This document shows, in pieces, positions 1-64,000 of a DNA stretch of 64,000 bases. Where the stretch lies: positions 1 to 64,000 of the forward strand of contig SVMS01000005.1 of the NCBI GenBank assembly GCA_015067255.1. The letters are read 5' to 3'. The stretch is from Oscillospiraceae bacterium (GTDB lineage Bacteria > Bacillota > Clostridia > Oscillospirales > SIG519). The notes below the pieces were generated by a model. That model was not told where the DNA came from. It did no database searches and saw only the letters and a list, made by a program, of their open reading frames with translations. How positions within the stretch are numbered: position 1 is the first letter of the stretch; every line of letters starts with the position of its first letter. The position numbers and the translations under genes are program-made.

Positions 1-456
1 GATACAGGACATAGGCTCAGCAAGAGAACCGTAGAAGAAGCTGTCGCCCTCATAGGGAAGGATACAGTCGGTTATTAAAGCAACATTGGGGATAATTATA
101 TAAGTTGCATCTCCGCCGTAGTAGGGGAAGGAATAGCCGGGAGCTTCAAGGGAGCCCTTATAGTTCATAGCAGGCTGAGCAACAAATCTCTGGCCGGGCT
201 TGAACTTATCCTGCCACTTTTTACCTACTTCAACAATTTCACCACAGAACTCGTGTCCGATAATTGTGGGGTTCTTGTCTACATCATTGGGAACTCTTTT
301 ATGATTTCCGCCCTGGATAGCAGCCTTGTAAGAAGACATACAAAGACTGTCGGAAATAACTTTTGCAAGTATTTCATCATCCTTAATAGCCGGTAATTCG
401 AATTCTTCGAGCCTTAAATCATTGGCGCCGTAAATTCTTAATGCTTTGGTTTTCAT
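1..456 (-). CDS. Zinc-dependent sugar-alcohol dehydrogenase, 3' end cut by window
   Basis: The first 152 codons of a medium-chain zinc dehydrogenase; the C-terminal NAD-binding half lies beyond the window start. The ATG follows an AGGAGGAAAT ribosome site. The N-terminal GroES-like catalytic fold is recognisable, with a Cys at about residue 39 in a DSLCMSSYKAA context and GHEFCGEI at about 68-75, where His and Glu match zinc and active-site positions of the family. It most resembles dehydrogenases annotated as sorbitol or L-sorbose-1-phosphate reductases, so oxidation or reduction of a sugar alcohol or its phosphate is the likely role. The substrate is inferred. A DeoR regulator lies directly upstream on the same strand, as in sugar-catabolic operons. 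Confidence 0.8.
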   Translation of the reverse strand, partial: MKTKALRIYGANDLRLEEFELPAIKDDEILAKVISDSLCMSSYKAAIQGGNHKRVPNDVDKNPTIIGHEFCGEIVEVGKKWQDKFKPGQRFVAQPAMNYKGSLEAPGYSFPYYGGDATYIIIPNVALITDCILPYEGDSFFYGSLAEPMSCI

Positions 457-475
457 TTTATTTCCTCCTAAAAAA

Positions 476-1243
476 TTAAACTCTTATTATCTCAATGCCG
501 GAACGTTCGGCAGTTTTGAGTATACTTTCTTCAAGAACACCGTCTGTAATAAGAACGTCGATATCCTTGAGGGTAGCAAAGGTAAAGGGTAAAGACTTGT
601 CAAGCTTATCGGAACTCATAAGCATAACAACTTTATTTGCTTTTTTTATTATTGCCCGTTTTACTTCACAATCAGCATAATTACCAACAGTAAAACCACC
701 GCTTTGGGAATATCCCGAAGGAGTAGTAAAGGCAATGTCAATATTTATGCTCTTAATAAAAGAAAGGGCTTGCATACCGGAAACGGCACAGTTGTTAGAA
801 TTTATAGTTCCGCCCACCATATTAACAGTAGTACTGTATCTTTTAGAAGCTTCTATTGCAATATTGGGACCTGTAGTCAGAATAGAAAGCTTAATATCCG
901 GTAACAGCTTAGCAAGCTCCATAGTGGTAGTACCGGAATCTAAAAACACAGCTCTGCCGGACTCTATAAATTTAACAGCATTTCTTGCAAGCCTTGTTTT
1001 AATATCCATATTTACGGTTGCACGGTGAGAATACGCAGGTTCGTGAGCAGAAGAAGAATCAAACACGGTACGCTTAGCACCGCCACGTATTTTTTGTGCA
1101 ATACCCTGAAATTCCAATTTTTCTATATCACGGCGTAAAGTCATTGAAGAAACATCAGGAAAAAGTTTTTCAAGATCTTTTAAATAAACGATGTTATTTT
1201 CGTTGAGAAGTCTTTTAATTGTTTCCTGTCTGTCGTAATTCAT
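476..1243 (-). CDS. DeoR-family transcriptional regulator of a sugar operon
   Basis: 255 residues, the usual DeoR length. The N-terminal winged helix-turn-helix (about residues 1-57) contains VSSMTLRRDIEKLEFQG, the DeoR signature. The rest is a DeoRC sugar-phosphate-sensing domain, with FLDSGTTTMELAKLL near 100 and LTTGPNIAIEAS near 125, resembling the phosphosugar-isomerase-like fold. The ATG follows a GGAGGTGA ribosome site. It reads into the dehydrogenase gene 19 bases downstream, so the two form an operon and it probably represses that operon until a phosphorylated sugar binds. A strong promoter and an 18-bp palindrome lie upstream. Family assignment is firm; the effector is unknown. Confidence 0.93.
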   Translation of the reverse strand: MNYDRQETIKRLLNENNIVYLKDLEKLFPDVSSMTLRRDIEKLEFQGIAQKIRGGAKRTVFDSSSAHEPAYSHRATVNMDIKTRLARNAVKFIESGRAVFLDSGTTTMELAKLLPDIKLSILTTGPNIAIEASKRYSTTVNMVGGTINSNNCAVSGMQALSFIKSINIDIAFTTPSGYSQSGGFTVGNYADCEVKRAIIKKANKVVMLMSSDKLDKSLPFTFATLKDIDVLITDGVLEESILKTAERSGIEIIRV

Positions 1244-1264
1244 ATTGTCACCTCCGACTTTGTA

Positions 1265-1282
1265 TTTTTACTTTAGTAAAAA
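1265..1282. promoter_or_regulatory. Palindrome in the deoR leader, possible operator
   Basis: Arms TTTTTACT and AGTAAAAA flank a 2-base centre, between the deoR promoter and its ribosome site. A repressor bound here would block transcription from the 1316-1344 promoter, so it could be an autoregulatory site for the DeoR protein. This is inferred from position and symmetry only. Confidence 0.4.
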
Positions 1283-1315
1283 GCAAAAATTTCCACACAT
1301 ACTTTTACCTTTACC

Positions 1316-1344
1316 ATAATACCATATCAATATAAAATTGTCAA
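1316..1344 (-). promoter_or_regulatory. Sigma-A-type promoter for deoR
   Basis: On the minus strand, TTGACA (1344-1339), a 17-base spacer and TATTAT (1321-1316). The start point would fall near 1309, leaving a leader of about 65 bases that holds the 1265-1282 palindrome. Confidence 0.75.
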
Positions 1345-1380
1345 GAAAAAAATCACAAAAAATAACACTAATTTAACAAA

Positions 1381-1404
1381 AATTAACATTTTGAAATGTT
1401 AATT
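1381..1404. promoter_or_regulatory. Perfect palindrome between divergent deoR and polA promoters
   Basis: Arms AATTAACATTT and AAATGTTAATT are exact inverse complements around a TG centre. It lies upstream of both promoters, between deoR and polA. It could be a DNA-binding site or only an AT-rich dyad; nothing here identifies a binder. Confidence 0.35.
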
Positions 1405-1434
1405 TTAAAAACAAGTCAAAAATATCGGGAGTAA

Positions 1435-1463
1435 TTGACAATCGGTGCAAATTTTGATATGAT
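1435..1463 (+). promoter_or_regulatory. Sigma-A-type promoter for polA
   Basis: TTGACA (1435-1440), a 17-base spacer and TATGAT (1458-1463), about 65 bases before the polA ATG. Confidence 0.8.
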
Positions 1464-1528
1464 TTACATATTAGATTTATATACTGATTTATTATGAAAG
1501 GAACAGCAATATAGCTGTGCAATAGCTT

Positions 1529-4042
1529 ATGAAACTTGTAGTTTTTGATGCAAACAGTGTAATTAACAGAGCTTTTTACGGAATACGTCCTTTGACTAAC
1601 AGTGAAGGACTTTCCACCAATGCAATATATGGTTTTTTAAACGTATTGTTAAAGAGTATTTCTGAGCATAAGCCGGACTATATTGTCTGTGCTTTTGATT
1701 TGAAAGCGCCTACCTTCAGACATAAGATGTATTCTGAATATAAGGCTACAAGAAAGCCTATGGCAGATGAGCTTGCACAACAGTTTCCTGTAATTAAACA
1801 GCTTTTAAATGCTATGAATATAACTATTCTTGAAAAAGAAGGCTATGAGGCAGACGATATTATAGGTACAGTTGCAAGAATATGCAGTGAGGAAAAGGTG
1901 CAGTGTATAATTGTTACCGGAGACCGTGATGATTTACAGCTTGTTGATGAAAATGTAACTGTATATCTCTCAAGCGGAAAAAGTGAAAATACTATATATG
2001 ATACAAAAGCTGTAATTGAAAAGTACGGTGTTGAGCCCAAAGCGCTTATTGATGTTAAAGCGCTTATGGGAGATAGCTCTGACAATATTCCGGGAGTTGC
2101 GGGTATAGGTGAAAAAACAGCGTTATCTCTTATAGCTCAACATGGAAGCATTGAAAATATTTATGATAAAATAGATGAGCTTGAAATAAAAGAAGGCGTA
2201 CGAACAAAGCTGAAAAATGATAAAGAAATGGCATTTTTGTCAAAGAAGCTGGGAATGATTGACTGCTATGTGCCTATTGACAGCTCTCTAAGCTCTTATG
2301 ATTTACGTGAATATAATGCACAGGAATTGACAGCTCTCTTAAAAAGATTGGAATTTAATTCGTTTTTGGAAAGAATTTTTAAGGATAATGAGCCTGAAAT
2401 TAAGCAAGTGGAAAGTATATGCGTAAAAGAAGGACAGCAAATAAAGCTTATTGACGGAAATCTTTATATTTATATTGATGATGAATTTTTCTATTTTAAA
2501 GATGAGAAGGAAATTGTAAAAATTCCTAAGCTTCCTGTTTGTCAAGAGCTTAAACAAATGCTGGAAGATAATAAAATAAAGAAGTATTCTAACAATTTAA
2601 AAGCATTGTATAAATATTGTGCTGAAAATGAAGTTGTTATGGAAAACGCTCTTTTTGACGCTATGATTGCGGCATATCTCTTAAATCCGTCTGAAAGCAC
2701 ATACAATGCAGAAATATTATGCAACCGTTATGCGAACGTTTCGATTTCAAATGAATATGAACTAATATTTTATTTGCCCGAAATATCGCAAAATATGATA
2801 AAGGCTTTACAAGAAGCTTCAATGCTTTCTCTTTATAATGATATAGAGGTCCCTCTGACACAGGTTTTAGCTTATATGGAGTTCTATGGATTTGAAGTGG
2901 ACAAAGAAGCGTTGAGTGCTTTTTCACAAGAGCTTACAGAAAAATGTCAGCAGCTTACAGAGCAGATTTATAATCTTGCAGGTCAGGAATTTAACATCAA
3001 TTCAACAAAGCAACTTGGCGAAATACTTTTCGATGTTCTTGAATTACCTGTAATAAGAAAAACAAAAACAGGCTATTCCACCGATGCAGAGGTGTTGGCA
3101 AAGCTAAGAGGATATCATCCTATAATAGACTGTATAACAGAATACAGAATGTTGACAAAGCTTAAGTCAACCTACGCAGACGGTCTTTTAAAAGTTATTT
3201 CCGATGATTCAAGAATACATTCCGTATTTAATCAGACTGTTACTCAAACAGGAAGAATAAGCAGTACAGAGCCTAATTTGCAAAATATTCCCGTAAGACA
3301 CGAAATGGGCGCAAATATCAGAAAAATGTTTGTAGCAAAAGAAGGGTATACCTTAGTTGATGCTGACTATTCTCAAATAGAGCTACGTGTGCTTGCACAT
3401 ATAGCAGATGACGAAGAAATGATAGAAGCTTTTAAAAATGATGAAGATATTCACCGCAAAACAGCTTCTGAGGTCTTTAAAATAATGCCTGAGCTTGTAA
3501 CTCCTTTGATGCGTACAAGAGCGAAAGCGGTAAATTTCGGAATAGTTTACGGAATAGGGGATTACTCACTTTCTCAGGATTTGCATATTTCAAGAAAAGA
3601 AGCAAGAAAGTATATAGACGATTATTTAGACTTTTATAAAAATGTAAAAAAATATATGTCAGATACAGTTGAAAATGCAACAAGAGAGGGATATGTAACA
3701 ACTATTTTCGGCCGTCGCCGTTATATACCTGAACTCGCAGTTTCCAATAAAAATATACAAGCCTTTGGACAGAGAGTGGCTATGAATACCCCCATTCAGG
3801 GAACAGCGGCGGATATTATAAAAATTGCTATGGTGCGCGTATTTGATGCTTTGAGAAAAGAAAAGCTTCAAGCAAGACTTATTTTGCAGGTACACGATGA
3901 GCTTATAATAGAGTGTCCCGAAAATGAAAAAGAAATTGTTAAAGCTTTGCTAAAAAGAGAAATGGAAAACGCAGCAAAATTAAATGTACCTCTGAGTGTA
4001 GATGTAAACAGCGCAGATACTTGGTATAAATGCAAGGGATAA
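1529..4042 (+). CDS. polA: DNA polymerase I
   Basis: 837 residues. The N-terminal 5'-3' exonuclease/FEN domain (about 1-290) opens with KLVVFDANSVINRAFYG and carries GYEADDIIGT and ALMGDSSDNIPGVAGIGEKTA. The central 3'-5' exonuclease-like region is short and lacks clear acidic DxE motifs, so proofreading is probably absent, as in many Firmicutes. The family-A polymerase domain occupies about residues 450-837, with DADYSQIELRVLAHIA (motif A), RAKAVNFGIVYGIG (O-helix) and QVHDELIIE (motif C). It fills gaps after repair and replaces Okazaki RNA primers. The conserved N-terminus fixes the ATG, although the GAAAGGAA ribosome site is about 25 bases away with a small hairpin between. An intrinsic terminator follows. 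Confidence 0.97.
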   Translation: MKLVVFDANSVINRAFYGIRPLTNSEGLSTNAIYGFLNVLLKSISEHKPDYIVCAFDLKAPTFRHKMYSEYKATRKPMADELAQQFPVIKQLLNAMNITILEKEGYEADDIIGTVARICSEEKVQCIIVTGDRDDLQLVDENVTVYLSSGKSENTIYDTKAVIEKYGVEPKALIDVKALMGDSSDNIPGVAGIGEKTALSLIAQHGSIENIYDKIDELEIKEGVRTKLKNDKEMAFLSKKLGMIDCYVPIDSSLSSYDLREYNAQELTALLKRLEFNSFLERIFKDNEPEIKQVESICVKEGQQIKLIDGNLYIYIDDEFFYFKDEKEIVKIPKLPVCQELKQMLEDNKIKKYSNNLKALYKYCAENEVVMENALFDAMIAAYLLNPSESTYNAEILCNRYANVSISNEYELIFYLPEISQNMIKALQEASMLSLYNDIEVPLTQVLAYMEFYGFEVDKEALSAFSQELTEKCQQLTEQIYNLAGQEFNINSTKQLGEILFDVLELPVIRKTKTGYSTDAEVLAKLRGYHPIIDCITEYRMLTKLKSTYADGLLKVISDDSRIHSVFNQTVTQTGRISSTEPNLQNIPVRHEMGANIRKMFVAKEGYTLVDADYSQIELRVLAHIADDEEMIEAFKNDEDIHRKTASEVFKIMPELVTPLMRTRAKAVNFGIVYGIGDYSLSQDLHISRKEARKYIDDYLDFYKNVKKYMSDTVENATREGYVTTIFGRRRYIPELAVSNKNIQAFGQRVAMNTPIQGTAADIIKIAMVRVFDALRKEKLQARLILQVHDELIIECPENEKEIVKALLKREMENAAKLNVPLSVDVNSADTWYKCKG

Positions 4043-4072
4043 GTGTGGAAATTTTCCACACTTATTTTTTTT
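4041..4072 (+). terminator. Intrinsic terminator of polA
   Basis: Stem AAGTGTGGAAA / TTTCCACACTT (4041-4063), overlapping the polA stop codon, then a T-rich run. Confidence 0.85.
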
Positions 4073-4093
4073 AGTTTTATTGCAAAAAACATC

Positions 4094-4145
4094 TTGACAT
4101 CTTAGCTCTAATGTGTTAGAGTATATTTACTCTAATAGATTAGAG
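4094..4145 (+). promoter_or_regulatory. Promoter with tandem dyad operator for the blaI-like gene
   Basis: TTGACA at 4094-4099 pairs with a weak -10 around 4117-4122. Two 16-bp dyads, CTCTAATGTGTTAGAG (4106-4121) and CTCTAATAGATTAGAG (4130-4145), have centres 24 bases apart. The first covers the -10 and the second runs up to the ribosome site. Paired dyads overlapping the promoter match how BlaI/MecI repressors act. The CTCTAAT half-site differs from the TACA/TGTA core of classical bla/mec operators. Autorepression by the downstream gene is inferred. Confidence 0.7.
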
Positions 4146-4162
4146 AAAGGTGGGCTGATATT

Positions 4163-4534
4163 ATGGATACACCAAAGGTGTTTGAAAGTGAATATCGTTT
4201 TTGTTTGATTTTATGGGAGAATGAACCCGTTAAAAGCAGTAAGCTTGTAGAGCTTTGCAAAGAGCAACTCGGTTGGAAACCTACCACTACATACACCGTT
4301 ATTAAACGCTTGTCTGAGCGTGGTGTGTTAAAAAATGAAAATACCGTGGTTACTTCGCTTGTAACCAAGGATGAAGTGCAAGCGGCACAACTGAATGAAA
4401 TGGTAGAGAAAACCTTTGAGGGTTCATTGCCGGCATTTATAGCAGCATTTACAAAGCATCAAAAGTTAACCGATAAAGAGATTGATACGGTTCAGCAAAT
4501 GATAGATAGCTTTAGGAAAGGAAAATCAAAATGA
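4163..4534 (+). CDS. BlaI/MecI/CopY-family repressor
   Basis: 123 residues, typical for the family. A winged helix occupies about residues 8-75, with VKSSKLVELCKEQLGWKPTTTYTVIKRLSERGVL as recognition region; only its general match to penicillinase repressors is used here. The C-terminal helices should dimerise and carry the cleavage region cut when the partner sensor fires. The ribosome site is AGAAAGGTGG. It overlaps the next gene by 4 bases (ATGA), so the two are translationally coupled as blaI-blaR1 pairs usually are. No beta-lactamase gene is nearby, so the regulated target may be elsewhere or the pair itself. Confidence 0.93.
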   Translation: MDTPKVFESEYRFCLILWENEPVKSSKLVELCKEQLGWKPTTTYTVIKRLSERGVLKNENTVVTSLVTKDEVQAAQLNEMVEKTFEGSLPAFIAAFTKHQKLTDKEIDTVQQMIDSFRKGKSK

Positions 4535-6321
4535 GCGGATTTTTCTTAACTGTTGTGAATATGAGCATATCGGCAAGCTGGACCTTGCTTGCTGTATTGC
4601 TTTTGCGAATACTTTTCACAAAAACTCCTAAATGGATTACGGTACTCCTTTGGGGTGTTGTTGCTGTCAGACTGATTTGCCCGTTTTCTATTGAGAGCGC
4701 AATTAGTCTTATACCAAGTGCAGAAACAATCAGCTACGAGATAATGATGGATAAAACACCCACTGTAAATTCGGGGTTTCCTGTCATAAATAATTTTATT
4801 AATCCTGTAATTAATGAGTCTTTTGCTCCTAATCCCAGTAACAGCATTAATCCTTTGCAAATTTTAATTCCTGTTCTGTCAATTGTTTTTATTGCAGGAA
4901 TTGCTTTAATGCTTGGCTTTACAGTTATCAGCTATTTACGTGTAAAAATAAAATTAGGTACTGCGGTTCTTCTTCGTGATAATATCTTTCAAAGTGAAAA
5001 TGTAGCTTCTCCCTTCGTACTTGGAATTATAAAGCCGAAAATTTATCTGCCGTTCAATATAAATGAGAAGGACATAGGGCATGTTATCGCTCACGAAAAA
5101 GCACACATTCGTCGTAAAGATTATTTATGGAAACCGCTTGGCTTTTTGATTCTCACACTCCATTGGTTTAATCCTTTGATGTGGCTTGGATATGTTTTGC
5201 TTTGTCGAGATATTGAGCTTGCTTGTGATGAAAAAGTTATTAAAGACTTTGATAATGAACAAAAAGCAGATTATTCTCAGGCGCTTTTAACTTGCAGCGT
5301 GAATAGACGTATGATTTCCGTATGTCCTCTTGCATTTGGTGAGGTTGGAGTGAAGGACAGAGTAAAATCTGTAGTTAAATATAAGAAACCTGCATTTTGG
5401 ATTGTTGCTGTTGCTGTTGCTTTAAGCATTGTATTTGCCATATGCTTTCTCACAAATCCCGCACACAACAAAATTAAAAACATAGAAAATATGTTGTTAT
5501 CGCAAACGGTAGAGGAAACTGTTAATGTTATGTATTCTAACGACGGACATACTTATAGCGCCCTTAACGGATTTAGTAAAGATTATTTGAAAGAGCTTGT
5601 CGATATAAATATTTCTAATAGGGAAATATCAAAAAATCGCAGTGAAGACAGAGAAGGCAAATATATCATTGTTCTTAGAACAGAAAAAGATACCGAGCCT
5701 ACTATTTATTCACATATCAAGGGTGTATGTATTTGCTTTAATTCTGATTTTTCTGAGGTTTGGGTTAATGACGGCGTTAAACCTACGCTGAGTTATAAAG
5801 TAATAAATCCCAAAAAGGCAAAAGGAATTTATGAAAAGATAGCTGATTATGATTATTATTCTGCAAAATTCTTTTGGGCTTATTCTCCTATGCTAAGTTA
5901 TACCGGGCACTATGCAAAAGCCTTTCTTTTTGATTTGGATTATACCCATATAGAAGCTACCTGCACATATGGTGAAATGTGGAACCTTGATGCTAAGGGA
6001 CAACCTAAAGCTAAAACACTGCAATTTGAAAAAGGTCAATGTGTTTATTGGTCACCTGAGGAAGCAGTTGCTGAAAAAATTCCTAAAATATCAAAAGTGG
6101 AATTTTCTGTATATGACGGCAATAATAAAATATATTCTTCTACTGTTATTTTTGAATGTATTTCACGGGTTTTAAGTTCTGCTGAATTTGAAATATATAT
6201 TGAAAAATCAAATGGATTGTTCCTTGTTCAAAAAGACGGTGCGATGTGTTTTGTTGAAAAGAAAAACAGCTCTGTTTCCAATATTGGCGGTGTTGATGCA
6301 ACTGATGTAAAAATATTTTAA
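4531..6321 (+). CDS. BlaR1/MecR1-like membrane zinc peptidase (M56) with unusual C-terminal region
   Basis: 596 residues. Hydrophobic helices near 10-30, 35-52, 110-135 and 200-225 surround the peptidase. The zinc motif is HEKAH at 188-192, and the third ligand is probably Glu in RDIELACDEKVI. This is the M56 protease that relays a signal by cleaving its BlaI partner. Another helix lies near 286-308. The remaining 290 or so residues should be extracytoplasmic. They do not show SxxK, SxN or KTG motifs of a penicillin-binding sensor, so the signal is probably not a beta-lactam. This region appears to be a distinct or unassigned sensor. Confidence 0.88.
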   Translation: MSGFFLTVVNMSISASWTLLAVLLLRILFTKTPKWITVLLWGVVAVRLICPFSIESAISLIPSAETISYEIMMDKTPTVNSGFPVINNFINPVINESFAPNPSNSINPLQILIPVLSIVFIAGIALMLGFTVISYLRVKIKLGTAVLLRDNIFQSENVASPFVLGIIKPKIYLPFNINEKDIGHVIAHEKAHIRRKDYLWKPLGFLILTLHWFNPLMWLGYVLLCRDIELACDEKVIKDFDNEQKADYSQALLTCSVNRRMISVCPLAFGEVGVKDRVKSVVKYKKPAFWIVAVAVALSIVFAICFLTNPAHNKIKNIENMLLSQTVEETVNVMYSNDGHTYSALNGFSKDYLKELVDINISNREISKNRSEDREGKYIIVLRTEKDTEPTIYSHIKGVCICFNSDFSEVWVNDGVKPTLSYKVINPKKAKGIYEKIADYDYYSAKFFWAYSPMLSYTGHYAKAFLFDLDYTHIEATCTYGEMWNLDAKGQPKAKTLQFEKGQCVYWSPEEAVAEKIPKISKVEFSVYDGNNKIYSSTVIFECISRVLSSAEFEIYIEKSNGLFLVQKDGAMCFVEKKNSSVSNIGGVDATDVKIF

Positions 6322-6330
6322 TAAAAAAAT

Positions 6331-6366
6331 CAAAGCAGATTTTCTTTAGTGAGAAAATCTGCTTTG
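6331..6366. terminator. Bidirectional terminator between blaR1-like gene and ftsH
   Basis: A 15-bp perfect stem (6331-6345 with 6352-6366) and 6-base loop. A-rich and T-rich flanks make it usable by both converging genes. Confidence 0.85.
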
Positions 6367-6374
6367 TTGTTTCA

Positions 6375-8237
6375 TTATTCTTGAGTTGTTTTTTCTGAAG
6401 CTCTGTTAAAAACAGATTCTTCACGTTTGGGCATTTCTTCACCGAATAAAGCGTAAAATTCAACGCCTGTAATTTTTTCTTTTTCTACAAGCATCTGAGA
6501 AAGCTCGTGAAGAACATTGATGTTTTCTTTAAGAATTTCAATAGCTTTTTCATATGCAGTATTGATAATTTTTTGAATTTGTTCGTCAATCTTAGAAGCA
6601 GTAGCCTCGGAATAGCTTGTCTTAGATGTAAAGTCTCTTCCTAAGAATACTTCGTCGTGGTCTGAACCGAAAGCAATTGTGCCCAATTCACTCATACCGA
6701 ATTTTGTAACCATCTGACGTGAAATTGCAGTAGCTCTTTCGATATCGTTTGAAGCTCCTGTAGAAATATCATCAAGAGCAATAGTCTCTGCGGCACGTCC
6801 GCCCAAAAGGGAAACAATGCTTTCTGACATCTCATTTTTGCTCATATATGATTTGTCATCGTGGGGGAGATACAGAGTATATCCGCCTGCCATACCTCTT
6901 GGTACAATGGAAATTTCGTGAACAGGGTCTTGGGTTTTTAAGAATTTTGAAACTATAGCATGACCTGCTTCGTGATAAGCGGTATTAATTTTGTCTTTCT
7001 TTGATACAACACGGGATTTCTTTTCTACACCAATTGTAACACGGCGTATAGAGTCCTCAATATCCTGCATATCTATAGCAGCCTTCTTACGTCTTGCAGC
7101 AAGAAGAGCAGCTTCGTTAAGAATGTTTTCAAGGTCAGCTCCTGTAAAGCCTGTAGTACCTCTTGCAATTGTTTCTAAATCTACGCCGTCTGCAAATTTC
7201 TTGTTTCTTGCGTGAACCTCAAGAACTGCTTTTCTTCCTTTAACGTCAGGAACAGCAACAACAATCTGTCTGTCAAAACGTCCGGGACGGAGTAATGCAC
7301 GGTCAAGAATATCGGCACGGTTTGTTGCGGCAATAACAATAACTCCTTCGTTAACACCGAAACCGTCCATTTCAACCAAAAGCTGATTAAGAGTTTGCTC
7401 TCTCTCGTCGTGACCGCCGCCGAGACCTGCGCCTCTCTGTCTGCCCACAGCATCGATTTCGTCAATGAAAACAATGGAGGGTGCGCTCTTTTTAGCTTGG
7501 TCAAAAAGGTCACGAACACGGGAAGCGCCTACACCGACATACAGCTCAACGAAATCGGAGCCTGAAATGGAATAGAAGGGGACACCTGCTTCTCCGGCAA
7601 CAGCCTTTGCAAGCAAGGTTTTACCTGTTCCGGGGTTACCTACAAGCAATACACCCTTGGGGATTCTTGCGCCTAAATCAATATATTTTTTAGGATTCTT
7701 AAGGAAATCAACTATTTCTTCAAGCTCTTCCTTTTCTTCATCTGCACCGGCAACGTCTTTAAATGTAGTTTTGCTTTTATCGTTATTGGCTGTTTTTATA
7801 CGGGCTTTTCCAAAGCTCATAGCTTTGCCCCCGCCGTTCATTTGGTTTGCCATAAACAGCCATAGGAAAATAAAAACAATAATTATTATAGCAGTAGGAA
7901 TCATAGATACCCACCAGGGAAAAGTAACAGGCGGGATTAAATCGTAGCTGATGGTTCCTTCTTTTCTCTGTTCTGTAATAGCTTCATCTACATCTTCAAG
8001 AAAAAGACCTACGCTGTAAAGATTGTATTTATATGTTTTTCCGTCTTTAAGCTCATATATAAGTGTTGAATCATCTATTTTAAAAGCAGTAACTTCTCTG
8101 TTTTCGAATTTATTTATAATATCGGAATATTTAACTGCTTCTGTTGTTCCTGTGCCTCTGAATAAAAAAGCAATAACAAGGAAAGCAAGAAGAATTACAA
8201 CATAAAAGCTTATTGTACTGATTTTTGGTTTTTTCAA
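6375..8237 (-). CDS. ftsH: ATP-dependent membrane zinc protease FtsH
   Basis: 620 residues. Two membrane helices (about 8-26 and 108-130) bracket a small external domain. The AAA domain has Walker A at 200-207, written GNPGTGKT where most homologues have GPPGTGKT, then Walker [16 protein letters not shown] and the second region of homology [20 protein letters not shown]. The zinc site HEAGH is at 422-426. It degrades misassembled membrane proteins and some cytosolic regulators. It is the last gene of the DUF2232–rplI–dnaB–tilS run, 33 bases after tilS. The tilS-ftsH order is common in Firmicutes, although the hpt gene often found between them is absent. Confidence 0.97.
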
Positions 8238-8270
8238 ACTTTGGTCACTCCTTAGTAATATGTTAAAAGA

Positions 8271-9632
8271 TTATATTTTTACACAGATAATGTTAACAGA
8301 ATTGCTGCTTGGAGCAACTCTTTTGGCAACCCCTATTTTTTCAATATAAACAATGCCCTCATCATCCTTAAGAAAAATAAGAGAATTGCGCTGAAAAGCA
8401 GGAATTTTTTTGTCAATAAGAAGCTTTTTTATAGATTTGGAACCACAAGCATTATATGCATAAAAGCGTTGAGATTTTGCTCCTTGATTGCAAATTGGTC
8501 TATTTACAATTTTCAGATTGCCAATAAGTTTATCACAATCTATGCTGTTTTTGATTTCTAAATTGTTAACATTTTTTGTAATATTAAAAACTTTTCCGCA
8601 AGGTAAAATGTTTTGCCCTTCTTTAACGGGAATTTCAAACTTTTCTTCAGCACTTTCTTCCAAATGCTTGAATAAAAGCTTACCGTAATTTATTATAGCA
8701 TAAAAATCTCCGCTGATTTGTACTTTTTTTGAGGTTTCTCCAAATTTCATAAGATTGTATAAATTTGAGATTGTTTTTGAATTTATTTCTATATTGCTAC
8801 ATACAAATACAGCCTTTTGTAAACACCTTTTTGCAATAGATGGGTGTAGTGAACGAATAATATTCAAATCAATAGCACTGTCGGAGTAACAGCGATTGAA
8901 TTGTTCTTCTACAGTATTTTGAATAAAGTCATAGTCTTCACTTAAACTGCTTGCAGTTTTTGAAAAGGAAGAAACAACCTCGGGATTTATATCGCAAAGA
9001 GCAGGGAGTACATTGTGTCTGAGCTTGTTTCTTGTATAATCAAGAGAAAAGTTTGACATATCCTGAACAAAAGAAAAATTATTTTTATTACAATAATTTA
9101 ATATATCCTCTTTTTTTACGAATAAAAGCGGACGTATTATATTATCTCTTACAGGCAAAATTCCTCTTAAGCCCTTAAGTCCTGCGCCTCTGGTAAGATT
9201 GAAAAGTAAGGTTTCGGCACAGTCGTCGCTGTTGTGCGCAACTGCGATTTTCTGGGAATTTGTATCGGCAAGAATTTTGTTAAAAAATTCGTATCTGACA
9301 TTCCTTGCGCACTCTTCAATGCCTTGATTTGTTTGCTCGGCTAAAAGAGAAATATCTTTTCTTAAAACAAAAAGCTTTATATTTTCTTGTGCGCAAAGCT
9401 TTTTTACAAATTCCTCGTCTGAAAAGGCAGCTTCATCACGAAGCATATGATTAATATGTGCCGCAAAAAGCTTTATATTTTTTTCTTTACAAATATTTTT
9501 TAAAATATGAAAAAGCGCAACCGAGTCGGCGCCGCCTGACAGCCCCAGAACAATTCCTGAGGTGTTGTCTAACATATTGTATTTTTCAATAGCTTTTTTA
9601 GCTTCGAGAGCCGGATTTGCTTGAACCTTCAT
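8271..9632 (-). CDS. tilS: tRNA(Ile)-lysidine synthetase
   Basis: About 453 residues. The PP-loop ATP-binding motif LGLSGGADSVAL lies near residue 30, followed by NHMLRDEA and AVAHNSDDCAETLL typical of TilS. It adds lysine to C34 of the CAU-anticodon tRNA-Ile so that it reads AUA, an essential reaction. C-terminal TilS substrate-binding domains follow. I chose ATG at 9632, with AAAGGAG 10 bases upstream; TTG at 9635 is an alternative with closer spacing. Either start overlaps the 3' end of dnaB by about 35 bases, so translation is probably coupled. Confidence 0.94.
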   Translation of the reverse strand: MKVQANPALEAKKAIEKYNMLDNTSGIVLGLSGGADSVALFHILKNICKEKNIKLFAAHINHMLRDEAAFSDEEFVKKLCAQENIKLFVLRKDISLLAEQTNQGIEECARNVRYEFFNKILADTNSQKIAVAHNSDDCAETLLFNLTRGAGLKGLRGILPVRDNIIRPLLFVKKEDILNYCNKNNFSFVQDMSNFSLDYTRNKLRHNVLPALCDINPEVVSSFSKTASSLSEDYDFIQNTVEEQFNRCYSDSAIDLNIIRSLHPSIAKRCLQKAVFVCSNIEINSKTISNLYNLMKFGETSKKVQISGDFYAIINYGKLLFKHLEESAEEKFEIPVKEGQNILPCGKVFNITKNVNNLEIKNSIDCDKLIGNLKIVNRPICNQGAKSQRFYAYNACGSKSIKKLLIDKKIPAFQRNSLIFLKDDEGIVYIEKIGVAKRVAPSSNSVNIICVKI

Positions 9633-10950
9633 CAAGCCATTTCTCCTTTGAGGTAAATCTTGTAAATTCTCCTATCCACTGAAGGTCAACCTTTCCGGTT
9701 CCGCCGTGACGGTTTTTGGCAATTATACATTCACAGAGATTTTTAGTTTCACTGTTTTTGTTATAATAATCATCACGGTATAAAAACCATACTGAATCGG
9801 CATCCTGCTCTATTGAACCGGATTCACGAAGGTCGCTTAGCATAGGACGTTTGTCGGTTCTTGATTCAGGACCTCTGGCAAGCTGAGAGAGGGTAATAAC
9901 AGGAACGTTAAGCTCTTTAGCCATAACCTTAAGAGAACGTGAAATCTCAGAAACCTCTTGTACTCTGTTCCCGCTTTTTGAGCCTCCGCCCATAAGCTGT
10001 AAATAGTCGATAATAACAAGACCGAGATTTTTAACACGGCGTAGCTTTGATTTCATTTCGCTTACGCTTACATCGGTAGAGTCGTCTAAAAGTATTTTCG
10101 CACGGCATAAAGCTCCTGCAGCATCTGCAAGTTTATCCCAATCGGAATCGTTTAGATTTCCTGTTCTGAGCTTTTTACTGTCAACTAAAGCCTCAGAGCA
10201 AAGCATTCTTTCAGCCAATTGCTCTGTGGACATTTCCAAAGAGAAAATAACGACTTTTTTATTGGACTTTGTGGCAACATTTTGAGCAATATTGAGAGCA
10301 AAGCTCGTTTTTCCCATACCGGGACGTGCCGCTAAAATTATAAGGTCGGAGTTGTGAAGACCGGAAATTTCATTATCAAGAGCAGAAAAATGTGTTTTTA
10401 TTCCTAAATATTCATCTCTGTCTTCTCCTTGCATCTTGTGAAGCCTGTCAAGAGTAGAAATGACAGCAGAGGTAAGAGATACAAATTCTTTAGAATTTCT
10501 GCTTGAGGTTATGTTGAAAATCTTTTGCTCTGCAGTATCAACTATATGACTTACATCACCCGATTGGTCATAGCATATTTCACTTATATCGTTAGATGCT
10601 TTAATAAGTCCTCTCAATACAGCTTTTTGAGCAACAATTTCAGCATAAACTTTAACGTTTTTAGCAGTGGGAACACTTTGAGCTATAGAATAAAGATATT
10701 CTTTTCCTGTTTCCTCACTGTAAACACCGTTTTCCACAAGAGCAGCAAGCAAAGTTACAATGTCTATGGCTTCGCCTTTGTTGTTCATAGAGAAAATACA
10801 GTCAATAATATCTCTGTGAGCTTCAACGTAAAAATCAGAAGCCTGGCAGATAGAAAAAACGTCTCCGATGCAATCGGAATCTATAAGTATAGAGCCAATA
10901 ACAGATTGCTCTGCTTCAAGACTGTATGGCAGTTTTCTCAAATCGTCCAT
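9598..10950 (-). CDS. dnaB: Replicative DNA helicase DnaB
   Basis: About 450 residues. The N-terminal domain (about 5-105) starts LPYSLEAEQSVIGSIL, characteristic of DnaB. The RecA-like motor has Walker A ARPGMGKTSFALN near 210, VIIDYLQLM as Walker B region, and a C-terminal arginine-finger area around SDLRESGSIEQDADSV. It is the ring helicase that unwinds DNA ahead of the replisome. The ATG at 10950 has AAGGTG at ideal spacing; an upstream in-frame GTG at 10959 would overlap that site. It follows rplI by 29 bases in the same operon. No intein or insertion is seen. Confidence 0.97.
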   Translation of the reverse strand: MDDLRKLPYSLEAEQSVIGSILIDSDCIGDVFSICQASDFYVEAHRDIIDCIFSMNNKGEAIDIVTLLAALVENGVYSEETGKEYLYSIAQSVPTAKNVKVYAEIVAQKAVLRGLIKASNDISEICYDQSGDVSHIVDTAEQKIFNITSSRNSKEFVSLTSAVISTLDRLHKMQGEDRDEYLGIKTHFSALDNEISGLHNSDLIILAARPGMGKTSFALNIAQNVATKSNKKVVIFSLEMSTEQLAERMLCSEALVDSKKLRTGNLNDSDWDKLADAAGALCRAKILLDDSTDVSVSEMKSKLRRVKNLGLVIIDYLQLMGGGSKSGNRVQEVSEISRSLKVMAKELNVPVITLSQLARGPESRTDKRPMLSDLRESGSIEQDADSVWFLYRDDYYNKNSETKNLCECIIAKNRHGGTGKVDLQWIGEFTRFTSKEKWLDEGSSKSGSRS

Positions 10951-10979
10951 GTTCTTCACCTTGCTTTCTTTGGAATTTG

Positions 10980-11423
10980 TTATTCAATAACGTTTACCTT
11001 CATTTTTGCAACAACATCGGTATAAATTTTAATTTCGGCATTGTAGCCGCCAAATGCCTTTATAGGCTCGTCAAGAGATATCTTTCTTTTGTCTATATCA
11101 ATATTGTGTACCTTTTTCAAAGCTTCTGCAATTTCTTTTGATGTAACAGCACCGAAAAGTCTTCCGCCTGCACCTGCTTTTGCGTGAAGCTCAAGAGAAA
11201 TCTTTTCTATTTTAGCTTTAAGCTCAAGAGCTGCTTTCTTTTCTTCGCTTAATCTGTAGTCCTGAGCGGCCTTCTGAGAATTCATTACAGTAACATTCTG
11301 TGCGTTTGCTTCAACTGCAAGGCCCTTAGGTAAAAGAAAATTGCGTGCATAACCGTCAGATACATTTATAAGCTGACCTTTTTTTCCTTGACCTTTAACA
11401 TCTTGTTGTAAAATAACTTTCAT
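10980..11423 (-). CDS. rplI: 50S ribosomal protein L9
   Basis: 147 residues, full length. The N-terminal RNA-binding domain begins MKVILQQDVKGQGKKGQLINVSDGYARNFLLPKGLA in the family pattern, followed by the long connecting helix and the C-terminal domain. L9 binds 23S rRNA near the L1 stalk and affects reading-frame maintenance. AAAGGATAT serves as ribosome site. It sits between the DUF2232 gene and dnaB. In Bacillus gdpP lies between yybS and rplI; here only 18 bases separate them. Confidence 0.97.
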   Translation of the reverse strand: MKVILQQDVKGQGKKGQLINVSDGYARNFLLPKGLAVEANAQNVTVMNSQKAAQDYRLSEEKKAALELKAKIEKISLELHAKAGAGGRLFGAVTSKEIAEALKKVHNIDIDKRKISLDEPIKAFGGYNAEIKIYTDVVAKMKVNVIE

Positions 11424-11441
11424 AATAATATATATCCTTTC

Positions 11442-12425
11442 TTAAGACTTTTTTTTATTAGCTATTTTCTTTCGTATGCCGAAAAAGACATCAACAACAC
11501 CTAAAGCGCCTATTAAAGAGGAAACGCCTAAGGGTAAAATGCATATTGTAACTAATAAAAAAAGCAAAATTCTTTGAGCTAACAGGGAAATGTTGCTTTT
11601 GTTCATAAAGAAAGCAATTACACCTATTCCCACAAAAATAAATATAGTTGATAAAACGGTATAAAGATTATAAAAAGCAATACCCAAGCTGTTTTCAAAT
11701 AACATCTGTCCAAAAAGACATATTATCATAACAACAGCAGAGCTTCTTTCGAGAGAAAACTCGTTAAATCTTCCCATTTTAGAGACATCAAATCCGGAAA
11801 GTCTCAAAAGGTTTCTTGAAATAAATAAAGCAAAAAACAATATATAACAAACAAAGGAAATAATAATAGAAAATATTGCATTTTGAAGAGTGGCTTCAAT
11901 AACTGTAAAGCTTTGATTGATTATTTCAGAAATTTGACCCGCATATTCAGGAGATAAAACCTCATAAAACTGTATAATATTGTCAAAGTATGCACGTAGC
12001 GGAGTTGTCAGCGGTGAAAAAACGTGGATTATTGCATTCGCAGAAAGAGAACCGCCTCTCATATATATAAAAATCAATAACGTTAAAGAAGCGCAGATAG
12101 CTTCAAAAACAGTTGAAGCAAAAAATATTTCTTTAACACTTTTGCCTTTTGTTATAAGAAAATAAATAAGCCCTGCAGTGAGGAAAATTGAAAAAATAAG
12201 AAAAGTTATATAATAATTATTTCCTGAAAATAAACTGAAAGCGACACTGAGAACAGGGACAATAACCAAAAAAGGTTTGTGAACAAAAGGACAAGCTAAA
12301 ACAAAAAAGCTGATAGTGATAATCGCTGTCACAAATAGAAGAGCGGGGGAGAGACAGCTTAATAAACAGCTTATAAAAGAAACCGCCAAAAACAGATAAC
12401 CTTTAATGACGGAGTTGGTTTTCAT
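11442..12425 (-). CDS. DUF2232 (YybS-like) polytopic membrane protein
   Basis: 327 residues, almost entirely hydrophobic, with about eight predicted membrane helices and a short basic tail ending KKIANKKKS. Sequence pattern and position before rplI and dnaB match the YybS/DUF2232 family. These resemble ECF-type S-components or flippase-like membrane proteins, but the function is not established. It is the first gene of the rplI-dnaB-tilS-ftsH run; AAGGAGTT is the ribosome site. A candidate promoter lies at 12484-12511. Confidence 0.8.
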   Translation of the reverse strand: MKTNSVIKGYLFLAVSFISCLLSCLSPALLFVTAIITISFFVLACPFVHKPFLVIVPVLSVAFSLFSGNNYYITFLIFSIFLTAGLIYFLITKGKSVKEIFFASTVFEAICASLTLLIFIYMRGGSLSANAIIHVFSPLTTPLRAYFDNIIQFYEVLSPEYAGQISEIINQSFTVIEATLQNAIFSIIISFVCYILFFALFISRNLLRLSGFDVSKMGRFNEFSLERSSAVVMIICLFGQMLFENSLGIAFYNLYTVLSTIFIFVGIGVIAFFMNKSNISLLAQRILLFLLVTICILPLGVSSLIGALGVVDVFFGIRKKIANKKKS

Positions 12426-12483
12426 ATATAATCAAACTCCTTGAAAAAATTGCCCAAAAACGACTAATATACCAATCTAAGCC

Positions 12484-12511
12484 ATTATATCACAAAATTC
12501 AAAAAAATCAA
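12484..12511 (-). promoter_or_regulatory. Promoter for the DUF2232–rplI–dnaB–tilS–ftsH operon
   Basis: Minus-strand TTGATT (12511-12506), a 16-base spacer and TATAAT (12489-12484), about 60 bases upstream of the DUF2232 start. Confidence 0.65.
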
Positions 12512-12587
12512 GACAAATATATGTATATGAATTAAAAAATACGGAAATATACTATTATATACTGTAATGATTTTTTTGAGGTATATT

Positions 12588-12767
12588 ATGGAGCATTATA
12601 AAATACCGATAGGCTTGGGAATGGCGTTGGCACGAAGACCTGAAGCTATGGAAAAGTTTGCAGCCTTAGGCGAAAGTAAAAAGCGGGAGATTATAGATGG
12701 CACACATTCAATAGCTTCTAAAGAAGAGATGCGTCAATATGTGGATAAAATCATATCATTGTATTGA
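12588..12767 (+). CDS. Small conserved-looking protein of unknown function, 59 residues
   Basis: The ATG at 12588 follows TGAGGT with a 6-base spacing; an in-frame ATG 21 bases upstream lacks a ribosome site. It begins MEHYKIPIGLGMALARRPEA and ends in a charged helix, KEEMRQYVDKIISLY. It is soluble and looks helical, with no signal peptide or metal motif. I recall similar proteins of about 60 residues in Clostridia but no known function. The KKREIIDG...SKEEMRQYV spacing loosely recalls the C-terminal tail of YdeI-type proteins; this is not enough to assign it. It stands alone, ended by the terminator at 12771-12805. Confidence 0.7.
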   Translation: MEHYKIPIGLGMALARRPEAMEKFAALGESKKREIIDGTHSIASKEEMRQYVDKIISLY

Positions 12768-12770
12768 TAT

Positions 12771-12805
12771 AATAGCGTGCCTTGTATAAGACCAGGCACG
12801 CTATT
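12771..12805. terminator. Bidirectional terminator
   Basis: Stem AATAGCGTGCCT / AGGCACGCTATT with an 11-base loop, followed by T residues on both strands. It separates the converging 59-residue gene and the tocopherol-cyclase-like gene. Confidence 0.85.
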
Positions 12806-12811
12806 TTAAGC

Positions 12812-13660
12812 TTAAGTGTATTCAAATTCAAAACTTGCTCTATTACTTGTAAACTGATATAATACTTTACCTCTATAAGAAAAGATATAGCGTGCTTCGC
12901 AGGAGGCGCTTTCGTGAATAGTCCTGTCCATTTTGCCGCTTATGGGAGCATAGAGAGGAAGAGAGTTCTTTTTAATAAGCGTTGCACAAAGCTTATAATT
13001 ACCCTGTGTGACAATAACACTGTTTTCATTGATGCTTTTTACTTTAGCTCCCAGATAAGTCGCAATTCGGTATTGCTTGCCGTTAAGCATAACTACACCG
13101 ATAATTCCCGTAAAACAAAATAAGCCAAAAGGAATATTTGCAACCGAAAGCATCAATGAACAATTTTCGAAACAGCACTGAGTCCATATATATTTTTCAG
13201 GGAAAGAGCGTCCGCAATCACCCTCAATATAGCCCAATGAATTTTGAAAATTAAATAGTTGACCGTTAATAATAATTTCTCCGTCCACTATATGCCTCAT
13301 ACTGTAAACGCTGTGTCTGCATTCCATAAAAGGAATAAATTTAAAAGGTCCCATAATATCGTACCGAAGGGGAGAAAAGGCGCTGAATTTCAAATTACCG
13401 CTGACGGTAAGCTTATCATTTTTAAAATTGATATCTATTCCTTTTTTAGAGAAAACACAATTTTCCAAAACAATACATAAAGGGTTTTCGCGATATTTTA
13501 ATGAATTGAAAGGTATGTTAAATACGGCATTATCTGTAATAATTTGCACAGAAGCAGTCTCTTGATTACCGCTGCTGTGAAAAGCAGGAATAAATGCAAG
13601 AGTTTTGTTCTCAGAAAAGCATTTAAAATACCAGCCTTTAAAATAATCTTTTTTAAACAA
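12812..13660 (-). CDS. Tocopherol-cyclase-like family protein
   Basis: About 282 residues. FKGWYFK near the N-terminus, SMRHIVDGEI in the middle, and GYIEGDCGRSFPEKYIWTQC near residues 145-165 match the Tocopherol_cycl domain family seen in Clostridia and in plant VTE1. The fold is a two-lobed lipocalin-like beta structure expected to bind a hydrophobic molecule. An anaerobe would not make tocopherol, so the substrate is unknown. I chose TTG at 13660 because GGAG lies 8 bases upstream; the in-frame GTG at 13669 overlaps that site. It is monocistronic, with phased repeats upstream. Confidence 0.78.
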   Translation of the reverse strand: MFKKDYFKGWYFKCFSENKTLAFIPAFHSSGNQETASVQIITDNAVFNIPFNSLKYRENPLCIVLENCVFSKKGIDINFKNDKLTVSGNLKFSAFSPLRYDIMGPFKFIPFMECRHSVYSMRHIVDGEIIINGQLFNFQNSLGYIEGDCGRSFPEKYIWTQCCFENCSLMLSVANIPFGLFCFTGIIGVVMLNGKQYRIATYLGAKVKSINENSVIVTQGNYKLCATLIKKNSLPLYAPISGKMDRTIHESASCEARYIFSYRGKVLYQFTSNRASFEFEYT

Positions 13661-13743
13661 TATTTTCACTCCGTAATTTGCTTATTGTTTCTTTATTATC
13701 CCTTATTGTTAAAACAGATATTCATTTTAAAGGCTAAAAGAAT

Positions 13744-13773
13744 ACAGTGTATACATATTGTATCTATATTGTA
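13744..13773. promoter_or_regulatory. Three 8-bp direct repeats phased at 11 bp
   Basis: ACAGTGTA (13744-13751), ATATTGTA (13755-13762) and ATATTGTA (13766-13773) start exactly 11 bases apart, so they face the same side of the helix. They lie upstream of the tocopherol-cyclase-like gene, about 85-115 bases before its start. A multimeric regulator could bind here; no binder is identified. Confidence 0.4.
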
Positions 13774-13775
13774 GA

Positions 13776-13812
13776 CAAAGCAAGATCTTCCACATTGGAA
13801 AATCTTGCTTTG
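13776..13812. terminator. Hairpin downstream of the small membrane protein gene
   Basis: Stem CAAAGCAAGAT / ATCTTGCTTTG with an inner TTCC/GGAA stem. No strong T-run follows on either strand, so termination would be weak. It probably ends the transcript of the LacI gene and the 58-residue protein. Confidence 0.5.
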
Positions 13813-13824
13813 ATGATTATTATA

Positions 13825-14001
13825 TTATGTAAGATTTTTTTTTTCTTTCTCGAACAGTCCGATAAAGCAAAAAACTAAACCTATCAAAGGAACAAAAACA
13901 TAAATATATTCTACTATGCCGGGCAAATCGTAACCACGGTCAAGCACAACTACAAAAATTGAAAATAATATAAGTGCAATTCCGAATAATATTTTTTTCA
14001 T
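13825..14001 (-). CDS. Small two-helix membrane protein, 58 residues
   Basis: The ATG at 14001 follows AAGAAGGAAA at good spacing. The sequence begins MKKILFGIALILFSIFVVV, has a polar turn LDRGYDLPG, then a second hydrophobic stretch ending FCFIGLFEKEKKN. Two membrane helices with a short loop are predicted and the basic tail should be cytoplasmic. No known family is recognised. It lies 32 bases after the lacI-family gene and is probably co-transcribed with it. Confidence 0.75.
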   Translation of the reverse strand: MKKILFGIALILFSIFVVVLDRGYDLPGIVEYIYVFVPLIGLVFCFIGLFEKEKKNLT

Positions 14002-14033
14002 TATAATTTCCTTCTTGATCGATTTTAATTACT

Positions 14034-15038
14034 CTAAATCTTCTTTACTGAATCACGGGCTATTAAGCAGTCAGATGGAACAATAATGTTTTCTGTAGGT
14101 TTGCCGTCTAATTTGTTAACAAGAAGTTCGATGGCAAACCTTCCCATTTCTTTTTTATCAATTTTAATTGTTGTTAAAGAGGGCTCGATATATTTGGAAA
14201 TAATAATATCGTCAATTCCTATAAAAGAAATATCTTCGGGAATTTTAAGTCCGTGGTCTTTTGCGCATTTCATTGCATTGATTGCAAGCATATCTGCAGC
14301 ACAAAAAACAGCGGAGGGGCGTTTAGAAGAGCTTAAAATCTTATCCATAGCATCATAAGCTTCCTTTTCACTATTAGCATCTATACATAGCCAATCAAGA
14401 GAAATCAATATTCCGTTTTCGTTTAAAGCTTTGCTAAAGCCGCTGAATACCTCTGAAAAGAATGTTGAAGAGAAGTTAGAGGATATAAAGCCTATTTCCT
14501 TATGTCCCATATCTATAAGGTGTTTTGTAGCAGTATATGCAGAGACAGAGTAATCGGCATTTATATAGTTAAAGGAATTTTGGATAGTGCTATCAATTAA
14601 AACTGCAGGGATGTTTTTACTGTTAACATAATCTAACATATGGTTGTCGACGTTTTGAAAAAAAACAACTCCGTCTGCATCGCCACGTTCCAATATGTCA
14701 ATGAATGAATGCTTGGAAAAATCATCGGAAATTTCAGAAAATACAATATTGTATCCGTATTCTGAACTTTTTTCAAGAAGCCCCTGTGCTATTTCGAAAT
14801 AAAAAAAGTTATTAAAAGGATTAGAAGTACTTTTTACTACGATACATATATTAAATGATTTATTAAGGATAAGTCGTCTTGAACTTAAATTTGGCACAAA
14901 ATTTGTAGAAGCAATAATATCTTCAACTTTTTTTCTTGTCTTAGGACTTACACCTTCTTTGCCGTTGATTACAAAAGATACAACAGTAGTAGAAACTCCG
15001 GCCATTTTGGCAATATCTTTTATTGTAAGTTTTGACAT
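14034..15038 (-). CDS. LacI-family transcriptional regulator
   Basis: 334 residues from the ATG at 15038, which has AAAGGTG correctly spaced; an in-frame GTG at 15047 lies inside that site. The N-terminal LacI helix-turn-helix reads TIKDIAKMAGVSTTVVSFVINGKEGVSPKTR with the hinge just after. The remainder is a periplasmic-binding-protein-like sensor, including FNNFFYFEIAQGL, AVFCAADMLAINAMK and FIGIDDI. It is divergent from the aminotransferase/isomerase pair. LacI-type palindromes lie at 15134 and 15202 in the gap, so it very likely controls that pair and itself. The sugar effector is unknown. Confidence 0.94.
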   Translation of the reverse strand: MSKLTIKDIAKMAGVSTTVVSFVINGKEGVSPKTRKKVEDIIASTNFVPNLSSRRLILNKSFNICIVVKSTSNPFNNFFYFEIAQGLLEKSSEYGYNIVFSEISDDFSKHSFIDILERGDADGVVFFQNVDNHMLDYVNSKNIPAVLIDSTIQNSFNYINADYSVSAYTATKHLIDMGHKEIGFISSNFSSTFFSEVFSGFSKALNENGILISLDWLCIDANSEKEAYDAMDKILSSSKRPSAVFCAADMLAINAMKCAKDHGLKIPEDISFIGIDDIIISKYIEPSLTTIKIDKKEMGRFAIELLVNKLDGKPTENIIVPSDCLIARDSVKKI

Positions 15039-15133
15039 TATAATCACCTTTCTCTAAAGACCTAACCAATACATTATATCACAAAAACAGAGCAATTGCA
15101 ACAACAAGAAAATAAATCATATAGAACAAATGC

Positions 15134-15143
15134 AAAACGTTTT
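15134..15143. promoter_or_regulatory. LacI-type operator candidate, upstream copy
   Basis: AAAACGTTTT is a perfect 10-bp palindrome with the central CG typical of LacI-family operators. It lies 68 bases upstream of a second such site. Confidence 0.5.
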
Positions 15144-15163
15144 ATAAAAAAATAAAAAAAGTA

Positions 15164-15210
15164 TTGACAAATGAGATAAATTGATTATAATGGAGTTATG
15201 TAAACCGTTT
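15164..15210 (+). promoter_or_regulatory. Promoter and LacI-type operator for the aminotransferase gene
   Basis: TTGACA (15164-15169), a 16-base spacer and TATAAT (15186-15191). The near-palindrome AAACCGTTT (15202-15210) covers the expected start point, where a bound repressor would block initiation. The LacI regulator encoded divergently is the likely binder. Confidence 0.7.
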
Positions 15211-15247
15211 GGATTTATATTAATTTATTTTGAAAGGAAGATGTAAA

Positions 15248-16441
15248 ATGGCAGGCGGTCCTGGTGCATATGTTTTTGGCGAAGAAGAAATTAGAGAAAT
15301 TCAAGAGGTGACAGATGCTAAATATCTGTTCCGCTATGGTTCACTTGACAACCCTAGTTTCAAGAGAAAGGTTTTCACATTTGAAGAAGAATTTAAGAAG
15401 AAGATGGGTGCAGATTACTGTGTTGCTACTAGCAGCGGAACAGGCTCTTTGATGTGTTGCTTATCAGCAATCGGTATACAGCCCGGAGATGAAGTAATTG
15501 TTCCCGGATATACCTTTATTGCATCTATATCATCAATTATTCTTATGAATGCTATCCCTGTTTTAGCAGAAATCAACGATAGCCTTACAATCGATCCTGA
15601 AGATGTAAGAAAGAAAATAACAGATAAAACAAAAGCTATCATGGTTGTACATATGCTCGGTAATCAGTGTAATATGGATGAAATCATGAAGATAGCTAAA
15701 GAACACAATTTGTACGTTATTGAAGACTGCTGTCAAGCATGCGGTGCTTCTTATAAGGGCAAGAGACTTGGTACAATCGGAAATATCGGTGCATTTTCAC
15801 TTAACTTCTTTAAAACAATCTCTACCGGTGATGGCGGTGCTGTTATCAGTAATGACTATGATATGTATGAGAGAGCTTTTGGTTTCCACGATCAAGGTCA
15901 TAAGCCCAACAGAACAGGTGTTGAGGTTGGTAAAAGAAGTATCGTTGGTATGAATATGAGAATGAACGAGCTTACAGGTGCTGTTGCTATTGCTCAGACA
16001 AGAAAGCTTGATGAAATTCTTACAACATTACGTACAAAGAAAGCTAAGCTTAAGGCTATGATCAGCGGACTTAACGGCTTCAAGTTCAGAACAATCAACG
16101 ATGAAGCAAACGAGTGTGCAACTCTCTTAACTTTAATCTTTGATACAAAAGAATTAGCAGATGCATTCTGTGCAGAAGTAAATTCTAAGACAATTTGCCA
16201 TTCCGGTTGGCACGTATACAACAATATGGAGCAGATCTTGAACTTTGACGGCGGAAAGAGATACCACAAGAATATGCTTCCTCAGACTGATGATATATTA
16301 GAGAGAGCAGTAAACATCAGCGTTGGCGTTGTTGACGGCGGTCTTGGCTCTGCTTTCGGTATCAACATCAATTCAACCGATGAAGAAATCGAAGCTGTTG
16401 GTAACAAGATTATAGAAGTTGTTAATAAATTAACCAAATAA
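15248..16441 (+). CDS. DegT/DnrJ/EryC1/StrS-family PLP aminotransferase
   Basis: 397 residues from the ATG at 15248 (ribosome site GAAAGGAAG). It has the fold-type I pattern: ATSSGTGSL near 61, binding the cofactor phosphate; VIEDCCQACGASYKG near 157, with the Asp that pairs with the pyridine nitrogen; and FSLNFFKTISTGDGGA near 183-197, with Lys189 the probable Schiff-base lysine. The family aminates keto-sugars or keto-cyclitols. Here it is encoded with a xylose-isomerase-like enzyme under a LacI regulator, suggesting sugar or cyclitol catabolism rather than cell-surface sugar synthesis. The substrate is inferred only at that level. Confidence 0.9.
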   Translation: MAGGPGAYVFGEEEIREIQEVTDAKYLFRYGSLDNPSFKRKVFTFEEEFKKKMGADYCVATSSGTGSLMCCLSAIGIQPGDEVIVPGYTFIASISSIILMNAIPVLAEINDSLTIDPEDVRKKITDKTKAIMVVHMLGNQCNMDEIMKIAKEHNLYVIEDCCQACGASYKGKRLGTIGNIGAFSLNFFKTISTGDGGAVISNDYDMYERAFGFHDQGHKPNRTGVEVGKRSIVGMNMRMNELTGAVAIAQTRKLDEILTTLRTKKAKLKAMISGLNGFKFRTINDEANECATLLTLIFDTKELADAFCAEVNSKTICHSGWHVYNNMEQILNFDGGKRYHKNMLPQTDDILERAVNISVGVVDGGLGSAFGININSTDEEIEAVGNKIIEVVNKLTK

Positions 16442-16478
16442 TAACTAATAAAGTGTTTATTTGATAAGGAGAATAACG

Positions 16479-17150
16479 ATGAAAAAATTTAAGTATTCCG
16501 TAGGCCCTTGGAACGTACACGAGGGAGCAGACGCTTATGGTCCTGCTGTAAGAAAAACTATCGAATTTGGCAAGAAGCTTGAAGAATTCAAAAAAATCGG
16601 TATTGATGCTATTCAGTTCCACGATGATGATGCAGTACCGGAGTTAAATGACTTAACAAATGAGCAAATCATCGCTCGCGCAAAAGAAGTTCGCTCTATG
16701 TTGGATAACAATGGCTTGGTAGCAGAATTTGTTGCTCCGAGACTTTGGATGGACGGTCACACAATCGATGGCGGATTTACATCCAATAGCGAAAAAGACA
16801 GAGAGTTTGCAATGTACAGAGCATATCGTTCAATTGATATTGCAAATACACTCGGATGCGATAAGGTTGTATTGTGGCTTGCAAGAGAAGGTACTCTTTG
16901 CTATGAAAGTAAAGACCCTGTTTTAGCAGTAAACAGACTTATCGAATCAATTAACAAGATGCTTGATTATGATAAGAACATCAAAATTTTGATTGAGCCT
17001 AAGCCCAATGAGCCTATTGATAGAAATGTTTGTCCTACAATGGGTCACGTTATGGCAGTTTCCGCTGCTTCTAACGATCCTTCAAGAGTAGGTGGACTTT
17101 TAGAGTCAGCACACGCTATTTTACGAGTGTTCATAACTTACCTCAAATGA
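16479..17150 (+). pseudogene. Class I xylose-isomerase-like protein, 3'-truncated
   Basis: 223 codons from the ATG at 16479 (GGAG, 7 bases upstream); relatives run about 310-390. The intact part is a TIM barrel: KYSVGPWNVHEGADAYGPA, IQFHDDDAVPE, VLWLAREGT and IEPKPNEP, the last holding a metal-binding Glu. LLESAHAIL corresponds to the second metal region. Similarity then stops and the frame ends RVFITYLK. The Asp-rich metal site of the C-terminal half is missing, so activity is unlikely. The break sits about 70 bases from the 3' end of tRNA-Thr. A deletion, or an assembly join, are both possible. It is co-transcribed with the aminotransferase. Confidence 0.75.
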
Positions 17151-17151
17151 T

Positions 17152-17196
17152 AGTAAAGAACCTCAGCACGCAATTTGCGTGTCGAGGTTCTTTACT
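17152..17196. terminator. Long hairpin at the 3' end of tRNA-Thr
   Basis: A 13-bp stem (17152-17164 with 17184-17196) encloses an inner CACGCAA/TTGCGTG stem. On the minus strand it directly follows tRNA-Thr and probably terminates it. On the plus strand it ends the truncated isomerase transcript. The last stem base overlaps the tRNA CCA end. No long T-run follows. Confidence 0.6.
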
Positions 17197-17271
17197 GGAG
17201 CTGGTGATCGGACTTGAACCGACGATCTGCTGATTACGAATCAGCTGCTCTACCGACTGAGCCACACCAGC
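17196..17271 (-). tRNA. tRNA-Thr(CGT)
   Basis: 76 bases with the CCA end encoded. The acceptor stem GCTGGTG pairs with CACCAGC, and the T-arm GTCGGTTCAAGTCCGAT is standard. The anticodon loop is TTCGTAA, giving anticodon CGT, which reads ACG. Confidence 0.95.
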
Positions 17272-17277
17272 GTATAA

Positions 17278-17307
17278 ATGAGGACTGTTTTAAGTCCTCA
17301 TTTTTTA
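17278..17307. terminator. Hairpin between tyrA and tRNA-Thr
   Basis: Stem ATGAGGACT / AGTCCTCAT with a TTTT run on the plus-strand side. On the minus strand it falls between the tRNA-Thr promoter and the tRNA, so it may be a leader hairpin there, or a weak terminator for the tyrA operon. Confidence 0.5.
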
Positions 17308-17325
17308 TGTATAATTCTGTTCAAT

Positions 17326-17354
17326 AATATACCATATTTTTAAAAGAATGTCAA
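17326..17354 (-). promoter_or_regulatory. Promoter for tRNA-Thr
   Basis: Minus-strand TTGACA (17354-17349), a 17-base spacer and TATATT (17331-17326). The start point near 17319 leaves a leader of about 48 bases before the mature tRNA. Confidence 0.75.
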
Positions 17355-17369
17355 TTGAGAAATCTCCTA

Positions 17370-18212
17370 TTATTCAAGCTCATTTTTGTCTATCTTTACC
17401 TTTCTGTCACTGCCTTCCTTGAGAAGCGAAAAGAGAGCTTGTCTGTCATTGGATTTTATTGCATCCTTGTATTGATTTAAGGAGTTTATAATGCTGTCTA
17501 TTTCAAATAAAAGGTTTTCTTTATTGTCCATAAAAAGCTGTGTCCACATCTCAGCACTTAATTGAGCAACACGGGTTAGATCCTTGTAGCTTCCTGCAGA
17601 AAAACCGTGATGTACAGCTGCAGACGGACTTTTAACATATGCGTTTGAAACAACGTGAGCAAGCTGAGAGGTGTATGCAATTATTTTGTCGTGATTTTGA
17701 GCAGATGTAACAGAAACACTTTCAAAACCTGCTAATACAAGAATATCCTTTATTTTTGATAATAGCGCAATATCTTCGTTTTTCTTTGGAACTAAAATCA
17801 TATTTGCGCCGCAAAATAAATCTTCCTTAGAGTTTTTATAGCCGGAATTTTGCAATCCTGCCATAGGGTGTCCACCTACAAAATGAAAATTATTTTTATC
17901 TGCTATATCAAAACAGGGAGAACAAATTTTTTCTTTAACGCCGCAACAATCAATAACAATTGAGTCTTTTTTGAAAAAGCTTTGATTTTTAAGAATATAT
18001 TCGACGGTTGCATCGGGGTATAAAGCAATAAAAACAGCATCACAAAGCTTTAAGGTATCCTGTGTCAAAGCTGCATCTAAAGTGCCGGTCATAATAGCAT
18101 ATTGCAGAGTGATAGTGTCAATATCAAAACCGTAAACAGTATTGTTGCTTTTTTTATAAGCTTTAGCAAGAGAACCGCCGATAAGACCTAAACCAACAAT
18201 TCCTATTACCAT
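17370..18212 (-). CDS. tyrA: Prephenate dehydrogenase
   Basis: 280 residues. The N-terminal Rossmann motif is [20 protein letters not shown], then IDCCGVKEKI and FVGGHPMAGLQNSGYKNSKEDLF, where His binds prephenate, as in TyrA enzymes. The C-terminal helical dimerisation region includes HDKIIAYTSQLAHVVSNAY and YKDLTRVA. It decarboxylates prephenate oxidatively to 4-hydroxyphenylpyruvate, the tyrosine precursor. There is no C-terminal ACT domain, so feedback inhibition by tyrosine through such a domain is not expected. It overlaps aroF by 7 bases and shares the Tyr-codon leader upstream. Confidence 0.94.
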   Translation of the reverse strand: MVIGIVGLGLIGGSLAKAYKKSNNTVYGFDIDTITLQYAIMTGTLDAALTQDTLKLCDAVFIALYPDATVEYILKNQSFFKKDSIVIDCCGVKEKICSPCFDIADKNNFHFVGGHPMAGLQNSGYKNSKEDLFCGANMILVPKKNEDIALLSKIKDILVLAGFESVSVTSAQNHDKIIAYTSQLAHVVSNAYVKSPSAAVHHGFSAGSYKDLTRVAQLSAEMWTQLFMDNKENLLFEIDSIINSLNQYKDAIKSNDRQALFSLLKEGSDRKVKIDKNELE

Positions 18213-19216
18213 TTGTTCATTTCTCCTTTTATTGCAAACGCCTTCTTGGAAAGAATTTCAAATTGTTCAGGGGAGAGGGATTGAGCGCCGTCGCATAATG
18301 CCTTTGAAGGATTGTTATGAACTTCAATCATAAGACCGTCTGCACCGCCTGCTACAGCTGCAAGAGCTAATGAAGGAACTATTCTTGAAATTCCGCAAGC
18401 GTGGCTTGGGTCAACAACAACGGGAAGATGAGACAGTTCTTTAAGCATACAAACCGCAGATAAATCAAGAGTGTTTCTTGTGTAGGTTTCAAAGGTTCTG
18501 ATTCCTCGTTCGCATAAAATTATATTTTCGTTGCCGCCGGACATAATATATTCAGCGCTCATAAGTAATTCGTTAATAGTGCTTGAAAGACCTCTTTTTA
18601 AAAGAATGGGCTTTTTTGTTTTACCTAATTCTTTAAGAAGCTCAAAGTTTTGCATATTTCTTGCGCCTACCTGAATGATATCAACATCATCAAAAAGAGG
18701 CAGATGGTTTGCATTCATAATTTCAGTAATTATAGGCATTTTTGTAGCTTCTTTAGCTTTTTTCAAAAGGTCTATTCCTTGGGCACCGAGACCTTGGAAA
18801 TCATAGGGCGAGGTTCTTGGTTTAAAAGCACCGCCTCTCAAAACAGAAGCACCGCTTTTTTTTACGCTGTCAGCAATTTCGATAATCTGCTGTTCACTTT
18901 CGACTGAACATGGACCTGCAATCAATACGAAATTTCCACCGCCTATTTTAACATCGTCAGAAATCTGAACAATAGTGTCGTCAGGGTGAAACTTTCTGTT
19001 GGCATTTTTAAAAGGCTCAGTTATTCTTGTAACCTTTTCGACAATATCAAGACCTTCTAAAAGATTGACGTCAATTTTACCGGCATCTCCGATAAGGCCC
19101 ATAATAGTTTGAAATTTTCCTTTTGAAAGGTGAACCTGCATTCCTTGGTTTTCAAGCCAATCGGTAAGATTGTCTATTTGAGGTTGTGGGGAATTTTCTT
19201 TTAAAAGAATAATCAT
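18206..19216 (-). CDS. aroF: 3-deoxy-7-phosphoheptulonate (DAHP) synthase
   Basis: 336 residues. A ferredoxin-like N-terminal regulatory domain of about 65 residues is followed by the KDO8P/DAHP synthase barrel: [54 protein letters not shown] and [14 protein letters not shown]. This is the class I-beta type found in Bacillus and Thermotoga. It condenses PEP and erythrose-4-phosphate in the first step of the shikimate pathway. Pairing with tyrA plus a Tyr-rich leader suggests this copy serves tyrosine synthesis. The ATG follows AAAGGACAC. Confidence 0.95.
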
Positions 19217-19249
19217 AAATTATCGTGTCCTTTCCTTTGATAAAATAAA

Positions 19250-19281
19250 TAAAAAAACTCAGCAGTGTAATTACTGCTGAG
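19250..19281 (-). terminator. Attenuator terminator before aroF
   Basis: On the minus strand, stem CTCAGCAGT / ACTGCTGAG (19281-19273 with 19266-19258), 6-base loop, then seven T residues. It lies between the Tyr-rich leader peptide and aroF. TTGCTG upstream of it can pair with CAGCAG in its 5' arm, offering an antiterminator. Confidence 0.8.
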
Positions 19282-19323
19282 CATAAATAAACGGAATAAT
19301 TTGTTGCAGCAAAAACACTCTTA

Positions 19324-19383
19324 TTATTTTTTTCTGAAATAATAAGAGTAATAATACTTTGAAGCAACACAATTGATAAACAT
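19324..19383 (-). CDS. Tyr-rich leader peptide of the aroF–tyrA attenuator
   Basis: A 19-residue peptide, MFINCVASKYYYSYYFRKK, ending in two tandem TAA stops. AAAGGA lies 10 bases before its ATG. Five Tyr codons and one Phe codon sit in a run of seven. The mRNA from that run onward (ACTCTTATTATTT) pairs with AATAATAAGAGT just past the stop, forming a 12- to 13-bp pause hairpin. The attenuator terminator and aroF follow. The design matches transcription attenuation by a stalled ribosome: low Tyr-tRNA(Tyr) stalls translation on the Tyr codons, frees the antiterminator and allows aroF–tyrA transcription. The mechanism is inferred; the sequence features are direct. Confidence 0.82.
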   Translation of the reverse strand: MFINCVASKYYYSYYFRKK

Positions 19384-19409
19384 TATCCCGATATCCTTTC
19401 TTTTTTCTC

Positions 19410-19438
19410 AGTATAGCACTGATTTTTTAGTTTGTCAA
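19410..19438 (-). promoter_or_regulatory. Promoter for the leader peptide–aroF–tyrA operon
   Basis: Minus-strand TTGACA (19438-19433), a 17-base spacer and TATACT (19415-19410), placing the start about 20 bases before the leader ATG. Confidence 0.82.
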
Positions 19439-19458
19439 ATATATTTTTAAAAAAACAG

Positions 19459-19487
19459 TAGACAAAATTGAAAAAATATAATATAAT
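19459..19487 (+). promoter_or_regulatory. Promoter for glmS
   Basis: TAGACA (19459-19464), a 17-base spacer and TATAAT (19482-19487). It is nearly back-to-back with the aroF promoter and lies about 70 bases upstream of the glmS ribozyme. Confidence 0.7.
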
Positions 19488-19557
19488 AAATTGAGCTTTA
19501 AAAGGAGGATAGATTAGTAAGCTTTTAAACGTTTAGCTTGTTTTTAAAACAGTTTTG

Positions 19558-19710
19558 CTGCGTTAGCGCCGGAACCGAGAAATTTATCGGTTGACGAGGA
19601 AAGGGTTATCGAAATTATCGGCGGATACCCTTCGGCAATCTGTGCGGTCGTGAGCCTTTCGTTAAAAAGCGGGAGTAATTCCGTAACAAAGCGAAAGTAG
19701 GCACAGATTA
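19558..19710 (+). ncRNA. glmS ribozyme riboswitch
   Basis: The core reads TTAGCGCCGGAACC, then TTGACGAGGAAAGGG, TTATCGAA and TCGGCGGATACCC, all in the order of the glmS catalytic core. The expected cleavage site is just before AGCGCC near 19565. The 3' domain closes with CTGTGC/GCACAG and CTTTCG/CGAAAG pairings. Glucosamine-6-phosphate is the cofactor that triggers self-cleavage and lowers glmS expression. It precedes glmS by about 260 bases, which is a long spacer. Confidence 0.93.
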
Positions 19711-19973
19711 TTTATAATAATATGCAAATTGAGTTTTAAAGAGGGCGTTTTGCATCCTCTTTTGGTTTTGCGTGTTTTTTTATAGTTTTTGAACTGAAAG
19801 CGAGAGACGAGTTCGCTTTTATATATTCATTTGAATATTTTTAAAAAAATCTCTGGAATTTATTCAGGGTTTATAGTGCTACAAAAAAACAGCAAAACCG
19901 CACTTGAAATACGGTTAACCGTTACCGAATAAACGGAAAATATGCTTAAAAGCGTATTAAAGAAAGGATTATT
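19711..19973 (+). other. Long glmS 5' leader after the ribozyme, no gene seen
   Basis: No credible ORF is present. AAAGAGG and CCTCTTT (about 19738-19763) form a hairpin followed by TTTTGGTTTT, a possible weak intrinsic terminator. A CGGTTAACCG palindrome lies near 19913. AAAGAAAGGA, 6 bases before the ATG, is the glmS ribosome site. Confidence 0.5.
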
Positions 19974-21788
19974 ATGTGCGGAATAGTTGGATATATAGGA
20001 AAAAGACAGGCAGCAGAAATTCTTATAGAAGGTCTTAAAAAGCTTGAATACAGAGGCTATGACTCTGCAGGTATTGCAGTAAGATATGAAGATGGAATAA
20101 TAGTTGAAAAATCCAAAGGCAGATTGGCAGATTTAGAAGCTAAGCTTGAAAAATGCGGTGTTCCTACAGGAAATATAGGAATAGGACATACCCGTTGGGC
20201 AACTCACGGTGAGCCTTCTGACGTTAATTCTCATCCCCACTGCGGCGGAAAAGTAACTCTTGTTCATAACGGAATTATTGAGAACTATATTCCTTTAAAG
20301 CAACAGCTTATTGAACAGGGAAGAGTTTTCGTATCTCAGACAGATACAGAAGTAGCAGCACAGCTCATTGACTCTTTATATAAGGGCGATCCCTTTGATG
20401 CTATTTTCTCGGCTATGGATATAATTAAAGGCTCATATGCTTTTGGAATTATGTTTGAAGATATTCCCGATAAAGTTTTCGCAGTAAGAAAAGACAGTCC
20501 TCTTGTAATAGGAGTAGGCGAGGGAGAAAACTATATAGCTTCCGATATTCCCGCAATTTTAAATCATACAAGAGAATATTATCTTATTGATGAAAAGGAA
20601 TTGGTAGTACTTACAAAGGACAGCGTTAAGATTTACGGTGCTGACAGAAAAGAAATAAACAAAGAAACTATGACAGCAACCTGGGATATTGAAGCAGCGG
20701 AAAAAGGCGGATATCCTCACTTTATGATAAAAGAAATTCACGAAGAGCCTAAGGCTTTGAGAGATACAATACTTCCCAGACTCGCTAACGGAATAGATAA
20801 TATTTTAGGTGAAGAATTAGAAGATACTTCCGAAATAAAAAGAATAGTAGTTGTTGCTTGCGGCTCTGCTATGCATGCAGGCTTATTGGGTAAATATGCA
20901 ATAGAAAAGCTTGCAAGAGTTCCCGTTGATGTGTGTATCGCTTCGGAATTCCGTTATTGCGACCCCATTTTAAATAAAGGTGATTTGGTAATACTTATTT
21001 CTCAGTCGGGAGAAACAGCAGACTCTCTTGCAGCATTACGTCTTGCAAAACAAAGAGGAATACCCGTTTACGCTATTGTAAATGTTGTAGGCTCCTCTAT
21101 TGCACGTGAAGCTGATAAAGCAATCTTTACTTGGGCAGGTCCCGAAATTGCAGTTGCAACTACCAAGGCTTATTCTACACAGACAGCCGTTATGTACGTT
21201 CTTGCATTAAGACTTGCTATGGACAGAAAAACAATCTCCCGTGAATATGCTCAAAAGCTTTCAGATGCTCTTTGCGCTATTCCCGAAAAGGTTGAAAAAA
21301 TTCTTGAAAATGTCAAAGAATATGAAGAGCTTGCAGCCTTCAATAAAGATATTCACGATTTATTCTTTATAGGACGCGGACAGGACTACGCTCTATGCTG
21401 TGAAGGTTCATTAAAGCTTAAAGAAATTTCATATATGCACAGTGAAGCATATGCGGCAGGCGAGCTTAAACACGGAACGATTTCTCTTATCTATGATGGA
21501 GTTCCCGTTGTTGCGGCAGCTACCGAAGAAGCTCTTATGGAAAAAACAATAAGCAATATAAAAGAAGTTAAAGCAAGAGGCGCATTTGTTATATTCCTTT
21601 GTAAGAAGGGCGCAGTAAAAGAAAATGATTTTTATGATAAACTCATAGAAATTCCCGAAACAGAAGAACTGTTTATGCCTCTTCTCTCAATTGTTCCTTT
21701 ACAAACCTATGCTTATTATACTTCAATCTGCAAGGGTTGTGACGTTGATAAGCCCAGAAACTTAGCAAAATCAGTAACAGTTGAATAA
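19974..21788 (+). CDS. glmS: Glutamine:fructose-6-phosphate aminotransferase
   Basis: 604 residues. The N-terminal Ntn glutaminase starts MCGIVGYIG, with Cys2 the nucleophile after Met removal, and has GIGHTRWATHGEPSDVNSHPH. Two SIS sugar-isomerase domains follow: VVACGSAMHAGLLGKYAIEK with ISQSGETADSLAALR, then FFIGRGQDYALCCEGSLKLKEISYMHSEAYAAGELKHG. The C-terminus DKPRNLAKSVTVE is the family end. It makes glucosamine-6-phosphate for peptidoglycan. The start is fixed by the catalytic Cys2. Control by the upstream ribozyme closes the feedback loop. Confidence 0.98.
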   Translation: MCGIVGYIGKRQAAEILIEGLKKLEYRGYDSAGIAVRYEDGIIVEKSKGRLADLEAKLEKCGVPTGNIGIGHTRWATHGEPSDVNSHPHCGGKVTLVHNGIIENYIPLKQQLIEQGRVFVSQTDTEVAAQLIDSLYKGDPFDAIFSAMDIIKGSYAFGIMFEDIPDKVFAVRKDSPLVIGVGEGENYIASDIPAILNHTREYYLIDEKELVVLTKDSVKIYGADRKEINKETMTATWDIEAAEKGGYPHFMIKEIHEEPKALRDTILPRLANGIDNILGEELEDTSEIKRIVVVACGSAMHAGLLGKYAIEKLARVPVDVCIASEFRYCDPILNKGDLVILISQSGETADSLAALRLAKQRGIPVYAIVNVVGSSIAREADKAIFTWAGPEIAVATTKAYSTQTAVMYVLALRLAMDRKTISREYAQKLSDALCAIPEKVEKILENVKEYEELAAFNKDIHDLFFIGRGQDYALCCEGSLKLKEISYMHSEAYAAGELKHGTISLIYDGVPVVAAATEEALMEKTISNIKEVKARGAFVIFLCKKGAVKENDFYDKLIEIPETEELFMPLLSIVPLQTYAYYTSICKGCDVDKPRNLAKSVTVE

Positions 21789-21795
21789 AACAAAA

Positions 21796-21826
21796 GCCCG
21801 ACTGTAAATTTTTATTACAGTCGGGC
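21796..21826 (+). terminator. Terminator of glmS
   Basis: A 12-bp stem GCCCGACTGTAA / TTACAGTCGGGC with a 7-base loop, then ATATTTTT. Confidence 0.9.
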
Positions 21827-21842
21827 ATATTTTTAGCTAAAA

Positions 21843-21873
21843 GAATCTGTAAAGCATTACAACTTTACAGATT
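21843..21873 (-). terminator. Terminator of the mutS2–phoH–ybeY–era operon
   Basis: Inverted repeat AATCTGTAAAG / CTTTACAGATT just past the era stop on the minus strand, followed there by TTCTTTT. Confidence 0.8.
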
Positions 21874-21883
21874 TCAAACCCTT

Positions 21884-22783
21884 TTATTGATTGGTATATC
21901 CGAAGTTTTTCAACATTCTGTCATTGTTGCGCCAATCTCCCTTATCTTTAACCCAACATTGAAGATTTACACGGCAATCAAAGAAGCGCTCCATATCTTC
22001 TCTTGCTCTGGAGCCTATAAGCTTGAGCATTTTTCCGTTTTTGCCGATTATAATTCCTTTGTGGCTTTGACGTTCACAATAAATCACAGCGCTTATATCA
22101 AGAATATCGCTTTCCTCACGCTCTTTAAAGCTTTCTATTTCAACTGCAATACCGTGGGGAATTTCATCGGATAATGATTTTAATGCCTTTTCTCTTATTA
22201 TTTCAGCGGCAATTTGTTTTTCGGGCTGGTCGGTAATCATATCTTCGGGGAAGAATATAGCACCGGGTAGTAAAAGCTTTTCAATTTCGGAAATGATAAG
22301 CTCTCTGTCTTTGCCTCCTTTTGCGCTTGTTGGAATAATAGAAGCAAAATCGAAAAGAGAATTAAAGGTTGTGATAAGCTCTGCAACCTCTGTAGCGCTT
22401 ATTGTATCAGTTTTGTTTATTATAAGAATAACCTGCTGTCCCGAAGCTTTAAAGCTTTCAAGCAAGGAAAGGTCAATTTCGGAAGCGCTGTTTTTAGGCT
22501 CAACAACAAAAAGCACAATATCTGTATCGGTAAGAGCCTCTTTTATATTTTTAACCATAAATTCAGACAGCTTGGTTTTAGGCTTGTGCATACCGGGAGT
22601 ATCTACAAAAACAATCTGAGCAGTATCGGTGTTTAAAATTCCTGTAATACTGTTTCTTGTAGTCTGGGGACGGTGTGAAACGATGGCAACCTTTTCACCT
22701 ACAAGAAGATTTAAAAGTGTTGATTTTCCTACATTTGCTCTTCCTGCAATAGTTACAAAACCGCTTTTTTTAGTATAATTCAT
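21884..22783 (-). CDS. era: GTPase Era
   Basis: 299 residues. The G domain has G1 GRANVGKSTLLN (about 14-25), G2 region RPQTTRNSI, G3 DTPG and G4 NKTD. The C-terminal KH domain includes GIIIGKNGKMLKLIGSRARED. Era binds the 3' end of 16S rRNA and is a checkpoint in 30S assembly. It is the last gene of mutS2–phoH–ybeY–era; the dgkA and cdd genes often found before era in Bacillus are missing. Confidence 0.97.
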   Translation of the reverse strand: MNYTKKSGFVTIAGRANVGKSTLLNLLVGEKVAIVSHRPQTTRNSITGILNTDTAQIVFVDTPGMHKPKTKLSEFMVKNIKEALTDTDIVLFVVEPKNSASEIDLSLLESFKASGQQVILIINKTDTISATEVAELITTFNSLFDFASIIPTSAKGGKDRELIISEIEKLLLPGAIFFPEDMITDQPEKQIAAEIIREKALKSLSDEIPHGIAVEIESFKEREESDILDISAVIYCERQSHKGIIIGKNGKMLKLIGSRAREDMERFFDCRVNLQCWVKDKGDWRNNDRMLKNFGYTNQ

Positions 22784-22831
22784 ATAATTTGCCTTTCCGA
22801 CTCCAAAAGAGCCAATAAAAATTTTGCGTTT

Positions 22832-23293
22832 TTAAACTGCGTATATACGGTGAATGATTTCGTCTTGCTTTGAAAACATTTCTTTTTCATCTTCTTCTGA
22901 GGTTTCGTGGTCATAGCCTAAAAGATGTAAAACGCTGTGAATTGTTAAAAAAGCAATTTCACGCTCAAGACTTTGTAAATTTTCTTTAGCTTGTCTTGCA
23001 GCAGTGTCTATAGAAATAACTATATCTCCCAACATATAGCAGTTGTTGTCGGGATTTTTTTTAAGTCCTTCGCTCTGATCTGATAGGGGAAAGGAAAGAA
23101 CATCTGTAGCCTTATCCTTGTTGCGAAATTGCTTGTTGTACTGATGTATCTGTTCGTCGTCGGTTAAAGTTATTGATATTTCATAGTTTTCAAAACAGTT
23201 TTCGTATTTTAAGGCTTCGGTAGCCGCCTCCATAATAACAGCCTTATATTGTCTGCTGTCGGGATAGCTGCAGGAAAAACAAAATTTAATCAT
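22832..23293 (-). CDS. ybeY: rRNA maturation endoribonuclease YbeY
   Basis: 153 residues. The zinc-binding signature HSVLHLLGYDH has His119, His123 and His129, the three ligands of the family. NKDKATDVLSFPL and GDIVIS precede it. YbeY acts in 16S rRNA 3'-end processing and 70S quality control. Its start overlaps the phoH stop by 4 bases, and era follows 48 bases downstream, matching their linked role in ribosome maturation. Confidence 0.96.
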   Translation of the reverse strand: MIKFCFSCSYPDSRQYKAVIMEAATEALKYENCFENYEISITLTDDEQIHQYNKQFRNKDKATDVLSFPLSDQSEGLKKNPDNNCYMLGDIVISIDTAARQAKENLQSLEREIAFLTIHSVLHLLGYDHETSEEDEKEMFSKQDEIIHRIYAV

Positions 23294-24258
23294 TTTCTTT
23301 TACCGTCCTTTTCGTGCTTTTCATAGGCATTTACAATTTTTTGTACTAACGGATGACGTACAACATCTTTGTGAGTAAAGCGGCATATAGCAATATCTTC
23401 AATGTCCGAAAGTATTTTAGAAGCTTCTATAAGTCCCGATTTTTTACGGTCGGGTAAATCTATTTGAGTAACGTCTCCCGTAATTACTGCTTTAGAGTTG
23501 AAGCCTAATCTTGTTAAAAACATTTTCATTTGTTCAGGGGTTGTATTCTGAGCTTCGTCAAGAATTATAAAGGAATCGTCAAGAGTACGTCCTCTCATAT
23601 ATGCCAAAGGAGCAACCTCTATTATAGAACGCTCCTGCATTTTTGCAAAGGATTCAGCACCAAACATATCAAAAAGAGCATCGTATAAAGGTCGTAAATA
23701 AGGGTCAACCTTGTTTTGTAAATCACCAGGCAAAAAGCCTAATTTTTCTCCCGCTTCAACAGCAGGACGTGTAAGAATGATTTTTTTGATTTCTTTTTTG
23801 CGCATAGCATTTGCAGCTTTAGCAACGGCAAGATAGGTTTTTCCTGTTCCTGCAGGGCCTATACCAAAAGTAATTGTATTTTTACTTATTGCATCGCAGT
23901 AAAGCTTCTGTCCCTGTGTTTTAGGCTTTACAGGACGTCCCGAAGAGGTGATACATATACAGCTTTCAATAAGAGAAACAGCAAGACCTTCATCTCCTGT
24001 TTCGGAAAGGCTTATAATATAACGTACCATTTGATTGTCAATAAGCTGTTTTTTCTTTGCAATCTCACCTAAGCTTTTTAAAACTCTTTCAGCCTTGTCA
24101 GCAGAAGCCTCGTCCTGCGCAGTTATTTTAACAACAGTATCTCTGTTTATAATTGTAACGGAAAAATGCTTTTCTATTATAAGCACATTTTCATCCATAT
24201 TTCCGAAAATTTCGCCTACTGTTTCTATTGTGTCAAATTCAAGCAAACGCTCTGTCAA
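23290..24258 (-). CDS. phoH: PhoH-family ATPase
   Basis: 322 residues. An N-terminal KH-like segment of about 100 residues precedes the P-loop ATPase. Walker A is GPAGTGKTYLA at 134-144; RPAVEAGEKLGFLPGD, IILDEAQNTTPEQMKMFLTRLG and TGDVTQIDLP follow, all diagnostic for PhoH/PhoL. The start is TTG with AAGGA upstream. The family is linked to RNA metabolism, and the ybeY and era neighbours support that. The exact substrate is not established. Confidence 0.95.
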   Translation of the reverse strand: MTERLLEFDTIETVGEIFGNMDENVLIIEKHFSVTIINRDTVVKITAQDEASADKAERVLKSLGEIAKKKQLIDNQMVRYIISLSETGDEGLAVSLIESCICITSSGRPVKPKTQGQKLYCDAISKNTITFGIGPAGTGKTYLAVAKAANAMRKKEIKKIILTRPAVEAGEKLGFLPGDLQNKVDPYLRPLYDALFDMFGAESFAKMQERSIIEVAPLAYMRGRTLDDSFIILDEAQNTTPEQMKMFLTRLGFNSKAVITGDVTQIDLPDRKKSGLIEASKILSDIEDIAICRFTHKDVVRHPLVQKIVNAYEKHEKDGKRK

Positions 24259-24284
24259 ATAAATTCAATCCTTCCAAAAATAAA

Positions 24285-26654
24285 TTAACGCAATTCAACT
24301 ATTGTTACACCTGTTTCACCTTCACCGAAGACACCTAAACGGAAGGTACGGACACACTTGTTTTTCTTAAGCATACTGTGTACCGCACTCCTTAAAACTC
24401 CTGTGCCTTTTCCGTGAATTATTGATACTGTTTGTAAACCTGAAACAACAGCATTATCAATAAATTTAAGAACTTCATCTTCAGCCTCTAAAGCATTATA
24501 GCCTCTTATATCAAGCTCTGAGGAAACGCTACGGGAAGAGAGGCTTTTATTTATCGTAACAGTAGACTTTTCAGATGTCTTTTTTTCTTCAATGAGAGTT
24601 AATTCTTCAAGCTTTATTCTTGTTTTCAGTATACCCGCTTGTACTAAAACTTTTCCGTTTTTATCAGGTAATTCTAAAACCGTTGCAGGCGTGTCTATAT
24701 TTTGAAGCTTAACGCTGTCACCGATTTGCAAAGGTCTTGTAAGCTTTGGCTTTTGTTTAGATTTTTGTTTAATATCGGGAATAGAATTTTCAAGCGAGGA
24801 TAGGGTAGAAGAGGACTTTGCTTTTGCTTTATTGATATTTTCAGCAAAGTTTTTTGCATCTTTTTTGCGACGGATTTGTTCTAATTCGTCAATTCTTCTT
24901 TGAATTTCCTCTTTGCTTGTCTGAATTAAAATTTCTAATTCTTCCTGAAGCTTTTCACGCTCAAGTCTTGCTTTTTCGTCAAGCTCTTCACGTAATTTTT
25001 TTGCATTTATAAGCATTTTGTCGGTTTCTTCACGCTGTTTCTGAGCAATTTGACTTTCGCTTTCAAGCTTTTTTCTGCTCTTTTCAAGATTGTCAATAAC
25101 ATCTTCAAAACGGCTGTTTTCATCGCTTATAAACTCATTAGCCTTGTCAATAATAGAGGGTTCTAGCCCAAGTCTTGAAGCTATGGCGAAGGCGTTGGAA
25201 CGTCCCGGAATACCTGTTATAAGCCTGTAGGTAGGCTTTAAGGTTTCTATATCAAATTCACAGGAAGCATTTTTCACTCCCTTAGTTTCAAGAGCGTATA
25301 ATTTAAGCTCGGGATAGTGTGTAGTGGCAACAAGCTTTACACCGAAATTAGCAAGATATTCAAGAATTGATATAGCAAGAGCAGCACCTTCTATGGGGTC
25401 AGTACCTGCGCCCAGCTCATCAAATAGAACAAGTGAGGAACTGTTGGCAGCTTTTACTATTTCAACAATATAGGTCATATGCGATGAAAAAGTGGAAAGA
25501 GATTGGGATATACTCTGTTCGTCTCCTATATCTGCGAAAACGCTTTCAAAAACACTTATACAGCTTTTGTCCTGAGCAGGAATTAAAAGACCGCTTTGAG
25601 CCATAAGTGTTAAAATTCCAAGCGTTTTTAAAGCAACTGTTTTTCCGCCTGTGTTAGGTCCTGTAATAACTAATGTGGAATAGTCAATTCCCAAGGAAAT
25701 ATCTATCGGAACAACTTTTTTAGCATCAATAAGAGGGTGTCTTGCCTTTTTTAAATCTATTTTACCTTCATTATTTAACAAAGGCTTAACGGCATTCTGC
25801 TTTTTTGCAAGCTTTGCTTTTGCAAATACATAGTCAATAAATATAACAGATTCGTAGTTTGTAATTATGCTTTCTTCAAAGGTTGCAGTTTCAGCAGAAA
25901 GCTCATATAAAATTCTCTCTATCTCGTCTTTTTCCTTTTGAACAAGCATTTTTATATCATTGTTGGCTTCTACAACGCTCATAGGCTCAATAAATAAGGT
26001 TGCGCCGCTGGCAGAGGTATCGTGGACAAGACCTGCGATTTCACTGCGGTATTCAGCCTTAACAGGTATAACGTACCTTTCTGAACGTACAGTAACAATA
26101 GGCTCTTGCAAATATTTCTGAGTGGCAGGGGAATGAGTGATTTTTTGTAAGCTATCTTTAATTTTTTGAGAGGTAATACGAATTTTTCGGCGTATGTCAA
26201 AGAGGGTTTGAGAAGCGTTGTCAGCAATTTCGTCAACACCTAAAATAATAGAAAAAATCTTCTCTTCCAAATATTTATTGGGCATAAGTAAGCTTATATA
26301 TTCATTAAGACTGCTGTCAAAGGAATAGTCTTCGAAATAGGTGCAAAGATTTCGTGTAACCTTTAAAACCTTAGCAATTTCAAGAAATTCAGCAGTAGAA
26401 AGAATACCTCCAGATTGAGCTCTTTTAACAGAATTTACAATATCCGTTACAGGAGCAATAGGAGGCTCTCCGCCTTTTAAAATATAACGAAAAGCGTCAT
26501 CTGTATTTTCAAGAAGAATTGAAACTTCAGAGATATCAGTTTTGGGCAAAAGCTCAGAGCATATTTTTTTTCCGCCTTGAGTAATGGCTTTTGAAACAAG
26601 TAAATCTATAACGCTTTTATATTCGAGGGCATTAAGAGCTCTATCAAAATTCAT
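24285..26654 (-). CDS. mutS2: Endonuclease MutS2
   Basis: 789 residues from the ATG at 26654 (AAAGGTG upstream); an in-frame ATG 45 bases earlier lacks a ribosome site. It has a MutS core, ATPase Walker A GPNTGGKTVALKTLG with LIPA following, VLFDELGAGTDPIEGAAL as Walker B, a long coiled coil (about 500-620), and a C-terminal Smr nuclease domain with LDIRGYNALEAEDEV and SIIHGKGTGVLR. There is no mismatch-recognition domain. MutS2 suppresses recombination and in Bacillus also rescues collided ribosomes. It begins the operon with phoH, ybeY and era. Confidence 0.96.
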   Translation of the reverse strand: MNFDRALNALEYKSVIDLLVSKAITQGGKKICSELLPKTDISEVSILLENTDDAFRYILKGGEPPIAPVTDIVNSVKRAQSGGILSTAEFLEIAKVLKVTRNLCTYFEDYSFDSSLNEYISLLMPNKYLEEKIFSIILGVDEIADNASQTLFDIRRKIRITSQKIKDSLQKITHSPATQKYLQEPIVTVRSERYVIPVKAEYRSEIAGLVHDTSASGATLFIEPMSVVEANNDIKMLVQKEKDEIERILYELSAETATFEESIITNYESVIFIDYVFAKAKLAKKQNAVKPLLNNEGKIDLKKARHPLIDAKKVVPIDISLGIDYSTLVITGPNTGGKTVALKTLGILTLMAQSGLLIPAQDKSCISVFESVFADIGDEQSISQSLSTFSSHMTYIVEIVKAANSSSLVLFDELGAGTDPIEGAALAISILEYLANFGVKLVATTHYPELKLYALETKGVKNASCEFDIETLKPTYRLITGIPGRSNAFAIASRLGLEPSIIDKANEFISDENSRFEDVIDNLEKSRKKLESESQIAQKQREETDKMLINAKKLREELDEKARLEREKLQEELEILIQTSKEEIQRRIDELEQIRRKKDAKNFAENINKAKAKSSSTLSSLENSIPDIKQKSKQKPKLTRPLQIGDSVKLQNIDTPATVLELPDKNGKVLVQAGILKTRIKLEELTLIEEKKTSEKSTVTINKSLSSRSVSSELDIRGYNALEAEDEVLKFIDNAVVSGLQTVSIIHGKGTGVLRSAVHSMLKKNKCVRTFRLGVFGEGETGVTIVELR

Positions 26655-26680
26655 TTTACGGCACCTTTCTATAGGGATTA

Positions 26681-27502
26681 TTAAGTGAGTGTTCTCCATT
26701 TTGAAGGAGATAATCCTGTTTTAGCTTTAAAATATTTTGAAAAATAATTATAATCGTAAATGCCGACAGCTTCAGCAATTTCTGCAATTGACATATTGGT
26801 AGATAAAAGAAGCTTTTTGGCACGCTGTATACGCTTTAATGTTATGTATTCAGATATTCCCGTACCCAATTCTTCTTTGACAAGTTCATAAAGAGTAGTA
26901 CGTGAAACGTTTAACTGCTTGCAGATTTTTGAAACGGTAAGCTCTGAAGAAAGATTGTTTGATATATATTCTTTAAAAGCGGTTATTTGCTGAGAACGGC
27001 TTGCAGAAATTGATTCGGAAAAAAGCCTGAACTGTACGCACATTTTTATTATTTGACAAGCAGAGGAAATTTCATTTTTGCTCATAACATTAAGGGAAGA
27101 AGAGGCTTTATCAAAGGCTTGCCTTTCAATTCCTAAGCTTTTACAGATTTCCCAAAGAAATGAAAAATCTTTATTTTCTGCCGTTTGCCCGAATAAAACA
27201 TAGCCTATGATTTTTTCGGCTTCAATTATGGGTATAACAGTTTCGCAAAGCCCTGCATTACAGGTAAAGGAAAAATCTTTCTTTGTTTTTTGACATTTTA
27301 AAAAAGCATTTTTTATTGCTTGAGTGCATTTGAGATTTCCGTACGGATTGTTTTTTATAAGAGAACAAAATTTGCAATCTTCTTTAGGGTGTGAAAGAAT
27401 AGGATTGAAATTTTCATCAAAAAAAGAAATTTTCAACCCAGTAACAATATTCAAATCTGTAAACAATTCAGAAAAATGTTGTTTATCTAATAAAATAGGC
27501 AA
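26681..27502 (-). CDS. PocR-domain AraC-family regulator
   Basis: 273 residues from TTG at 27502, which has GAGGG 6 bases upstream. A longer ATG start at 27565 lies inside the promoter and is not credible. The N-terminal PocR sensor domain has paired cysteines (CKFCSLI, about residues 40-43, and CNAGLCETVIPI near 90). Two AraC helix-turn-helix motifs end the protein: LTVSKICKQLNVSRTTLYELVKEELG and MSIAEIAEAVGIYDYNYFSKYFKAKTGLSPSKWR. PocR domains are proposed to sense small hydrocarbons such as propanediol. It is divergent from an FGGY sugar kinase 141 bases away and probably controls it. Confidence 0.9.
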   Translation of the reverse strand: MPILLDKQHFSELFTDLNIVTGLKISFFDENFNPILSHPKEDCKFCSLIKNNPYGNLKCTQAIKNAFLKCQKTKKDFSFTCNAGLCETVIPIIEAEKIIGYVLFGQTAENKDFSFLWEICKSLGIERQAFDKASSSLNVMSKNEISSACQIIKMCVQFRLFSESISASRSQQITAFKEYISNNLSSELTVSKICKQLNVSRTTLYELVKEELGTGISEYITLKRIQRAKKLLLSTNMSIAEIAEAVGIYDYNYFSKYFKAKTGLSPSKWRTLT

Positions 27503-27556
27503 AGATATCCCTCGTTTTTGGACAAATTTACAGATTGTCAAATAAATCTTACTATT

Positions 27557-27584
27557 ATTATACATCTTTTTTCTGTAATATCAA
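27557..27584 (-). promoter_or_regulatory. Promoter for the PocR/AraC regulator
   Basis: Minus-strand TTGATA (27584-27579), a 16-base spacer and TATAAT (27562-27557). The start point near 27550 lies downstream of the in-frame ATG at 27565, which rules that start out. Confidence 0.7.
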
Positions 27585-27592
27585 GTTATAAA

Positions 27593-27619
27593 ACTGATTT
27601 TATTTAATTTTATATCAGT
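27593..27619. promoter_or_regulatory. Inverted repeat between regulator and kinase, operator candidate
   Basis: ACTGAT (27593-27598) and ATCAGT (27614-27619) flank 15 AT-rich bases upstream of the kinase ribosome site. AraC-type proteins often bind such gaps; this is only a candidate. Confidence 0.3.
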
Positions 27620-27643
27620 AACAAATAATAGGAGTGATTCCAA

Positions 27644-29140
27644 ATGGCATTTTTAGGATTGGATTTAGGAACAACAGGCTGTAAAGCGGTTATCTGTGAT
27701 GAAACAGGAAAAATGCTTGCTAAGGCTTACAGAGAATATAAAGCGGTAAGAAACAACGAAAAGCAAGTAATAGATGCTGCTGAAATGTGGAACAGTATTC
27801 AGTACGTTATTTCAGAAAGCGTTAAGAAAACTACTGAAAAGGTAAGAGCTATAGCTGTTTCTTCTTTTGGCGAAGCTTTTGCTTGTCTTGATGAAAACGA
27901 TAATCCATTATGTGAGATTATGCTTGCTACCGACCAAAGAGGAGATAAGGAATGCGAGGATCTTGCAAGCCGTATAAGCTCTGAAAGAGTACAGAGTATA
28001 GCAGGTGCTGAAATTCACCGTATGTATAGCGTTTCAAAGATTATGTGGTATAAAAACAATATGCCTGAAAGCTATAAGAAAACAAAGAGAATTTTGTTTA
28101 TGGCTGACTATGCTACATATATGCTTTGCGGCGACAGTGTTGTAGACTGTGCGTTGGCTGCCCGTTCAATTTTACTTGACGTTCATAAAAAGGAATGGTC
28201 TTCTGAAATATTTGATGCCGCAGGACTTGATATGTCAATGTTCTCTCGTCCCGCATGCGCAGGCGAGCCTGTTGCTAAGGTAAGACCTGAAATTGCAAGA
28301 AGCCTCGGACTTGACCCCGAAACTCTTGTTGTAAACGGTGCTCATGACCAAATTTGTGCTGCTATCGGAGCAGGCGCTTTAAGTGCAGGCGTTGCAGTAA
28401 ACGGAACAGGAACAGTTGAGTGTGTAACTCCCGTATTTGAAAAGCCCGAAAGCACAGAGCTTATGGGTAAATATAAGTATGCTCTTGTACCTCACGCTGT
28501 TGAAGGCCTTTATGTAACTTATGCTTTCAGCTACACAGGCGGAGCTATGCTCACTTGGTTTAGAAATACATTTGCAAAATATGAAGCTGAAATGGCAGCT
28601 AAAAACGGAGAAAATATTTATGCACTTTTGGATAGTGCCATCTCTGAAACTCCTAGCGGTATCTTAGTATTACCTCATTTCTCAGGCGCTGCAACTCCTT
28701 ATATGGATACACAGGCAACAGGAACAATGATGGGACTTACTATCGGTACTCAGTCCATTGATATCTACAGGGCAATTATGGAAGGTGTTGTATATGAAAT
28801 GTTCAACAATCTTGAGTGCCTTGAAAAAGCAGGAATACATACAGACGAGCTTCGTGCTACAGGCGGCGGCGCATATTCTGCTCCTTGGCTTCAGATGAAG
28901 GCTGATATCACAGGAAGAAAGATTATCAGCTATAAAAACTGTGAAGCAGGAACAATGGGATGTATTGCTCTTTGCGCAAAGGCTGTAGGCGATTTCAAAA
29001 CATTGGAAGATGCAGTAAAGGTTTACTCACAGTCAGGCGTAACATATTACCGCAACGACCGTTATGTAGACAGATATCTTGAGCTTTACGATAGATATAA
29101 GAAGCTCTACAACGCAACAAAGGAAATTATGCAAGGTTAA
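27644..29140 (+). CDS. FGGY-family carbohydrate kinase
   Basis: 498 residues. The N-terminal phosphate-binding motif is GLDLGTTGCKAVICDETG. The second domain has VVNGAHDQICAAIGAGAL, where Asp is the probable catalytic base, VNGTGTVECV, and RATGGGAYSAPWLQMKADITG near 405, which is the FGGY signature region. The family phosphorylates pentuloses, pentitols, glycerol and similar sugars. It resembles xylulokinases, but the substrate cannot be set from sequence alone. AGGAGTGAT is the ribosome site. It is monocistronic and divergent from the PocR/AraC regulator. Confidence 0.92.
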   Translation: MAFLGLDLGTTGCKAVICDETGKMLAKAYREYKAVRNNEKQVIDAAEMWNSIQYVISESVKKTTEKVRAIAVSSFGEAFACLDENDNPLCEIMLATDQRGDKECEDLASRISSERVQSIAGAEIHRMYSVSKIMWYKNNMPESYKKTKRILFMADYATYMLCGDSVVDCALAARSILLDVHKKEWSSEIFDAAGLDMSMFSRPACAGEPVAKVRPEIARSLGLDPETLVVNGAHDQICAAIGAGALSAGVAVNGTGTVECVTPVFEKPESTELMGKYKYALVPHAVEGLYVTYAFSYTGGAMLTWFRNTFAKYEAEMAAKNGENIYALLDSAISETPSGILVLPHFSGAATPYMDTQATGTMMGLTIGTQSIDIYRAIMEGVVYEMFNNLECLEKAGIHTDELRATGGGAYSAPWLQMKADITGRKIISYKNCEAGTMGCIALCAKAVGDFKTLEDAVKVYSQSGVTYYRNDRYVDRYLELYDRYKKLYNATKEIMQG

Positions 29141-29151
29141 TTTGTAATTAC

Positions 29152-29192
29152 AAAAACGGAGACTCTTTTCAAAAAAGAGCTCTCCGTTTTTT
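29152..29192 (+). terminator. Terminator of the FGGY kinase gene
   Basis: Stem AAAACGGAGA / TCTCCGTTTT with an inner CTCTTTT/AAAAGAG stem, then TTTTTT. Confidence 0.85.
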
Positions 29193-29226
29193 CTCGTTTA
29201 AAAAGCCTTTTTAAAAGCTCATATGC

Positions 29227-29255
29227 TTGACATAAATGTATATTTGGTGTATCAT
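29227..29255 (+). promoter_or_regulatory. Promoter for rnpB
   Basis: TTGACA (29227-29232), a 17-base spacer and TATCAT (29250-29255), 7 bases before the mature 5' end of the RNase P RNA. Confidence 0.8.
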
Positions 29256-29262
29256 AAAAGGT

Positions 29263-29601
29263 GAGTAAATCAGACAATCGCGGGCACAAATGCCGAAAGG
29301 CTGTGTCTGAGGAAAGTCCGGGCTCCACAGGGCAGAATAACTGATAACGTCAGCCGAGGGTGACCTTAGGGAGAGTGCAACAGAGATATACCGCCTGCTT
29401 TTGCAGGTAAGGGTGGAAAGGCGAGGTAAGAGCTCACCGACTGCGAGGTAACGAAGCAGTCCTGTAAACCCTATTCGGAGCAACACCGTATACAAGGCGT
29501 CAAGGTGGCCCGCCGTGCCTTAGAGGTGGCATAATTTATATGGTGACATATAAATAAGATAGATGATTGTCTAATACAGAACCCGGCTTACAGATTTACT
29601 C
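29263..29601 (+). ncRNA. rnpB: RNase P RNA, class A
   Basis: P1 closes GAGTAAATC with GATTTACTC at the two ends. The conserved core includes GAGGAAAGTCCGGGCTCC, AGGGCAG, GAGAGTGCAACAGAGA with TACCGCC, GGTAAGGGTGGAAAGGCGAGG, AAACCCTATTCGGAGCAA and the terminal AGAACCCGGCTTA. The layout of the specificity region fits the ancestral class A rather than the Bacillus class B. About 339 bases. With its protein partner it removes 5' leaders from pre-tRNAs. Confidence 0.97.
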
Positions 29602-29655
29602 ATTTTTTGATTTTATATTCGATTTTTATCGGGTAATATATATGAGGTGATAGAC

Positions 29656-30003
29656 TTGCAGCTAATAGTTATAGTTCTTAACAAAGTAGAAAAATTAGAG
29701 GATTTGTTAACTGAGTTTGCAAAAAAAGAAATCAATGGCGCAACAATTTTTGAAAGTACAGGAATGGCAAGAGTTTTGGGACATCATGAGGATTTGAAGT
29801 TTTTCGGAACACTTCGAATGATGATAAATCCTGAAAGGGAAGAATCCAAAACTATTTTTGTTGTTCTTGAAGAGAGTAAAATCCCTGTTTTAAAGGAAGC
29901 GGTAAAAACAGTGTTAGGGGATATTTCAAAACCTGATACAGGAATAATTTTCGGCTTGCCGGTAAGCTTTGTGGACGGAATTGGAGATATTTCAAATGAC
30001 TGA
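29656..30003 (+). CDS. PII-like signalling protein linked to an antiporter
   Basis: 115 residues from TTG at 29656 (GAGGTG upstream). It begins MQLIVIVLNKVEKLEDLLTE, with the beta-alpha-beta ferredoxin-like pattern of PII/GlnB relatives. FESTGMARVLG stands where the T-loop begins, and LRMMINPEREESKTIFVVLEE follows. The uridylylated Tyr of classical GlnB is not seen. Its stop overlaps the antiporter ATG by 8 bases, so it probably senses a nucleotide or ion signal and gates that transporter, as other PII-like proteins do. The ligand is unknown. Confidence 0.75.
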   Translation: MQLIVIVLNKVEKLEDLLTEFAKKEINGATIFESTGMARVLGHHEDLKFFGTLRMMINPEREESKTIFVVLEESKIPVLKEAVKTVLGDISKPDTGIIFGLPVSFVDGIGDISND

Positions 30004-31165
30004 TAATACCCTTCTTATTTTAGGCATAATTCTTTTTTCGGGACTTATTTTCGGAAGACTTGCAAAGCTTATAAAGCTTCCGAATGTTACAGGATATCTT
30101 GTAGCGGGACTGATTTTAGGACCGTATTGTTTAAAAATTATTTCGGAAAATACAGCATCTTCTTTTAATATAATTTCAGAGGTAGCTTTAGGCTTTATTG
30201 CTTTTTCTGTAGGTAGTGAATTTAAAATTTCTTATTTGAAAAAAGTCGGAATTACGCCGCTTATAATTGCGATTACCGAAGCCTTCGGAGCTATTATTTT
30301 GGTGGCAGCGGGATTGATCGCTTTTGGCTTTGATATTTCCTTTTCCATTGTGCTGGCTTCTATAGCATCAGCTACGGCGCCTGCGGCAACTATTATGGTT
30401 GTACGTCAGTATAAGGCAAAAGGACCTCTTACAGATACATTACTTACTGTTGTTGCCCTTGACGATGCAGTTGCGCTTATGGGCTTTGGAATAGCTGTCG
30501 CTGCGGCAAATGCTATAAACGGAGTATCCGAATCCCTTGTTATGACACTTATTACGCCTCTTGCTGAAATATTTGGAGCTCTTGTAATAGGCGCAATATT
30601 GGGAATTCTTTTCAATATTCCTTTGAGATTTTTCAAAAAAGACGGAAACAGATTAGTGGCAATATACGGATTTATTTTTATAGGCGTTGCAATTTCTCAG
30701 CTTGTAAATGTTTCATCTCTTTTGCTATTGATGTCTACAGGCTTTGTTTTGGTAAATATGAACAGAGAAAGCGCATCGGTAATGAAAATAACAGATTATG
30801 TAACACCGCCGATTTTTCTTATGTTTTTTGTAGTTTCCGGTGCAGAGCTTAATCTTTCGGTATTGAGTCAGATTGGTCTTGTGGGAGTGCTTTATATAGT
30901 TTTGAGAGTAGTCGGAAAAATGCTTGGTGCGGCTTTTGGCGGAATGATAATGAAAGCGCCTAAAACAGTTGTAAAATATTTAGGTCCTACGCTTGTTCCT
31001 CAAGCGGGTGTTGCTATCGGTCTTTCTCTTATAGCAACTACAGTTGTTCCTGAGTATGGACAAACGATAAGGGCTGTTATTCTTTGTGCAACGTTTATCT
31101 ATGAGCTTGTAGGTCCGCTGTTAGCAAAAGTTTCACTTAAGGCAGCAGGAGAAATAAACTCATAA
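29996..31165 (+). CDS. Cation:proton antiporter, CPA2 (Kef-type)
   Basis: 389 residues from the ATG at 29996, with GGAG 9 bases upstream inside the preceding gene. Twelve or so membrane helices are expected. GYLVAGLILGPYCL near 30, SVGSEFKISYLKK near 75, ATAPAATIMVVRQYKAKGPLTDTLLTVVALDDAVALMGFG near 125-165 mark the Na+/H+ exchanger fold, with the DD of ALDDAVAL in the ion-binding position. There is no TrkA-N domain, so the PII-like protein encoded upstream may replace it as regulatory subunit. It exchanges H+ for Na+ or K+. Confidence 0.9.
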   Translation: MTDNTLLILGIILFSGLIFGRLAKLIKLPNVTGYLVAGLILGPYCLKIISENTASSFNIISEVALGFIAFSVGSEFKISYLKKVGITPLIIAITEAFGAIILVAAGLIAFGFDISFSIVLASIASATAPAATIMVVRQYKAKGPLTDTLLTVVALDDAVALMGFGIAVAAANAINGVSESLVMTLITPLAEIFGALVIGAILGILFNIPLRFFKKDGNRLVAIYGFIFIGVAISQLVNVSSLLLLMSTGFVLVNMNRESASVMKITDYVTPPIFLMFFVVSGAELNLSVLSQIGLVGVLYIVLRVVGKMLGAAFGGMIMKAPKTVVKYLGPTLVPQAGVAIGLSLIATTVVPEYGQTIRAVILCATFIYELVGPLLAKVSLKAAGEINS

Positions 31166-31190
31166 TCTTGTATCAGAAAGGAGGGTTTTT

Positions 31191-32201
31191 ATGATTGATT
31201 TTATAAAGAAAAAATTGAATATCATAATAATCCTTTTATCAGCGCTGATACTTGTGGTTTGCGTTTTTGTTGTAGACAATCCTAAAAATCTTTTTAATGC
31301 TCTTACAACAGCAAAGCCTTTATGGCTTATTTGTGCTTTTTTATGTATTGCTTGCAGTTGGATATGTGAAGGGGCACAGCTAAAGTTTATTGCTAACGGA
31401 ATAAAGAGCAAGCTTTCTTTTTTAAACTGTATCAGAAATACAATGATAGGTCAGCTTTTTAACTGTATAACCCCGTTTGCTACAGGCGGTCAGCCAATGC
31501 AGATATATCATCTCACAAAAAATAAAGTAACCTTAGGAGAAGCCTCTTGCATATTGCTTGCCCGTTTTGCAGTTTATCAATTTGCTTTAACGGCGTGGTC
31601 TTTTATTGCAGTTATAAGTAAATTTTACTTTTTTTCAGATAAAATATCAGGCTTTGGCTACATATCGTTTATAGGATTTACTATAAATACCGTTGTGTTT
31701 ATTATTCTTCTATGTGTTGCTTTTTTCCCGATTTTTACACGAAAAGCGGCTAATATACTCATTAAGCTTTTAGCTAAGTTGAAATTTATAAAGGTTCAAA
31801 AAATAGAAGAAAAAATAAATAACGAGTTAGAAGTTTTTTACAGAGATTTTTCTGTTTTGAAAAAGAATTTAAAAATATTGATAATGCCTGTAATTATGGC
31901 ATTTTTGCAATTAGGCTTTTTCTTTACAATTCCTTTTTTTGTATGTATGTCCTTAGGGGCTCAGAGTATAGATTGGTATACTATTTTCTGTGCAGCGGCA
32001 TATGTGCTTATGATTTCTTCTTTTGTCCCGTTACCCGGAGGCTCGGGAGGAGCAGAAGGCGGATTTTTTGTTTTTTTCAAAGTGTTTATTTCTCAAAACG
32101 GTCTTTTGACAGTAGCTATTTTGTTGTGGAGATTTTTTACTTTTTATTTACCTATTATAGTAGGAACGGTTTTCTCAAGAAATATAAGAAAGGAAAGCTG
32201 A
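31191..32201 (+). CDS. Lysylphosphatidylglycerol synthase TM-domain (UPF0104-like) protein
   Basis: 336 residues with about eight membrane helices. NCITPFATGGQPMQIYHLTK near 95-115 and SFVPLPGGSGGAEGGFFVFF near 275-295 match the flippase-like half of MprF and the AglD/UPF0104 family. The soluble tRNA-dependent transferase half of MprF is absent, so it may move a lipid or polyprenyl intermediate across the membrane. The substrate is unknown. AAAGGAGG precedes the ATG. It lies 25 bases after the antiporter and 3 before the WYL regulator, probably one operon. Confidence 0.88.
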   Translation: MIDFIKKKLNIIIILLSALILVVCVFVVDNPKNLFNALTTAKPLWLICAFLCIACSWICEGAQLKFIANGIKSKLSFLNCIRNTMIGQLFNCITPFATGGQPMQIYHLTKNKVTLGEASCILLARFAVYQFALTAWSFIAVISKFYFFSDKISGFGYISFIGFTINTVVFIILLCVAFFPIFTRKAANILIKLLAKLKFIKVQKIEEKINNELEVFYRDFSVLKKNLKILIMPVIMAFLQLGFFFTIPFFVCMSLGAQSIDWYTIFCAAAYVLMISSFVPLPGGSGGAEGGFFVFFKVFISQNGLLTVAILLWRFFTFYLPIIVGTVFSRNIRKES

Positions 32202-32204
32202 AGC

Positions 32205-33188
32205 TTGCCGAAATCATACAATCAGAAACTTAAAATTTTATATCTTGCGAAATTCTTAAGAGAAAAATCAGATGAGGATAACCCTGTAACTGTAGCACAA
32301 ATGCTTGAAGAGCTTTCGAGATACGGAATAAAAGCAGAAAGAAAATCAATATATTCCGATATTGAAGCGCTTAATTCTTTCGGGCTTGATATTGTTTGTG
32401 TAAAGGGCAAGAGTACAGGATATTTTATGTCAGGCAGAGATTTTGAGCTTGCAGAGCTTAAGCTTCTTGTAGACAGTGTTCAGTCCTCAAAATTTATCAC
32501 TTTAAAAAAATCACAGCAGCTAATAAAAAAGATTGAAGGCCTATGCAGTGAAAACAACGCAAAGCTTCTTCATAGACAGGTTTATGTATTAAATCGCGTC
32601 AAAACAATGAACGAAAGTATTTACTATAATGTGGATATAATTCACAGATGTATTGATGAAAATAAAAAAATAAGCTTTAATTATTATGAATATACAGTAT
32701 CCAAAGAAAAGCTTTTTAAGAAAAACGGAAAGGATTATATAATAAGTCCCTTTGCTTTAACCTGGGATGATGAAAATTATTATCTTTTAGGTTATGACAG
32801 TGAAGCCGGAATAATAAAGCATTACAGAGTAGATAAAATGGCGAAAATAAATTCTGTAGATGAGCAAAGAGACGGCTTTGAAAAATTTGAAAGCTTTGAC
32901 TTGGCTTCTTATTCAAAAAGCACGTTTTCTATGTTTGGCGGAGATATGTGCGACGTTAAGCTGAGGTTTGAAAACAGCCTTTGCGGTGTTGTTATTGACC
33001 GTTTTGGAAAAGAAGTTATTATGGTTCCTGACTCGGATAATCATTTTGTTATAAATGTAAAGGTTTCTGTTAGCCCTATGTTTTTTGGTTGGCTTTTTTC
33101 CTTTGGTAATAAAGTCGAAATTCTTTCGCCTCAAAGTGTTAAGGATAAAATGAAAGACACTCTTAAATCTGTGGCGAAAAATTATTAA
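32205..33188 (+). CDS. WYL-domain transcriptional regulator
   Basis: 327 residues from a TTG start with AAAGGA upstream. An HTH_11-type winged helix at about 8-75 reads LKILYLAKFLREK, then YGIKAERKSIYSDIEALNSFG. The WYL domain covers about 140-235, with ISPFALTWDDENYYLLGYD where most members have WYL, and a C-terminal WCX extension ending in VEILSP. WYL proteins sense single-stranded nucleic acid or nucleotides and often control DNA damage or defence genes. Here it directly precedes ruvAB, so a link with recombination is possible but unproven. Confidence 0.9.
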   Translation: MPKSYNQKLKILYLAKFLREKSDEDNPVTVAQMLEELSRYGIKAERKSIYSDIEALNSFGLDIVCVKGKSTGYFMSGRDFELAELKLLVDSVQSSKFITLKKSQQLIKKIEGLCSENNAKLLHRQVYVLNRVKTMNESIYYNVDIIHRCIDENKKISFNYYEYTVSKEKLFKKNGKDYIISPFALTWDDENYYLLGYDSEAGIIKHYRVDKMAKINSVDEQRDGFEKFESFDLASYSKSTFSMFGGDMCDVKLRFENSLCGVVIDRFGKEVIMVPDSDNHFVINVKVSVSPMFFGWLFSFGNKVEILSPQSVKDKMKDTLKSVAKNY

Positions 33189-33218
33189 AAGGAGACAGCA
33201 CTTTTTGTGCGGACAAAT

Positions 33219-33833
33219 ATGTACTATTATTTTTTTGGTGAGCTTGCTGTTTTAGAGCAAAATTTTGCTGTGATTGATTGCGGCGGAGTGGGATATAGAT
33301 TAGGCATTTCTTTAAATACATATAAATTTCTCACAAAGCATAAAATCGGTGAAAGAGTAAAGCTTTTTGCACATCTTTCTGTAAGAGAAGATGCACAGGA
33401 CCTTTTCGGTTTTTATAATATAGAAGAAAAAAATGCCTATTTATTGCTAACAGGTGTATCGGGTGTAGGTCCTAAAGCGGCGTTGGCAATTTTATCGGAG
33501 CTTACTTATGATAAGGTTGCATTAGCAGTAGCAACAGGGGACAGCAAAGCATTTACAAGAGCTTCGGGAGTAGGTCCTAAGCTTGCACAGAGAATTGTTT
33601 TGGAGCTTAAGGATAAAATTAAAAACGAGCAGCTTGTTTCAAGCTCGGAAAGCTTTGAAGACGTATATATTCCTACAAATTCTGCTAAATCTGAAGCAGT
33701 TACAGCACTTGCTGTTTTAGGATATTCCCGCAGTGAAGCTCAGGCGGCTGTAAACAGAGCAGGCTTGCCCGACAGTGCAACGGTTGAAGAAAATATTAAA
33801 GCGGCATTGAGCCAGCTTATGAAAAATATATAA
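33219..33833 (+). CDS. ruvA: Holliday junction helicase subunit RuvA
   Basis: 204 residues from the ATG at 33219; an in-frame GTG lies 12 bases earlier, inside a small hairpin. MYYYFFGELAVLEQNFAVIDCGGVGYRLGIS is the OB-fold start. Two helix-hairpin-helix motifs, LTGVSGVGPKAALAIL and ASGVGPKLAQRIVLELKDK, bind the junction backbone. The C-terminal domain III, SEAVTALAVLGYSRSEAQ, contacts RuvB. RuvA tetramers hold the four-way junction. The AAAAGGAG ribosome site is separated from the ATG by a GCAC/GTGC hairpin. ruvC is not in the cluster. Confidence 0.95.
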   Translation: MYYYFFGELAVLEQNFAVIDCGGVGYRLGISLNTYKFLTKHKIGERVKLFAHLSVREDAQDLFGFYNIEEKNAYLLLTGVSGVGPKAALAILSELTYDKVALAVATGDSKAFTRASGVGPKLAQRIVLELKDKIKNEQLVSSSESFEDVYIPTNSAKSEAVTALAVLGYSRSEAQAAVNRAGLPDSATVEENIKAALSQLMKNI

Positions 33834-33867
33834 AGGATAAGGACACATAAAGTGTCTTGGTTTTAAA

Positions 33868-34929
33868 ATGGACGATTTTGAATTAGAAAATCGAATAATT
33901 TCATCATCGCTTATAAAGGAAGATGAAGCAGAGCTATCCTTGCGTCCTCGATATATGAATGAATATATCGGTCAAAAAAAGGTTAAGGAAAATCTGCAGA
34001 TTTTTATTGATGCGGCGAAAAAAAGAGGGGAGTCCTTAGACCACGTTCTTTTATACGGCCCTCCCGGTCTTGGAAAAACAACTCTTGCAGGAGTAATAGC
34101 CAATGAAATGGGAGTCGGTATAAGAATTACATCGGGACCTGCTATAGAAAAGCAGGGCGACCTTGCCGCTTTGCTTACTAATCTTTCTCCCGGTGATATT
34201 CTTTTCATTGACGAGATACACAGACTTTCAAAAAGCGTTGAAGAGGTTCTTTATCCTGCTATGGAAGACTATGCCTTGGATATAATTATCGGCAAAGGCC
34301 CGTCTGCCCGTTCTATAAGGCTTGATTTACCTAAATTTACGCTTATAGGCGCTACAACAAGAGCAGGACAGCTTACAGGACCGTTGAGAGACCGTTTCGG
34401 TGTGATAATGCGCCTTGAGCTTTATTCTGACGAAGAGCTTAAAAATATCGTTTTAAGAAGCGCCGAAATATTGGATATAAAAATTGAGGATTCGGGAGCT
34501 TTGGAAATTGCAAAGCGTTCAAGAGGAACTCCCCGTATCGTAAACAGACTTCTTAAAAGAGTGCGTGATTTTGCAGAAATAAAAGCGCAAGGCGTTATAA
34601 CTAAAGAGGTTGCTGATATGGCGCTCAAAGCTATGGAGATAGATTCTTTAGGTCTTGACGGTGTTGACAGAAGGATGTTAACAGCTATAATAAAAAGCTT
34701 TTCGGGAGGACCTGTAGGTCTTGAAACGCTTGCTGCAACGATAGGTGAAGAAAGCGTAACTATTGAAGATGTATACGAGCCCTTTTTAATGCAGCTTGGC
34801 TTTTTGAACCGTACCCCTCGAGGTCGTTGTGCAACACAGGCGGCATATAAGCATATGGGTATTCCATATAATAAGAATAACAAAACAGCAGAAAATGAAA
34901 ATCAACTTAAATTTGACGAAGAAAAGTAA
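33868..34929 (+). CDS. ruvB: Holliday junction branch-migration ATPase RuvB
   Basis: 353 residues. [20 protein letters not shown] leads to Walker A GPPGLGKT at 64-71, Walker [12 protein letters not shown], sensor [17 protein letters not shown], and a winged helix at the C-terminus ending [12 protein letters not shown]. RuvB hexamers pump DNA through the RuvA-bound junction. A 5- to 7-bp hairpin (33840-33858) lies between the AAAGGA site and the ATG. It is in operon with ruvA, and glmM follows 77 bases later. Confidence 0.97.
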
Positions 34930-35006
34930 AAACTTGATTTTATGTATCTGTTATGATAAAATACTTAGCGGTTTTATCTTTCAAAGAAAGGATATGAATT
35001 TTTACT

Positions 35007-36353
35007 ATGGGTAAGCTTTTCGGAACAGACGGAATAAGAGGTATTGCCAACGAAGATTTAAGCTGCGAGCTTTCGTTGAAGGTTGCAAGAGCTTCGGCAC
35101 AGGTTCTTATGCGTCGTTTTCATAAAAAACCTAAGGTAATTATAGGTCAGGATACAAGAGAAAGCGGAAATATGATAGGCTTTGCTATGGCAAGCGGATT
35201 TACCTCTGCCGGTGCAGATGTTGTGATGTTAGGAGTAGTGCCTACTCCTGCTGTTGCATATCTTGTAAGAAAATACAATGCCGATATAGGTGTTGTTATT
35301 TCAGCATCGCATAACCCTTCAAAGTTCAACGGAATAAAGCTGTTTAACGGTGATGGCTATAAGCTTCTTGATGAAATTGAAGACGAAATAGAAAATTGCA
35401 TTTTTTCGGGAGATATAGTACCTGCAGAGCAAATAGGTAATATTTCTTTTTGCGATACTGCGGCAAAGGACTATGTGGATTTTCTTTTATCCTCTGTGGA
35501 AGAAAAAGATTTCAGTTCTTTAAAAATTGTAGTTGACTGTGCAAACGGAGCTTCGTATATTACCGCAAAGCCTCTTTTTGAAGCTTTAGGTGCAAATGCT
35601 GAAATTATTTTTGATAATCCTAACGGAAAAAATATTAACGATGGCTGCGGCTCAACGCATCTTGATAAGCTTGCAAAGAGAGTTGTTGAAGGCGGATACG
35701 ATATAGGTATTGCTTTTGACGGAGATGCTGACCGCTGTCTTGCTGTAGATGAGCAGGGTAATATTCTTGACGGTGACAGAGTTATTGCCGCACTTGCTGT
35801 AGATTTAAAGCAAAGAAATAAGCTTACCGGTAATAAAGTTGTTGTTACTACCATGACCAATATGGGCTTTAATAAAGCTATGGAAAAAGAGGGAATAGAA
35901 GTAGTAGCAACTAAGGTTGGAGACAGATACGTTCTTGAAGAGATGCTTAAACAAGGCTTAAGCGTAGGCGGAGAGCAATCGGGACATCTTATTCTTTTGG
36001 ATATAAATACAACCGGTGACGGTCAGCTTACAGCTCTTGCTCTGCTTTCCTATCTTATAAGAACAAAGCAAAAAGCATCGTATGTAACAGAGTTGGTAAC
36101 ACCTTATCCTCAAGTGCTTATGAACGTTAAAGCTGACAGAGATGAAAAAGAATTTCTCAATGAAGATGTGGAATTTAACAGCGTTATTGATGATGCTAAA
36201 ATCACTTTAGGTAAAAATGGAAGAGTCGTTATCCGTCCTTCTGGTACAGAGCCTCTTGTAAGAGTAATGGTAGAGGGTGCGGATTTGGATATTGTTACTC
36301 AGCTTGCAAATACAATTGCGAAAACAGCAGAAAAGAGAATAGCTGAAAAATAG
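35007..36353 (+). CDS. glmM: Phosphoglucosamine mutase
   Basis: 448 residues. The start MGKLFGTDGIRGIAN is diagnostic. The phosphoserine loop is VISASHNPSKFNGIK near 97-111, the metal loop FDGDADRCLAVD near 238, and the phosphate-binding loop RPSGTEPLVRVMVE near 410. It converts glucosamine-6-phosphate to glucosamine-1-phosphate, the step after GlmS, for UDP-GlcNAc and peptidoglycan. GAAAGGAT is about 14 bases before the ATG, a loose spacing. Confidence 0.97.
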   Translation: MGKLFGTDGIRGIANEDLSCELSLKVARASAQVLMRRFHKKPKVIIGQDTRESGNMIGFAMASGFTSAGADVVMLGVVPTPAVAYLVRKYNADIGVVISASHNPSKFNGIKLFNGDGYKLLDEIEDEIENCIFSGDIVPAEQIGNISFCDTAAKDYVDFLLSSVEEKDFSSLKIVVDCANGASYITAKPLFEALGANAEIIFDNPNGKNINDGCGSTHLDKLAKRVVEGGYDIGIAFDGDADRCLAVDEQGNILDGDRVIAALAVDLKQRNKLTGNKVVVTTMTNMGFNKAMEKEGIEVVATKVGDRYVLEEMLKQGLSVGGEQSGHLILLDINTTGDGQLTALALLSYLIRTKQKASYVTELVTPYPQVLMNVKADRDEKEFLNEDVEFNSVIDDAKITLGKNGRVVIRPSGTEPLVRVMVEGADLDIVTQLANTIAKTAEKRIAEK

Positions 36354-36431
36354 TATTTTAATAGCACCTTATCACGCTCGGGGTAAGAAAAGCTTAATAA
36401 ATTAAAGAGCAGAAAGGTTAACGGATATAAT

Positions 36432-37172
36432 ATGTCAGGACATTCAAAATGGAAGAATATTATGCACAAAAAGGAGAAGACAGATTCTCAAAGAGCTAAA
36501 ATATTTACAAAAATCGGAAGAGAAATAACAATGGCTGTTAAAGAAGGCGGCCCTGACCCTGCGTCGAATTCAAAGCTTAAGGATATTATAGCAAAAGCAA
36601 AGTCAAATAATGTTCCAAACGATAATATTGACAGAGTAATAAAGAAAGCGGCAGGAGCAGGAGACAGCAATAACTATGAAGAAATAACCTATGAGGGTTA
36701 TGGCCCTATGGGAGTTGCGGTTGTTGTAGAAACCTTAACCGATAACAGAAACCGTACAGCAGGTGACTTAAGACATTATTTTGATAAATGCGGCGGAAAC
36801 TTAGGCCAGAGCGGTTCTGTGTCCTGGCAGTTTGCAAGAAAAGGAATAATTGTAATCAACGCTGAAGGAAAAGATGAAGAAAAGCTTATGGATGATGCTA
36901 TAACAGCAGGTGCAGTTGATTATAATTTTGAAGAGGGAATATTTGAAATATTTACAGACACAACTGAGCTCAGAGCTGTTAAAACTTCTCTTGAAGAAAT
37001 GGGCTACATTTTTGAGTCTGCTGAGGAGGAAATGATACCCTCTAACTATGTTTCAATTTCAGGGGAAGAAACTATTAAAAAGATGAATTTATTGCTTTCT
37101 TTACTTGAAGATAATGATGATGTTCAAAATGTATGGCATAACGTTGAGAATGATGACGTTCTTGATTTCTAA
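36432..37172 (+). CDS. yebC: YebC/PmpR-family protein
   Basis: 246 residues, the usual length. MSGHSKWKNIMHKKEKTDSQRAKIFTKIGREI is the family start, with YEGYGPMGVAVVVETLTDNRNRT and GSVSWQFARKG in the middle. The family was annotated as DNA-binding regulators; recent work on some members indicates a role in translating difficult proline motifs. It often sits beside ruvC-ruvA-ruvB, and here ruvAB and glmM lie upstream. The YebC type is given by presence of the N-terminal SGHSKW motif. Confidence 0.95.
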   Translation: MSGHSKWKNIMHKKEKTDSQRAKIFTKIGREITMAVKEGGPDPASNSKLKDIIAKAKSNNVPNDNIDRVIKKAAGAGDSNNYEEITYEGYGPMGVAVVVETLTDNRNRTAGDLRHYFDKCGGNLGQSGSVSWQFARKGIIVINAEGKDEEKLMDDAITAGAVDYNFEEGIFEIFTDTTELRAVKTSLEEMGYIFESAEEEMIPSNYVSISGEETIKKMNLLLSLLEDNDDVQNVWHNVENDDVLDF

Positions 37173-37182
37173 AATAACAATA

Positions 37183-37217
37183 AATGGCAGCTATTTTTGT
37201 AGAAAATAGCTGCCATT
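37183..37217. terminator. Bidirectional terminator after yebC
   Basis: A perfect 15-bp stem AATGGCAGCTATTTT / AAAATAGCTGCCATT with a 5-base loop, between converging genes. Confidence 0.88.
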
Positions 37218-37241
37218 ATACATTTTTATTAAAATTTGTAA

Positions 37242-37850
37242 TTATTTGATTTTTTTAGCCGGAACGCCAACATATGTACCTGAAGCTTCAATGCTTTTAA
37301 CAACAACTGCGCCTGCTCCGATTATACAATCTTCGCAGATGCTTATTCCGTTGCTAACAGTTGCGCCTATTCCTACAGATGTTCCTTTCCCGATTTTTAC
37401 ATCTCCCGCAAGCTTTGCGCCGACAGAGATATGTGAAAAATCTTCAATCACGTTGTCGTGCTCAACAGTTGAATGAGTGTTAATAATACAATGATTTCCT
37501 ATCTTGGCAAACGGGTTAATCACAGCGTTTGCCATCACGGCAGTTCCTTCTCCAACAGATGTGTTAATTGCAGATATTATAGAAGAAGGATGAATGGCAG
37601 TATACCATTTTACACCTGCCATAGAATTTGAAATACGTTCACGTGCATTTGGGTCACCAATTGCTATAATAAAGTAACAGTCTTTATATTCAGTATAAAC
37701 TTTATCGTCTTTCAAAATTGGTTTTTCGATAAATGTGTCTTTGTCGCAGTCGCTTGTTAAAAAGCCAACCAAATTGTCTCCAGAACACAGTACAATATCT
37801 GCAATGACTTTTGCGTGACCGCCTGTTCCGATAATAATTACATCTTTCAT
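37242..37850 (-). CDS. NeuD/PglD-like sugar O-acyltransferase
   Basis: 202 residues from the ATG at 37850 (GGAGG about 10 bases upstream; the ATG at 37868 contains that site). The N-terminal Rossmann domain starts VIIIGTGGHAKVIADI, as in PglD/NeuD. From about residue 90 a left-handed beta-helix shows hexapeptide repeats such as VGEGTAVMANAVINPFAKIGN, STVEHDNVIEDFSHISVG and GTSVGIGATVSNG. It ends GTYVGVPAKKIK. These trimers transfer acetyl groups to sugars of surface polysaccharides or glycans. No other glycan genes are adjacent, so the acceptor is unknown. Confidence 0.88.
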   Translation of the reverse strand: MKDVIIIGTGGHAKVIADIVLCSGDNLVGFLTSDCDKDTFIEKPILKDDKVYTEYKDCYFIIAIGDPNARERISNSMAGVKWYTAIHPSSIISAINTSVGEGTAVMANAVINPFAKIGNHCIINTHSTVEHDNVIEDFSHISVGAKLAGDVKIGKGTSVGIGATVSNGISICEDCIIGAGAVVVKSIEASGTYVGVPAKKIK

Positions 37851-37914
37851 ATTGTGTAAATCCTCCATTTATAACATCTTGGTTTTACTGTAGCTGAGAA
37901 GGGTAAGTGAGCTT

Positions 37915-38445
37915 TTATATTGAAAAATTTTCACATAAAAGAATAGCATATTCATCTAAATAGCTTTTTTTATTAAAGCTTTCATTATGCTTTCCGTATT
38001 CATTCAATTCAAGCATCATAGACGAAAGTGAAGCGTTATCGTCAGTATCTGCAATAAATGATAAAAAGTATTTGTCCTTTAGCTTATATATATTAAAATC
38101 AAAGGTGCGGATAAAAGATTTTTTGAAAATTTTGAAGCTGTCAAGAATATCATCTATTTGAGCAAACTCATAAACAAGCTCGGTGCTTTCGTTTTTTTCT
38201 GAAACGATTTTTGTGAAATATAAAAGAATGTTTCCATTATCCTCAGGATACGCTTCAATAAGCAGACGCTTATCTTTGGGATTAAAACCCGTTTGTATTT
38301 TAGCCTGTTCAATAACGGAGTAGAAAACCTCTTTTGTATGTCTGTCTTTACAATCAATGGTTGCAAAGGAAAGGTCGTAATAGCTTAAATCATCTTTTTC
38401 AAGAATAACCTTAAGCCTGTTTTTGTCTAATAGCTGCAGCTTCAT
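37915..38445 (-). CDS. mecA: MecA-like adaptor protein
   Basis: 176 residues. MKLQLLDKNRLKVILEKDDLSYYDLSF and GFNPKDKRLLIEAYPEDNG match the N-terminal domain of MecA/NegRegMecA, and the C-terminal part resembles its ClpC-binding domain. It is shorter than Bacillus MecA (about 218), mainly through a short linker. MecA delivers unfolded or regulatory proteins to ClpC-ClpP and, in Bacillus, holds ComK. AGGTGACAT precedes the ATG. It has its own upstream promoter-like sequence (TTTACA, 16 bases, TATTAT) and reads toward the acyltransferase gene. Confidence 0.82.
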   Translation of the reverse strand: MKLQLLDKNRLKVILEKDDLSYYDLSFATIDCKDRHTKEVFYSVIEQAKIQTGFNPKDKRLLIEAYPEDNGNILLYFTKIVSEKNESTELVYEFAQIDDILDSFKIFKKSFIRTFDFNIYKLKDKYFLSFIADTDDNASLSSMMLELNEYGKHNESFNKKSYLDEYAILLCENFSI

Positions 38446-38520
38446 AATGTCACCTCATCAATGGTTATAATACCATTATATTAAAAATTGTAAAAGATGA
38501 CATTAATTAAATTTTGGAAA

Positions 38521-39219
38521 TTAATATTGACCTATTATATTCCAAGGAGTAATAGCTCCGAGTATATCCTCATTTGGAGTACCGTTTTTAGTCAGAAAAA
38601 CCATCCCTAAGCGGTGTCTGCTTTTGTTTGATGCTTCAAATAAGTCTTCAATTTCGCAAATCATACTGCTGTATTTAGCAAATTTGAATTCTTCAGAAAG
38701 GTGTTTGTCAATAGGTAAAAAATCAATAAAATCCAAGAATTTTGTATTGCTGTCAACAGATACCTTTCTTGTTGATAAAAGTGCAGAAAAAATACAGTTG
38801 TCGCTGAAAACTCCGAGTAGTTTTTTGCCTTTTAATATAGGAACATGGGAAAAGTTTCTTTTGTCCATATCTAAAAGAGTGGGTAAAACGTAATCGTCAA
38901 GGCTTTTGTAATAAAGACTTCTTGTGTGTATAGCAATTGTTGAGCATAGGGGAGGGTTATTTATAATTGAAATAAGCTTGTCAAGTAAATCAAAAGCGCT
39001 TTTACTTGGCTCTACAGCATATTCATCACCTATTTTAGGGTTATGAGTCAAAAGATTTCTTATTTCTTTACAGTAAGATAAATCGGCCTTATATGCGGCA
39101 AATTGACGCATATTCATAATATTTGTAATAGCACGTCCGTCACGCTCAAAATTATATTTAGCTATTGCCGCTGTTTCAAGCTCACGGTATTTATTTAAAA
39201 AATCAACTGTATTCGGCAT
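38521..39219 (-). CDS. HEPN-like N-terminal region fused to CBS domains
   Basis: 232 residues. The first 95 or so form an all-helical region with KEIRNLLTHN at 52-60, in which R54, N55 and H59 fit the RNxxxH (Rx4H) motif of HEPN RNases. The next part, about 95-232, has CBS-type motifs: DDYVLPTLLDMDKRNFSHVPILKGKKLLGVFSD and RLGMVFLTKNG...DILGAITPWNIIG. CBS pairs bind adenine nucleotides. A nucleotide-gated RNA-binding or RNA-cutting protein is a reasonable inference, not shown. It lies 15 bases after the DEAD-box helicase gene in the same direction, which supports an RNA link. Confidence 0.65.
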   Translation of the reverse strand: MPNTVDFLNKYRELETAAIAKYNFERDGRAITNIMNMRQFAAYKADLSYCKEIRNLLTHNPKIGDEYAVEPSKSAFDLLDKLISIINNPPLCSTIAIHTRSLYYKSLDDYVLPTLLDMDKRNFSHVPILKGKKLLGVFSDNCIFSALLSTRKVSVDSNTKFLDFIDFLPIDKHLSEEFKFAKYSSMICEIEDLFEASNKSRHRLGMVFLTKNGTPNEDILGAITPWNIIGQY

Positions 39220-39234
39220 AGAATATGCTCCTTG

Positions 39235-40926
39235 CTATAATTTAACTTTTTTCTTTTTGGCTGTGTTCGTTGCTTTTTTATCTTTGTGTATTTCAGTTTT
39301 AACAGGTTTGCCGCAGATTTTACAGCCTATCATTTTTTTAACAACTTCGTTTGCCAACGAATTTTTTATGCTTACAATACAGTAGCTGTCAAACATCTGT
39401 ATTTTTCCTATATCTTTACCGGAAATATTTGTCCTTTCGGTAATTGCACCAACAACGTGATTTGGAGCAGCTTTTGATTTTTTACCTATATTTATCAAAA
39501 GCTTTGAATAGTTGCTTTCATCATAGGATTTAGAGACTGTTTTGCTTTTGCGTTTTGTATCGGCAGCCTTTTTATGCTCCTTCTTTTTAAGTGTAGGTTT
39601 AGATAAATAGACGTCTTCAAGAATGGGATAGCTGTCTTGAAATTGAAGCTGAAGTATTGCTGAAGCAATTTCGTCAGAGGATAAATCATAGTCGCATTTT
39701 AAGTGATTAAGCATTTGCGTATACTCAGCTGAAACCCCGTTTTCGAGTAGCTTTATAACATTGTCAATTTGTCTGTGCATATTCTTTTGATTTATTTGTT
39801 TACAAGTGGGGATAGGTAAGCTTTTAATTTCGGATTTAACAGCCTTTGCAATATCAAACATTACATAAACCTGTCTTTTTCCGCTGCAAAGAGTAACTGA
39901 TATTCCCGATTTTCCTGCTCTTGCCGTTCTTCCAATTCTATGAACATAGTATTCGGTATTTTGAGGAATATCGTAATTTATAACGTAATCAATATCATTT
40001 ACGTCAATACCTCTTGCCGCAACATCTGTAGCAACAAGGATTTTTACAACTCCGCTTTTGAAAGCATCAAGTGCCCTTAAACGCTGAGCTTGTTTTAAAT
40101 CTCCGTGTATACACTCAGCGCGGAATTTATTTTGTCTGAGAAATTCGAATGTTTCTTCTGACATTTGCTTTGTGTTGCAAAAAATAATGGCACGCTGAGG
40201 GTTATAATAGTTTAAAAATAAATTTAACACCTCACGTTTTTTGCCTATTGGTGTTTCAATATAATTTTGATTTATATTTTCTAAAGTAACCTTAGCTTTG
40301 TCAATTTCAATTATTTTTGGATTTTGCTGAAATTCATTGGTAAGCTTAAGAATTTCAGGCGGCATAGTAGCGGAAAACATAATAGTTTGCTTTTGCTGAG
40401 GGGTTTTGCTTAAAATAGTTTCAATATCTTCCTTAAAGCCCATACTGAGCATTTCGTCTGCTTCGTCAAGAATGACAGCTTTAACAGCGTCAAGCTTTAT
40501 AGTGTCCCGTCGCATATGGTCCATAATTCTGCCGGGGGTACCTATTATCATATTGGCACGCTTCAGCTTTATAAATTGTTTTTCCATAGAGTCTCCGCCG
40601 TAAATAGCAACACAGTTAACCTTCTTAAGATATTTAGAAAGGTTTTTTGTTTCCTGATAAGCCTGTCTTGCAAGCTCACGGGTAGGGCAGAGAACAAGGA
40701 CTTGAATTTCTTGCTTGCTGAAATCAAGCATCTCAATAGCAGGGATAGCAAAAGCCAAGGTTTTTCCCGTTCCTGTTTGTGAACGGCCTATAACATCAGC
40801 CCCGGACCTAATAAAAGGTATAGCCTTTGACTGAATAGGTGTTGCATAATCAAATCCCATTTCTTCAATGGAAGCTTGAATTTCGGGTATAAGCTTAAGT
40901 TGTGAAAAGGTGATAGCTTCGTTCAT
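39235..40926 (-). CDS. DEAD-box RNA helicase
   Basis: 563 residues. The Q motif region is FSQLKLIPEIQASIEEMGFDYATPIQSKAIP; then motif I RSQTGTGKTLAFAIP near 47, PTRELA, GTPGRIMDH, motif II VILDEADEMLSMGF near 152, SAT, and in the second domain VATDVAARGIDVNDIDYVINYD and HRIGRTARAG. A basic linker leads to a C-terminal DbpA-type RNA-binding domain ending in lysine-rich TAKKKKVKL. It is of the CshA/DeaD kind, likely acting in ribosome assembly or mRNA turnover. Confidence 0.95.
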   Translation of the reverse strand: MNEAITFSQLKLIPEIQASIEEMGFDYATPIQSKAIPFIRSGADVIGRSQTGTGKTLAFAIPAIEMLDFSKQEIQVLVLCPTRELARQAYQETKNLSKYLKKVNCVAIYGGDSMEKQFIKLKRANMIIGTPGRIMDHMRRDTIKLDAVKAVILDEADEMLSMGFKEDIETILSKTPQQKQTIMFSATMPPEILKLTNEFQQNPKIIEIDKAKVTLENINQNYIETPIGKKREVLNLFLNYYNPQRAIIFCNTKQMSEETFEFLRQNKFRAECIHGDLKQAQRLRALDAFKSGVVKILVATDVAARGIDVNDIDYVINYDIPQNTEYYVHRIGRTARAGKSGISVTLCSGKRQVYVMFDIAKAVKSEIKSLPIPTCKQINQKNMHRQIDNVIKLLENGVSAEYTQMLNHLKCDYDLSSDEIASAILQLQFQDSYPILEDVYLSKPTLKKKEHKKAADTKRKSKTVSKSYDESNYSKLLINIGKKSKAAPNHVVGAITERTNISGKDIGKIQMFDSYCIVSIKNSLANEVVKKMIGCKICGKPVKTEIHKDKKATNTAKKKKVKL

Positions 40927-40955
40927 AAATCCTCTTTCTGAAAAGTTAATATAAA

Positions 40956-41162
40956 TTAAATTTTTCTGACAAATTCAAAGCGTTTGACAGTTTTGTCGCC
41001 AAGCTTTATTTCTTCATCCCACATTTTTATAGGACGTGCCCATATGCTGTCATTATATAAAGCCTTGTATACAACAAGCTCTTCTAAAGTTTCTGAATGT
41101 TTGGCAATAAAAAGAAACTCGTATTCATTTCCTTTATAGTGACGGTAAATTCCTCTTTCCAT
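40956..41162 (-). CDS. DUF1653 family protein
   Basis: 68 residues. RGIYRHYKGNEYEFLFIAKHSETLEELVVYKALY and a C-terminal IWARPIKMWDEEI match the short DUF1653 family, which folds as a small beta barrel. Function is not known. It lies 1 base after yaiI and 29 before the DEAD-box gene, so all are probably co-transcribed. Confidence 0.85.
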   Translation of the reverse strand: MERGIYRHYKGNEYEFLFIAKHSETLEELVVYKALYNDSIWARPIKMWDEEIKLGDKTVKRFEFVRKI

Positions 41163-41163
41163 T

Positions 41164-41607
41164 TTAATTACATCCTTTATCTTTTAAAATTTCTTCGAGC
41201 TTTCTTGCAAAAAATAAGTTTTGCTCAGGCTTTCTTTTTGAAGGTCCTTTTAGCTTTCCGCCGGCGTTACGGATTTTCTTTGATATATGTCTTGACATTA
41301 AAAGACTGTCGATATTGGAATTATCATAAATCATTCCGTCTTGGTTTAAAACGGTAGCTTTTTTAGCAAGACACATAGCGGCAAGGCCATAGTCCTGTGT
41401 TACGGCGATATCCTCTGAGGAAATTATATTTACAAGAAAAAAATCTGTACTGTCTGCACCCTTTGAAACAGTAATTGTTTTAGCCCCCTTTTTTTCAAAG
41501 AAGTGAGAGGTATCGCAGATAATAATACATTCAATATTATTTTTTACAGCGATATCAACAGCTATATCAACTACGGGACATCCGTCTGCATCAATAAGTA
41601 TTTTCAT
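41164..41607 (-). CDS. YaiI/YqxD-family protein (UPF0178)
   Basis: 147 residues from the ATG at 41607; the longer TTG start at 41637 would add a basic tail not seen in the family. MKILIDADGCPVVDIAVDIA, VSKGADSTDFFLVN, and DIAVTQDYGLAAMCLAKKA are the UPF0178/DUF188 motifs, a PIN-like fold with conserved Asp residues. The ending GPSKRKPEQNLFFARKLEEIL is also typical. A nuclease role is suggested by fold only. The ribosome site is weak. Confidence 0.9.
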   Translation of the reverse strand: MKILIDADGCPVVDIAVDIAVKNNIECIIICDTSHFFEKKGAKTITVSKGADSTDFFLVNIISSEDIAVTQDYGLAAMCLAKKATVLNQDGMIYDNSNIDSLLMSRHISKKIRNAGGKLKGPSKRKPEQNLFFARKLEEILKDKGCN

Positions 41608-41685
41608 CTTTATATCTGTCTTTCTTTTTTTTATCAATTATCTCATAAATTATATGAGTGTGTCAAGATAATAAATGAATAATAG

Positions 41686-41714
41686 TTGATTTAAAAGTCT
41701 TAATATGTTATGAT
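41686..41714 (+). promoter_or_regulatory. Promoter for yfhO-like gene
   Basis: TTGATT (41686-41691), a 17-base spacer and TATGAT (41709-41714), about 40 bases before the ATG. Confidence 0.65.
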
Positions 41715-41752
41715 AAAATACAGTAATAAGTATTTGAAAGGAAATAGGCGTA

Positions 41753-44170
41753 ATGTTAATGGAAAAGAGTTGGTTTTCTCGCTTTTCTACAACTAAGCAA
41801 AGCCTTATTGTGCTTGGCTTTTCTTTTTTGTTGGCTGTAACATTCTTTTTACCCTATGTAATTCAGGATGGAGGTCCTTTTTATTTTTATGGGGACTATA
41901 CAGTTCAGCAAATTCCTTTTTACGTAGAAGCGCATAAGTGCGTAACAAACGGGGAAATCTTTTGGAACTGGAATACCGATTTAGGAGCAAACTTTATCGG
42001 CTCTTATACATACTATATGTTGGGAAGCCCGTTCTTTTGGCTTGTTCTTTTGCTCCCTTCATGGACAATGCCTTATGCTTTACCGTGGCTGTTATGTCTT
42101 AAAATAGCTGTTGCCGCTACAACATCCTTTGTCTTTATAAGAATGTTTGTACGCCGTAATGAGCTTGCTTTTATAGGTGCTCTTTTATATGCTTTTTCCG
42201 GCTTTTCAATATATAATATATTTTTCAATCAATTTCACGAAACAATAGCGCTTTTTCCTCTTTTACTTATTGGAATAGAAGAGCTTGTAAGAAATAATCG
42301 CAGAGGTATTTTTGCCCTTGCGGTAATGATTAACGCAATAGCAAACTTTTATTTCTTTGTTGCAGAGTGTATTTTCCTTGTTGTTTATTTTATTGTAAGA
42401 CTGTTTTGCGGCTCGTTTAAAGAGCTTACAATAAGTAAGCTCATAGGACTTGCTATTGAGTCTGTCTTGGGCGTTCTAGGTGCGGCGGTGTTTTTACTTC
42501 CATCATATTTGGCGGTTATTCAAAATCCCCGTTCAAGCTCAAAAATTTTCGGTTGGAATTTGCTTTTATATTATGAGGTACAGATATATCCTAATATAAT
42601 TATGTCTATGTTTATGCCTCCTGATATTGCCGCAAAGCCTAATTTCTATAATGATTTAAGCTCTCGTTGGTCATCAATAGCGGCGTGGATGCCGTTGTTT
42701 TCTATGAGTGCTGTAATTGCGTGGATGCGCAGAAGAAAGAAAAACTGGTTAGGCTATCTTTGCATTATTTTAATTGTTTTTGCCTTTGTTCCATTTTTGA
42801 ATTCAAGTTTTCAGCTTTTTTCAAATGCCGTATATATGCGCTGGTTCTTTATGTTGACTTTAGTGTTTGCACTTACAACCGTAGTAGCCTTGGACAGATG
42901 CTCTTTCAAAGAGCTTAAAGCGGGTTTAGTAAGAACTGCTATAATCACGGCGGGAATTGCTCTTCCTGTAGGGCTTGTAATAGACCCTAATAAAAAGGAA
43001 GAAGCATGGTATGAGCAGATAGGACTTTTTAAATATCCGGAAAGATATATAATTTCTATTGTTATAGCAGCTGTAAGTCTTTGGCTTGCATATTATATTT
43101 ACAGGCTTGTGAAAGAAAAAAACAAACATACCTTTACCGTAACTATTACAGCCCTTGCAGTTATAATAAGTATTTATGCAAATGTTTATGTTGCCAGCGG
43201 AAGAGAGCATAGAAGCTCTCCAAGAGAAGGCAGAGTGTTCACGGAGCAGAATTTGAAGGGAAGAGAAAAAATTCTTGAGTTTATTCCCGATATTGATAAT
43301 TACAGAAGCGACGTTTTGGAAGGAAATCTTCGTATTGATAACCAAACTCTTTTCTGGCAAATTCCTACCATACAGGCATTTCATACTATGGTACCGGGCT
43401 CTGTAATGCAATTTTATAAATCGGTCGGAGTAACGAGAGATGTAGGAAGTCGTCCTACTAAAGACCATGTTTGGTTACGTAGCTTTTTATCGGTTAAATA
43501 TCTTTTTGACCCTCAAAACAATGAAGAAATAGATATTATAGGGTGGAAAAAGATAGGTCAAGTAAATAACTTTACAGTGTGGGAAAACGAAAATTATATT
43601 CCTATGGGCTTTATTTATGATAAATATGCAACCTTCGAACAGTTTGAAGATGTTGACAAGGACAGCCGAGAAAATTTGTTGTTGAATGCAATAGTGCTTG
43701 ACAATGAGCAAATAAAAAAATATGCTTCTCTCTACACTCAAGTAAACGATTCGGAAATATATTATTATTCCGATAGCGATATGGAAGAAGCTGTAGCGGA
43801 AAGAAAAGAAAACACTGTCAGCAATTTCCATAGGTCATCAAAAGGCTTTTCGGGAGAAATAACTCTTGAAGAACCTGAACTTGTATTTTTCACTGTGCCT
43901 TATGAAGAAGGTTGGTCAGCAAAGGTAAACGGAAAAGAAGTTGATATCGAACAAGTAAATAACGGCTTTATGGCAGTTTACTGTGATAAGGGAGAGAATA
44001 AAATAGAGTTTTCTTATATGACTCCCGGCCTTATTGTAGGATTATTGATATCAGTTATAGGAATAGTTCTTATAATCGCTTATATCATAATTGCAAATCT
44101 CTATATAAAAAGAAAAAAAGCTGAAATTGTAGATTATGAGCTTGAGCAGATGACATTTTTTGAAGAATAA
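41753..44170 (+). CDS. YfhO-family membrane glycosyltransferase-like protein
   Basis: 805 residues. About a dozen membrane helices fill the first 470 or so residues, with a large external domain (about 475-760) and one last helix near 765-790. The first external loop has DGGPFYFYGDYTVQQIPFYVEAHK, similar to the Asp-bearing loop of GT-C polyprenyl-phosphate-sugar transferases. The family includes Bacillus YfhO, tied to glycosylation of lipoteichoic acid. AAAGGAAAT precedes the ATG. It stands alone between its promoter and the 44241-44269 terminator. Its sugar and acceptor are unknown. Confidence 0.88.
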   Translation: MLMEKSWFSRFSTTKQSLIVLGFSFLLAVTFFLPYVIQDGGPFYFYGDYTVQQIPFYVEAHKCVTNGEIFWNWNTDLGANFIGSYTYYMLGSPFFWLVLLLPSWTMPYALPWLLCLKIAVAATTSFVFIRMFVRRNELAFIGALLYAFSGFSIYNIFFNQFHETIALFPLLLIGIEELVRNNRRGIFALAVMINAIANFYFFVAECIFLVVYFIVRLFCGSFKELTISKLIGLAIESVLGVLGAAVFLLPSYLAVIQNPRSSSKIFGWNLLLYYEVQIYPNIIMSMFMPPDIAAKPNFYNDLSSRWSSIAAWMPLFSMSAVIAWMRRRKKNWLGYLCIILIVFAFVPFLNSSFQLFSNAVYMRWFFMLTLVFALTTVVALDRCSFKELKAGLVRTAIITAGIALPVGLVIDPNKKEEAWYEQIGLFKYPERYIISIVIAAVSLWLAYYIYRLVKEKNKHTFTVTITALAVIISIYANVYVASGREHRSSPREGRVFTEQNLKGREKILEFIPDIDNYRSDVLEGNLRIDNQTLFWQIPTIQAFHTMVPGSVMQFYKSVGVTRDVGSRPTKDHVWLRSFLSVKYLFDPQNNEEIDIIGWKKIGQVNNFTVWENENYIPMGFIYDKYATFEQFEDVDKDSRENLLLNAIVLDNEQIKKYASLYTQVNDSEIYYYSDSDMEEAVAERKENTVSNFHRSSKGFSGEITLEEPELVFFTVPYEEGWSAKVNGKEVDIEQVNNGFMAVYCDKGENKIEFSYMTPGLIVGLLISVIGIVLIIAYIIIANLYIKRKKAEIVDYELEQMTFFEE

Positions 44171-44240
44171 GAACCTGACCCGCCTACGCATTAAAAATGC
44201 GGGTGGGTACCCCAGAACTTTGTTGTTTTCACAATAACTA

Positions 44241-44269
44241 AATGCCCGATAGAAAATCTATCGGGCATT
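44241..44269. terminator. Bidirectional terminator between yfhO-like and MATE genes
   Basis: A 13-bp perfect stem AATGCCCGATAGA / TCTATCGGGCATT with a 3-base loop. A second, irregular hairpin (ACCC...GCATT/AATGC...GGGT) lies at about 44178-44210. Confidence 0.85.
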
Positions 44270-44275
44270 ATCAAT

Positions 44276-45661
44276 TTAAGAATTAGCTACAATGTTTTGT
44301 ATCCAAGTACCTCTTTTAACAAAAATAAAGCCTAAAACGCATTTAACAAAGTCAAGAGCCTGACATATTGCATAGAGAGGTAAAATTGATATATTAGTAA
44401 AGTTACTTAAAATAATACCAACAGGAACAATTAAAATCCACGCTAAACCGCAGTCAAATATTATAGTAATTAAAGTCTTTCCTCCGGACCGCAAAGTGAA
44501 ATATGCGGCATTTATAAACGACACTAACGGCATAGCAAAGGCGGAGATAATCATAAGTCGTGTAGCAAGAATTCGTACTGCTTCAGTAGTGTTATAAAGG
44601 TGTGGAATAAATAAAGAAAAGATTATATAAAGAATTCCCATTGTTACACTTACAAATATAGAAAAAGCAATAAGCTTACGGCTGGAATCACGTGCTTTTT
44701 CCATATCACCGGAACCTAATATCTGTCCGAGAATAATACCAATAGCTGTACCTATTGAGATAAAAGATGCGGAAAATACATTCCAAAAGGTTTGAGAAAT
44801 ATTATTGGCAGCTACAACGTCCAATCCGCGCAGAGAATAGCATTGATTTAAAACAACTACGCTTAAAGACCATAATGCTTCATTCATCATTAAAGGCAGA
44901 CCCTTAGCTAATATCTGTTTTGTAAGCTTAAAAGGAACACGCATACTGCGATAAACACCGATAATAAATTTTGCTTGAGATTTATGTAGGTGAGTCCATA
45001 CAGCAACAACAGCCAATTCTACAAAACGGGATATAACAGTGGCAATTGCTGCACCGTTAGTACCAAGAGCAGGGGCGCCGAATTTTCCGAAAATAAGAAT
45101 ATAGTTAAGTAAAAGATTTACACCTACTGCAATTGTTCCTGCTACCATAGGCGGCATAGATTTACCGACTTCACGTAAGGTGCTTGAATAGCACTGTGCT
45201 AATGTATATGGGATAAGCCCGATAAGCATAATACGTAGATAGTTTTTTGCAAACCCAAGAGAAGCAGCGGCATCGGCAGGGTTACCTTCGCCTTTTAAGT
45301 ACAGGCTTATTAAAAAATCGCCTTTAAACCAAAACAGAGCCATACCTGCCAAAGTAAGCAGTAAGCAGAAAATCAATCTGAAACGAAAAGTATCTTGTAC
45401 GCCTTTATGGTCATTGTTGCCGAAAAACTGTGCACCGAAAATACCTGCGCCGGCAAGAGCACCGAAAATACACAGATTGAAAACAAAAAACAATTGGTTG
45501 CTGACGGCAACACCAATCATTTCAACAGTACCAACCTTGCCGATCATAATATTATCAAGCATATTTACAAAGTTAGTAATACCTGTCTGCAACATAATAG
45601 GAATAGTGAGAGCCATAACATTTTTATAAAAGGCTTTGTCACCAATAAATTTCCGTAGCAT
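44276..45661 (-). CDS. MATE-family multidrug/toxin exporter
   Basis: 461 residues with twelve expected membrane helices. LTIPIMLQTGITNFVNMLDNIMIGKVGTVEMIGVAVSN at the start and GAGIFGAQFFGNND near 60 match MATE proteins, with a related second half beginning GLPLMMNEALWS. These export cationic compounds using Na+ or H+. AGAGGTGTT precedes the ATG. The 5' side carries the hairpin array at 45737-46061. Substrate cannot be inferred. Confidence 0.95.
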   Translation of the reverse strand: MLRKFIGDKAFYKNVMALTIPIMLQTGITNFVNMLDNIMIGKVGTVEMIGVAVSNQLFFVFNLCIFGALAGAGIFGAQFFGNNDHKGVQDTFRFRLIFCLLLTLAGMALFWFKGDFLISLYLKGEGNPADAAASLGFAKNYLRIMLIGLIPYTLAQCYSSTLREVGKSMPPMVAGTIAVGVNLLLNYILIFGKFGAPALGTNGAAIATVISRFVELAVVAVWTHLHKSQAKFIIGVYRSMRVPFKLTKQILAKGLPLMMNEALWSLSVVVLNQCYSLRGLDVVAANNISQTFWNVFSASFISIGTAIGIILGQILGSGDMEKARDSSRKLIAFSIFVSVTMGILYIIFSLFIPHLYNTTEAVRILATRLMIISAFAMPLVSFINAAYFTLRSGGKTLITIIFDCGLAWILIVPVGIILSNFTNISILPLYAICQALDFVKCVLGFIFVKRGTWIQNIVANS

Positions 45662-45736
45662 AAAACACCTCTAAAAGTGGATAGTTAATAAAAATTGCTG
45701 ATTTCAGCAAAAGAGTAACCTATGTTGCAAATTCAT

Positions 45737-45833
45737 CGAAAATCCTGTCAAATGAATGATGAATATTGAATGATGAAAAATGAAAAATACAAAATAAAAA
45801 TCCCATCGACAGATGTCGACAGGATTTTTGTTT
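45737..45833. repeat. Left part of structured intergenic element: competing inverted repeats
   Basis: AAAATCCTGTC (45737-45747) is an exact inverse complement of GACAGGATTTT (45822-45832). The latter also forms the 3' arm of a local hairpin, AAAAATCC...GGATTTTT with an inner CGACA/TGTCG stem. The two pairings are mutually exclusive. Between them are direct repeats of TGAATGATGAA. A following ORF of 42-65 codons reads into the array, but no family is recognised and I do not call it a gene. Confidence 0.6.
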
Positions 45834-45918
45834 TGTCTATGGGCTACAAAAAAGATATTTTTGCCGTTTTTGCGTATAACTTCGAACCCTCGCAATACAA
45901 TGAAATCCTTGCTGACGC

Positions 45919-46061
45919 AAAGATGAAATCAGCTAACGCTGATGAAATCTTCGCTTTGCTCAGATGAAATTAAATCCACCCATCCGCTGTCGAGGCGGAT
46001 TTCATCCCCGTAGGGGATTTCATCGTCGAAGACGATTTCACCCACCCGTAAGGGTGGATTT
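45919..46061. repeat. Array of short hairpins with a constant linker
   Basis: GCAAAG/CTTTGC encloses ATCAGC/GCTGAT. Then AAATCCACCC (45972-45981) and GGGTGGATTT (46052-46061) bracket four hairpins: ATCCGC/GCGGAT (45982-46000), ATCCCC/GGGGAT (46004-46018), ATCGTC/GACGAT (46022-46036) and CCACCC/GGGTGG (46042-46057). The first three are joined by the same TTC linker, while their stems differ by paired changes. This suggests selection or a copying process that keeps structure. It lies between the MATE gene and the tRNA-Leu terminator. Confidence 0.7.
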
Positions 46062-46066
46062 AGTTG

Positions 46067-46100
46067 AAAACGACAGATTCCTGTCGGAATCTGTCGTTTT
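46067..46100 (-). terminator. Terminator of tRNA-Leu
   Basis: A 15-bp perfect stem (46067-46081 with 46086-46100) and 4-base loop, starting 1 base past the encoded CCA end, with TTTT at its minus-strand 3' side. Confidence 0.85.
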
Positions 46101-46101
46101 C

Positions 46102-46185
46102 TGGTGCGAGCAGTGGGACTTGAACCCACACGTCATAGACATACGCCCCTCAAACGTACCTGTCTGCCAGTTCCAGCATGCTCGC
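46102..46185 (-). tRNA. tRNA-Leu(GAG)
   Basis: 84 bases with CCA encoded. The acceptor GCGAGCA pairs with TGCTCGC, and a long variable arm (TATGTCTATGACGT region) marks a class II tRNA. The anticodon loop TTGAGGG gives GAG, reading CUC/CUU. T-arm GTGGGTTCAAGTCCCAC is standard. Confidence 0.95.
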
Positions 46186-46268
46186 AAGCTTGTATATTAT
46201 AGCATTTATATTTTTAGTTGTCAATATGTTTTTTGAAAGTTTTTAAAGTTTTTTTATTAAGAAAAATA

Positions 46269-46297
46269 TTGACTAAAAAAAAGATTCTTGGTATTAT
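46269..46297 (+). promoter_or_regulatory. Promoter for the Na/Pi cotransporter gene
   Basis: TTGACT (46269-46274), a 17-base spacer and TATTAT (46292-46297), giving a leader of about 110 bases. Confidence 0.6.
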
Positions 46298-46416
46298 ATT
46301 GTATAATAGACAGATTATATCTTAAAAGACATATTGGTATAAATGTGATATTGATTTTTTCTTTTCAAGATATAGTGTTAATATATATTGTAAAAAAGTA
46401 TAGAGGTGATTGCAGG

Positions 46417-48174
46417 TTGAGTATTTTTGATATTTTAACTCTTGCCGGCGGTGTAGGTATGTTCCTTTACGGAATAACTATTATGAGTGACGGCTTAGAG
46501 AAAACAGCAGGCGCAAAGCTTGAAAAAACCATTGAAACATGGACAGGAAACGTCATAAAAGGCGTACTTGTGGGTATGCTCGTAACGGCGGTAATTCAAA
46601 GCTCAACAGCAACTACTGTTATGGTAGTTGGATTTGTAAATGCGGGAGTAATGAAGCTTTCGCAGTCTGTCGGTGTTATAATGGGAGCTAATATAGGTAC
46701 AACCGTTACAGCTCAGATTTTGCGCTTGTCGGGAATTAGTTCAGATAATGTTTGGCTTAATTTGCTAAAACCGTCTTCTTTTGCACCGGTGCTTATAGTA
46801 ATCGGTGTAATAATGATAATGTTCTCTAAAAAGAATAAAATTAAAAATATATCTATGATTTTAATCGGATTAGGTATTCTTTTTATGGGTATGGGAACAA
46901 TGGAAACAGCGGTTTCACCTCTAAGAGATAATGAAGCCTTTGCAAGAATATTCACCCTCTTTAAAAATCCTGTTGCCGGTGTTGGAGCAGGTGCTGTGGC
47001 AACGGTAATTATTCAAAGCTCTTCAGCTTCTGTAGGTATTTTACAGGCGCTTGCTAAAACGGGAATTATTACATTCTCTGCTGTTTTCCCAATTATTATG
47101 GGTCAAAATATAGGAACCTGTTTAACAGCTATTGTTTCAGGCTTAGGCGGCAACAAAAATGCCCGTAGAGCATCTATGATACATCTTTATTTTAATCTCA
47201 TAGGAACAATATTGTTTTTGACAGTTTTCTATAGCTATCAGTATTTTATAGGCTTCCCGTTCTGGAATGATACGGTTAATTCAGGTAATATAGCAGATTT
47301 TCATCTGATTTTTAATGTTTCAACTACAATTGTTCTTATTCCTTTTTATAAGCTTATTCTTAAGCTTGCAACAATAACTGTAAAGAGTGATGATAACGAA
47401 AACGAAGAAGTATCATATCTTGATGACCACTTCTTATCAACTCCTGCAATTGCTGTTGAACAAAGCCGTAAGGCTGTAAAAGAAATGTCAAAAATCACAG
47501 CGGAAAACTTAAGATATTCAAAAGAATTTTTATTTGGAATAGATAAAAAGCTTTTTGTTAATTTCAGTGAAAACGAAGAAAAATTAGATAAGTTAGAAAC
47601 AGCAGTGGAAAACTATCTTGTTAAGGTTTCTGAAAATGAAGCCGCTTCAGATTTTAACTTTGAAATTTCTGAGCTTCTTCACTGCTCAGATGATTTTGAA
47701 AGAGCAGGAGATAATCTTGTAAATATATTCGAGCTTATAGAACGTACCAAAGATGATGTTAAATTAACAGATGATGCAATCAAGGAAATAGAAGGTATGT
47801 TTAAAGCAGTTGAAGAAATTACTGAGTTAACAAACGAATCCTTTGTTTCTCATAATATAGAAAATGTTATCAGAATAGAAGCTTTGGAAGAAACAATAGA
47901 TAATATGAAGCGAATGTTCAAAGCAAAGCATATTGACCGTCTTAAGCTTGGAAAATGTAATGCAGAATCAGGTATTCTTTTCCTTGATATAATTGCAAAC
48001 CTTGAAAGAGTCGCTGACCATTGTTCTGATATAGTTATGCACGTAGTAAGATTTGAAACTAAAAACGAAAACTTTAATCATCATACCTATATAAGAGAAC
48101 TCCATAACGGAAATGATGTGAACTACGGAAATCTTTTGAGAGAATATGAAGATAAATACATTGTAAAGGCGTGA
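46417..48174 (+). CDS. Na/Pi cotransporter-family protein with PhoU-like tail
   Basis: 585 residues from TTG at 46417, which has AGAGGTGAT upstream and gives the family start SIFDILTLAGGVGMFLYGITIMSDGLEK. A longer ATG start would add 43 residues with no ribosome site. Two inverted repeats carry the substrate motifs QSSTATTVMVVGFVNAG and QSSSASVGILQALAKTG, as in NptA/NPT2 transporters, each followed by MGANIGTT and MGQNIGTC. The cytoplasmic tail, from about residue 350, is a PhoU-like helical bundle that may sense phosphate. It should import phosphate with Na+. Confidence 0.94.
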   Translation: MSIFDILTLAGGVGMFLYGITIMSDGLEKTAGAKLEKTIETWTGNVIKGVLVGMLVTAVIQSSTATTVMVVGFVNAGVMKLSQSVGVIMGANIGTTVTAQILRLSGISSDNVWLNLLKPSSFAPVLIVIGVIMIMFSKKNKIKNISMILIGLGILFMGMGTMETAVSPLRDNEAFARIFTLFKNPVAGVGAGAVATVIIQSSSASVGILQALAKTGIITFSAVFPIIMGQNIGTCLTAIVSGLGGNKNARRASMIHLYFNLIGTILFLTVFYSYQYFIGFPFWNDTVNSGNIADFHLIFNVSTTIVLIPFYKLILKLATITVKSDDNENEEVSYLDDHFLSTPAIAVEQSRKAVKEMSKITAENLRYSKEFLFGIDKKLFVNFSENEEKLDKLETAVENYLVKVSENEAASDFNFEISELLHCSDDFERAGDNLVNIFELIERTKDDVKLTDDAIKEIEGMFKAVEEITELTNESFVSHNIENVIRIEALEETIDNMKRMFKAKHIDRLKLGKCNAESGILFLDIIANLERVADHCSDIVMHVVRFETKNENFNHHTYIRELHNGNDVNYGNLLREYEDKYIVKA

Positions 48175-48219
48175 GCCTTTACAATGTTGATTGGGGCTTT
48201 TTGAGAAGAGAGTGGCATT

Positions 48220-48996
48220 ATGAAAGAAAATTTCAAACGAGTAAAGCTGCTTGATACAATAAGAGGAGTGTGTATAATTTTGATGATTATATATCACTCC
48301 TGTTTTTGTATAATAAATTTCGGCTTTTTTGAAGAGGTAGACTGGCTGTATAAAGCGTTTGAATTTTTTAATACAGATTATTATACTGTGATTTGGCTTA
48401 TTACCTTATGCTGTTTTTTTATGATAGCGGGAATAACATCTAAGTTCAGCCGTAATAATTTCAAAAGAAGCCTCATAATAATTTGTACAGCGCTGATTAT
48501 AAGTATTGTAACAATAATGCTGTCAGAGGATTTAGCAATATATTTCGGTGTATTGCATTGTATGGGCTTTTGTATGCTTATATATGCCATTATTGAAAAA
48601 TTCTTTTTTAAGCTTTCGGAGAAAATAAATTTTGTTTTGATGTTTTCATTGTTTTTTATTTGCTATTTTTTAATTGAAGTTTATTTTATAAGAATAATAA
48701 AAATTATTCCGATAACTCCTGTTAAGCTGTTTGATGTTGAGATTCCTTTATACATTTTAGGATTTTACAGTACAACTTTTTATTCTGCGGATTATTATCC
48801 AATTATTCCTTGGATATTTATGTTTTTTGCAGGAGTTGCCTTTGGTCAAATTTTAAGAGAAGGTAATGCTCCGAAATTTATGTATGAAGCTCAAATAAAG
48901 CCTCTTTCTTTTATTGGAAGACATCCTTTGATAATTTACGCTTCTCATTTGCCTGTAATCATTTTAATTCTTTTTATACTAAATATGATTTTGTAA
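48220..48996 (+). CDS. DUF1624/heparan acetyltransferase-like membrane protein
   Basis: 258 residues with about seven membrane helices. RVKLLDTIRGVCIILMIIYHS at the start and YFGVLHCMGFCMLIYAI near 110, with the paired His residues, match the DUF1624 / heparan-alpha-glucosaminide N-acetyltransferase-like family. The C-terminus has LSFIGRHPLIIYASHLPVIIL, usual for this group. These proteins are thought to pass acetyl groups across membranes to sugars. The acceptor here is unknown. GAGAAGAGAG precedes the ATG. Confidence 0.85.
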   Translation: MKENFKRVKLLDTIRGVCIILMIIYHSCFCIINFGFFEEVDWLYKAFEFFNTDYYTVIWLITLCCFFMIAGITSKFSRNNFKRSLIIICTALIISIVTIMLSEDLAIYFGVLHCMGFCMLIYAIIEKFFFKLSEKINFVLMFSLFFICYFLIEVYFIRIIKIIPITPVKLFDVEIPLYILGFYSTTFYSADYYPIIPWIFMFFAGVAFGQILREGNAPKFMYEAQIKPLSFIGRHPLIIYASHLPVIILILFILNMIL

Positions 48997-49045
48997 CTTT
49001 TTTTTAGGTATAGCATAGTATGTAATAGACAAGGAGAGGATATCC

Positions 49046-49195
49046 ATGCGATGCTATACAAATAAAATATTAGGCCTTATTGTAGTTGCTCTTTCGGTTG
49101 GAATACTGTTGACTATGTTTCTTCCTGCATGGATACTTGCTATTATACTTGCGGCAATCGTACTTATGATAGGAATTTTGTTACTAATGAAATAG
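49046..49195 (+). CDS. Tiny hydrophobic membrane protein, 49 residues
   Basis: AAGGAGAGG lies 6 bases before the ATG. The sequence begins MRCYTNKILGLIVVALSVG and is hydrophobic to the end, LLLMK, with PAW in the middle, so a two-helix hairpin or one long membrane helix is expected. It lies 12 bases upstream of the SpoVM-like gene and shares its transcript. No family was recognised; the pairing suggests a role at the forespore membrane, which is inference. Confidence 0.72.
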   Translation: MRCYTNKILGLIVVALSVGILLTMFLPAWILAIILAAIVLMIGILLLMK

Positions 49196-49207
49196 GGAGA
49201 GAAAACT

Positions 49208-49276
49208 ATGAAAATTGTTATAATAAATTCACCTAAATTTATGAGGGGCTTTTTAAAGAAAATTTTTAAGATGTAA
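49208..49276 (+). CDS. spoVM: SpoVM-like spore coat anchor peptide, 22 residues
   Basis: MKIVIINSPKFMRGFLKKIF plus two residues; AGGGAGAG is 6 bases upstream. It aligns without gaps to Bacillus SpoVM (26 residues, starting MKFYTIKLPKFLGG): Met1, Lys2, Ile6, Pro9, Lys10, Phe11 and Gly14 match, and both continue as a basic amphipathic helix. Pro9 is needed in Bacillus for sensing membrane curvature. SpoVM anchors SpoIVA to the outer forespore membrane to start coat assembly. The call depends on recognising this short pattern. An intrinsic terminator follows at once. Confidence 0.8.
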   Translation: MKIVIINSPKFMRGFLKKIFKM

Positions 49277-49280
49277 AATC

Positions 49281-49314
49281 AAAAAGACTGTATTGAAAAA
49301 GATACAGTCTTTTT
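49281..49314 (+). terminator. Terminator after spoVM-like gene
   Basis: Stem AAAAAGACTGTAT / ATACAGTCTTTTT with an 8-base loop, then TT. The ribosome site of the next gene begins 7 bases later. Confidence 0.85.
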
Positions 49315-49333
49315 TGCTGTAAGGAGGGTCATT

Positions 49334-49873
49334 TTGCATATTAAAGAATATAACAGAGAAAATTCAGTAAGATATGCTCAAAGATGGGCATTTGAAAGAA
49401 ATCCGCTTTTTTACAGCTTTGAAAATGAAGGCGGAGATTGTACAAACTTTGTTTCTCAATGCGTTTTTGCAGGTAGCTGTACAATGAATTATACAAAGAC
49501 TTTCGGCTGGTATTATAATTCTGTATATGACAGGGCACCTGCTTGGACGGGAGTTGCTTTCTTTTATAATTTTATTACCTCGAATAAAAGTGTAGGTCCA
49601 TTTGGAAAAGAGGTACAGGTGCAGGAAGTGGAATTGGGAGATGTAATACAGCTTTATAATGAAAGACAAGGGTATTATCATACTCTTATTGTAACAGGCT
49701 TCAGGGAAAATGATTTTTTAGTAAGTGCTAATTCATATGATGCATACAACAGAGCTTTAAACACATATTTTTATGATAAGGCAAGATATATTCATATTGA
49801 AGGAATAAGGGCTCAAAAAGAAAAAAATGAAAGCTGTTTTACTAATTTAATAAACGGAAAAAGTCTTTATTAA
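49334..49873 (+). CDS. Amidase_6-domain protein, putative cysteine amidase
   Basis: 179 residues from TTG at 49334, with AAGGAGGG upstream. NRENSVRYAQRWAFERNPLFYSFENEGGDCTNFVSQ near 8-43 is the hallmark of the Amidase_6 family, with Cys in GGDCTNFVSQC the likely nucleophile. GYYHTLIVTGF near 112 supplies the His. No signal peptide is seen. Members are often spore- or wall-linked in Clostridia, which would suit the SpoVM neighbour, but the substrate is unknown. Confidence 0.85.
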   Translation: MHIKEYNRENSVRYAQRWAFERNPLFYSFENEGGDCTNFVSQCVFAGSCTMNYTKTFGWYYNSVYDRAPAWTGVAFFYNFITSNKSVGPFGKEVQVQEVELGDVIQLYNERQGYYHTLIVTGFRENDFLVSANSYDAYNRALNTYFYDKARYIHIEGIRAQKEKNESCFTNLINGKSLY

Positions 49874-49901
49874 AAATGGTTAATATTATTTCAAAAAACT
49901 A

Positions 49902-49930
49902 TTGTAAAAAACAAAAAAATGTATTATAAT
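49902..49930 (+). promoter_or_regulatory. Promoter for SRP RNA
   Basis: TTGTAA (49902-49907), a 17-base spacer and TATAAT (49925-49930), with the RNA starting about 6 bases later. Confidence 0.7.
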
Positions 49931-49935
49931 AATAA

Positions 49936-50048
49936 AGTACAGCGCAGGTCTTGTGCGATTGGCAATTGTGAACCATGTCAGGCGGGGAACCGAGCAGCAT
50001 TAAGCAAACCTGCCAAGGCGATACAAGTAACCTGCGCCGTACTTTTTT
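49936..50048 (+). ncRNA. ffs: Signal recognition particle RNA, small bacterial type
   Basis: The ends pair as GTACAGCGCAGG with CCTGCGCCGTAC. The apical domain reads GTCAGGCGGGGAACCGAGCAGC then AAACCTGCC, matching the Ffh-binding loop. About 110 bases, without the Alu-like domain of Bacillus scRNA. A T-run at its end acts as terminator. It lies just before dnaX, as in many Firmicutes. Confidence 0.9.
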
Positions 50049-50072
50049 TATAAAATAAAAGGAAAAGATAAT

Positions 50073-51656
50073 ATGTATCAAGCACTATACAGAAAATTCA
50101 GACCGACTGCTTTTTCTGATGTTGTAGGTCAGGAGCATGTGGTAACAACATTAAAAAATCAAATAAAAACTGATAAAGTAGGGCATGCATATCTTTTTAC
50201 GGGAACTAGAGGAACAGGTAAAACCTCTTGCGCTAAAATCTTAGCAAGAGCCGTGAACTGTCTTAATCATATAAACGGCGACCCTTGTAATGAGTGTGAA
50301 ATGTGCAAAGGTATTTTGGACGGTACTGTGCTCGATGTTGTGGAAATGGATGCAGCATCAAACAACGGTGTTGACGATATAAGAATTATTCGCGATGAAA
50401 CTGCCTATACCCCTGCAAAAGCAAAAAAGAAGGTTTATATAATAGATGAGGTTCATATGCTTTCATCGGGTGCTTTTAACGCTTTGTTAAAAACATTGGA
50501 AGAACCTCCGGAGCATATTATTTTTATTTTAGCAACAACTGAGGTTCATAAGCTTCCGGCAACAATTTTATCCCGTTGTCAGCGTTTTGATTTTAAAAGA
50601 ATTTCTGTCGGCGAGATAAAGATGCATCTTGCAAATGTATGTAATGCTGAAAAAATTGAATATGAGGACGATGCACTTTTGCTTATTGCAAGGCTTGGAG
50701 ACGGTGCTATGAGAGATGCATTGTCTATACTTGACCGCTGTGTAGGAAGTGAGAATAAGATTACTGTTGATGCAGTGTTAAACTGCACAGGCTCAGCGGG
50801 AGCAAGCTATGTCAGAACCCTTGCAAAAGCGATATCTGAGCGTAACAGCGGTAAATGTCTTGAAATAATTGATGAGCTTTATAGCTCTTCTAAAGATATG
50901 AGCAGACTTTGTGAGGAAGTGATTTCTCTTTTCAGAGATATGCTCATAGTAAAAACAACAGAAACCCCTGAAAAAATACTTGCATATACAAAAAAAGAAG
51001 CTGAGGAGCTAAGAGAAATATCGTCTCTTTACAGCCCTGAAAATATTCTTTATTGTATAGATACTCTTGAAAGCTGTCTTTTGAAAATGACACGTAGCGC
51101 AAGTAAAAGAACAGAGGCGGAAATTTGCTTTATAAAGCTTTGTGATGCCAGTCTTTCGGACAGTACAGAGGCAGTACTGCAAAGAATAGCAGCCCTTGAG
51201 GCAAAGCTTAAATCGGGAGCTTTCTTTATGCAGTCAACACAGGAAAAGGCAGTTGTTGATAAAAAAGAGGAAGCACCTCAGAAAAATGAAGAGATACCAA
51301 CAAAACCTCAAGAGGATATATCCGTTAAAGAAGCCCCCGCAGATTTTTGGGCAGATGTTGTGGAAAATTATAAAAACAGTGGAGATTCAATGTTCCATTC
51401 TTTTTTGAAAAGAGCGACAGCTGGTATTAGTGGCGATATACTTAACGTATATATAGATGTTGAGGCATTCGGAAGCTTTTTTACAGATAATGTAAAAGAG
51501 GAAATGGCATCTATAATCAAAAATATAACGGGGAAAAGCTATACTGTTAAAATAGTGGATAATGCAAATAAAAAACAGAGTAAGAAAAAAGCTTCAAAAG
51601 AAGACGAATTTCTTAAGCTTTTAAATGAAAATCCCGATATTGAATTAGAAAATTAA
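50073..51656 (+). CDS. dnaX: DNA polymerase III subunit gamma/tau
   Basis: 527 residues. It starts MYQALYRKFRPTAFSDVVGQEH, with Walker A GTRGTGKT at 44-51, the zinc module CLNHINGDPCNECEMC near 64-80, Walker B VYIIDEVHMLS, and sensor SRCQRFDFKRI. The tau-like C-terminal part from about 365 is charged and low-complexity, then a small domain. It loads the sliding clamp. I see no in-frame A AAA AAG slip site, so a shorter gamma product by frameshift is not predicted. ybaB and recR follow in the classical order. Confidence 0.96.
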   Translation: MYQALYRKFRPTAFSDVVGQEHVVTTLKNQIKTDKVGHAYLFTGTRGTGKTSCAKILARAVNCLNHINGDPCNECEMCKGILDGTVLDVVEMDAASNNGVDDIRIIRDETAYTPAKAKKKVYIIDEVHMLSSGAFNALLKTLEEPPEHIIFILATTEVHKLPATILSRCQRFDFKRISVGEIKMHLANVCNAEKIEYEDDALLLIARLGDGAMRDALSILDRCVGSENKITVDAVLNCTGSAGASYVRTLAKAISERNSGKCLEIIDELYSSSKDMSRLCEEVISLFRDMLIVKTTETPEKILAYTKKEAEELREISSLYSPENILYCIDTLESCLLKMTRSASKRTEAEICFIKLCDASLSDSTEAVLQRIAALEAKLKSGAFFMQSTQEKAVVDKKEEAPQKNEEIPTKPQEDISVKEAPADFWADVVENYKNSGDSMFHSFLKRATAGISGDILNVYIDVEAFGSFFTDNVKEEMASIIKNITGKSYTVKIVDNANKKQSKKKASKEDEFLKLLNENPDIELEN

Positions 51657-51674
51657 AAAATAAGGAGAATAAAA

Positions 51675-52028
51675 ATGAAAGTAAGAGTACCAAAGGATTT
51701 CGGTGGCGGCAGCCAACAGCAAATGTTGAAAAAGTTTTCTAAAATGCAAGAGGATATGGCGGCAAAAACCGAAGAGTTAGAAGCAAAAATTTATGATATA
51801 GCTGTAGGCGGCGGCGCTGTAAGCCTGAAAATAAGTGGTAAAAAAGAAATAACAGAGTTAAATATTTCTCCTGAAATAGTTGACCCTGATGATATCGAAA
51901 CCTTGTCTGATTTGCTTTGTGCGGCATTCAATGAGGCAATTACAGTAGTTGAAAAGGATTCAGCAGAAGAAATGGAGAAAATCACCGGTCAGGTTCAATT
52001 GCCCAATATACCGGGACTTAGCTTCTGA
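51675..52028 (+). CDS. ybaB: YbaB/EbfC nucleoid-associated protein
   Basis: 117 residues. [53 protein letters not shown] follows the family pattern, an N-terminal helix then a beta-sheet dimer core. It binds DNA as a tweezer-like dimer. It lies 18 bases after dnaX and 2 before recR, the conserved order. An N-terminal stretch [15 protein letters not shown] precedes the usual start. Confidence 0.95.
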
Positions 52029-52030
52029 TA

Positions 52031-52630
52031 ATGCAACAGTTTGTAACACCGCTTTCACGTCTCGTAGAGCAATTTGAAAAATTGCCTGGCATAGGCAAAA
52101 AAAGTGCGCAACGTCTTGCGTTTTATGTCTTGTCAATGCCAAAAGAACAGTCCGAACAGTTTGCACAGGCTATATTGGACGCCAAAGAAAAAATTAAACA
52201 TTGCAGTCAATGCTGTGACCTTACCGATGAGGATACCTGTGCTATTTGTAAAAGTGACAGGCGTGATAGGTCGGTAATTTGTGTTGTTGAAGACCCTAAA
52301 GATGTAGCAGCATTTGAGAAAACAAGGGAATATAAAGGCCTTTATCACGTTTTGCACGGTGTAATTTCACCTATGGACGGAATAGAGCCTGAAATGCTAA
52401 AAATAAAAGAGCTGTTGACCCGTTTGGGAGATAATAGCGTCAAAGAAGTTATTATGGCAACGAACCCGACAATTGAGGGAGAAACAACGGCTATGTACAT
52501 ATCAAGGCTTATTAAACCCTTAAATATTAAAGTTACAAGACTTGCTTACGGAATACCTGTAGGCGGAGAGCTTGAGTATGCGGATGAGATGACACTTATG
52601 CGTGCCATCGAAGGCAGAAGAGAAATATAA
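52031..52630 (+). CDS. recR: Recombination mediator RecR
   Basis: 199 residues, full length. The HhH motif [17 protein letters not shown] near 20, a zinc finger [16 protein letters not shown] near 57-72, the Toprim core [17 protein letters not shown] near 82, and the C-terminal Walker B-like end [10 protein letters not shown] are all present. With RecO and RecF it loads RecA at gaps. Translation is coupled to ybaB, with 2 bases between stop and start. Confidence 0.97.
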
Positions 52631-52696
52631 AACTTAAGTCGGCGAAGCTGTTAAGCGTTGCCGACTTTTGACAAATAAAAAACAAGGTAAAATCAT

Positions 52697-54925
52697 ATGG
52701 AAGAGATTTTAACTAAGATTTCCGGAAGCGTCGAGCTTGTACGTTATCGTAACGAAGAGACAGGATATACTGTGCTTGAAGTTAAATATAACGATGAGCT
52801 TGTTTGCGTTGTAGGAAAGCTACCCTTTGTAAATGAGGGAGAAAATATAATAGCTACAGGTAAATGGGTTACGCATAAAGCGTATGGACCTCAGTTTCAG
52901 TGCGAAATGTACGAAAAGAGTATGCCTGCCGACGTTGCTGCAATTTTAAAATATTTAAGCTCAGGTGCGGTAAAGGGTATAGGAATGATAACGGCTCAGC
53001 GCATAGTGGATATGTTTGGCGAAAAGTCGTTAGAGGTAATTGAAAAAGAGCCTGAAAAGCTTGTGCAAATCAAAGGAATAAGCCCCAAAAAAGCCGAGGA
53101 GATAAGTGCGTGTATAAAGGAACAGTATGGGGTAAGAAGCCTTCTTTTGTTTTTTCAAAGCTATGGTATTTCTCTCAATCTTGTATTGAAGATTTATAAG
53201 CGTTGGGGAGAATTAGCAATAGATAAATTGAAAAATAACCCTTATTTACTGTGTGAAGAAATCCAGGGTGTCGGTTTTGCCAAAAGTGACGAGATAGCTT
53301 CAAGAATGGGTATGTCTTCAGAATGTCCTGAAAGATTGAGGGCGGGAATAAAATATGTTCTTTCTCATAATACTACTAACGGACATACATATCTTCCGAG
53401 AAAAAAGTTAGCAATGGTAGCTTCGGAAATGCTTGAGGTCGACTGTGAGCTAATTGACAGCTTGATAGAAGAGCTTGTTAAAAGCTCAGATTTAATACAG
53501 GAGTTTTTTGACAAAGATAGGCCCTGTATATTTATGAGATATTATTATGAAGCAGAGGAATATGTTGCATTAAGGCTGTGTCAGATGTGCAGTATGGAGT
53601 CTGATACTATTGATTCATCTAATAAAATAAAAAAAATCGAGAAAAAGAATGGCATAGAATATGCTCAAATGCAAAAGGAAGCCATTGTTAATGCAATAAA
53701 TAATAAGGTTATGATTTTGACAGGTGGTCCAGGAACAGGAAAAACCACAACCTTAAAAGGAATAATAGATATATTTGAAGATGAAAATTATAAAGTTCTT
53801 TTATGCGCACCCACAGGAAGAGCGGCAAAGCGTATGGAAGAGCTATGCGGTAGAGAAGCCAAAACAATCCACAGGCTTTTGGAGATGGGCTATTCTTCAG
53901 AAGGCGGTATGAAATTTCAAAGAAATGAGCATAATCTTCTTGATGCAGATGCTATAATAGTCGATGAGATTTCTATGGTAGACATCATTCTTTTTCAAGC
54001 CTTGTTAAGAGCTATGCCTTTAAAGGCAAAGCTTATTATGGTGGGAGATGCAGACCAGCTTCCGCCTGTTGGTGCAGGAAACGCTTTGAGAGATATGCTT
54101 AATTCAGGAATAGTGCCGTCTGTTTGTCTTAATGAAATTTTCAGACAGGCATCTCAAAGTCTTATAGTTGTAAACTCTCATAAAATAATAAACGGAGAAA
54201 TGCCGGATTTATCACAAAAAAACAGTGACTTTTTCTTTATGAAAAGAATGTTTTCGGAGCAAGTATGCGAAACAATAGTAGATTTGATGAATACAAGATT
54301 AAAAAAAGCATACGGTTTTTCTCCAATAAACGATATACAGGTTTTGTGTCCCGGACGTAAGTTTGCCACAGGAACAATTATATTGAATAATCTTTTAAGA
54401 GATAGCTTAAATCCGCCGTCTAAGGATAAAATAGAAAGAAATGTGCGTGATGTTATTTTCCGAGAAGGCGATAAGGTTATGCAGACTCGCAATAATTATG
54501 ATGCTTTATGGGAAAAAGATAACGGCGAGTGCGGAATGGGAATTTTTAACGGAGATATAGGGATATTAGAAAGTATAGATTTAGTATCCTCCTGTGTAAA
54601 GATTCGTTTTGATGACAGAATAGTTTATTATCATTTTGACGAGCTTGACCAGATTGAGCACGCCTTTGCAATAACAGTACACAAAAGTCAGGGAAGTGAA
54701 TTTCCTGTTGTTATTATTCCTATTTTTGACGGCGCTCCTAAATTGTTTTACAGAAATCTTTTGTATACAGCTGTTACAAGAGCAAAGCAAATTGTAATAA
54801 TTGTAGGTGATGAGAAAAAAGTAAGCAGTATGGTAAATAACAATATGAATTCAGTCAGATACACAGGACTTTGCTCACTTATACGCAGAATAAAAACAGA
54901 AACAGATAAATATTTAAAGCATTAA
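52697..54925 (+). CDS. recD2: RecD2-like ATP-dependent DNA helicase
   Basis: 742 residues. An N-terminal OB region (ISGSVELVRYRNEETGYTVLEV) and HhH repeats (AVKGIGMITAQRIVDMFG, IKGISPKKAEEI) are followed by the superfamily 1B motor: Walker A GGPGTGKTTTLKGI near 342, motif II IVDEISMVD, and motifs AITVHKSQGSEFP and YTAVTRAK near the end. RecD2 occurs in bacteria without RecBC and helps at forks. AAGGT is the weak ribosome site. It is in line with recR. Confidence 0.94.
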   Translation: MEEILTKISGSVELVRYRNEETGYTVLEVKYNDELVCVVGKLPFVNEGENIIATGKWVTHKAYGPQFQCEMYEKSMPADVAAILKYLSSGAVKGIGMITAQRIVDMFGEKSLEVIEKEPEKLVQIKGISPKKAEEISACIKEQYGVRSLLLFFQSYGISLNLVLKIYKRWGELAIDKLKNNPYLLCEEIQGVGFAKSDEIASRMGMSSECPERLRAGIKYVLSHNTTNGHTYLPRKKLAMVASEMLEVDCELIDSLIEELVKSSDLIQEFFDKDRPCIFMRYYYEAEEYVALRLCQMCSMESDTIDSSNKIKKIEKKNGIEYAQMQKEAIVNAINNKVMILTGGPGTGKTTTLKGIIDIFEDENYKVLLCAPTGRAAKRMEELCGREAKTIHRLLEMGYSSEGGMKFQRNEHNLLDADAIIVDEISMVDIILFQALLRAMPLKAKLIMVGDADQLPPVGAGNALRDMLNSGIVPSVCLNEIFRQASQSLIVVNSHKIINGEMPDLSQKNSDFFFMKRMFSEQVCETIVDLMNTRLKKAYGFSPINDIQVLCPGRKFATGTIILNNLLRDSLNPPSKDKIERNVRDVIFREGDKVMQTRNNYDALWEKDNGECGMGIFNGDIGILESIDLVSSCVKIRFDDRIVYYHFDELDQIEHAFAITVHKSQGSEFPVVIIPIFDGAPKLFYRNLLYTAVTRAKQIVIIVGDEKKVSSMVNNNMNSVRYTGLCSLIRRIKTETDKYLKH

Positions 54926-54940
54926 AAAGGGGGAAGAATA

Positions 54941-56599
54941 GTGCAGGAAAATTTACCTTGGTTGAAAAACTATGCAGATGTAAAATATCATCTTGAATAT
55001 CCCGAATGCACTATTTCCCAAGCTGTTTTAAAAAATGCAGATAAATTTCCAAATAAAGCTGCATTAAGCTTTTTTTCAAAGAACATAAGCTATGAAGAGC
55101 TAAAAAGAAAAATTTTTACAGTTGCAGCGGCATTTAAACGTATAGGTATTTCAGAAAATGATAAGGTTTTGCTCTGTATGCCTAATATGCCTCAAAACGT
55201 TTATTGCCTTTATGCTTTAAATCTTATAGGTGCTGTTGCTTGCCTTATTCATCCTCTCAGCGCCGAGGGTGAAATTGATTTTTATATAAACAAGACACAG
55301 TGCAAATGCGCAGTGGTTTTAGATGATTTTGAATATAAATTCAAAGACAAAAAGGTAGATATAATTATAACTACAAGTATTGAAGATGAGCTTTTATTAT
55401 ATAAAGCGATTGCTTATAAATTTTCTAAAAAATCAAAAAAGAAAGAAAAAAATATTAAATTTAAAGACTTTATTAAGAATGTAAGGTTTAATGAAAAGGA
55501 TATTGTAAACAGAAAAAAAGAGGATATAGCAGCCGTATTATTTTCCGGCGGAACAACCGGAAAAACAAAAGGGATACTGCTAAGTAATCTCAATTTTAAT
55601 GCCCTTGCCATTCAAACTCAGGAAATGTGTCGTTATCCTGTACAAAGCAAAAGTATGCTTGCGGTTATACCAATGTTTCACGGCTTTGGATTGGGAGTAT
55701 GTGTGCATACAATGCTTTTAAACGGCGGAAAAAGTATTCTTGTGCCCCGTTTCAATGTCAAAAGCTTTGCTCAGCTACTCAAAAAAGAAAAGCCAGATTA
55801 TATAGCAGGTGTTCCAAGTCTTTATAAAGCGGTAATAGATAGTAAATATATGAAAAATATTGATTTAAGCTGTCTTTTGGGTGTTTTTTCGGGTGGTGAC
55901 AGTCTTTCGGAAAATTTAAAAGAAAAGATAGACAGCTTTTTAATAAATCACGGTTCAAGAGTTAAAGTGAGAGAGGGCTACGGAACAACCGAGTGCTTCA
56001 GCGCAAGCTGTCTTACCCCTTATCATATGGAGAAAAAGGGAAGTATAGGTCTCCCTTATCCCGACACTTATTATAAAATTTGCAAGCCCCAAACAACGCA
56101 GGACTTGGGATTGGAAAAAGAAGGGGAAATTTGCATAAGCGGTCCGACAGTTATGAAGGAATACCTGAATAATAAAGAAGAAACCGAAAACGCTCTTAAA
56201 AAGCACGATGACGGACGTGTATGGTTTCATACGGGAGATTTAGGTGTAATTGATAACGACGGATTTATATATTTTAAACAGCGTATAAAAAGGATTATAG
56301 TAAGCCGTGGATATAATATATATCCATCACAGCTTGAATTTGTTTTAAATTCTCACGAAAAAGTATCAGAAAGCTGTGTTGTAGGAGTTTATGACCCTTA
56401 TAAAATTCAAAAGGTTAAGGCGTATGTAGTTTTAAAAAATGACAGCGAAAATAAAGAGAAAATAATAGAAAGCTTAAAAGAGCATTGTGTAAAAAATATT
56501 GCAAAATATGCGTTGCCTTATAAAATAGAAATAATAAAAGAGCTTCCTAAAACACTTTTAGGAAAAACAGATTACAGAAAGCTTGAAAAGGAGGAATAG
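54941..56599 (+). CDS. AMP-binding acyl-CoA synthetase-like enzyme
   Basis: 552 residues from GTG at 54941 with AAAAGGGGG upstream. The P-loop LFSGGTTGKTKGILLSN near 190, YGTTE (in VREGYGTTECF) near 345, and the adenylation motif WFHTGDLGVIDNDGFIYFKQRIKRIIV near 430 are standard. The C-terminal catalytic Lys is in LPKTLLGKTDYRKL. It activates a carboxylic acid as acyl-AMP then CoA thioester; a fatty acid is likely from overall similarity. It lies 15 bases after recD2 and 2 before the nucleoside phosphorylase, so is co-transcribed without obvious link. Confidence 0.9.
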   Translation: MQENLPWLKNYADVKYHLEYPECTISQAVLKNADKFPNKAALSFFSKNISYEELKRKIFTVAAAFKRIGISENDKVLLCMPNMPQNVYCLYALNLIGAVACLIHPLSAEGEIDFYINKTQCKCAVVLDDFEYKFKDKKVDIIITTSIEDELLLYKAIAYKFSKKSKKKEKNIKFKDFIKNVRFNEKDIVNRKKEDIAAVLFSGGTTGKTKGILLSNLNFNALAIQTQEMCRYPVQSKSMLAVIPMFHGFGLGVCVHTMLLNGGKSILVPRFNVKSFAQLLKKEKPDYIAGVPSLYKAVIDSKYMKNIDLSCLLGVFSGGDSLSENLKEKIDSFLINHGSRVKVREGYGTTECFSASCLTPYHMEKKGSIGLPYPDTYYKICKPQTTQDLGLEKEGEICISGPTVMKEYLNNKEETENALKKHDDGRVWFHTGDLGVIDNDGFIYFKQRIKRIIVSRGYNIYPSQLEFVLNSHEKVSESCVVGVYDPYKIQKVKAYVVLKNDSENKEKIIESLKEHCVKNIAKYALPYKIEIIKELPKTLLGKTDYRKLEKEE

Positions 56600-56601
56600 C
56601 A

Positions 56602-57423
56602 TTGGAAACAACATATAACCATTATTGCCAAAGTGCAGAATATATAAAAAGCTTTATTGATTTTGTTCCTGACGTAGCTATAATTTTGGGAAGCGGTCTT
56701 GACAGCTTTATTGAAAAAATAGAAAATCCTATTGTTATTCCCTATAAAGATATTCCTAATTTTCCTAAGCCTACTTTATATTATCAAAAAGGTGAGCTTG
56801 TTTTAGGTAAGGCCTTTGGTAAAAATATTGTGGCTATGAACGGCCGCTTTCATTGTTACGAGGGATATACTATGCGTGAGGTTGCATTTCCCATAGGAGT
56901 ATTTAAGCTTTTAGGTGTAAAGGCTTTGATTGTAACAAATGCGGCAGGCGGAATTTCAGAGGACTATAGTATAGGAGATTTGGTTTGTGTAAGAGACCAT
57001 ATAAAGCTTGTATCTGACAGCTCTTTGAGAGGCGAGAATATTTCAGAATTAGGTGAGCGCTTTTTTGATATGCAGTCTGTATACGATGAAAACTTGGCAA
57101 AGCTTGCTCACGAAATAGCTAAAAAGTATAATATAACCCTTAAAGACGGAATATATGCTTATATGTCGGGTCCAAATTATGAAACTCCTGCAGAAATCAG
57201 AGTTTTGAAGCTTATGGGAGCAACAGTTGTAGGAATGTCTACGGTGCCTGAAATTATATCAGCAGCTCATTGTGGTCTCCCTGTGCTTTGTATATCTTTT
57301 GTTACAAATAAGGCTTCCGGAATAGGAAAAAGCAGACTTGATGAAAAAGAAGTAGTAATCAACGCAAAAAATAACAGTGAAAATATTGAAATAATTGCCC
57401 GGGAAATAATAAAGAAAATCTGA
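56602..57423 (+). CDS. punA: Purine-nucleoside phosphorylase
   Basis: 273 residues from TTG at 56602, with AAGGAGG 6 bases upstream. IILGSGLDSF near 30 binds phosphate, GRFHCYEGY near 83 matches MNGRxHxYEGY, VTNAAGGISEDYSIGDLVCVRDHI near 111, and VVGMSTVPEIISAAHCGLPVLCISFVTNKASG near 210 holds the base-binding residues. It is the trimeric class, cleaving inosine and guanosine to base and ribose-1-phosphate. Its transcript ends at the 57428-57456 hairpin. Confidence 0.96.
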   Translation: METTYNHYCQSAEYIKSFIDFVPDVAIILGSGLDSFIEKIENPIVIPYKDIPNFPKPTLYYQKGELVLGKAFGKNIVAMNGRFHCYEGYTMREVAFPIGVFKLLGVKALIVTNAAGGISEDYSIGDLVCVRDHIKLVSDSSLRGENISELGERFFDMQSVYDENLAKLAHEIAKKYNITLKDGIYAYMSGPNYETPAEIRVLKLMGATVVGMSTVPEIISAAHCGLPVLCISFVTNKASGIGKSRLDEKEVVINAKNNSENIEIIAREIIKKI

Positions 57424-57427
57424 AAAA

Positions 57428-57456
57428 AGCCGATAAACTAATTAAAGTTTATCGGC
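57428..57456. terminator. Bidirectional terminator between punA and mrnC
   Basis: Stem AGCCGATAAACT / AGTTTATCGGCT with a short AT loop between the converging operons. Confidence 0.85.
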
Positions 57457-57461
57457 TAAAT

Positions 57462-57848
57462 TTATACATCATTGGGGAAATATGCAATTTTAAAAAGATA
57501 CTGTATTCTTTCAAAATCTTCCAAAAGATGAAGATATCCAAAAAGAGCTTCCATACCTGTTGCACGTCTGTAATCTGTAGCGTTAGCGTGCTTTGCTATT
57601 GCAGAGTTTTTGGCGTTTCTTCCGTGACGGTAAACATTTTTCTCTTCATCGGTTAAATGAGGCTCTATGAGGGCAAAAGCGTGACTTTGAGCAGTTGCGC
57701 TTACAAAAATCAAGGCTTTTTTATGTAAAGAGTTAGGAGTACAAAGATTATTCTCAAGCAAATAATTTCGTACTAATAGCTCTATAACAGCATCACCTAA
57801 ATAAGCCAAGGAAAGAGGACTATAATTTTGGAGATCGTTTTTGTTCAA
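57462..57848 (-). CDS. mrnC: Mini-ribonuclease 3
   Basis: 128 residues. PLSLAYLGDAVIELLVRNYLL near 11-31 is the RNase III signature, with the catalytic Asp in YLGDA; the family lacks the double-stranded RNA-binding domain. RHGRNAKNSAIAKHANATDYRRATGMEALFGYLHLL supplies the other conserved block. It matures the 5' and 3' ends of 23S rRNA. It is the last gene of the operon from iorA, 21 bases after thrC. Confidence 0.95.
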   Translation of the reverse strand: MNKNDLQNYSPLSLAYLGDAVIELLVRNYLLENNLCTPNSLHKKALIFVSATAQSHAFALIEPHLTDEEKNVYRHGRNAKNSAIAKHANATDYRRATGMEALFGYLHLLEDFERIQYLFKIAYFPNDV

Positions 57849-57869
57849 GAGATTAGCACCTCATAAAAT

Positions 57870-59357
57870 CTATTTAAGCATAGTATTGACAGCTGATAGC
57901 ATATCTTCTTTTTTACAGGTATCTTTAAAGCGTACAGCTTTGGTTTTAAGCTGAGATAATGCTTTGGGAGCTTCAATATTTCCAATAGCAGAAAGCTTAT
58001 CTAAAAGCTCAAATTCATTTTGACCGTTGACATTTTCTCCTGTAAGAGCTTCAATAACAGCTTCGTTGAATTTAAAGGGAGAAGCAGTAGAGGCAATAAC
58101 AGTTTTTGTATTATCACCGGTTTTTTCTCTGTATTCATTGTAAACCTTTACCGCAACTGCAGTATGAGTATCTATAACATAAGAGAAATCATCAAAGGTT
58201 TTCTTAATACACTCTTTAGTACCGATATCATCGCAATAGCCACCAACAAATAAAGACTGAAGCTTGTCAAGCATATCTTTGTCAATAGTGTATTTTCCTT
58301 CGTTTTTAAGAGAATTCATAAAGGATGAAAGCTTTACATCATCACAATCGCAAAGGTCAAATAAAAGTCTTTCAAGATTACTTGAAATAAGAATATCCAT
58401 TGAGGGAGAAGCAGTTGTAAAAAAGCTTCTGTTTTTGTCATATACGCCGCTTTCAATAAAGTCGGTAAGAATGTTGTTTTTATTTGAAGCGCATATAAAT
58501 TTGTTAACAGGAAGTCCCATTTTCATAGCATAATAAGCGGCAAGAATATTTCCAAAGTTACCTGTGGGAACAGTAATATTTATTTTCTCACCAAGCTCTA
58601 TTTCTCCTGCGTTGCAAAGGTCGCAATAAGCACTGAAATAATAAACTATTTGAGGGGCAAGGCGTCCCCAGTTTATAGAGTTAGCACTTGAGAAAATATA
58701 ACCTTTATCAGCTAAGGATTTTTTAACCTCGTTATCAGTAAATATAGCTTTTACGCCGTTCTGAGCATCGTCAAAATTACCGTAAATTCCGCAAACTGCA
58801 ACATTTTTTCCGTCCTGAGTGGTCATTTGCAGTTTCTGAATGTTGGAAACTCCGTCAGTGGGATAGAATACAAGTATTTTAGTGCCTTCAACATCTGCAA
58901 AGCCTTCAAGAGCAGCTTTACCTGTGTCGCCTGATGTGGCAACAAGAATAAGAACAGTTTTGTCTTCTCCTGTTTTCTTTAATGAACAGGTTGTAAGATG
59001 AGGCAAAATCTGTAATGCCATATCCTTGAAAGCACAGGTAGGTCCGTGCCATAATTCAAGAGCAAAGGCTGAATTGTCAATCTTTTTTAGAGGAGCAGGG
59101 GAGTCACCGAACTTTTCTTTTGTATAAGCATTGTCAACACAGTTCTTTACTTCTTCGGGAGTAAAATCGTCGAGAACGAGACCGAGAATATAGGCAGCTC
59201 TGCCCTTATAATCCTCTTTGCAAAGCTCGGCTATTTTTTCTTTTGAAACATTTTTAAATTCGGTAGGAACAAAAAGTCCGCCTTCGTTTGAAATACCTTG
59301 CTTAATTGCTGTTGAAGCGTGTATTTTTATATTTTTATTTCTTGTGCTTGTAAACAT
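57870..59357 (-). CDS. thrC: Threonine synthase
   Basis: 495 residues. It starts FTSTRNKNIKIHASTAIKQGISNEGGLFVP, the ThrC N-terminal domain. ELWHGPTCAFKDMALQILP near 102-120 has the PLP lysine in the FKD motif, with LVATSGDTGKAALEGF and FYPTDGVSNIQKLQM following, and PTGNFGNILAAYYA. It turns O-phosphohomoserine into threonine. GAAAGGCTG is the ribosome site. It sits 26 bases after the M19 dipeptidase gene; no threonine leader was seen. Confidence 0.96.
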   Translation of the reverse strand: MFTSTRNKNIKIHASTAIKQGISNEGGLFVPTEFKNVSKEKIAELCKEDYKGRAAYILGLVLDDFTPEEVKNCVDNAYTKEKFGDSPAPLKKIDNSAFALELWHGPTCAFKDMALQILPHLTTCSLKKTGEDKTVLILVATSGDTGKAALEGFADVEGTKILVFYPTDGVSNIQKLQMTTQDGKNVAVCGIYGNFDDAQNGVKAIFTDNEVKKSLADKGYIFSSANSINWGRLAPQIVYYFSAYCDLCNAGEIELGEKINITVPTGNFGNILAAYYAMKMGLPVNKFICASNKNNILTDFIESGVYDKNRSFFTTASPSMDILISSNLERLLFDLCDCDDVKLSSFMNSLKNEGKYTIDKDMLDKLQSLFVGGYCDDIGTKECIKKTFDDFSYVIDTHTAVAVKVYNEYREKTGDNTKTVIASTASPFKFNEAVIEALTGENVNGQNEFELLDKLSAIGNIEAPKALSQLKTKAVRFKDTCKKEDMLSAVNTMLK

Positions 59358-59383
59358 TGGATTTCAGCCTTTCAAATGATATT

Positions 59384-60316
59384 TTAAAATTGTTTTTCAA
59401 TAAAGCTTTCAAAGTTTTTAATAAATATTTTATCAACAAGAGTTTGAGGATAATTGATTTTTAAATAAGCCTCATAAAGCTTATCCATATCATCAATACC
59501 GCAAATCCCTTTAGGTAACGATGAAACCCCGTCAAAATCACAGCCTAAAGCTATATTGTTTTCGAGTCCGAGAGAAAGCATATGCTCTGTATGCCTTAAG
59601 ATGTCATCAATAGATGCCTTTGATTCGTCGTTGCTTAAAAAAAGGGGATAAAGATTTAATCCTATAATACAATCCCTGTTTTTCATTTCAATAAGCTGCT
59701 TATCGGTAAGATTACGTTTATGAGAGCAGATTGCTTTTGCGTTACTGTGAGTAGCTGCAAAGGGCTTTTGAGTACATTCAATAATATCCCAAAATCCTTT
59801 TTCGCTTAAATGAGAAACATCGGCAACAATGCCTAACTGCTCCATTCTTTGTAATGCAAGCTTTCCAAAATCATAAAGCCCTTTTGGATTTTTAACTAAA
59901 ACTCCGTCTGCAAGCTCGTTTGAAGCGTTCCAGGTAAGAGTAATAAATCTTACACCTAATTTATATACATAATCAAGCTTATCAAGACAACCGTCTATTG
60001 CTCCTGCACCTTCAATAGCAAGGAAAAGAGCTGTTCTGTTGTTGTGCTTTGCATAACAGTAATCTTTATAATTAAAGCATAATTTAAGCTTTTTATTTTT
60101 TTCAAGCTCTTTTTGCAAAAGCTCATATTTTTCAATAAAGTTATTATATCTTTCAATTCCTTTTAGCTCATCAGAGGTCCATACAGCCATAACCTGACAG
60201 TAGAAACTATATTTCTGAACCTTTTCAAGAGATATATGAAGGTCGTTTTTAAAAAAATCTTTATTTTTATCCTTTAGCTCTGTGAGAGTATCACAATGCA
60301 TATCTGCAATTTTCAT
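59384..60316 (-). CDS. Membrane dipeptidase family (M19) hydrolase
   Basis: 310 residues from ATG at 60316 (GGAGGTG 6 bases upstream); the longer start at 60355 is not supported. ADMHCDTL near 3-10 has the HxD metal motif, AIEGAGAID carries the bridging Glu, and VADVSHLSEKGFWDII with FAATHSNAKAI provide the two further His ligands. It is a TIM-barrel di-zinc enzyme cutting dipeptides. No signal peptide is seen, so it should be cytoplasmic despite the family name. Confidence 0.93.
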   Translation of the reverse strand: MKIADMHCDTLTELKDKNKDFFKNDLHISLEKVQKYSFYCQVMAVWTSDELKGIERYNNFIEKYELLQKELEKNKKLKLCFNYKDYCYAKHNNRTALFLAIEGAGAIDGCLDKLDYVYKLGVRFITLTWNASNELADGVLVKNPKGLYDFGKLALQRMEQLGIVADVSHLSEKGFWDIIECTQKPFAATHSNAKAICSHKRNLTDKQLIEMKNRDCIIGLNLYPLFLSNDESKASIDDILRHTEHMLSLGLENNIALGCDFDGVSSLPKGICGIDDMDKLYEAYLKINYPQTLVDKIFIKNFESFIEKQF

Positions 60317-60332
60317 TGTACACCTCCGATTT

Positions 60333-60719
60333 TTATCGCTTTGAGTAAAAAGCATTTTTTATATGGTTAATATATGTAACGTTGTTTTCGTTATCCGTAA
60401 TAACTTCAATAACATCAAAGCTTATATGCGGAGTAGGTTTAATCTTTTTTAAATAAATACAAGCTGTATTGGTGATTTTTCTTTGTTTTTCATTGTTAAC
60501 TGCACATCTTGGGGCTAATTTAGTGCTTTGATTTCTCGTTTTAACCTCAATAAAATGAAAAACATTTTCTTTTTTTGCTATTATATCAATTTCTCCGAAA
60601 TTTGTACGAAAATTTCTTTCGATAATTTCAAATCCATTTTTCTTTAAAAAGGCTTGAGCACGGTTTTCTCCAAAATCCCCAAGCTTCTTTTTAAGAGTTT
60701 TCTTAGAAAAAAGAAACAT
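60333..60719 (-). CDS. YraN-family (UPF0102) nuclease-like protein
   Basis: 128 residues from ATG at 60719, with GAGG 9 bases upstream; the longer ORF runs back into rnhB. LGDFGENRAQAFLKKNGFEIIERNFRTNFGEIDIIAKKENVFHFIEVKTRN contains the Holliday-junction-resolvase-like motif with Glu, GEIDIIA and the EVKTR core. Nuclease function is suggested by fold. It lies directly after rnhB, a frequent neighbour. Confidence 0.92.
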   Translation of the reverse strand: MFLFSKKTLKKKLGDFGENRAQAFLKKNGFEIIERNFRTNFGEIDIIAKKENVFHFIEVKTRNQSTKLAPRCAVNNEKQRKITNTACIYLKKIKPTPHISFDVIEVITDNENNVTYINHIKNAFYSKR

Positions 60720-60723
60720 AAAA

Positions 60724-61353
60724 TCAATCCTCGCTAAAAAGAATTTTTTTGAGAAATGATTGTCTGTAAATTTCTTTTGGAGCACCGAATTTTCTAACAG
60801 CTTCAATATGCTCTTTGGTAGGGTAGCCCTTATGCTTCTTTATATTGTATTGGGGATAAAGCCTGTCTACCTCAAGCATATATCTATCTCTGGTAACTTT
60901 TGCAAGAATTGAAGCCGCAGCAATATTGGCACTTTTAGCATCTCCCTTTACGATGCATTTAGTAGGAATATCAATTCCCTTTATTCTGTTGCCGTCAATA
61001 AATGCAAGCTGAGGAGTAGGTGAGAGCATATCAACTGCTCTTCTCATAGCTAAAAAAGTAGCGTTTAAAATATTAAGCTCATCAATTTCCTCGTTGGTAG
61101 CAAATGCAATTCCATAAGAAATAGCTTGAGTACATATAATATCAAAAAGCTTTTCTCTTTTGGCTTCGGATAACTTTTTGGAATCGTTAAGCCCTTCGAT
61201 TTCAAGTCCATAAGGTAAAATGACAGCTGCCGCACACACAGGACCGCAAAGAGGACCTCTGCCGGCTTCATCAACACCGCAAACAATCTCAAAACCGTTA
61301 CTTTTTTCTTCCTTTTCATATATCCAAAGGTCCGGAGTGCTGTTTTTATCCAA
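60724..61353 (-). CDS. rnhB: Ribonuclease HII
   Basis: 209 residues from TTG, with GAAAGGAA upstream. [23 protein letters not shown] near 24-46 carries the DEAGRG catalytic motif, then [13 protein letters not shown] and [24 protein letters not shown]. It removes RNA from RNA-DNA hybrids and single ribonucleotides. The gene order rnhB-yraN is common. It starts 20 bases after the ACT-domain gene. Confidence 0.96.
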
Positions 61354-61373
61354 AGCGGTTATTTCCTTTCTGA

Positions 61374-61805
61374 TTAGAGAGTGTAAACGTCGTTTGCGTT
61401 TAAAAGAGGAATGTTTGCAGCAGATAATGCAGCAATAGCCTTTTCGTTATCTTCAACTCTTATAATAACATAAGCTTGATTATTAGTAGAACCGATAAAT
61501 GCATACATATATTCAATGGCAATATCCTCACGATTGAGAATTTCCAAAGGTAATGCAAGGCCTCCGGGATTGTCAGAAATACTTATTGCTAAAACATCGG
61601 TATATGAAACGGTAAGTCCTTCGTTTTTAAGGACTTCAACAGCAAGAGTAGGTTTGTCAACAATAACTCTTAAAATACCAAATTTTGTAGTGTCAGAAAT
61701 AGAAAGAGCTCTTAAATTGACGTCATTGTCAGCAAGTAATCTGGTTATTTCCGCAAGTCTTCCGGGTTTATTTTCTACAAAAATTGAAATTTGCTGTATT
61801 TTCAT
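61374..61805 (-). CDS. ACT-domain pair protein
   Basis: 143 residues made of two ACT domains, the first at about 3-65 ([33 protein letters not shown]) and the second at about 70-140 ([32 protein letters not shown]). ACT pairs bind amino acids. It follows iorA-iorB by 23 bases, so it probably senses an aromatic amino acid and tunes aromatic acid metabolism. In related operons this protein often goes with phenylacetate-CoA ligase, which is absent here. Confidence 0.9.
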
Positions 61806-61828
61806 AATAAATTATCTCCTATTTTAGT

Positions 61829-62401
61829 TTATAAATTATATCCAAGTTCAAAGGCTTTAATATTCATTTCTAAAAACTTTTCTTTAACATTTTTCTTTAA
61901 AGAATCTAACCATACTTCTTTTTTAATTTCTGAATTGCGTGCTAATGCACCGATGAGAACAACATTTACTGCTTTTGAAGAACCGGCTTTATTTGCTAAA
62001 TCCAAAGCGTTAAAGGCTTCGATGTTAATGTTTGCTGCCTTTATTTTTTCAATAATTTGCTCAGGATATTCCATAGCACCGGTAATTACAGGCATAGGGT
62101 CAATTCTCTGGGTGTTTACAAGCATTTTTCCACTGAGCTTTAAATAGCTTACATATCTTAAAGCCTCAAGCATTTCAAAGCAAAGAATAAGGTCAGCTTC
62201 TCCTTTTTCAACGGTAGGGGAGAATACCTTTTCTCCGTATTTTACATACGTTACAACAGAACCGCCTCTCTGGCTCATTCCGTGAACCTCTGAAACCTTT
62301 ACATCATAGCCCTCGGACATAAGAGCTGTTCCTATAATTCTGCTTGCAAGCAAAGTGCCCTGACCGCCTACGCCTACTATCATTATACTTTTAGTATTCA
62401 T
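61829..62401 (-). CDS. iorB: Indolepyruvate:ferredoxin oxidoreductase, beta subunit
   Basis: 190 residues. SIMIVGVGGQGTLLASRIIGTALM near 5-28 and VHGMSQRGGSVVTYVKYG near 39-56 are the gamma/beta-domain motifs of 2-oxoacid:ferredoxin oxidoreductases. It pairs with the alpha subunit encoded 26 bases upstream. Together they oxidise indolepyruvate and related aryl pyruvates to aryl-acetyl-CoA and reduce ferredoxin, the last step of aromatic amino acid fermentation. Confidence 0.94.
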   Translation of the reverse strand: MNTKSIMIVGVGGQGTLLASRIIGTALMSEGYDVKVSEVHGMSQRGGSVVTYVKYGEKVFSPTVEKGEADLILCFEMLEALRYVSYLKLSGKMLVNTQRIDPMPVITGAMEYPEQIIEKIKAANINIEAFNALDLANKAGSSKAVNVVLIGALARNSEIKKEVWLDSLKKNVKEKFLEMNIKAFELGYNL

Positions 62402-62426
62402 AACTATATACTCCTTCTAAAATCCG

Positions 62427-64000
62427 TTATTCAATGGCGCCGAATTTGCAAACGTTTTTACAAAGTCCACAGCCTGTACAAAGTGTAGAGTCGATAACAA
62501 TACCGTTGTCGCTGTTTTTTATTGCAGGACAGCCGATTTTAAGACACATTTTACATTTTTTGCACTTTTCAGCATTGATTTTAACTGCCGGAGCAGGTTT
62601 AACACTCTTAAGTAATGCGCAGGGACGTCTTGTAATAATAACAGAAGGCTCGTCAGCAGCAAGCTCTGCCTTAACTGTTTTTTCACAAGCATCAAGGTCA
62701 AAGGGGTCAACAACACAAACTCTTTTTATGCCGATAGCCTTACAAAGAGCTTCAAGATTAACTGCATTTGCAGGTTCACCCTTAATTGTAAAGCCTGTTG
62801 TGGGGTTTTGCTGATGTCCTGTCATACCTGTAATGCTGTTATCAAGAATAATAACAGTTGTATTTGAAGCATTATAAGCAATATCAATAAGTCCTGTAAT
62901 TCCGGAATGAATAAATGTGGAATCACCTATAACTGCAACACTATTCTTTTCGCTTGCTTCACCGACAGCTTTATTAAAGCCGTGAAGTCCTGAAATAGAA
63001 GCTCCCATACAAATTGTACTATCCATAGCTCCTAAGGGGAGTTGTGCTGCTAATGTGTAGCAGCCGATATCACCGCTTACGTGAAGCTTAAGCTTTGATA
63101 AAACATAGAAAATACCTCTGTGAGGACAGCCGGGACAAAGCACAGGAGGACGAACGGGAACAGTCTCGTCTAAGCAGATAAACTCAGTCTTTTCACCTAA
63201 AATCTTTTCTTTTATTATAGTTGCTGTATATTCGCCTTCCAAAGAAAACAGTTCTTTTCCAATTGTGTTAAGGCCCATAGATTTACACGCTGTTTCTATA
63301 ACAGGGTCTAATTCTTCGATGATGTAAAGCTTATCAAAATCTTTTGCAAAATCTCTTATAAGCTTTTCGGGAAGGGGATTGATAAGACCTAATTTCAAAT
63401 AGGTAGCTTTATCACCAAGAGCTTCACGAGCGTATTGGTAAGCAATACCTGAGGTGATAACACCTATTTTTCCGCCTTTGATAATTTTATTTAATTCTGA
63501 TGTATCCCCATAAAGTGAAAGCTCTTTTGTTCTGTTTTCAACAAAAGTGTGTCTCGGTCTTGCATTTCCGGGCATCATAACATATTTTTGCGGATTTTTT
63601 ACATATTCTTTAAGTCCGACCTCATTTCGCTCAGAAAGCTTAACGATAGACTGTGAGTGAGAAACTCTTGTTGAAAGTCTTAAAATAACAGGAGTATCAA
63701 ACTTTTCGGAAATTTCAAAAGCTTTTTTTGTAAATTCAAGACATTCAGCAGAGTCGGAAGGCTCAAGCATAGGTACCTTTGAAGAAATAGCATAATGACG
63801 GGAATCCTGCTCATTCTGAGAGGAATGCATTCCGCTGTCATCTGCAACAGCAATTACAAAACCGCCGTTTACACCTGTATAAGAAGCGGTAAAAAGCAAA
63901 TCTGCTGCAACATTGAGTCCAACGTGCTTCATAGCAGTAAAGCTTCTTGCGCCTGCCATACAAGCACCAAAAGCAGCTTCTGCCGCTACCTTTTCATTGG
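62427..64000 (-). CDS. iorA: Indolepyruvate:ferredoxin oxidoreductase, alpha subunit, 5' end cut by window
   Basis: At least 524 codons; the frame stays open to the window edge (NEKVAAEAAFGACMAGARS), so the true start is outside. The thiamine-binding region has GDIGCYTLAAQLPLGAMDSTICMGAS and AVIGDSTFIHSGITGLIDIAYNASNTTVIILDN. The C-terminus carries two [4Fe-4S] motifs, CKKCKMCLKIGCP and CTGCGLCKNVC, which pass electrons to ferredoxin. It is the first visible gene of the operon iorA-iorB-ACT-rnhB-yraN-M19-thrC-mrnC. Confidence 0.95.
   Translation of the reverse strand, partial: NEKVAAEAAFGACMAGARSFTAMKHVGLNVAADLLFTASYTGVNGGFVIAVADDSGMHSSQNEQDSRHYAISSKVPMLEPSDSAECLEFTKKAFEISEKFDTPVILRLSTRVSHSQSIVKLSERNEVGLKEYVKNPQKYVMMPGNARPRHTFVENRTKELSLYGDTSELNKIIKGGKIGVITSGIAYQYAREALGDKATYLKLGLINPLPEKLIRDFAKDFDKLYIIEELDPVIETACKSMGLNTIGKELFSLEGEYTATIIKEKILGEKTEFICLDETVPVRPPVLCPGCPHRGIFYVLSKLKLHVSGDIGCYTLAAQLPLGAMDSTICMGASISGLHGFNKAVGEASEKNSVAVIGDSTFIHSGITGLIDIAYNASNTTVIILDNSITGMTGHQQNPTTGFTIKGEPANAVNLEALCKAIGIKRVCVVDPFDLDACEKTVKAELAADEPSVIITRRPCALLKSVKPAPAVKINAEKCKKCKMCLKIGCPAIKNSDNGIVIDSTLCTGCGLCKNVCKFGAIE

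Follow-up and report, generated by a model that had tools for sequence, protein, structure and literature searches.

Pseudogenes that arise by 3' deletion are a known system in bacteria, and the 3' ends of tRNA genes are common targets of integrases. The gene described here codes for a xylose-isomerase-like protein and breaks off beside a tRNA-Thr gene in a 64,000-nucleotide stretch of an Oscillospiraceae bacterium assembly (GCA_015067255.1), called here the window and located on contig C5. It was compared with 60 related loci obtained from a scan of a genome collection. The closest relative, locus L014, carries a 344-aa isomerase (92% identical), of which residues 5-315 align to solved D-xylose isomerases (PDB 2xim; E 1.3e-40). 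The window protein matched the Pfam family AP_endonuc_2 (xylose isomerase-like TIM barrel) with 57.8 bits, above the cut-off of 31.1, over profile positions 2-163 of 249 only. With the equivalog model TIGR02631 (xylA_Arthro) it scored 114.2 bits over positions 8-219 of 382, being cut after residue 215, and even the full-length L014 protein (179 bits) stayed far under the cut-off of 447, therefore the latter is a divergent xylose-isomerase-like protein to which no substrate is assigned.

The truncated isomerase gene and its relatives

The isomerase open reading frame encodes 223 residues ending in LLESAHAIL-RVFITYLK, and the sequence of the relatives is matched through residue 215 (base 17123), the last eight residues being unrelated. 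In tblastn searches, residue 215 was also the furthest end of the window isomerase matches in all 60 loci, and base identity with L014 ended abruptly after about 17120-17122. Homology continued beyond the break in 56 of the 60 loci; three end earlier at the locus edge and one carries an internal deletion of another kind. In 53 loci the match extends to the C-terminus of the L014 protein (residue 330 or beyond), and six run off the locus end, three of them past residue 216 (L016, L017, L052) and three before it (L069, L072, L073). The window's truncation point was not found as a protein end in any of the 60 loci. The initial annotation had described a broken gene, losing similarity after LLESAHAIL near 17122 and ending within about 50 bases of the tRNA-Thr 3' end, with the upstream aminotransferase and LacI control intact. 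These points agree with our measurements: the isomerase stop codon lies 45 bp from the 3' end of tRNA-Thr(CGT), and both upstream genes are full length (Table 1). A short form common to all relatives, named there as the refuting case, is ruled out by the 56 loci that go past the break.

The missing 3' part was sought in the own genome (97.61% complete as given, 54 contigs) with the full-length L014 protein as query; residues 1-216 were recovered and the remainder was not found. Among 59 genomes (the own and 58 of the same order), an isomerase match was obtained in 13: the own genome and 12 further ones, which at 23-29% identity were set aside as uninformative on the locus.

The window copy retains the segment aligned to the ETGH motif of xylose isomerases and has lost the FDQD-aligned segment and everything beyond, including the segment aligned to the last conserved aspartate of the solved enzymes. 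In xylose isomerase, these two motif segments and this aspartate hold metal ligands. The remaining protein is short of the final third of the chain and of the greater part of one metal site, and with that metal-ligand segment lost, the 223-aa protein is expected to be inactive.

We observed separately that locus L071 (4001-4309) carries an isomerase gene from which about residues 61-313 have been removed in frame, with both ends conserved and a normal C-terminus; the metagenome-assembled genome RGIG379 contains both this deleted copy and a full-length copy (L019).

Table 1 Coordinates of features in the window around the truncated isomerase-like gene
Feature	Position	Strand	Remark
LacI-type regulator, intact, 337 aa	14034..15047	-	divergent from the operon; syntenic with L014
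DegT/DnrJ/EryC1/StrS-family aminotransferase, intact, 397 aa	15248..16441	+	Pfam DegT_DnrJ_EryC1
Aminotransferase-isomerase spacer, 37 bp	16442..16478	+	oxidoreductase gene here in L014, none in the window
Xylose-isomerase-like gene, truncated	16479..17150	+	codons 1-215 homologous, then 8 unrelated codons and stop
Similarity breakpoint of the isomerase-like gene	17120..17124	.	tblastn ends and base identity to L014
Junction stretch, 28 bp, origin unplaced	17124..17151	.	between break and palindrome
Imperfect palindrome, 22-nt arms	17152..17196	-	adjoins the 3' end of the tRNA, with which it shares the last base
tRNA-Thr (anticodon CGT), intact, CCA encoded	17196..17271	-	3' end faces the isomerase gene
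Promoter-like site TTGACA-17-TATATT, upstream of tRNA-Thr	17326..17354	-	consensus match only

The tRNA-Thr side and the operon arrangement

The palindrome folds as a strong hairpin immediately after the tRNA CCA and is taken to be a terminator-like hairpin belonging to the tRNA-Thr unit; a terminator scan did not flag it, which counts against this reading. In its favour, a related hairpin, 82% identical and bearing a T-rich tail, was found on contig C1 of the genome (G000:C1:262-305). Rfam searches over the tRNA region and the C1 hairpin locus gave tRNA-Thr as the sole RNA family match. In locus L077 (180-310) the C1 hairpin is preceded by sequence ending in GGTCCGAATCCTGCCACTCCAACCA, which resembles a tRNA 3' half, and no RNA gene was called at L077 180-310 by ARAGORN or by Rfam at E values up to 0.1. 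Six promoter-like sites were observed in this region, where shuffled sequences gave 5.8 on average. A terminator-like stem with a T tail on the plus strand (17276-17303) lies just past the antisense side of tRNA-Thr, as if plus-strand transcription across the tRNA region needed stopping. The 28-bp junction stretch aligned locally no better than shuffles with the operon 3' flank of six relatives, and an exact match to a 24-base pattern from this stretch and its neighbourhood was not found in viral contigs.

In L014 the gene order is LacI (reverse), aminotransferase (residues 1-396 of the window protein 88.9% identical), oxidoreductase, isomerase and a PIG-L deacetylase-like remnant, followed by a tRNA-Pro on the opposite strand. 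The alignment of the window with L014 restarts 14 bp ahead of the isomerase start. An orthologue of the L014 oxidoreductase was sought in the own genome and six partial matches of at most 34% identity were obtained, the best-scoring at 30%. The lack of this gene in the window, in contrast to L014, counts in favour of a deletion. Since the aminotransferase directly precedes the isomerase in three of the 60 loci (L015, L017, L023), the absence of the oxidoreductase need not belong to the truncation event and may be an old alternative arrangement. The PIG-L deacetylase-like gene 3' of the full-length isomerase in L014 (5084-5381) is frameshifted with an in-frame stop, and an open form is present in L015, L023 and L028; as this gene is itself a remnant in L014, erosion at the 3' end of the operon is not confined to the window and seems to have occurred in two lineages, that of the window and that of L014.

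The ten flanking proteins tested belong to the Pfam families TilS, DnaB, ribosomal L9, DUF2232, tocopherol cyclase, LacI, prephenate dehydrogenase, DAHP synthase, SIS with glutamine-amidotransferase domains, and an Era-like GTPase; from their domains we read the SIS/glutamine-amidotransferase protein as GlmS-like and the GTPase as Era-like. In four genomes to which the loci led, prephenate dehydrogenase showed 30-43% identity and was judged too distant for comparing the tRNA flank.

Timing and origin of the truncation

Isomerase codons 1-215 compared with L014 gave pS 0.74 and pN 0.055, the mark of past purifying selection, with pS 0.79 and pN 0.068 for the aminotransferase and pS 0.70 and pN 0.15 for LacI. 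For 22 of the other 59 loci, the numbers of amino-acid differences from the window protein and from L014 were about the same (for example 48 vs 52 for L015, and 66 vs 63 for L044), and the window side shows no surplus of changes. Low pN without such a surplus indicates a recent loss; by this measure selection acted on the retained part through almost the whole period since the window and L014 lines split, so the truncation, if real, is recent.

A recent deletion, which probably took the 3' third of the isomerase together with everything up to the tRNA unit, explains these observations best, and we infer deletion as the type of event rather than insertion or inversion. On the window lineage, it would have removed codons 216 onward plus whatever lay between them and the transcription unit of tRNA-Thr. 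The junction would keep 28 bp of unplaced sequence, so that the reading frame meets a chance stop. Against this reading, the genomes compared all fall outside the genus and family of the window bacterium, the form of the locus before the event is not among them, and the isomerase-tRNA junction is known from a single assembly. A false join or a collapsed strain variant near 17123-17151 is rather unlikely. The absence of the isomerase 3' third from the assembly, its division into 54 contigs and the palindrome with 22-nt arms at the junction would all suit such an error, but the longest exact match of the junction elsewhere in the genome is 15 bases (17138-17152 with C5:66337-66351) and the C1 hairpin is only 82% identical; usual assembly overlaps are longer than such matches. 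For the stretch 17100-17320, the tRNA paralogue (89%), the C1 hairpin and short tRNA-like matches were found in the genome and no long repeat, making a repeat-caused false join less likely. GC content on both sides is also near the window mean of 0.358 (isomerase 0.400, tyrA 0.352, aroF 0.385).

The initial annotation had offered integration followed by imprecise excision or deletion, or else a wrong contig join; deletion fits and integration at the tRNA 3' end gains no support. That an element integrated at the tRNA-Thr 3' end and that its imprecise excision then removed the isomerase 3' part is quite improbable. Position is what speaks for it, the break being about 75 bp from the tRNA-Thr 3' end, but a hairpin separates the break from the tRNA end and the tRNA itself is intact. 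The duplicated tRNA-Thr 3' segment that the annotation had suggested looking for was searched genome-wide: apart from its own site, the tRNA 3' 22-mer occurs, with up to three mismatches, only in the paralogous tRNA-Thr(TGT) gene on contig C48. Neither an attL/attR duplicate at the tRNA gene nor an integrase gene or remnant nearby was found, the Pfam search gave no integrase family among the ten flanking proteins, and the three tyrosine-recombinase matches in the genome (the type searched) lie on contigs C7, C8 and C27, away from C5. Still less probable is a tRNA-Thr flank that serves the bacterial family as a hot spot for recombination or integration, with the isomerase cut by an element since departed. 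The 223-aa protein as a functional form is the least probable of all: its reading frame is uninterrupted and purifying selection has left its trace in codons 1-215, but this signal is mostly shared history, none of the 60 loci has the window's end, and the FDQD-aligned segment and the last conserved aspartate are gone.

A recent deletion would be an event of a known kind, ordinary gene decay, and its significance is small: it adds one further case of a recently truncated gene, here in an accessory operon for sugar metabolism in a draft genome. The isomerase gene should carry a pseudogene annotation or be checked against reads. With bacterial pseudogenes formed by 3' deletion it shares the sharp loss of homology, the chance stop, the selected 5' part and a lost part that is nowhere else, and it differs from them in its position beside a tRNA gene and in nothing more.

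Follow-up and report, generated by a model that had tools for sequence, protein, structure and literature searches.

The region upstream of the aroF–tyrA operon in the window, by which we mean the whole 64-kb stretch of DNA analyzed here, very probably encodes a ribosome-mediated attenuator of the trp/phe/his type, which would sense charged tRNA-Tyr, and charged tRNA-Phe to a lesser degree, and control aroF–tyrA. The original prediction of a ribosome-stalling attenuator at this locus is supported by the retention of the leader in relatives, by pairings that are specific to the individual locus and by the lack of a T-box. As judged from the nucleotide sequence, the parts, pairings and geometry of the region are those of an attenuator. 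These include a short ORF with its own Shine-Dalgarno (SD) sequence between the promoter and the first structural gene, a run of end-product codons (5 Tyr in 7) ahead of aroF–tyrA, an intrinsic terminator between the leader ORF and aroF, and a candidate antiterminator that excludes the terminator and shows covariation across loci. They also include a segment, termed region 2, which in modeled ribosome positions is free when the ribosome is stalled and covered when the ribosome is at the stop codon.

T-boxes or TRAP are the usual explanation for the control of aromatic operons in Firmicutes. In many uncultured Clostridia and in some cultured ones, such as Sporobacter, Aminicella, Emergencia and Angelakisella, the gate of the shikimate pathway seems to be governed by attenuation of the classical kind, through ribosome stalling.

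Organization of the leader and the predicted switch

The leader runs from 19438 to 19250 on the minus strand, in the space that separates aroF from the divergent glmS, and its parts lie where they had originally been placed (Table 1). The elements that had been claimed to precede aroF–tyrA in the classical order, namely a promoter, a ribosome site, a Tyr-run ORF, a hairpin and a terminator, are each present in the sequence. The same holds for the 19-residue ORF with five Tyr codons and one Phe codon in a stretch of seven, and for the pause hairpin overlapping this stretch, which is a perfect 13 bp helix. The terminator lies about 33 nt before the aroF ATG. Among the approximately 960 SD-bearing ORF starts of 8–50 aa in the 64-kb window, none but the leader ORF has 4 or more Tyr in 7 codons, and a single further ORF has 6 Tyr or Phe in 8. 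The 169-nt leader folds with an energy of -46.3 kcal/mol (z -5.8 relative to shuffled sequences).

Table 1. Features of the aroF–tyrA leader region, in window coordinates
Feature	Position	Strand	Basis or remark
Sigma-70-type promoter, TTGACA-17-TATACT	19410..19438	-	11/12 consensus matches
SD of leader ORF, GAAAGGA	19394..19400	-	sequence
Leader peptide ORF, MFINCVASKYYYSYYFRKK*, ATG 19383 to TAA 19324	19324..19383	-	sequence and relatives
Control codons, TAT TAT TAC TCT TAT TAT TTC	19336..19356	-	5 Tyr and 1 Phe in 7
1:2 protector hairpin	19298..19374	-	MFE fold; 1:2 pairing locus-specific across the family
Inner part of 1:2 hairpin, perfect 13 bp	19349-19337/19329-19317	-	begins within the Tyr run
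Outer part of 1:2 hairpin	around TGTTGC/GCAACA	-	MFE fold
Region 2, antiterminator 5' half, AGTGTTTTTGCTGC	19306..19319	-	motif search and pairing test
Region 3, antiterminator 3' half, GCAGTAATTACACT	19264..19277	-	terminator 5' arm, loop and start of 3' arm
Intrinsic terminator, GCTCAGCAGT-AATTAC-ACTGCTGAGT and T run	19250..19282	-	stem 19282-19257
aroF, DAHP synthase, first regulated gene	18206..19216	-	TIGR01361 / PRK08673
tyrA, prephenate dehydrogenase	17370..18212	-	overlaps the aroF end by 7 nt

The one element that had to be redrawn is the antiterminator. The pairing of TTGCTG with CAGCAG that had been put forward overlaps the best pairing, from which it is displaced in register, and is too short. 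In place of this six-base match, the best antiterminator is formed by AGTGTTTTTGCTGC and GCAGTAATTACACT, with 12 of 14 positions paired.

From this arrangement a course of stalling, termination and response to tyrosine may be predicted. Transcription would begin just past the promoter, and a ribosome would start on the 19-codon leader. When charged tRNA-Tyr is scarce, this ribosome is expected to stall in the YYYSYYF run and thereby break the 1:2 hairpin, leaving region 2 free to pair with region 3 once the latter has been made. As this antiterminator uses up the 5' arm of the terminator, its loop and the start of its 3' arm, the polymerase would read on into aroF–tyrA. If tRNA-Tyr is charged, the ribosome would reach the stop codon and cover the 5' half of region 2, so that the terminator could form. 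With no ribosome on the leader, the 1:2 hairpin would hide region 2 and the terminator would form as well. The energy calculated for the antiterminator of the window is -13.6 kcal/mol with the ribosome at any of the Tyr codons and -6.0 kcal/mol with the ribosome at the stop. In the equilibrium fold of the complete leader RNA the terminator outcompetes the antiterminator, and therefore the switch has to operate kinetically, like that of the classical attenuators.

On the opposite side of the intergenic region, glmS (19974-21788) is preceded by a glmS ribozyme (19554-19708, plus strand) and points away from the aroF leader. Two genes under RNA control are thus placed back to back, each of which is ordinary when taken alone.

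Conservation of the leader and of its alternative pairings

Relatives of the locus were drawn at the order and phylum levels, the genus and family levels having returned the window's own genome only. The resulting set consists of 80 aroF loci from GTDB genomes and about 90 that came from the window's own genome and from a sampling of its order. A strict leader, defined as an SD-preceded short ORF in which at least 6 of 8 codons specify Tyr or Phe, was found in 96 of 170 aroF upstream regions; the corresponding counts are 0 of 170 for the reverse complements and 1 of 850 for dinucleotide shuffles. Under a wider definition, with at least 5 of 8 codons for Tyr, Phe or Trp, the leader ORF is present in 125 of the 170, and the scan detected no such leader in the remaining 45 loci. 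An intrinsic terminator accompanies the leader in 123 of the 125 leader-bearing relatives (47 of 125 on the reverse complement), and is placed after the leader in 118 of them. A promoter with at least 10 of 12 consensus matches lies within 95 nt upstream in 92 of 125 leaders, compared with 6 of 125 shuffled sequences, and the median distance from the leader start to aroF is 190 nt. The reading of the peptide as a genuine ORF was also borne out by the relatives, in which the aromatic run is conserved and non-synonymous change is suppressed at the aromatic codons. Comparison of related leaders yielded 22 synonymous changes and 11 exchanges between Tyr and Phe against 13 other changes at the aromatic positions, and 33 synonymous against 85 non-synonymous changes at the other leader codons.

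The cultured carriers of the leader include Sporobacter termitidis, Aminicella lysinilytica, Emergencia sp. and Angelakisella massiliensis, and in the phylum-wide sample it is also present outside the class of the window. Several metagenome-assembled genomes (MAGs) labeled as non-Firmicutes, namely L017, L022 (Treponema), L082 (Lentisphaerae) and L040 (Thermoguttaceae), contain a clostridial-type aroF with a leader, which points either to horizontal transfer of the gene together with its attenuator or to mis-binning. The same tree also contains aroF–tyrA operons without a detectable leader (L014, L023, L024, L027, L035, L036, L039, L061, L069, L070, L075-L077, L097, L105 and L114), and no Rfam element was detected upstream of these operons either.

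A motif search in the relatives recovered a shared element after the aromatic run, with the consensus AagGttaTTTgTGcTGca and the typical form AAAGTGATTTGTGCTGCA, which corresponds to region 2. Among the loci with a clear core, this element follows the stop codon in 25 and falls within the ORF in the others, in frames 0, 1 and 2 in 22, 11 and 3 loci respectively. Since its conservation does not depend on the reading frame, region 2 is maintained as an RNA element rather than for the peptide. Its partner in the terminator comprises the 5' arm, the loop and the beginning of the 3' arm. Reversing the sequence preserves the motif and is therefore an uninformative control for the motif search, and we used a permutation test of self against cross pairing instead. 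In this test region 2 pairs better with the terminator of its own locus than with terminators taken from elsewhere in the set (mean score 21.75 vs 17.56, z 13.4, 0 of 5000 permutations), and the 1:2 pairing between the start of the leader ORF and the element is likewise locus-specific (z 7.2). Controls with reversed or neighboring sequence gave z values of 0.9, 2.0 and 3.5; the permutation test ignores relatedness, and the controls share the same relatedness. The covariation of the alternative hairpins that had been predicted was thus found, and compensatory variation can also be recognized by eye, as in AGTAAT with ATTACT, GCGAT with ATCGC and AGTGAT with ATCACT. The mean duplex energies are moderately below chance relative to shuffles (z -1.8 for 2:3 and -1.5 for 1:2), and the permutation test is stronger evidence for the pairing than these averages.

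The modeled ribosome positions are consistent with a switch operated by stalling. With the first, middle or last aromatic codon in the A-site, at least 30% of region 2 is covered in 0, 0 and 3 of 73 loci respectively, and with the stop codon in the A-site this is the case in 68 of 73. The location of region 2 after the run is set by the search, whereas its overlap with the footprint of the ribosome at the stop codon was not preset.

These observations bear on two other explanations of the ORF. The region is AT-rich, and TAT and TTT codons arise easily in such sequence, so that the ORF might be a chance occurrence beside an ordinary terminator. We attach next to no probability to this explanation, as it is refuted by the shuffled and reverse-complement controls, and the synonymous pattern, the frame-independence of region 2 and the locus-specific pairing likewise speak against it. 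Furthermore, there is no upstream gene on the same strand that would need a terminator, since glmS and its ribozyme face away. The second explanation is arrest by the nascent peptide, which in the exit tunnel would respond to free tyrosine and stall the ribosome, in the manner of TnaC with tryptophan. Such arrest would be in keeping with a short peptide, hydrophobic and aromatic, that is encoded ahead of a terminator. However, arrest peptides need fixed residues, and the leader peptide is not conserved beyond the run, the position and order of Tyr and Phe vary freely, and the C terminus varies in frame and length. Stalling at excess tyrosine would also regulate a biosynthetic operon in the wrong direction, and we regard this explanation as highly improbable.

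The amino acid predicted to be sensed

The leader had been termed Tyr-specific, which holds for this locus and for a minority of the relatives, but not for the family as a whole, where the run usually mixes Tyr with Phe. The aroF–tyrA pair makes tyrosine, an operon logic that fits a leader with a Tyr run. The second aroF of the window's genome (L208, G000:C2:43400-53000) is part of an operon with the order aroE/K fusion-aroF-aroB-aroA-aroC-pheA, which has a short 5' region and no leader of the Tyr/Phe type; a search of the same genome for trpE gave no match. Given that the second aroF operon carries pheA and that trpE has no match, control of the aroF–tyrA pair by Tyr is physiologically reasonable.

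We consider it unlikely that the attenuator senses Phe and Tyr jointly, as a gauge of general aromatic supply, with the local Tyr bias carrying no special meaning. The mixed YFYF runs of most relatives would favor joint sensing, as would AroR of Corynebacterium glutamicum, which has Phe-Tyr-Phe and is reported to respond to Phe only (PMC11802643); on the same account, a response to Tyr does not necessarily follow from the presence of Tyr codons. On the other side, the run in the window has five Tyr to one Phe, with the Phe in the last place, and the second aroF operon with its pheA would serve Phe.

Across the family, the share of Tyr among the Tyr and Phe codons of the leaders is 0.46 before aroF–tyrA and 0.29 elsewhere, a difference with a Mann–Whitney p of 1.3e-6 that is not corrected for relatedness. 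The leader itself is present at 94 of 113 aroF–tyrA pairs and at 31 of 57 other loci. Two related loci in which prephenate dehydratase comes next after aroF, L117 and L132, have all-Phe runs. However, on the aroF tree the association of Tyr share with tyrA is in the expected direction and not significant, and L040 and L082 are counter-cases with Tyr-containing leaders ahead of CM-prephenate dehydratase; for these reasons the tuning of run specificity is only suggestive. In some lineages the aroF leaders include Trp besides Phe and Tyr (L145, L148, L147, L195 and L197; examples are RFTSFGYPRFFWAWDF and YYYFYFSTGYFWLF), and such leaders possibly sense all three aromatic amino acids.

In our judgment the case is evenly balanced for the wider proposal that the locus is the first natural Tyr-responsive leader-peptide attenuator and belongs to a widespread clostridial family with a Tyr:Phe(:Trp) mix tuned to the products of the operon. 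The pattern of Tyr-rich runs before tyrA, all-Phe runs before prephenate dehydratase and Trp-containing runs in a few lineages is suggestive of such tuning. The many naturally occurring run compositions, all built on a single architecture, offer a ready test of how amino-acid specificity is set by the choice of codons.

Known attenuators and other aromatic sensors

Ribosome-mediated attenuation is a textbook mechanism, and the window leader shares with the enterobacterial attenuators of trpL-trpEDCBA, pheL-pheA, pheM-pheST and hisL a run of the regulatory codon, the alternative 1:2, 2:3 and 3:4 hairpins with a terminator before the first gene, and a stop codon placed such that the ribosome covers region 2. 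It differs from them in its Tyr-dominant run, in the operon controlled (aroF–tyrA) and in its occurrence in Clostridia, and also in that the clostridial region 2 is a conserved element of the AAAGTGATTTGTGCTGCA type, lying around or inside the end of the ORF in any frame. The arrangement parallels the E. coli operon of the tyrosine-specific DAHP synthase and tyrA, with control by attenuation rather than TyrR; the E. coli aroF–tyrA operon is under TyrR repression instead.

The closest precedent by target gene is the aroR-aroF attenuator of C. glutamicum (Neshat et al. 2014, as summarized in PMC11802643; first noted in PMC4046766), in which a leader peptide likewise precedes a DAHP synthase gene and attenuation is ribosome-mediated. 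Unlike the window leader, it belongs to an actinobacterium and has three aromatic codons, and the response reported in that summary is to Phe and not to Tyr. The uORFC-13-1 motif upstream of aroF in Acholeplasma also combines an upstream ORF with a terminator. It comprises 24 sequences from Acholeplasma and environmental DNA only, contains at least one Phe codon and was proposed to act through Phe incorporation (PMC8632094); the published description mentions no Tyr run, which sets it apart from the window leader. His leader peptides in a few Firmicutes species per group (PMC2965389, PMC9413887) are, like the present leader, classical leader-peptide attenuators replacing T-boxes in Bacillota, but they have histidine codons and control his genes. 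In an older survey, phenylalanine is grouped with the amino acids for which other species use attenuators, and tyrosine with those for which T-boxes are the control (PMC1262725). In the open-access literature, to which our search was confined to the exclusion of subscription journals, we found no description of Tyr-run leaders or of a clostridial aroF leader family. Thus, the mechanism is known, and a clostridial family with a broad distribution and its own conserved antiterminator element appears to be undescribed.

Aromatic sensing in Firmicutes usually relies on T-boxes, and six of them are present in the window's genome, so that a T-box or another riboswitch might control the operon, with the ORF being incidental. 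We regard this as extremely improbable, because the known classes tested negative in the leader. A T-box in the leader would have contradicted the original prediction, and Rfam searches at both gathering and permissive thresholds found there no T-box, no leader family or other Rfam structure, and nothing near the cut-off. They likewise gave no match at the aroF leader of 20 leader-bearing relatives, and the conserved T-box motif is absent upstream of aroF. The leader contains no Stem I, specifier loop or conserved antiterminator sequence of the T-box kind. In 20 aroF loci lacking a detected leader, Rfam searches revealed no T-boxes in its place. TRAP targets are marked by about 9–11 closely spaced (G/U)AG triplets, and the leader up to the terminator contains two GAG and no UAG. 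The six T-boxes of the window's genome are found elsewhere, at pheS, trpB, aspS and CoA-ligase-like genes. Three of them, L002, L004 and L005, precede sugar-isomerase-like/AMP-ligase, phenylacetate-CoA-ligase-like and AMP-ligase-like genes respectively, these names having been assigned by eye from the translations. The window itself also contains a Gut-1 RNA (Rfam RF01706) at 45994-46066 on the minus strand.
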